From Acidobacteriaceae bacterium (GTDB lineage Bacteria; Acidobacteriota; Terriglobia; Terriglobales; Acidobacteriaceae), in assembly GCA_030040395.1 (NCBI GenBank), contig JASHTU010000269.1, forward strand, positions 1-10,822: DNA of 10,822 bases, read 5' to 3'. The position numbers and the translations under genes were made by a program. Under the pieces are notes generated by a model. The model worked only from the letters and a program-made list of their open reading frames with translations, was not told the origin of the DNA and did not search any database. Positions 1-10,822 of the stretch are shown here, piece by piece. How positions within the stretch are numbered: the stretch's first letter is position 1; the number at the start of each line of letters is the position of its first letter.

Positions 1-1433
1 TGCTGAATGCCCAGATCCGAAAGCACCTTGGGCTTGGCTTCTTCCACGGCCAGCAAATTGTGGCAAACCGAGCAGTCCTGCGGAATCGCGTTGCCGTTCT
101 TGGCCAGGTGGCTGCCATCGTGGCAGCGGAAACAGCCGGGGTAGCTCATGTGTCCGATGTGGTTCGGATGCGTGCCCCACGTCACGTCCATGGAAGGGAA
201 GACATTCTCGGAGTAAAGCGTTACCAACTCCTGCGCCGCCGCTTTCACCTGCGGCCCTTTCGCCGCCAGCACCTCCGGAAAGCTCTTCTGGTAGAACGCC
301 GTCAGTTCCTGGGGAATTTCGGCGCGCGCCTGCGCCTGGCTCGTGTAGGCGGCCTTCAGCAGTTGCAGGCCCTCCTTGTGAACCCAGGGTAGATCGGCGC
401 TGATGATCCCATCGGCCATCGCCCGGTCAATCGCGTCCTGGGCGGGTTCAAACGGGTGCGCCGCGCGGTTGTGGCAATCGATGCAATCCATCAACCGCCG
501 TTCACCCTTGGGAACGCCGCTGCCCGCCGGCAGCGAACTATAAACCGCGTCCGAGCCATCGGGGTTTTCCCGCGCCACCCAGGGAATCGTGGTCCGCGCC
601 GAGTCGGTGGCGATGTACTCGATGTGCCCCAGGTGAACCCCGTGAATCCCCGTCAGGTGTGACAACGAATCCACCCCTCCCAGGTGCAGGATCAGCACCG
701 TCTGCGTCTCGGTGTTCTTTTCGTCGTCGGCAAACTCCGACTTCACCAGCAGCTTGTCGCCATCGAAGCGAGTGGGCGTGTGGCAGGCCTCGCAGGTGTA
801 CCGCGCTGGACGCAGGTTCGTCACAGGCGACGGAATCGGCCGCGGATAGCGGTCGAAGGCGACCTCGAGGATCTGCTTGGTCCCGTTCACCTTGGCGCTG
901 AAGTAGGCTTGGGCGCCCGAGCCGATGTGGCACTGGACGCACGCCACATGGGAGTGAGCGCCAATCTGGTAGGCGGCGTACTCCGGATTCATCACGTGGC
1001 ACGATTGACCGCAAAACTGCGGCGAATCCATATAATCCGCGCCGCGATAGCTGGCCGTCGCCACGACCAGCAGGTTGAAGATCGTCGCTACCAGCACGAT
1101 GTCCAGACCATGCCGGAAGATCCGGTCGTTCAAGTCGATCTTGGGATATTCGGCGGGAATCTGCCCCGCTCTCAGAAGCTTCCTGCGCCGCGCCAGCACC
1201 CCGATCGGGATCAGCGCCAGCCCGATTACGAACAAAATGGGCAGAATCAGTGAAAAGATGATGCCCAGATAGGGGTTTTCGCTGAGGTGCCCGACCAACT
1301 CCGCCGCCCAATAGCCGATCATCGTCACGCCGGAAGCGGTGGTAATGGCGCCCCCGGCCAGGCTGATGGGGTTATTACCAAAAAACAGCGCCGGCCGCAG
1401 CCAATTCTCGCGGAAATTCTGAAAAAGTGACAC
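1..1433 (-). CDS. Membrane-anchored multiheme cytochrome c, NapC/NirT type, ImcH-like (3' end outside window)
   Basis: Likely inner-membrane quinol dehydrogenase that passes electrons from the quinone pool to periplasmic cytochromes. The frame is open from a GTG at 1433 to the left edge (477 residues visible). GGGAGG at 1438-1443 lies four bases before the GTG, and I see no in-frame ATG upstream. Three hydrophobic segments (about residues 21-46, 55-80 and 109-129) precede the heme domain. Heme motifs: CGQSCH at 141-146 (a CxxxCH, followed by Met148 in the CHxM arrangement that supplies the axial Met in NrfH/NapC proteins), then CxxCH at 165, 214, 317, 434 and 454. Geobacter ImcH is a NapC/NirT protein of about 510 residues with three membrane helices and seven hemes, including CxxxCH-type motifs; the match in architecture is good, so a seventh motif may lie beyond the edge. 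It is the last visible gene of the cytochrome cluster, 203 bp after the second monoheme cytochrome. The multiheme membrane cytochrome call is firm; ImcH-like function is inferred. Confidence 0.88.
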   Translation of the reverse strand, partial: MSLFQNFRENWLRPALFFGNNPISLAGGAITTASGVTMIGYWAAELVGHLSENPYLGIIFSLILPILFVIGLALIPIGVLARRRKLLRAGQIPAEYPKIDLNDRIFRHGLDIVLVATIFNLLVVATASYRGADYMDSPQFCGQSCHVMNPEYAAYQIGAHSHVACVQCHIGSGAQAYFSAKVNGTKQILEVAFDRYPRPIPSPVTNLRPARYTCEACHTPTRFDGDKLLVKSEFADDEKNTETQTVLILHLGGVDSLSHLTGIHGVHLGHIEYIATDSARTTIPWVARENPDGSDAVYSSLPAGSGVPKGERRLMDCIDCHNRAAHPFEPAQDAIDRAMADGIISADLPWVHKEGLQLLKAAYTSQAQARAEIPQELTAFYQKSFPEVLAAKGPQVKAAAQELVTLYSENVFPSMDVTWGTHPNHIGHMSYPGCFRCHDGSHLAKNGNAIPQDCSVCHNLLAVEEAKPKVLSDLGIQ

Positions 1434-1437
1434 CTTG

Positions 1438-1443
1438 CCTCCC
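1438..1443 (-). promoter_or_regulatory. Ribosome binding site supporting the GTG start of the ImcH-like gene
   Basis: Read on the minus strand this is GGGAGG, with four bases before the GTG at 1433. The spacing is short but usable. The ATG ten bases further upstream is in another frame. Confidence 0.5.
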
Positions 1444-1636
1444 GCATGTTGCGGATAACCTGCACACTGGCGGGCCGGAAGTTAGCTCAAAGCCTCTGCA
1501 CGCCGCGCAGCCGCGGGCACACGTCCCCTCAGCGCCGGACGGCGCCCCGGTGAAATGGCCACGACGCACCCTCGCGCGCGCAGTCGGAGCACCCCGAGCC
1601 CGCTCTATTGTGCATTTCGATTTTCGATTGTACGTG

Positions 1637-1954
1637 CTATTTGAGGGTTTTGAAATACTCGGCTACCGCCTTTACCTGTGCATCGCTCAACCCGGCGATC
1701 GGCTTCATCTTGCCCTTGCCGTTCTGTACTGTGGCCTCGACTTGCGCCACCGTCAACGCCTTCATCGCCGGATCGGAAACCGCCTTGATGCCCATCATCT
1801 TGGCCATTCCAGGGCTGGGAGTTCCCGTGGGCCCATGGCACATTTGGCATTTCGCCTTATAGGTCGCTTCCCCTGAAGACTGGGCGAAGCTCATCGCGCC
1901 GGCCATCGAGACGGCCGTGGCCAACACTATCAAAGATCGAATCCTCTTCGTCAT
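1637..1954 (-). CDS. Small periplasmic monoheme cytochrome c (second tandem copy)
   Basis: A 105-residue class I-type cytochrome c, probably a soluble periplasmic electron shuttle. The signal peptide is clear: Lys/Arg at residues 3-6, a hydrophobic stretch 7-21, and likely cleavage after the SFA at 22-24. The heme motif CQMCH is at 36-40, and Met83 in a GKGKM segment is the likely distal axial ligand. I take the ATG at 1954, not the longer frame that opens at 2131, because AAGGAG (1962-1967) sits seven bases before it and the signal peptide then begins at residue 1. An ATG at 1960 would lie only one base from the same site. It is a paralogue of the gene at 2177-2494: same length, same order of motifs, same ribosome-site spacing, and shared blocks such as GEATYKAKCQ and the MM(G) segment after the heme. 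The pair sits between the MtrB-like barrel and the ImcH-like gene, which suggests a role linking inner and outer membrane. Confidence 0.9.
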   Translation of the reverse strand: MTKRIRSLIVLATAVSMAGAMSFAQSSGEATYKAKCQMCHGPTGTPSPGMAKMMGIKAVSDPAMKALTVAQVEATVQNGKGKMKPIAGLSDAQVKAVAEYFKTLK

Positions 1955-1961
1955 TCCCATA

Positions 1962-1967
1962 CTCCTT
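1962..1967 (-). promoter_or_regulatory. Ribosome binding site fixing the start of the second monoheme cytochrome
   Basis: AAGGAG on the minus strand, seven bases before the ATG at 1954. It decides the start against the longer frame opening at 2131 and against the ATG at 1960. Confidence 0.75.
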
Positions 1968-2082
1968 GAGCCCTTCCGGTGCTTGAGTTTTCCGGTCAAC
2001 ACGCGTCCGTCCGCATTCAACCCGGTGATTCCCTGTCTTGGTCCAGCCGCGATCGGAGACTTCCCGCCGCTGGCGCCGTCAC

Positions 2083-2108
2083 TGAGATGGAGAACTGATC
2101 CCATCTCA
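2083..2108. repeat. Perfect 8-bp inverted repeat upstream of the second monoheme cytochrome
   Basis: TGAGATGG (2083-2090) and CCATCTCA (2101-2108) are exact reverse complements around a 10-base spacer, in the 222-bp gap between the two small cytochrome genes and about 130 bp before the downstream start. On the minus strand no T-run follows, so it is not an obvious intrinsic terminator. It could be an operator, an mRNA hairpin, or chance. Confidence 0.35.
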
Positions 2109-2176
2109 CACGAACGGCGCGGAGGTGTCAACGTGCCCCGCGCCGGTTCCTTTCCCTCGTGCTCTTTTCCCGCGTC

Positions 2177-2494
2177 CTACTTCGCGAAAGTCCGGAAGTA
2201 AGCCACGGAATCCTTGATCTGGGCGTCGGTCAGCTTGCCCTTGAACGCCGGCATCTTGCCCTTGCCGTCGGTCGTAATGGCGATCATCTGCGCCTCACTA
2301 TGCGCCTTCACCGCCGCGTCATTGGCGGGCTTTACGCCCATCATCTTGGCAATGCCCGGATTTGGCGTGCCTTCAGCGCCATGACAGCTCTGGCATTTGG
2401 CCTTATACGTCGCTTCCCCGGATTGGGCGAAGCCCATCGCGCCGACAAACAGAACCGCCGCCAACGCAACCGCAAATCGAATTGTCTTGCTCAT
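2177..2494 (-). CDS. Small periplasmic monoheme cytochrome c (first tandem copy)
   Basis: A 105-residue class I-type cytochrome c with an N-terminal signal peptide (Lys3 and Arg6, hydrophobic core about 7-21, likely cleavage after GFA at 21-23). The single heme motif CQSCH is at 34-38, and Met81 in GKGKM is the likely sixth ligand. Start chosen at the ATG at 2494 because AAGGAG (2502-2507) lies seven bases upstream; the longer frame from 2554 would place a polar stretch ahead of the signal peptide. Its partner at 1637-1954 has the same length and layout, so the two arose by tandem duplication. Divergence lies mostly between the MMG block and Met81 and at the C-terminus. Likely a diffusible periplasmic carrier that loads the decaheme conduit or receives electrons from the inner-membrane cytochrome; that partnership is inferred from position only. 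Confidence 0.9.
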   Translation of the reverse strand: MSKTIRFAVALAAVLFVGAMGFAQSGEATYKAKCQSCHGAEGTPNPGIAKMMGVKPANDAAVKAHSEAQMIAITTDGKGKMPAFKGKLTDAQIKDSVAYFRTFAK

Positions 2495-2501
2495 GGTCGT
2501 G

Positions 2502-2507
2502 CTCCTT
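2502..2507 (-). promoter_or_regulatory. Ribosome binding site fixing the start of the first monoheme cytochrome
   Basis: AAGGAG on the minus strand, seven bases before the ATG at 2494. Motif and spacing are the same as for the paralogue, consistent with the duplication having included the translation start. Confidence 0.75.
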
Positions 2508-2593
2508 GCACTTATTCCGGCTGGCGCACGGCCTGCCGAAAAACCCTCTTTCACTTTCTTTCCATTTTCACAAGGCGCGCCTGCGAGTCTTGG

Positions 2594-2640
2594 AAAAACG
2601 GGGCGGGCCTAAAAACTTCTGGGCCCGGGCCCACCCCCGT
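2594..2640 (-). terminator. Probable Rho-independent terminator after the MtrB-like gene
   Basis: On the minus strand, ten bases after the stop of the barrel gene, ACGGGG (2640-2635) pairs with CCCCGT (2603-2598). After a small internal loop, GGGCC (2632-2628) pairs with GGCCC (2609-2605). A run of five T (2598-2594) follows the stem. The loop holds a perfect 14-bp palindrome (2620-2633) that could form a competing hairpin. Position, GC-rich stem and T-run all fit an intrinsic terminator. It would partly or fully separate the decaheme/barrel pair from the small cytochromes, which would then need read-through or their own promoter in 2495-2593. Confidence 0.6.
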
Positions 2641-2649
2641 GAATGTTCG

Positions 2650-5271
2650 TCAGAATTCGTAATGCACTCCGAGGAGCACGTTGCCGGCGTGGAAATTCCG
2701 TGGCAAGCTTTCGCCCGCGGAAGGAAGCGTCAGGCCGGTTTGATACGCCGTGATTGAACTGCATGGAACCACGGAAACCGGCGCGCCGGGTGCTGGGGCC
2801 GTTGGAGAAGTGGAACAGTACTGCGCCCCGGAAGGACCACCCTCCCCGTAGCCGTAGAAGTTGTACTGCGCCTTCCACGTCCATCCTGCCCCGTACTTCC
2901 ACGCGATGTTCACAAAAGGCGACTGGTAGGTCGAATTCAGAGAACCGTTCACCGCCCGCGGATCGTTGAAGAACTGGTTGCCGCTCACCGCGCTCACGTT
3001 GTAGCCGAGGTTGGCTTGGAGCCGCCGGGTGGGCGCCACATCGAACGCCACGAATGCCGATTGCGTGGGCGCGTCGATGAAGTCCAGGGCCGGCCCGAAA
3101 TCATAGCCTCCTCCCCTGTTCTGCGCTGTTTGAGGGCACGCCGTGCCGCTGGGAGTGGCGGCGGCGAGGGGCAAAGCGGCGCTAGCGCCCCCCAGATAGC
3201 AGATGTTATCCGCCATATACACATCGCTATAGGCATAGTTGAGATCGACGCCGAAGTGTTCGTTCGGGAACAGGTCCGTTCCCACGCTTACGAAGCGGCT
3301 GTGGTCCGCATGATCCAGCGGGCCGGCGTAGGCAGTGTTGGACGCGGTCAAGTCGGCCGGACTCAGGTTGTCGGTGTTGTTGTGCCGCTCCCGGTCCGTA
3401 AAGGCGCCTGAAATCGTCGCCCACGCCTTCGGCCTGTAAATGGTGTGCACCCGGTACTCGCGCAATTGCCTGAATCCCATCGGCGTAAGCGCGTTGTCGT
3501 TGTACATCGCTTCCACGCTGCCGTTCAGTTCCCAATTGTTGGTGGGCCGCAGGGCCGCGTTCACAATTGCGCCGTCTCCGTTGATGTCGACAATGGTGGG
3601 TGTCCAGGTGGCCGGGGCGGTGCTTGTCGCGTATGCGTAGGCGGTCTGATCGATGTCATGCAAGCTGTGGCGATAGGTGAGAGCGAACGTGGCCCGGGAG
3701 GTGGCGTCCCAGCTCAACGTGAAGTTATTCTCCACAGACTTCTGGCCGAAGTATTGCGGCAAGGGCAAGCCGATGTCGCCGCTGCCTTCAAAAGTGCTGG
3801 TGAGTGGAGTGGTGGGAGCGCTCACTACAGTCGCGGTCGTCGGGCTGTTGATGGTTTCGCTGCCCGCAGCCGTCCCCGTCAGCAGCGTGGTCAGGCCGTT
3901 CATGGTTGTCGCTCCCGGCTGGTGAGCATTCGAGAAAGTTACCTGCTCTTCGAGGCTCACCCGATTGCTGAACTGCCACACGGCGCCAAAATCGGCGGCG
4001 ATCACTTGGCGCCTGGCGCTGCCCGCAGCCGTGTATACGAGTCCGGTGGTGGCTCCGCTCTTGCCGGCCGTCGTCAGTCCCTGGAAGCTCTCGTAATAGG
4101 CGGGCATATTCATGTTGGCGTTGGTGTACCGCACGTCGCCGTTCAAAGCCACGTTCTTGATGCTCGAGCTCTGCAGCCGGAAGATCTCCGTCGGAAAGAG
4201 AATGCGCGTCGGCGCCGAACGGGAATAGTTGGTCACCACCGCGCAAGCCGGGTTCACCACCGGTATGCCGCCGGCCATGGTCGATGCCGACAGAATCGGA
4301 TTGCCGTTCAGGCTGTTGGCGTTGCACGAGCTGCTCGTGTAGGGCGTTAGGGTAAAGTAGCTCGCCAACAGCGCCGCCGGAGTTCCATCCGCCTCCGCCA
4401 CGTTGAAAGCGCCCGGCGCGAGGTTGAAGTAGGAGTTCACCTTCTCATGGTCGATCTCCTCTTCATACGTCAGCCGCGTGTTCCGCACCGGCTTCCAGTC
4501 GATCCCGCCCAGGAAATTGTCGCCGCTGTTGCGCTGGAACTCTTCGACGATATTGGAGTACGAGCCGCCGAACGAATAGCCGCTCGGCGTCAGGCTCGGC
4601 CCCTCGAAGACATCCTGCGAGTAGCTGAACCGGTAGGTCACTTTCGCCAGCGGCGCCGCGGTCAGATTCACGTCGCTCATGCGGCGCACGGTGTTGAACA
4701 GGAACGCGGATTGATCCATCTGCGCATAGGGCAGCGCGCCGGTGGGCGCGGTCGCGGGGCCGATGGGTATCGACTGCCCGCTGGGAATATTCGCGTTGCC
4801 CAGTAGATCGTAATCCATATATTGGCGGTCGCGGCGGAACATCCCCGAGAAGTCGTAAACCTTTCCCTTGGAAAAATCCAGCCTGGCGAAATCGTTGGGG
4901 TCGCCGCCAAATCCGCTGCTCACCGCGTTTAGAACATCGAACGGCCCGGTTTCATTTCCGGGATTGGCGCGCATTTCGAAGGTCTGATTCAGCACGCGGG
5001 GTCCTGATTGAAGGTTCACCAGCGTGTCGTACATGGCGCCGCCGCCGTTGATCCCGGCGATGCGGCCGCCCAAATCCACCGACTGATGGACCGTATACCC
5101 CGAAGGAATGCTCATCTCCGGCGTCGAGCCCGCCGCGGCGGGAGTTTGCGCCGCGGCGACGCCCGCGATCAGCGCCAGCATGGCCGCCGCGGCGCCCTCG
5201 CCGAGACGCCGGATCACTGCGGGCGAACCATATTGCTTCGAAAGCCTTGAATACCAGCCTGTCATGTTCAT
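2650..5271 (-). CDS. MtrB/PioB-family outer-membrane beta-barrel of a porin-cytochrome conduit
   Basis: An 873-residue outer-membrane protein that should form the sheath around the decaheme cytochrome encoded just upstream, letting electrons cross the outer membrane. A signal peptide with a basic N-region (Arg21, Arg22) and the hydrophobic run AAAAMLALIAGVAAA at about 27-41 leads to a long mature part. This is rich in alternating aromatic and polar strands with Asp/Asn/Gly turns, and ends in HYEF, a C-terminal Phe as expected of barrels. Length and partner fit MtrB/PioB/DmsF proteins, somewhat longer than Shewanella MtrB (about 700). I see no N-terminal CxxC of the kind described for Shewanella MtrB. 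The mature part has six Cys in three close pairs (316/343, 691/712, 819/837) within Gly/Ala/Pro-rich, loop-like stretches. Start: ATG at 5271 with GAGG at 5278-5281, six bases upstream; a GTG at 5283 would add four residues. It lies 114 bp after the decaheme gene. Orthology to mtrB itself versus pioB or dmsF cannot be settled here. Confidence 0.88.
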   Translation of the reverse strand: MNMTGWYSRLSKQYGSPAVIRRLGEGAAAAMLALIAGVAAAQTPAAAGSTPEMSIPSGYTVHQSVDLGGRIAGINGGGAMYDTLVNLQSGPRVLNQTFEMRANPGNETGPFDVLNAVSSGFGGDPNDFARLDFSKGKVYDFSGMFRRDRQYMDYDLLGNANIPSGQSIPIGPATAPTGALPYAQMDQSAFLFNTVRRMSDVNLTAAPLAKVTYRFSYSQDVFEGPSLTPSGYSFGGSYSNIVEEFQRNSGDNFLGGIDWKPVRNTRLTYEEEIDHEKVNSYFNLAPGAFNVAEADGTPAALLASYFTLTPYTSSSCNANSLNGNPILSASTMAGGIPVVNPACAVVTNYSRSAPTRILFPTEIFRLQSSSIKNVALNGDVRYTNANMNMPAYYESFQGLTTAGKSGATTGLVYTAAGSARRQVIAADFGAVWQFSNRVSLEEQVTFSNAHQPGATTMNGLTTLLTGTAAGSETINSPTTATVVSAPTTPLTSTFEGSGDIGLPLPQYFGQKSVENNFTLSWDATSRATFALTYRHSLHDIDQTAYAYATSTAPATWTPTIVDINGDGAIVNAALRPTNNWELNGSVEAMYNDNALTPMGFRQLREYRVHTIYRPKAWATISGAFTDRERHNNTDNLSPADLTASNTAYAGPLDHADHSRFVSVGTDLFPNEHFGVDLNYAYSDVYMADNICYLGGASAALPLAAATPSGTACPQTAQNRGGGYDFGPALDFIDAPTQSAFVAFDVAPTRRLQANLGYNVSAVSGNQFFNDPRAVNGSLNSTYQSPFVNIAWKYGAGWTWKAQYNFYGYGEGGPSGAQYCSTSPTAPAPGAPVSVVPCSSITAYQTGLTLPSAGESLPRNFHAGNVLLGVHYEF

Positions 5272-5277
5272 ATGAAG

Positions 5278-5281
5278 CCTC
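5278..5281 (-). promoter_or_regulatory. Ribosome binding site for the MtrB-like gene
   Basis: GAGG on the minus strand, six bases before the ATG at 5271. It favours this start over the GTG at 5283 (which overlaps the site) and the ATG at 5265. Confidence 0.55.
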
Positions 5282-5385
5282 ACTTGAAAACCGCCTCTTA
5301 CCTCAAACCCTGACCTTGCTTCGACACCCGCTGTCCGGTCTGCGCCTCGCCGTCCGTCCGGGACTCAACGGCGCAGGCCTTTCAG

Positions 5386-6423
5386 CTACCTGAGGAACGC
5401 CGCGTTGATGTTGGACCCATGAATGTAGGTGTGGCAGCTCGTGCAAGGCGCCAACTCGTCCGATCCAGCGCCCATTCCGTGAATCGTTGCGTTCGCCACC
5501 CGGCTGTGGCACTGGTTGCAGAGCGTGTTGATGTTGGCCAGATTCAGCAGCCGCGGATTCTGCGAACCATGCGGCGTGTGGCAAGCCAAGCACCCTTCCG
5601 CCTTGACCGGCGCGTGCTCGTACACAAACGGCCCGCGCACGTCGGTGTGGCACTTGGTGCAAATCATGTTCTGGTCCGCCGTGCTCCGCAGATTGTTGTT
5701 GCCGAAAGTGCCATGCACGTCGTGGCAATCCGTGCACTGCACCAGACCCTCATTCACCCGGTGATGGATGGGCATGTTGAACTGCGCCCGCTCGCCGTTG
5801 TGGCACTGGTAGCAGAGGGTGGGCTGCGGCCCCTTGAGCAGCAGATCCTTGGCCTCGGGGCTGTGCACGTCGCTGGTGGTGCCCATCAGGTGCAATTCCG
5901 CCGCCTGCAAGGGAGTGCGTGCCTCGGAACCGTGAATGCTGTGGCAGCTAATGCAGCTCAGGCCCGCTTTGGCGTGGGGCGAGCGCTCAAAATTGGGGTG
6001 GGTTCCAGCGTGGCATTTCAAACAGGTGTCGTTCACCTGCTTTGCCGAGCCCTTCAAAGGATCGAAGATCTTGCTCACGTCGCCGCCGCCGGCCACGTGG
6101 TCGGCGCCCGGTCCGTGGCAGTTTTCGCAGGTGATGCCGTTGTCACCGTGCATGAACGTCATCTTGGTATGGGGATTGGCAGCGAACTTCTTGCTCACCT
6201 CGTCATGACAAGTGGCGCATGTGTCGGAGCCCACGTAAGTCGAGGGCTGAACCGCCTTCGCCGCCGCGGGGTTGGCCGGCTTGTTATTTTTGGGAGGCGC
6301 GGCCAGGGCGGTGGCGCAGATCATGCCCGCGCCCAAAATCAACATCCAACTCGCTCGCAGTCCCGGCCAAATCCCCGGAGCCGCACCGATCGGCAATCGC
6401 GTTACAGGCCCACTCGTATGCAT
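5386..6423 (-). CDS. Periplasmic decaheme cytochrome c, MtrA/DmsE/PioA family
   Basis: A 345-residue decaheme cytochrome expected to act as a molecular wire plugged into the MtrB-like barrel. N-terminal signal peptide: basic residues at 9 and 23, hydrophobic WMLILGAGMICATALA at 26-41, likely cleavage after ALA. Exactly ten CxxCH motifs begin at residues 69, 99, 134, 157, 204, 230, 255, 278, 302 and 327, and further His residues between them can serve as distal ligands (bis-His hemes are the rule in this family). Length and heme number match MtrA and DmsE (about 330 residues, ten hemes), and there is no long N-terminal extension as in PioA. Start: ATG at 6423, with a GGCGG-like site eight bases upstream; internal Met27 or Met34 would cut into the signal peptide. 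It is first in the minus-strand cluster, followed at 114 bp by its barrel partner, and faces a divergent Crp/Fnr gene across 537 bp. Confidence 0.93.
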   Translation of the reverse strand: MHTSGPVTRLPIGAAPGIWPGLRASWMLILGAGMICATALAAPPKNNKPANPAAAKAVQPSTYVGSDTCATCHDEVSKKFAANPHTKMTFMHGDNGITCENCHGPGADHVAGGGDVSKIFDPLKGSAKQVNDTCLKCHAGTHPNFERSPHAKAGLSCISCHSIHGSEARTPLQAAELHLMGTTSDVHSPEAKDLLLKGPQPTLCYQCHNGERAQFNMPIHHRVNEGLVQCTDCHDVHGTFGNNNLRSTADQNMICTKCHTDVRGPFVYEHAPVKAEGCLACHTPHGSQNPRLLNLANINTLCNQCHSRVANATIHGMGAGSDELAPCTSCHTYIHGSNINAAFLR

Positions 6424-6568
6424 GCAAGTTACCGCCTTGGGACGCTCCCTCTGCCTCTTCCACCGGCAGCGGAACTAGCGGTTCGTGGGGCCGGACGCGG
6501 CGTCTTCTCTGGCGGGCGCCGCATCGGCTTCAGGTGTGCTGGTTCGTCTTGCCGAGGAAGCTTCGCGT

Positions 6569-6584
6569 TGTGCGGAGCATCACT
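6569..6584. promoter_or_regulatory. CRP-like site 1 (weaker)
   Basis: TGTGC-N6-TCACT, 8 of 10 positions of TGTGA-N6-TCACA. It is the palindrome closest to the decaheme gene, centred about 154 bp before its ATG. Confidence 0.4.
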
Positions 6585-6623
6585 ACTTATCCGCAACACT
6601 ACGCTGCGGTCATACACCCAAGC

Positions 6624-6639
6624 GGTGACGTTCATCACA
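6624..6639. promoter_or_regulatory. CRP-like site 2
   Basis: GGTGA-N6-TCACA, 9 of 10 positions of the CRP consensus, with an exact GTGA/TCAC core. Centre is 55 bp from site 1. Confidence 0.55.
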
Positions 6640-6714
6640 TCATTTCAAAGGGCGGGAATTGGCCTTTATTTGCCCGCGCCAGAGCGACTTACGCCCGGGC
6701 GCCAGTCGCCATTT

Positions 6715-6730
6715 CGTGAGCGCAGTCACA
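6715..6730. promoter_or_regulatory. CRP-like site 3
   Basis: CGTGA-N6-TCACA, 9 of 10 consensus positions, exact GTGA/TCAC core. Centre is 91 bp from site 2 and about 238 bp before the regulator's ATG. Confidence 0.55.
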
Positions 6731-6786
6731 TTCATGCGCGTTCCGCGCCTGACTTTGTTCCGCCTCCGCGACACCCTTCCAATAGA

Positions 6787-6802
6787 CGTGAGGCCCATCA
6801 CA
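6787..6802. promoter_or_regulatory. CRP-like site 4
   Basis: CGTGA-N6-TCACA, 9 of 10 consensus positions and the same outer bases as site 3. Centred about 166 bp before the regulator's ATG, so autoregulation is plausible. Confidence 0.55.
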
Positions 6803-6949
6803 TCCAAGGCCACGCTCAATGCGCAACACTCTCAATCAAGCAAAAGCCCCTATTCCGGAAGAGCCCTCGCGCCTCCACCTTGACCATGGCCCTTGCGGGG
6901 AGCGCAGGATTGCAGAAAAACGGCGGAGGCGCTGGATCGGCATCGGAAG

Positions 6950-6953
6950 AAGG
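6950..6953 (+). promoter_or_regulatory. Ribosome binding site for the Crp/Fnr regulator
   Basis: AAGG, within GAAGAAGG, lies seven bases before the ATG at 6961. It favours this start over the in-frame ATG at 6886 and over the long frame that runs open from 5419. Confidence 0.6.
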
Positions 6954-6960
6954 CAAGACG

Positions 6961-7713
6961 ATGACGAACACAGAAATTTCTTCGGATGGGCATGGGCGGA
7001 CCGCACAGATGGGCCGCCAGGCGCCCGTGGGCTGCGCCGCATGTTCCAACCGCCGTCCGGGGTGGTTCTGCTCCTTGGGCAGCGCGGTTCTCGCCGACCT
7101 CGAGTTGGCCACCAGCACCATTTCTTTGCCCGCGCAGGCAGCCCTGTTTACCCAGGGCGAAGAAGCTCGCTGCCTCTACCTCATCTGCGGCGGGTACCTC
7201 AAGCTCACCACCGGCCGGCCCGACGATCGCCAGATGATCGTGCGCGTTGCCGGTCCCGGCTCGATGCTCGGCCTCTACGCGGTTCTCTCTCACGGAGTCT
7301 ATGAGGTGTCGGCGGAGTCATTGACCACTGCGCAATTGCGCCCTGTCGAGCGGGAGCGTTTTCTCAACTTCCTGCGCAGCCATAAAGAGGCGCAAATGCG
7401 CTCCGTGCAGTGCATTTGTCAGGAGTACCGCTTCGCTTTGCAGGACGCCTGCCGCATCGCCCTCTCTGAGACCGTGGCCACGCGCCTCGGCCGGCTGCTG
7501 CTCGAACTCGCCCACCAGATCGGTGAACGCACGGACAACGGCGAATACCATTTTCCCCTTCTCCTCACGCACGAGGAGATGGCCTCCATGACCTGCACCA
7601 CCCGGGAAACCGTGACCCGCACCCTGGGCCAGTTCCGCAAAGAGGGTTGGATCACCATCGAGGACTCTCTTGTCACCCTCCGCCAGCCCGAACGGCTGCA
7701 AAGCCTTATTTAG
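6961..7713 (+). CDS. Crp/Fnr-family transcriptional regulator with N-terminal cysteines
   Basis: A 250-residue DNA-binding regulator. Residues about 40-135 form the cyclic-nucleotide-binding-like sensor barrel (LFTQGEEA..LYLICGGYLKLT, then QMIVRVAGPGSMLG), followed by a long dimer helix. The C-terminal winged helix-turn-helix at about 200-240 has the recognition segment R215-E216-T217-V218-T219-R220. This matches the R-E-T-V-x-R of E. coli CRP, whose Arg, Glu and Arg read TGTGA, and not the E-x-x-S-R of FNR. Three cysteines, C25-x2-C28-x8-C37, resemble the N-terminal Fe-S ligands of FNR. The position matching FNR's fourth ligand (Cys122, before a conserved Pro) is not Cys; C71 and C76 are possible substitutes. 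The Arg of the CRP cAMP pocket is not evident, so cAMP is unlikely to be the effector. It lies divergent from the electron-transfer cluster and is probably its regulator, sensing redox state or oxygen (inferred). Confidence 0.92.
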   Translation: MTNTEISSDGHGRTAQMGRQAPVGCAACSNRRPGWFCSLGSAVLADLELATSTISLPAQAALFTQGEEARCLYLICGGYLKLTTGRPDDRQMIVRVAGPGSMLGLYAVLSHGVYEVSAESLTTAQLRPVERERFLNFLRSHKEAQMRSVQCICQEYRFALQDACRIALSETVATRLGRLLLELAHQIGERTDNGEYHFPLLLTHEEMASMTCTTRETVTRTLGQFRKEGWITIEDSLVTLRQPERLQSLI

Positions 7714-7825
7714 CGCCAGGATCTCGAGCCCGCCCTTTTCCCGCTTCCGTCCGGCCCGTTTTCCGAGTCCAAGAGATATGATTTTCCTAGGGCCTTCCCA
7801 GTACAAACGGGAGCACACCTTGACT

Positions 7826-8413
7826 ATGAGCCGTCTTTTTGCCTGCTTTGCTGCTGTACTTTTTGCGTGCTGCGCCGCAGCCGCCCAGAATCCTGCAACC
7901 GATCCGCCAACGGCCACCACGCCCGACCAGTCCGGCGCCTTGACCACCGAAAGTCCGGAGATCGTCGAGTTTCAAAAGATCGAGGACGCCTGGGCCACCG
8001 CCGTCAATCAGCACGACCAGTACGGCTTGGAGAACGTCCTATCGCCATTGTTCGTCGATGTTGCGGCCAACGGCGACATCACGACCCGCAACCAGCAGGT
8101 GGTCCAAGTCATCTCGAGTGACGACAAGGGGCTGTATCTCACCCAGAAGGTGATCACGGTGCGCATGTTGGGCGACGTCGCCGTAGCCAACGGCACCTAC
8201 ACCCTCCGCCACCGGGTAGCCTCGTCGGAAGTGACAGAAAAAGGCGTTTTCACCCACATCTTCGAGCGCTCGCATGGCGGCTGGAAGTGCATCAATTCCC
8301 AGCGCACCACGCTGCGCCAGGAGATGCAAGGCAAGCAGAAGAAACCCTCCACGGCCGAAGAACCGTTCCATATCCCGTTCTTCTCTCGCGGAGATAAGGA
8401 CAGCCAAAATTAG
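7826..8413 (+). CDS. Exported NTF2-like (DUF4440/SnoaL-type) protein
   Basis: A 195-residue protein of unknown specific role. Residues 1-20 are a signal peptide (Arg3, hydrophobic 4-20, likely cleavage after the Ala run before Gln21). An L-F-A-C at 12-15 is a poor lipobox, so a lipoprotein is possible but less likely. After a Thr/Pro-rich linker, about 46-165 resembles the NTF2-like fold of DUF4440: a starting helix EFQKIEDAWATAV, a central VRMLGDVAVANGTYTLRHRV strand pair, and FTHIFERSHGGWKCINSQ near the end. This family often lacks catalytic residues, so no reaction is assigned. The C-terminal 30 residues are charged and low in complexity. Start: the ATG at 7826 places the signal peptide at the N-terminus, but a GGGAG at 7809-7813 is twelve bases away. 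The ATG at 7778 is an alternative that adds 16 residues. It sits 112 bp after the regulator on the same strand and ends 44 bp from convergent mnmG. Confidence 0.78.
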   Translation: MSRLFACFAAVLFACCAAAAQNPATDPPTATTPDQSGALTTESPEIVEFQKIEDAWATAVNQHDQYGLENVLSPLFVDVAANGDITTRNQQVVQVISSDDKGLYLTQKVITVRMLGDVAVANGTYTLRHRVASSEVTEKGVFTHIFERSHGGWKCINSQRTTLRQEMQGKQKKPSTAEEPFHIPFFSRGDKDSQN

Positions 8414-8450
8414 GCCCTAAGTTGCGCCGATTCTGAAGTGAACTTTGGCC
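8413..8450. terminator. Possible hairpin between convergent genes
   Basis: GGCC (8413-8416) pairs with GGCC (8447-8450), and AAGTT (8419-8423) with AACTT (8441-8445), separated by a small bulge; the loop is 17 bases. It fills the 44-bp gap between the convergent NTF2-like gene and mnmG, as a two-way terminator would. No clear T-run follows on either strand and the loop is long, so the call is weak. Confidence 0.3.
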
Positions 8451-8457
8451 TGCGCTT

Positions 8458-10578
8458 TCAGCAAGCTTCTCTTTGAACTGCCGAAGCGCGGCCGTCGTCC
8501 ACTGCAGGATCCGGGCTCCACGGGCCGTTCCGTTCGGTCGCCCGCCGCGCCCGCTGCACCTTGCCCGCCCCTTGCAGCTTGATTGACACGTGCACCAAAC
8601 TCAGCGCTGCGGGCGTCACCCCGGGAATGCGGCTTGCCTGCCCGATCGTGCCCGGCCGTACGCGCTCCAGCTTCTCCCGCATCTCGCGCGAAAGCCCGCT
8701 GATCGATCCGTACTCGATCCACTCCGGAATCGCCACCGCCTCAGCCGCCCTCAGTTTCTCGATAGCCTTCTTCTGCTGGTCCAGATATCCGGCAAACTTG
8801 ATCTCCGTCTCTACCGCCCGCGCCTCGTTGCGCAGCGTGCTGCGCTCGATGGGATCGGGAATCTCGCCGCGGGAAAGCCCGAATTCAGCCAGCAGCGGAT
8901 CTCGCCGGAGTTGGTCAGCCAGCGCCGCGAGCACCGCGTCAATCGTCACCTCCGGCCGCTTAAGCAGTTGCGCCCAGGTCAGCCCCGCTGTCGCCGTCAG
9001 CTCGCCAAGGCCTGCGGCCTGCAGCTTTTCGGAGTCGATCTTGCCTGAAGCGAGCAGCCGCTTGAGCGCCGACATCCGCGCCTGCTTGCGCTCGTATTCC
9101 GCCCACGCCGCGTCGTCGATCAGTCCCAGCCGACGCCCGTGCGGCGTCAGCCGGCGGTCGGCGTTGTCGATGCGCAGATGCAGCCGGAACTCCGCGCGTG
9201 ACGTAAACATTCGGTAGGGCTCATTGGTTCCCTTCGAAATCAAATCGTCGATCAGGATGCCCGTATATCCTTCGCTGCGGTCCATCGTGAACGGCGGCTC
9301 GCCCTTCAACCACAATGCCGCGTTAATGCCCGCCATGATCCCCTGGCACGCGGCCTCTTCGTACCCGCTTGTGCCGTTGATTTGCCCGGCGAGGTAAAGG
9401 CCCTCCATGGATTTCACACGCAAGGTGCGGTTCAGCTCCGTGGCGTCGACACTGTCGTACTCGATGGCATAGCCCGGCCGCAGCATCTCCGCCTCGTCGA
9501 GGCCCGGAATCGAGTGCACCATTTGCCACTGCACCTCCATGGGCAGAGACGTGGACATCCCGTTCACGTATACCTCGTGCGTGTTCAGCCCCTCCGGCTC
9601 CAGAAAGAACTGGTGCTGTGTCTTATCGGGGAATTTCACAATCTTGTCTTCGATCGACGGACAGTACCGCGGGCCGATCCCCTGGATCCGCCCTGAATAC
9701 ATCGCGCTTCGGTGCACGTTTTCGCGGATCAGCCGCAGCGTCTCCGGCGTAGTGAAGGCGATGTGGCAGCTTACCTGCGGTTGCACGATCTTCTTCGTCC
9801 GAAAGCTGAATGGCGTTGGCTCCGCATCGCCTGGCTGCTCCTCAAACATGTCCCACCGGATCGTCCGCCCATCCAAGCGCGGCGGCGTTCCTGTCTTTAA
9901 CCGGCACGTCCGCAGCCCCAGCGCGCGGAGCGCCTCGCCCAACAGCACGCTGGCTGGCTCCCCGCTCCGGCCCGCCGGATATCGCTCTTCGCCGCAGTGA
10001 ATCAACCCATTCAGAAATGTGCCGGTGGTAATAATCGTTGCGCCCGCCATCAGCCTGCGCCCGTCGCGCATCTTCAGTCCCACGACGCGGCGAAAAGGCC
10101 GCACCGGCCGTGGCAACTCAGCTGCTTCGTCGGTTTCCTGGGTCCCTAAGTCGCCAGCTCCTAGTCCTTCAGTCCCTGGTCCCTCTTCGATCACGAGGTC
10201 CACGACCTCCGCTTGCCGTATATGCAAGCCCGGCTGGCCCTCCAGCACTTCGCGCATCTTCACACGGTAAAGCTGCTTATCGCACTGCGCCCGCGGACTC
10301 CACACCGCCGGCCCGCGCGACGAGTTCAGCAGCCGGAACTGAATTCCTACCGCGTCCGCCACTTCGCCCATAATTCCGCCCAGCGCGTCCACTTCGCGCA
10401 CCAGGTGTCCCTTGGCGACGCCGCCCACGGCCGGATTGCAACTCATTTGCGCAATCAGGTCAAGGTTCATGGTGATCAGCGCGGTCTTCAGCCCCATGCG
10501 CGCCGCAGCCATCGCCGCCTCGCACCCCGCATGCCCCGCACCAACCACTGCCACATCGTATTGTTCGGTAAAAGCCAT
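8458..10578 (-). CDS. mnmG: tRNA uridine-5-carboxymethylaminomethyl modification enzyme MnmG (GidA)
   Basis: FAD-dependent subunit that acts with MnmE to install the carboxymethylaminomethyl group on U34 of certain tRNAs. The dinucleotide-binding motif [10 protein letters not shown] is at 13-22. Family-typical blocks follow: [21 protein letters not shown] (48-68), the GPA-RAQ block near 89-98, [20 protein letters not shown], and the [15 protein letters not shown] block. The C-terminal domain ends in the usual [13 protein letters not shown] segment. At 706 residues it is longer than the common 620-640. The excess is a repeat-derived insertion at about 131-160, and a C-terminal tail of about 35 polar residues after the conserved end. 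Start: ATG at 10578 with AGGG just upstream, immediately followed by the FAD motif region. It has no evident functional link with the electron-transfer genes. Confidence 0.97.
10141..10184. repeat. Degenerate 7-bp tandem repeat inside mnmG
   Basis: Plus-strand units GGTCCCT (10141), AGCTCCT (10156), AGTCCTT (10163), AGTCCCT (10171) and GGTCCCT (10178), the last four almost back to back. Read on the coding strand they give the Gly/Thr/Leu-rich stretch [12 protein letters not shown] at about residues 135-146 of MnmG, where family members normally have a short surface loop. The frame is kept, so it looks like a tolerated expansion or small repeat insertion. Confidence 0.6.
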
Positions 10579-10652
10579 CCCATCCCTATTCTACGGAAGG
10601 CGCTAAGCCATGCGCCCACGCCACTCCCGGATCGGCTCCAATCGACCCCACT

Positions 10653-10690
10653 CCTTGTCCATGCATTAAGCTCAACTTCCATGGACAAGG
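10653..10690. repeat. Perfect 11-bp inverted repeat over the racemase start codon
   Basis: CCTTGTCCATG (10653-10663) and CATGGACAAGG (10680-10690) are exact reverse complements around a 16-base spacer. The right arm contains the ATG at 10681. It lies in the 102-bp gap between divergent mnmG and the racemase-like gene. It could be an operator, or an mRNA hairpin that hides the start codon. Confidence 0.6.
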
Positions 10691-10822
10691 GTCGTTGCTT
10701 AGGTCTAGTCGGTGGGCTCGGCGTAGGAGCCGCCGTTCATTACTATGAAAAGCTGGCCAAGGCCCACGCCGCGCGCGGTCGAGCGCTCGATCTCGTGATG
10801 GCCCATGCCGAGGTCTCTCGGG
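10681..10822 (+). CDS. Aspartate/glutamate racemase-family protein (N-terminal part only)
   Basis: 47 residues are visible before the right edge. The segment CLGLVGGLGVGAAVHYYEKL (residues 6-25) matches the family's N-terminal pattern (IGLIGGMSWEST..YY), a glycine-rich first strand and loop followed by a helix. Later residues, DLVMAHAEVSR, fit the second strand that precedes the catalytic region. The family interconverts L- and D-aspartate or glutamate, or related substrates, using two Cys; neither catalytic Cys is within the visible part. No Shine-Dalgarno sequence is obvious before the ATG, and the ATG lies in an inverted repeat. It is divergent from mnmG. Family call is good; substrate unknown. 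Confidence 0.8.
   Translation, partial: MDKGRCLGLVGGLGVGAAVHYYEKLAKAHAARGRALDLVMAHAEVSR

Follow-up and report, generated by a model that had tools for sequence, protein, structure and literature searches.

The window, that is, the whole stretch of 10,822 nucleotides analysed here, is one entire contig of a MAG with a completeness of 77%. The first-pass annotation, made from the letters alone, took the organism for an acidobacterium, which is supported, and placed five genes for electron transfer on one strand. Each of them is confirmed on the minus strand, and a divergent pair of genes lies beyond them:

1..6423, minus strand: five-gene cluster, comprising the five genes listed next
1..1433, minus strand: ImcH-type inner-membrane cytochrome, 477 residues in the window, the last 8 residues and the stop lying on another contig (C408)
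1637..1960, minus strand: exported class I monoheme cytochrome c, copy 1 (PF13442, 47.5 bits, cut-off 27)
2177..2494, minus strand: exported class I monoheme cytochrome c, copy 2 (PF13442, 56.4 bits, cut-off 27), with its ATG at 2494
2650..5283, minus strand: outer-membrane beta-barrel of predicted MtrB fold with GSU2204-like kin, 873–877 residues, C-terminal Phe, six invariant cysteines
5386..6423, minus strand: MtrA/DmsE-type decaheme cytochrome c, 345 residues, ten CxxCH motifs, N-terminal export signal (TIGR03508, PDB match, hydropathy)
6625..6638, no strand: candidate operator B, a GTGAT-N4-ATCAC palindrome with one mismatch, from a scan of the upstream region
6788..6801, no strand: candidate operator A, of GTGAT-N4-ATCAC type with one mismatch, from the same scan
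6961..7713, plus strand: divergent Crp/Fnr-family regulator with an N-terminal C-x2-C-x8-C cluster (PF13545, 66.4 bits, and PF00027, 52.5 bits, both over cut-off)
7826..8413, plus strand: exported DUF4440 protein (PF14534, 46.7 bits, cut-off 25.2)

The four cytochrome ORFs hold 17 of the 19 CxxCH words found in the six frames of the whole window, so they are not products of chance. The decaheme protein passed TIGR03508 (250.6 bits, cut-off 192.2) and is matched by chain A of PDB 6r2q at 4.7e-30, its export signal being read from hydropathy; the MtrA-like identity proposed for this exported protein of ten CxxCH motifs is thus borne out by profile search. Taken as a whole protein, the decaheme passes just one NCBIfam family model, which is named for the DmsE family; this would suit a pair that works for its own extracellular terminal reductase, as DmsEF does for extracellular DMSO reductase, rather than for metals or humics. 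We regard such a role as highly improbable: TIGR03508 presumably spans MtrA and DmsE alike, and we recognised no gene for a molybdoenzyme or other reductase next to the pair, whether in the window or, on inspection by eye, among the named loci of relatives. The model for Geobacter GSU2203 (OmcK), NF041028, gave 209.9 bits, below its cut-off of 325.

The membrane cytochrome is coded at 3–1433 within the window. Contig C408 of the same MAG shares exactly 197 nucleotides with the left end of the window; there the frame stops 8 residues on, giving a full length of about 485 residues, and a large ORF follows that was judged by eye to be of RNase II type. The concern that this edge gene might be a domain fusion is thereby removed. 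PF03264 (NapC/NirT) was passed with 38.5 bits (cut-off 24.1), and the six heme motifs consist of one CX3CH (residue 141) and five CX2CH. This is the ImcH pattern in the available text of PMC6295460, namely a CX3CH adjoining the membrane part and five to nine CX2CH, and exactly one CX3CH with five CX2CH was found in 120/120 relatives among the matches listed (the best 120 of 7,458). Of the three helices and at least six heme motifs originally claimed, the six motifs stand, while hydropathy gives two clear helices (2.86 and 2.13) and a weak first one (1.17, residue 23). A structure model has three long helices at low confidence, and its pLDDT of 52.1 was too poor for a fold search. Both small exported monoheme cytochromes were re-found as well; copy 1 could start at ATG 1960 or 1954, the latter being better spaced from an AAGGAG.

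The barrel, described at first as an MtrB-like protein of 873 residues ending in Phe, has that length from an inner ATG and 877 residues from a GTG. Its likeness to MtrB lies in the predicted fold and not in the family profiles: TIGR03509 and PF11854, presumably the MtrB/PioB family number, gave zero matches to it at E<=1, and an alignment of its close relatives scored a probability of only 20.8 against MtrB/PioB. TIGR03509 had 0 matches in the whole MAG and matched in 50/199 genomes of the phylum, passing its cut-off in 21. A Foldseek search placed MtrB fifth by E-value, after siderophore receptors, and structural alignment with Shewanella MtrB (6R2Q) gave 11% identity. Shewanella MtrB has an N-terminal CxxC, and the barrel protein contains neither CxxC nor CxxCH; the motif is a weak criterion, because the comparison ORFs listed also lack it in their first 90 residues. 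By sequence, the closest named kin are the Geobacter GSU2204 proteins. Their model, NF041027 (cut-off 350), does not match the window barrel itself and matches 9 of 17 members of its family at E<=0.01 (best 8.3e-9).

To call the conduit complete, as the first-pass annotation did, is too strong, because an outer-surface cytochrome is absent and the complex itself is putative. Profile search found no OmcA/MtrC-family protein in the window, and the best TIGR03507 match in the MAG reached 20.6 bits against a cut-off of 209.3; as the MAG is only 77% complete, absence of MtrC from the organism is not established. Multiheme neighbours of the pair in relatives at first resembled MtrC candidates; five were examined and none was kept. 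In one relative (G112), one such neighbour carries a cytochrome b561 domain (PF01292) and the other lacks it but adjoins a separate PF01292 protein; those of G133, G072 and G097, one each, were judged by eye to be membrane-bound.

The intergenic gaps within the run measure 102–216 bases, and directly past the barrel gene, at 2633–2620, stands a terminator-like hairpin carrying a T run, so a single transcript for the five genes is not established. Across positions 1–8500 we counted 9 terminator-like sites, including the one past the barrel, against a shuffle mean of 8.4 (sd 3.2), and 4 promoter-like sites against a shuffle mean of 1.8 (sd 1.2). Contig C661 was considered as a paralogous second copy and rejected: its mtrA-crp-DUF4440 stretch is 90% identical and its mnmG sequence 87.5%, and it is therefore taken to represent the same locus in a close relative whose DNA is present in the MAG. 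A plasmid origin was likewise rejected, ImcH and barrel having no match in a plasmid collection at E<=1e-5.

The pairing of ImcH with a decaheme-barrel pair joins two parts that the 2018 survey had not found adjacent; in its available text, no mtrAB adjoins imcH (PMC6295460). The first description as an unusual mix does not suit this phylum, in which the combination recurs. At the level of the order, 43 of 73 ImcH matches, counting the one in the window, are situated downstream of a window-family barrel, on the same strand and no more than 20 kb away; among the 150 genomes surveyed, 15 have the barrel without ImcH and 9 have ImcH without the barrel. These coordinates, like those of the phylum count, were transcribed by hand. 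Six short or weak ImcH rows were left out (the end piece on C408 and one row each of G119, G133, G012, G097 and G022), as was a barrel tail in G123 (C37:4-96), which ends up some 1.3 kb away from the ImcH of that genome; for G119 and G087, ImcH fragments were joined, and fragmented barrels were entered by their first piece only, which makes some distances too long. At the level of the phylum, a barrel of GSU2204-like or MtrB/PioB type is present no more than 10 kb from 27 of the 91 full-length ImcH matches (at least 283 bits), with about 0.4 expected when shared ancestry is ignored; barrel pieces were merged and a few short barrel rows dropped. The strand is the same for 18 of these 27, and a single genus supplies 7 of the other 9. 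Among the 11 MtrB/PioB-type neighbours, just 2 pass the MtrB/PioB cut-off.

ImcH and the pair could also be mere neighbours, with ImcH feeding periplasmic enzymes and the pair having another partner. The genomes with ImcH and no window-family barrel would fit this, as would the hairpin past the barrel and several pairs without an adjoining ImcH: in L028, and in L026 on a short contig, the pair is followed by other genes, and contig C374 of the same MAG carries a second pair (barrel 42% identical to that of the window) with no ImcH in the 5 kb downstream, its upstream side being missing. We nonetheless consider separate pathways improbable, as the neighbourhood recurs with two barrel families, the window barrel has a predicted MtrB fold, and some relatives, L048 among them, fuse decaheme and barrel into a single chain. 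The C-terminal half of the fusion scores a probability of 94.3 against MtrB/PioB and only 8.4 against the barrel family of the window.

The divergent Crp-type regulator, which lies outside the range first annotated, seems to belong to the cluster. In 8 of the 13 named loci, a regulator of this type adjoins mtrA or the barrel. The FNR oxygen-sensor cluster has the spacing C-x2-C-x5-C, which the window regulator does not have; 9 of 11 listed divergent regulators share its C-x2-C-x8-C, those of L021 and L033 being the exceptions. Eleven upstream regions were cut by hand, ten with a crp gene and one (L025) with another regulator; two, L019 and L020, come from close kin of the window. The GTGAT-N4-ATCAC site, which emerged from an open inverted-repeat count followed by a shuffle test and was thus found and tested on one data set, is absent only from the L019 region (301 bases), and no FNR- or CRP-type consensus pattern occurs across the 11 regions. 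The DUF4440 gene adjoins the regulator in several relatives; its membership of the unit is doubtful.

Collectively, the cluster probably encodes one trans-envelope electron conduit for respiration, directed outward, for which we infer the carriers, direction, docking and acceptor. Electrons would pass from the menaquinol pool to ImcH at the inner membrane, from there to one or both periplasmic monoheme cytochromes, and on to the decaheme, which would sit in the barrel of predicted MtrB fold. The decaheme could then reduce an outside acceptor, for example organic-bound Fe(III) or humic quinones of acid soil, without an MtrC-type surface cytochrome from the cluster. The probable target of the regulator is the shared upstream region, where the palindromes are conserved.

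Direction is not fixed by sequence, because MtrAB homologues operate both ways. The same conduit might carry electrons inward from outside Fe(II) or another donor, through the decaheme and the monohemes to a terminal oxidase, or with ImcH as quinone reductase. Like PioAB/MtoAB, the window has no MtrC-type gene, and class I monoheme cytochromes are often of high potential. Further, MtoA and PioA form no separate clade among MtrA proteins in the available part of PMC8805035. Inward flow is still unlikely: RuBisCO occurs in 2 of 30 genomes of the genus and not in the MAG of the window, and in two relatives the genes that separate barrel and ImcH, judged by eye to be [NiFe]-hydrogenase-like, point to an inside donor. 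Moreover, ImcH was previously known only from Fe(III) reducers, as far as the available text of PMC6295460 goes.

Taking outward respiration as the preferred reading, we tentatively propose, at somewhat less than even chances, that Acidobacteriota possess a one-locus quinol-to-surface conduit combining ImcH, a decaheme and a profile-missed barrel of MtrB fold with monoheme carriers and a dedicated Crp-type regulator, and having no surface cytochrome. Soil Acidobacteria are abundant. If the proposal is true, much of the phylum could use extracellular acceptors for respiration, because the link recurs with MtrB/PioB-type barrels and because decaheme-barrel fusions occur in relatives. In peat and soil the cluster can serve as a marker of respiration directed outside the cell, and for Acidobacteriota it revises the 2018 finding on mtrAB and imcH. 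By gene content, several soil Acidobacteria have mtrA/mtrB homologues and none a complete Shewanella- or Geobacter-like operon, according to the available text of PMC5900883; a conserved MtrC-less cluster with a profile-missed barrel is a testable reason why such gene searches fell short.

Among known systems, Shewanella MtrCAB (PDB 6R2Q) shares the decaheme family and the barrel fold, whereas the window has neither MtrC nor CymA, offers monoheme cytochromes as candidate carriers, and has a barrel that is remote in sequence and missed by the MtrB/PioB profiles. PioAB and MtoAB similarly combine a decaheme and a barrel without a surface cytochrome, but have canonical MtrB/PioB barrels, inward flow and no known ImcH. 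The Geobacter ImcH, which we take to be GSU3259, shares the NapC/NirT-like part, the CX3CH and N-terminal helices, of which two are clear and one is weak in the window protein; it has seven heme motifs where that of the window has six, and the latter lies here beside an outer-membrane conduit. This likeness is drawn from the description in the available text of PMC6295460. Geobacter GSU2203/GSU2204 are approached by the decaheme score and the barrel family, although the window decaheme stays under the cut-off and its barrel misses the GSU2204 model; in the accessible parts of the sources, GSU2204 is glossed as an MtrB/PioB-family barrel (PMC13188914) and both genes are listed as up-regulated on hematite and magnetite (PMC4070692). 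Desulfuromonas acetexigens expresses both ImcH and an Mtr conduit on an electrode, but the protein numbers of the two are far apart and the conduit has MtrC and MtrB, according to the available text of PMC12133095. Group 5 of the MtrCAB clusters in Acidobacteriia has a decaheme and a barrel in the same phylum; in the available text of PMC8805035 it differs in having mtrC and a tetraheme cytochrome, with members that are Bryobacterales or unclassified.

Five genes follow one another on the minus strand of the window, separated by gaps of 102, 155, 216 and 203 bases, with two more genes on the far side of the first of them:

6423-5386, minus, first in transcription order: decaheme cytochrome (MtrA-like)
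5283-2650, minus, second: large exported barrel
2494-2177, minus, third: small exported cytochrome c
1960-1637 (start perhaps 1954), minus, fourth: small exported cytochrome c
1433 to the window edge, minus, fifth: membrane cytochrome (ImcH-type)
6961-7713, divergent to the cytochrome and barrel genes: Crp-type regulator
7826-8413, between the regulator and mnmG, adjoining the regulator in several relatives too: exported DUF4440 protein

The four cytochromes hold 17 of the 19 CxxCH words in the six frames of the window, which is one entire contig of 10,822 bases from a 4.1-Mb MAG (674 contigs, 77% complete). The closest named loci of the barrel gene lie in MAGs called Acidobacteriaceae, the best segments being 87-89% identical, on which ground we assign the organism to this family as well.

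The first-pass annotation had called the decaheme MtrA-like, and the profile search agreed: TIGR03508 (MtrA/DmsE) scored 250.6 bits against a cut-off of 192.2. The GSU2203 model gave 209.9 bits, under its cut-off of 325. The best relative of solved structure is chain A of 6r2q, Shewanella MtrCAB (E 4.7e-30), a file with odd chain labelling. Six cysteines of the barrel, perhaps forming three disulfides, are unchanged in 83 of 83 relatives. Nine relatives' loci (L047:2570-5935, L048:3944-7213 and L087-L093) encode a protein of 1070-1121 aa with an N-terminal decaheme, above the TIGR03508 cut-off in both cases checked. Its C-terminal part, whose last residue is Trp, looks like an MtrB/PioB or GSU2204 barrel, with a match probability of only 8.4% against the window's barrel family; these proteins are apparently a decaheme-barrel conduit in a single chain. 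One further mtrA frame (L021:9008-9730; 240 aa) has only five haem motifs and is possibly broken or mis-assembled.

The ImcH gene runs off the left edge, and could have been a domain fusion with another role. It is completed on contig C408 of the same MAG, whose first 197 bases match the end of the reversed window exactly and on which the frame stops 8 residues further on; the protein is thus about 485 aa long, with no larger fusion. The next large ORF on C408 reads by eye as RNase II-type, and ORFs of similar look follow ImcH in several named loci. ImcH scores above the PF03264 cut-off and carries one CX3CH and five CX2CH motifs, a pattern identical in the best 120 relatives among 7,458 hits; its structure prediction is of low quality (pLDDT 52.1). 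A published survey describes homologues that, but for two, have three membrane motifs, together with one atypical CX3CH and between 5 and 9 CX2CH; it lists 19 of them for Acidobacteria and reports that no mtrAB or mtoAB adjoins imcH (PMC6295460).

Among 13 named loci, mtrA lies immediately ahead of the barrel in 11; in the others, the mtrA site is under a long antisense frame and hidden by the ORF filter (L019), or the contig begins within the barrel (L031). Nine loci have ImcH further downstream, accompanied by one or two monoheme cytochromes. Two loci (L020, L027) stop inside the barrel, and other genes follow it in L028 and, on a short contig, L026. The neighbourhood comparison across Acidobacteriota that the first-pass annotation had proposed bore the link out: in 199 genomes of the phylum, 27 of 91 full-length ImcH matches (window counted) have a barrel no more than 10 kb away, against about 0.4 expected under uniform placement, the matches being non-independent through shared ancestry. 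Two barrel families take part, GSU2204-like (16; eight on the opposite strand, seven of these from one genus) and MtrB/PioB type (11; one on the opposite strand, two above the TIGR03509 cut-off). Of 150 genomes sampled from the order, 76 have the barrel, 70 ImcH and 61 both, and 43 of 73 ImcH matches (window counted) lie at most 20 kb downstream of a same-strand barrel. By identity, such a barrel occurs for 15/15 matches at 70% or more, 23/29 at 50-69%, 1/7 at 43-49% and 4/22 below.

Further, a GTGAT-N4-ATCAC palindrome with at most one mismatch stands upstream of mtrA in 10 of 11 regions, five times exactly; in 300 shuffles the number of regions with a site averaged 0.16 and never exceeded 2. 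The window's copies (6788-6801 and 6625-6638) are its only two at this threshold. The regulator lies upstream in eight of the 13 loci, and 9 of the 11 divergent regulators listed share its C-x2-C-x8-C at the N-terminus. Recurrence of both features across loci supports a common control, with the palindromes as candidate operators. A terminator-like hairpin with a T run (2633-2620) lies directly 3' of the barrel, ahead of the monoheme cytochromes, and together with the intergenic gaps counts against a single transcript. The hairpin shifts a little weight from a conduit to neighbouring genes without a common pathway, with ImcH feeding periplasmic enzymes and the decaheme-barrel pair working with something else, which we still regard as quite improbable.

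Relatives vary between barrel and ImcH. Two (G034, G106) have, by eye, [NiFe]-hydrogenase-like and maturation genes there on the opposite strand, and the gap is equally wide in G053 and G147. Extra multihaem cytochromes intervene in G112, G133, G119, G072 and G097; in G112 one has a b561 domain and the other adjoins a separate b561-type protein. In G122 a cytochrome b gene adjoins a decaheme-barrel pair. This variety suggests that exchangeable quinol oxidases feed a single outer-membrane module. The window's MAG has a second decaheme-barrel pair beside an mtnA-like gene (contig C374), with no ImcH found in the 5 kb downstream, and, among its other multihaem proteins, one of CbcL layout that combines 11 haem motifs with a cytochrome b561 part (L063:219-2492, contig C497). 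On contig C661 the mtrA-crp region occurs a second time at 90% identity, and some 1.2 kb of additional sequence separates it from the mnmG part there; two close relatives thus seem to be mixed in the MAG.

Acidobacteria were already known to have mtrA/mtrB homologues (PMC5900883, PMC3669403, PMC8805035) and ImcH (PMC6295460), and an organism outside the phylum is described with both ImcH and an Mtr conduit (PMC12133095). Our literature search found no published report of an ImcH-conduit cluster.

Gene content, synteny and predicted fold make a trans-envelope electron conduit for respiration, with outward flow, the probable explanation. Electrons would pass from quinol through ImcH and the monoheme cytochromes to the decaheme within the barrel, and on to an acceptor outside the cell; the carriers, docking, direction and acceptor are what we infer. 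Outward flow is favoured by ImcH having been found, in the published survey, only in Fe(III) reducers (PMC6295460), by RuBisCO occurring in 2 of 30 genomes of the genus sample and not in the MAG, and by the hydrogenase-like genes of two relatives, which suggest a donor on the inner side. All three weigh against a conduit running inward, which we consider unlikely. The MAG, at 77% completeness, gave no OmcA/MtrC match above cut-off. Two points speak for inward flow: the candidate carriers are monoheme, and in having no MtrC the cluster is the same as the inward-running PioAB and MtoAB systems.
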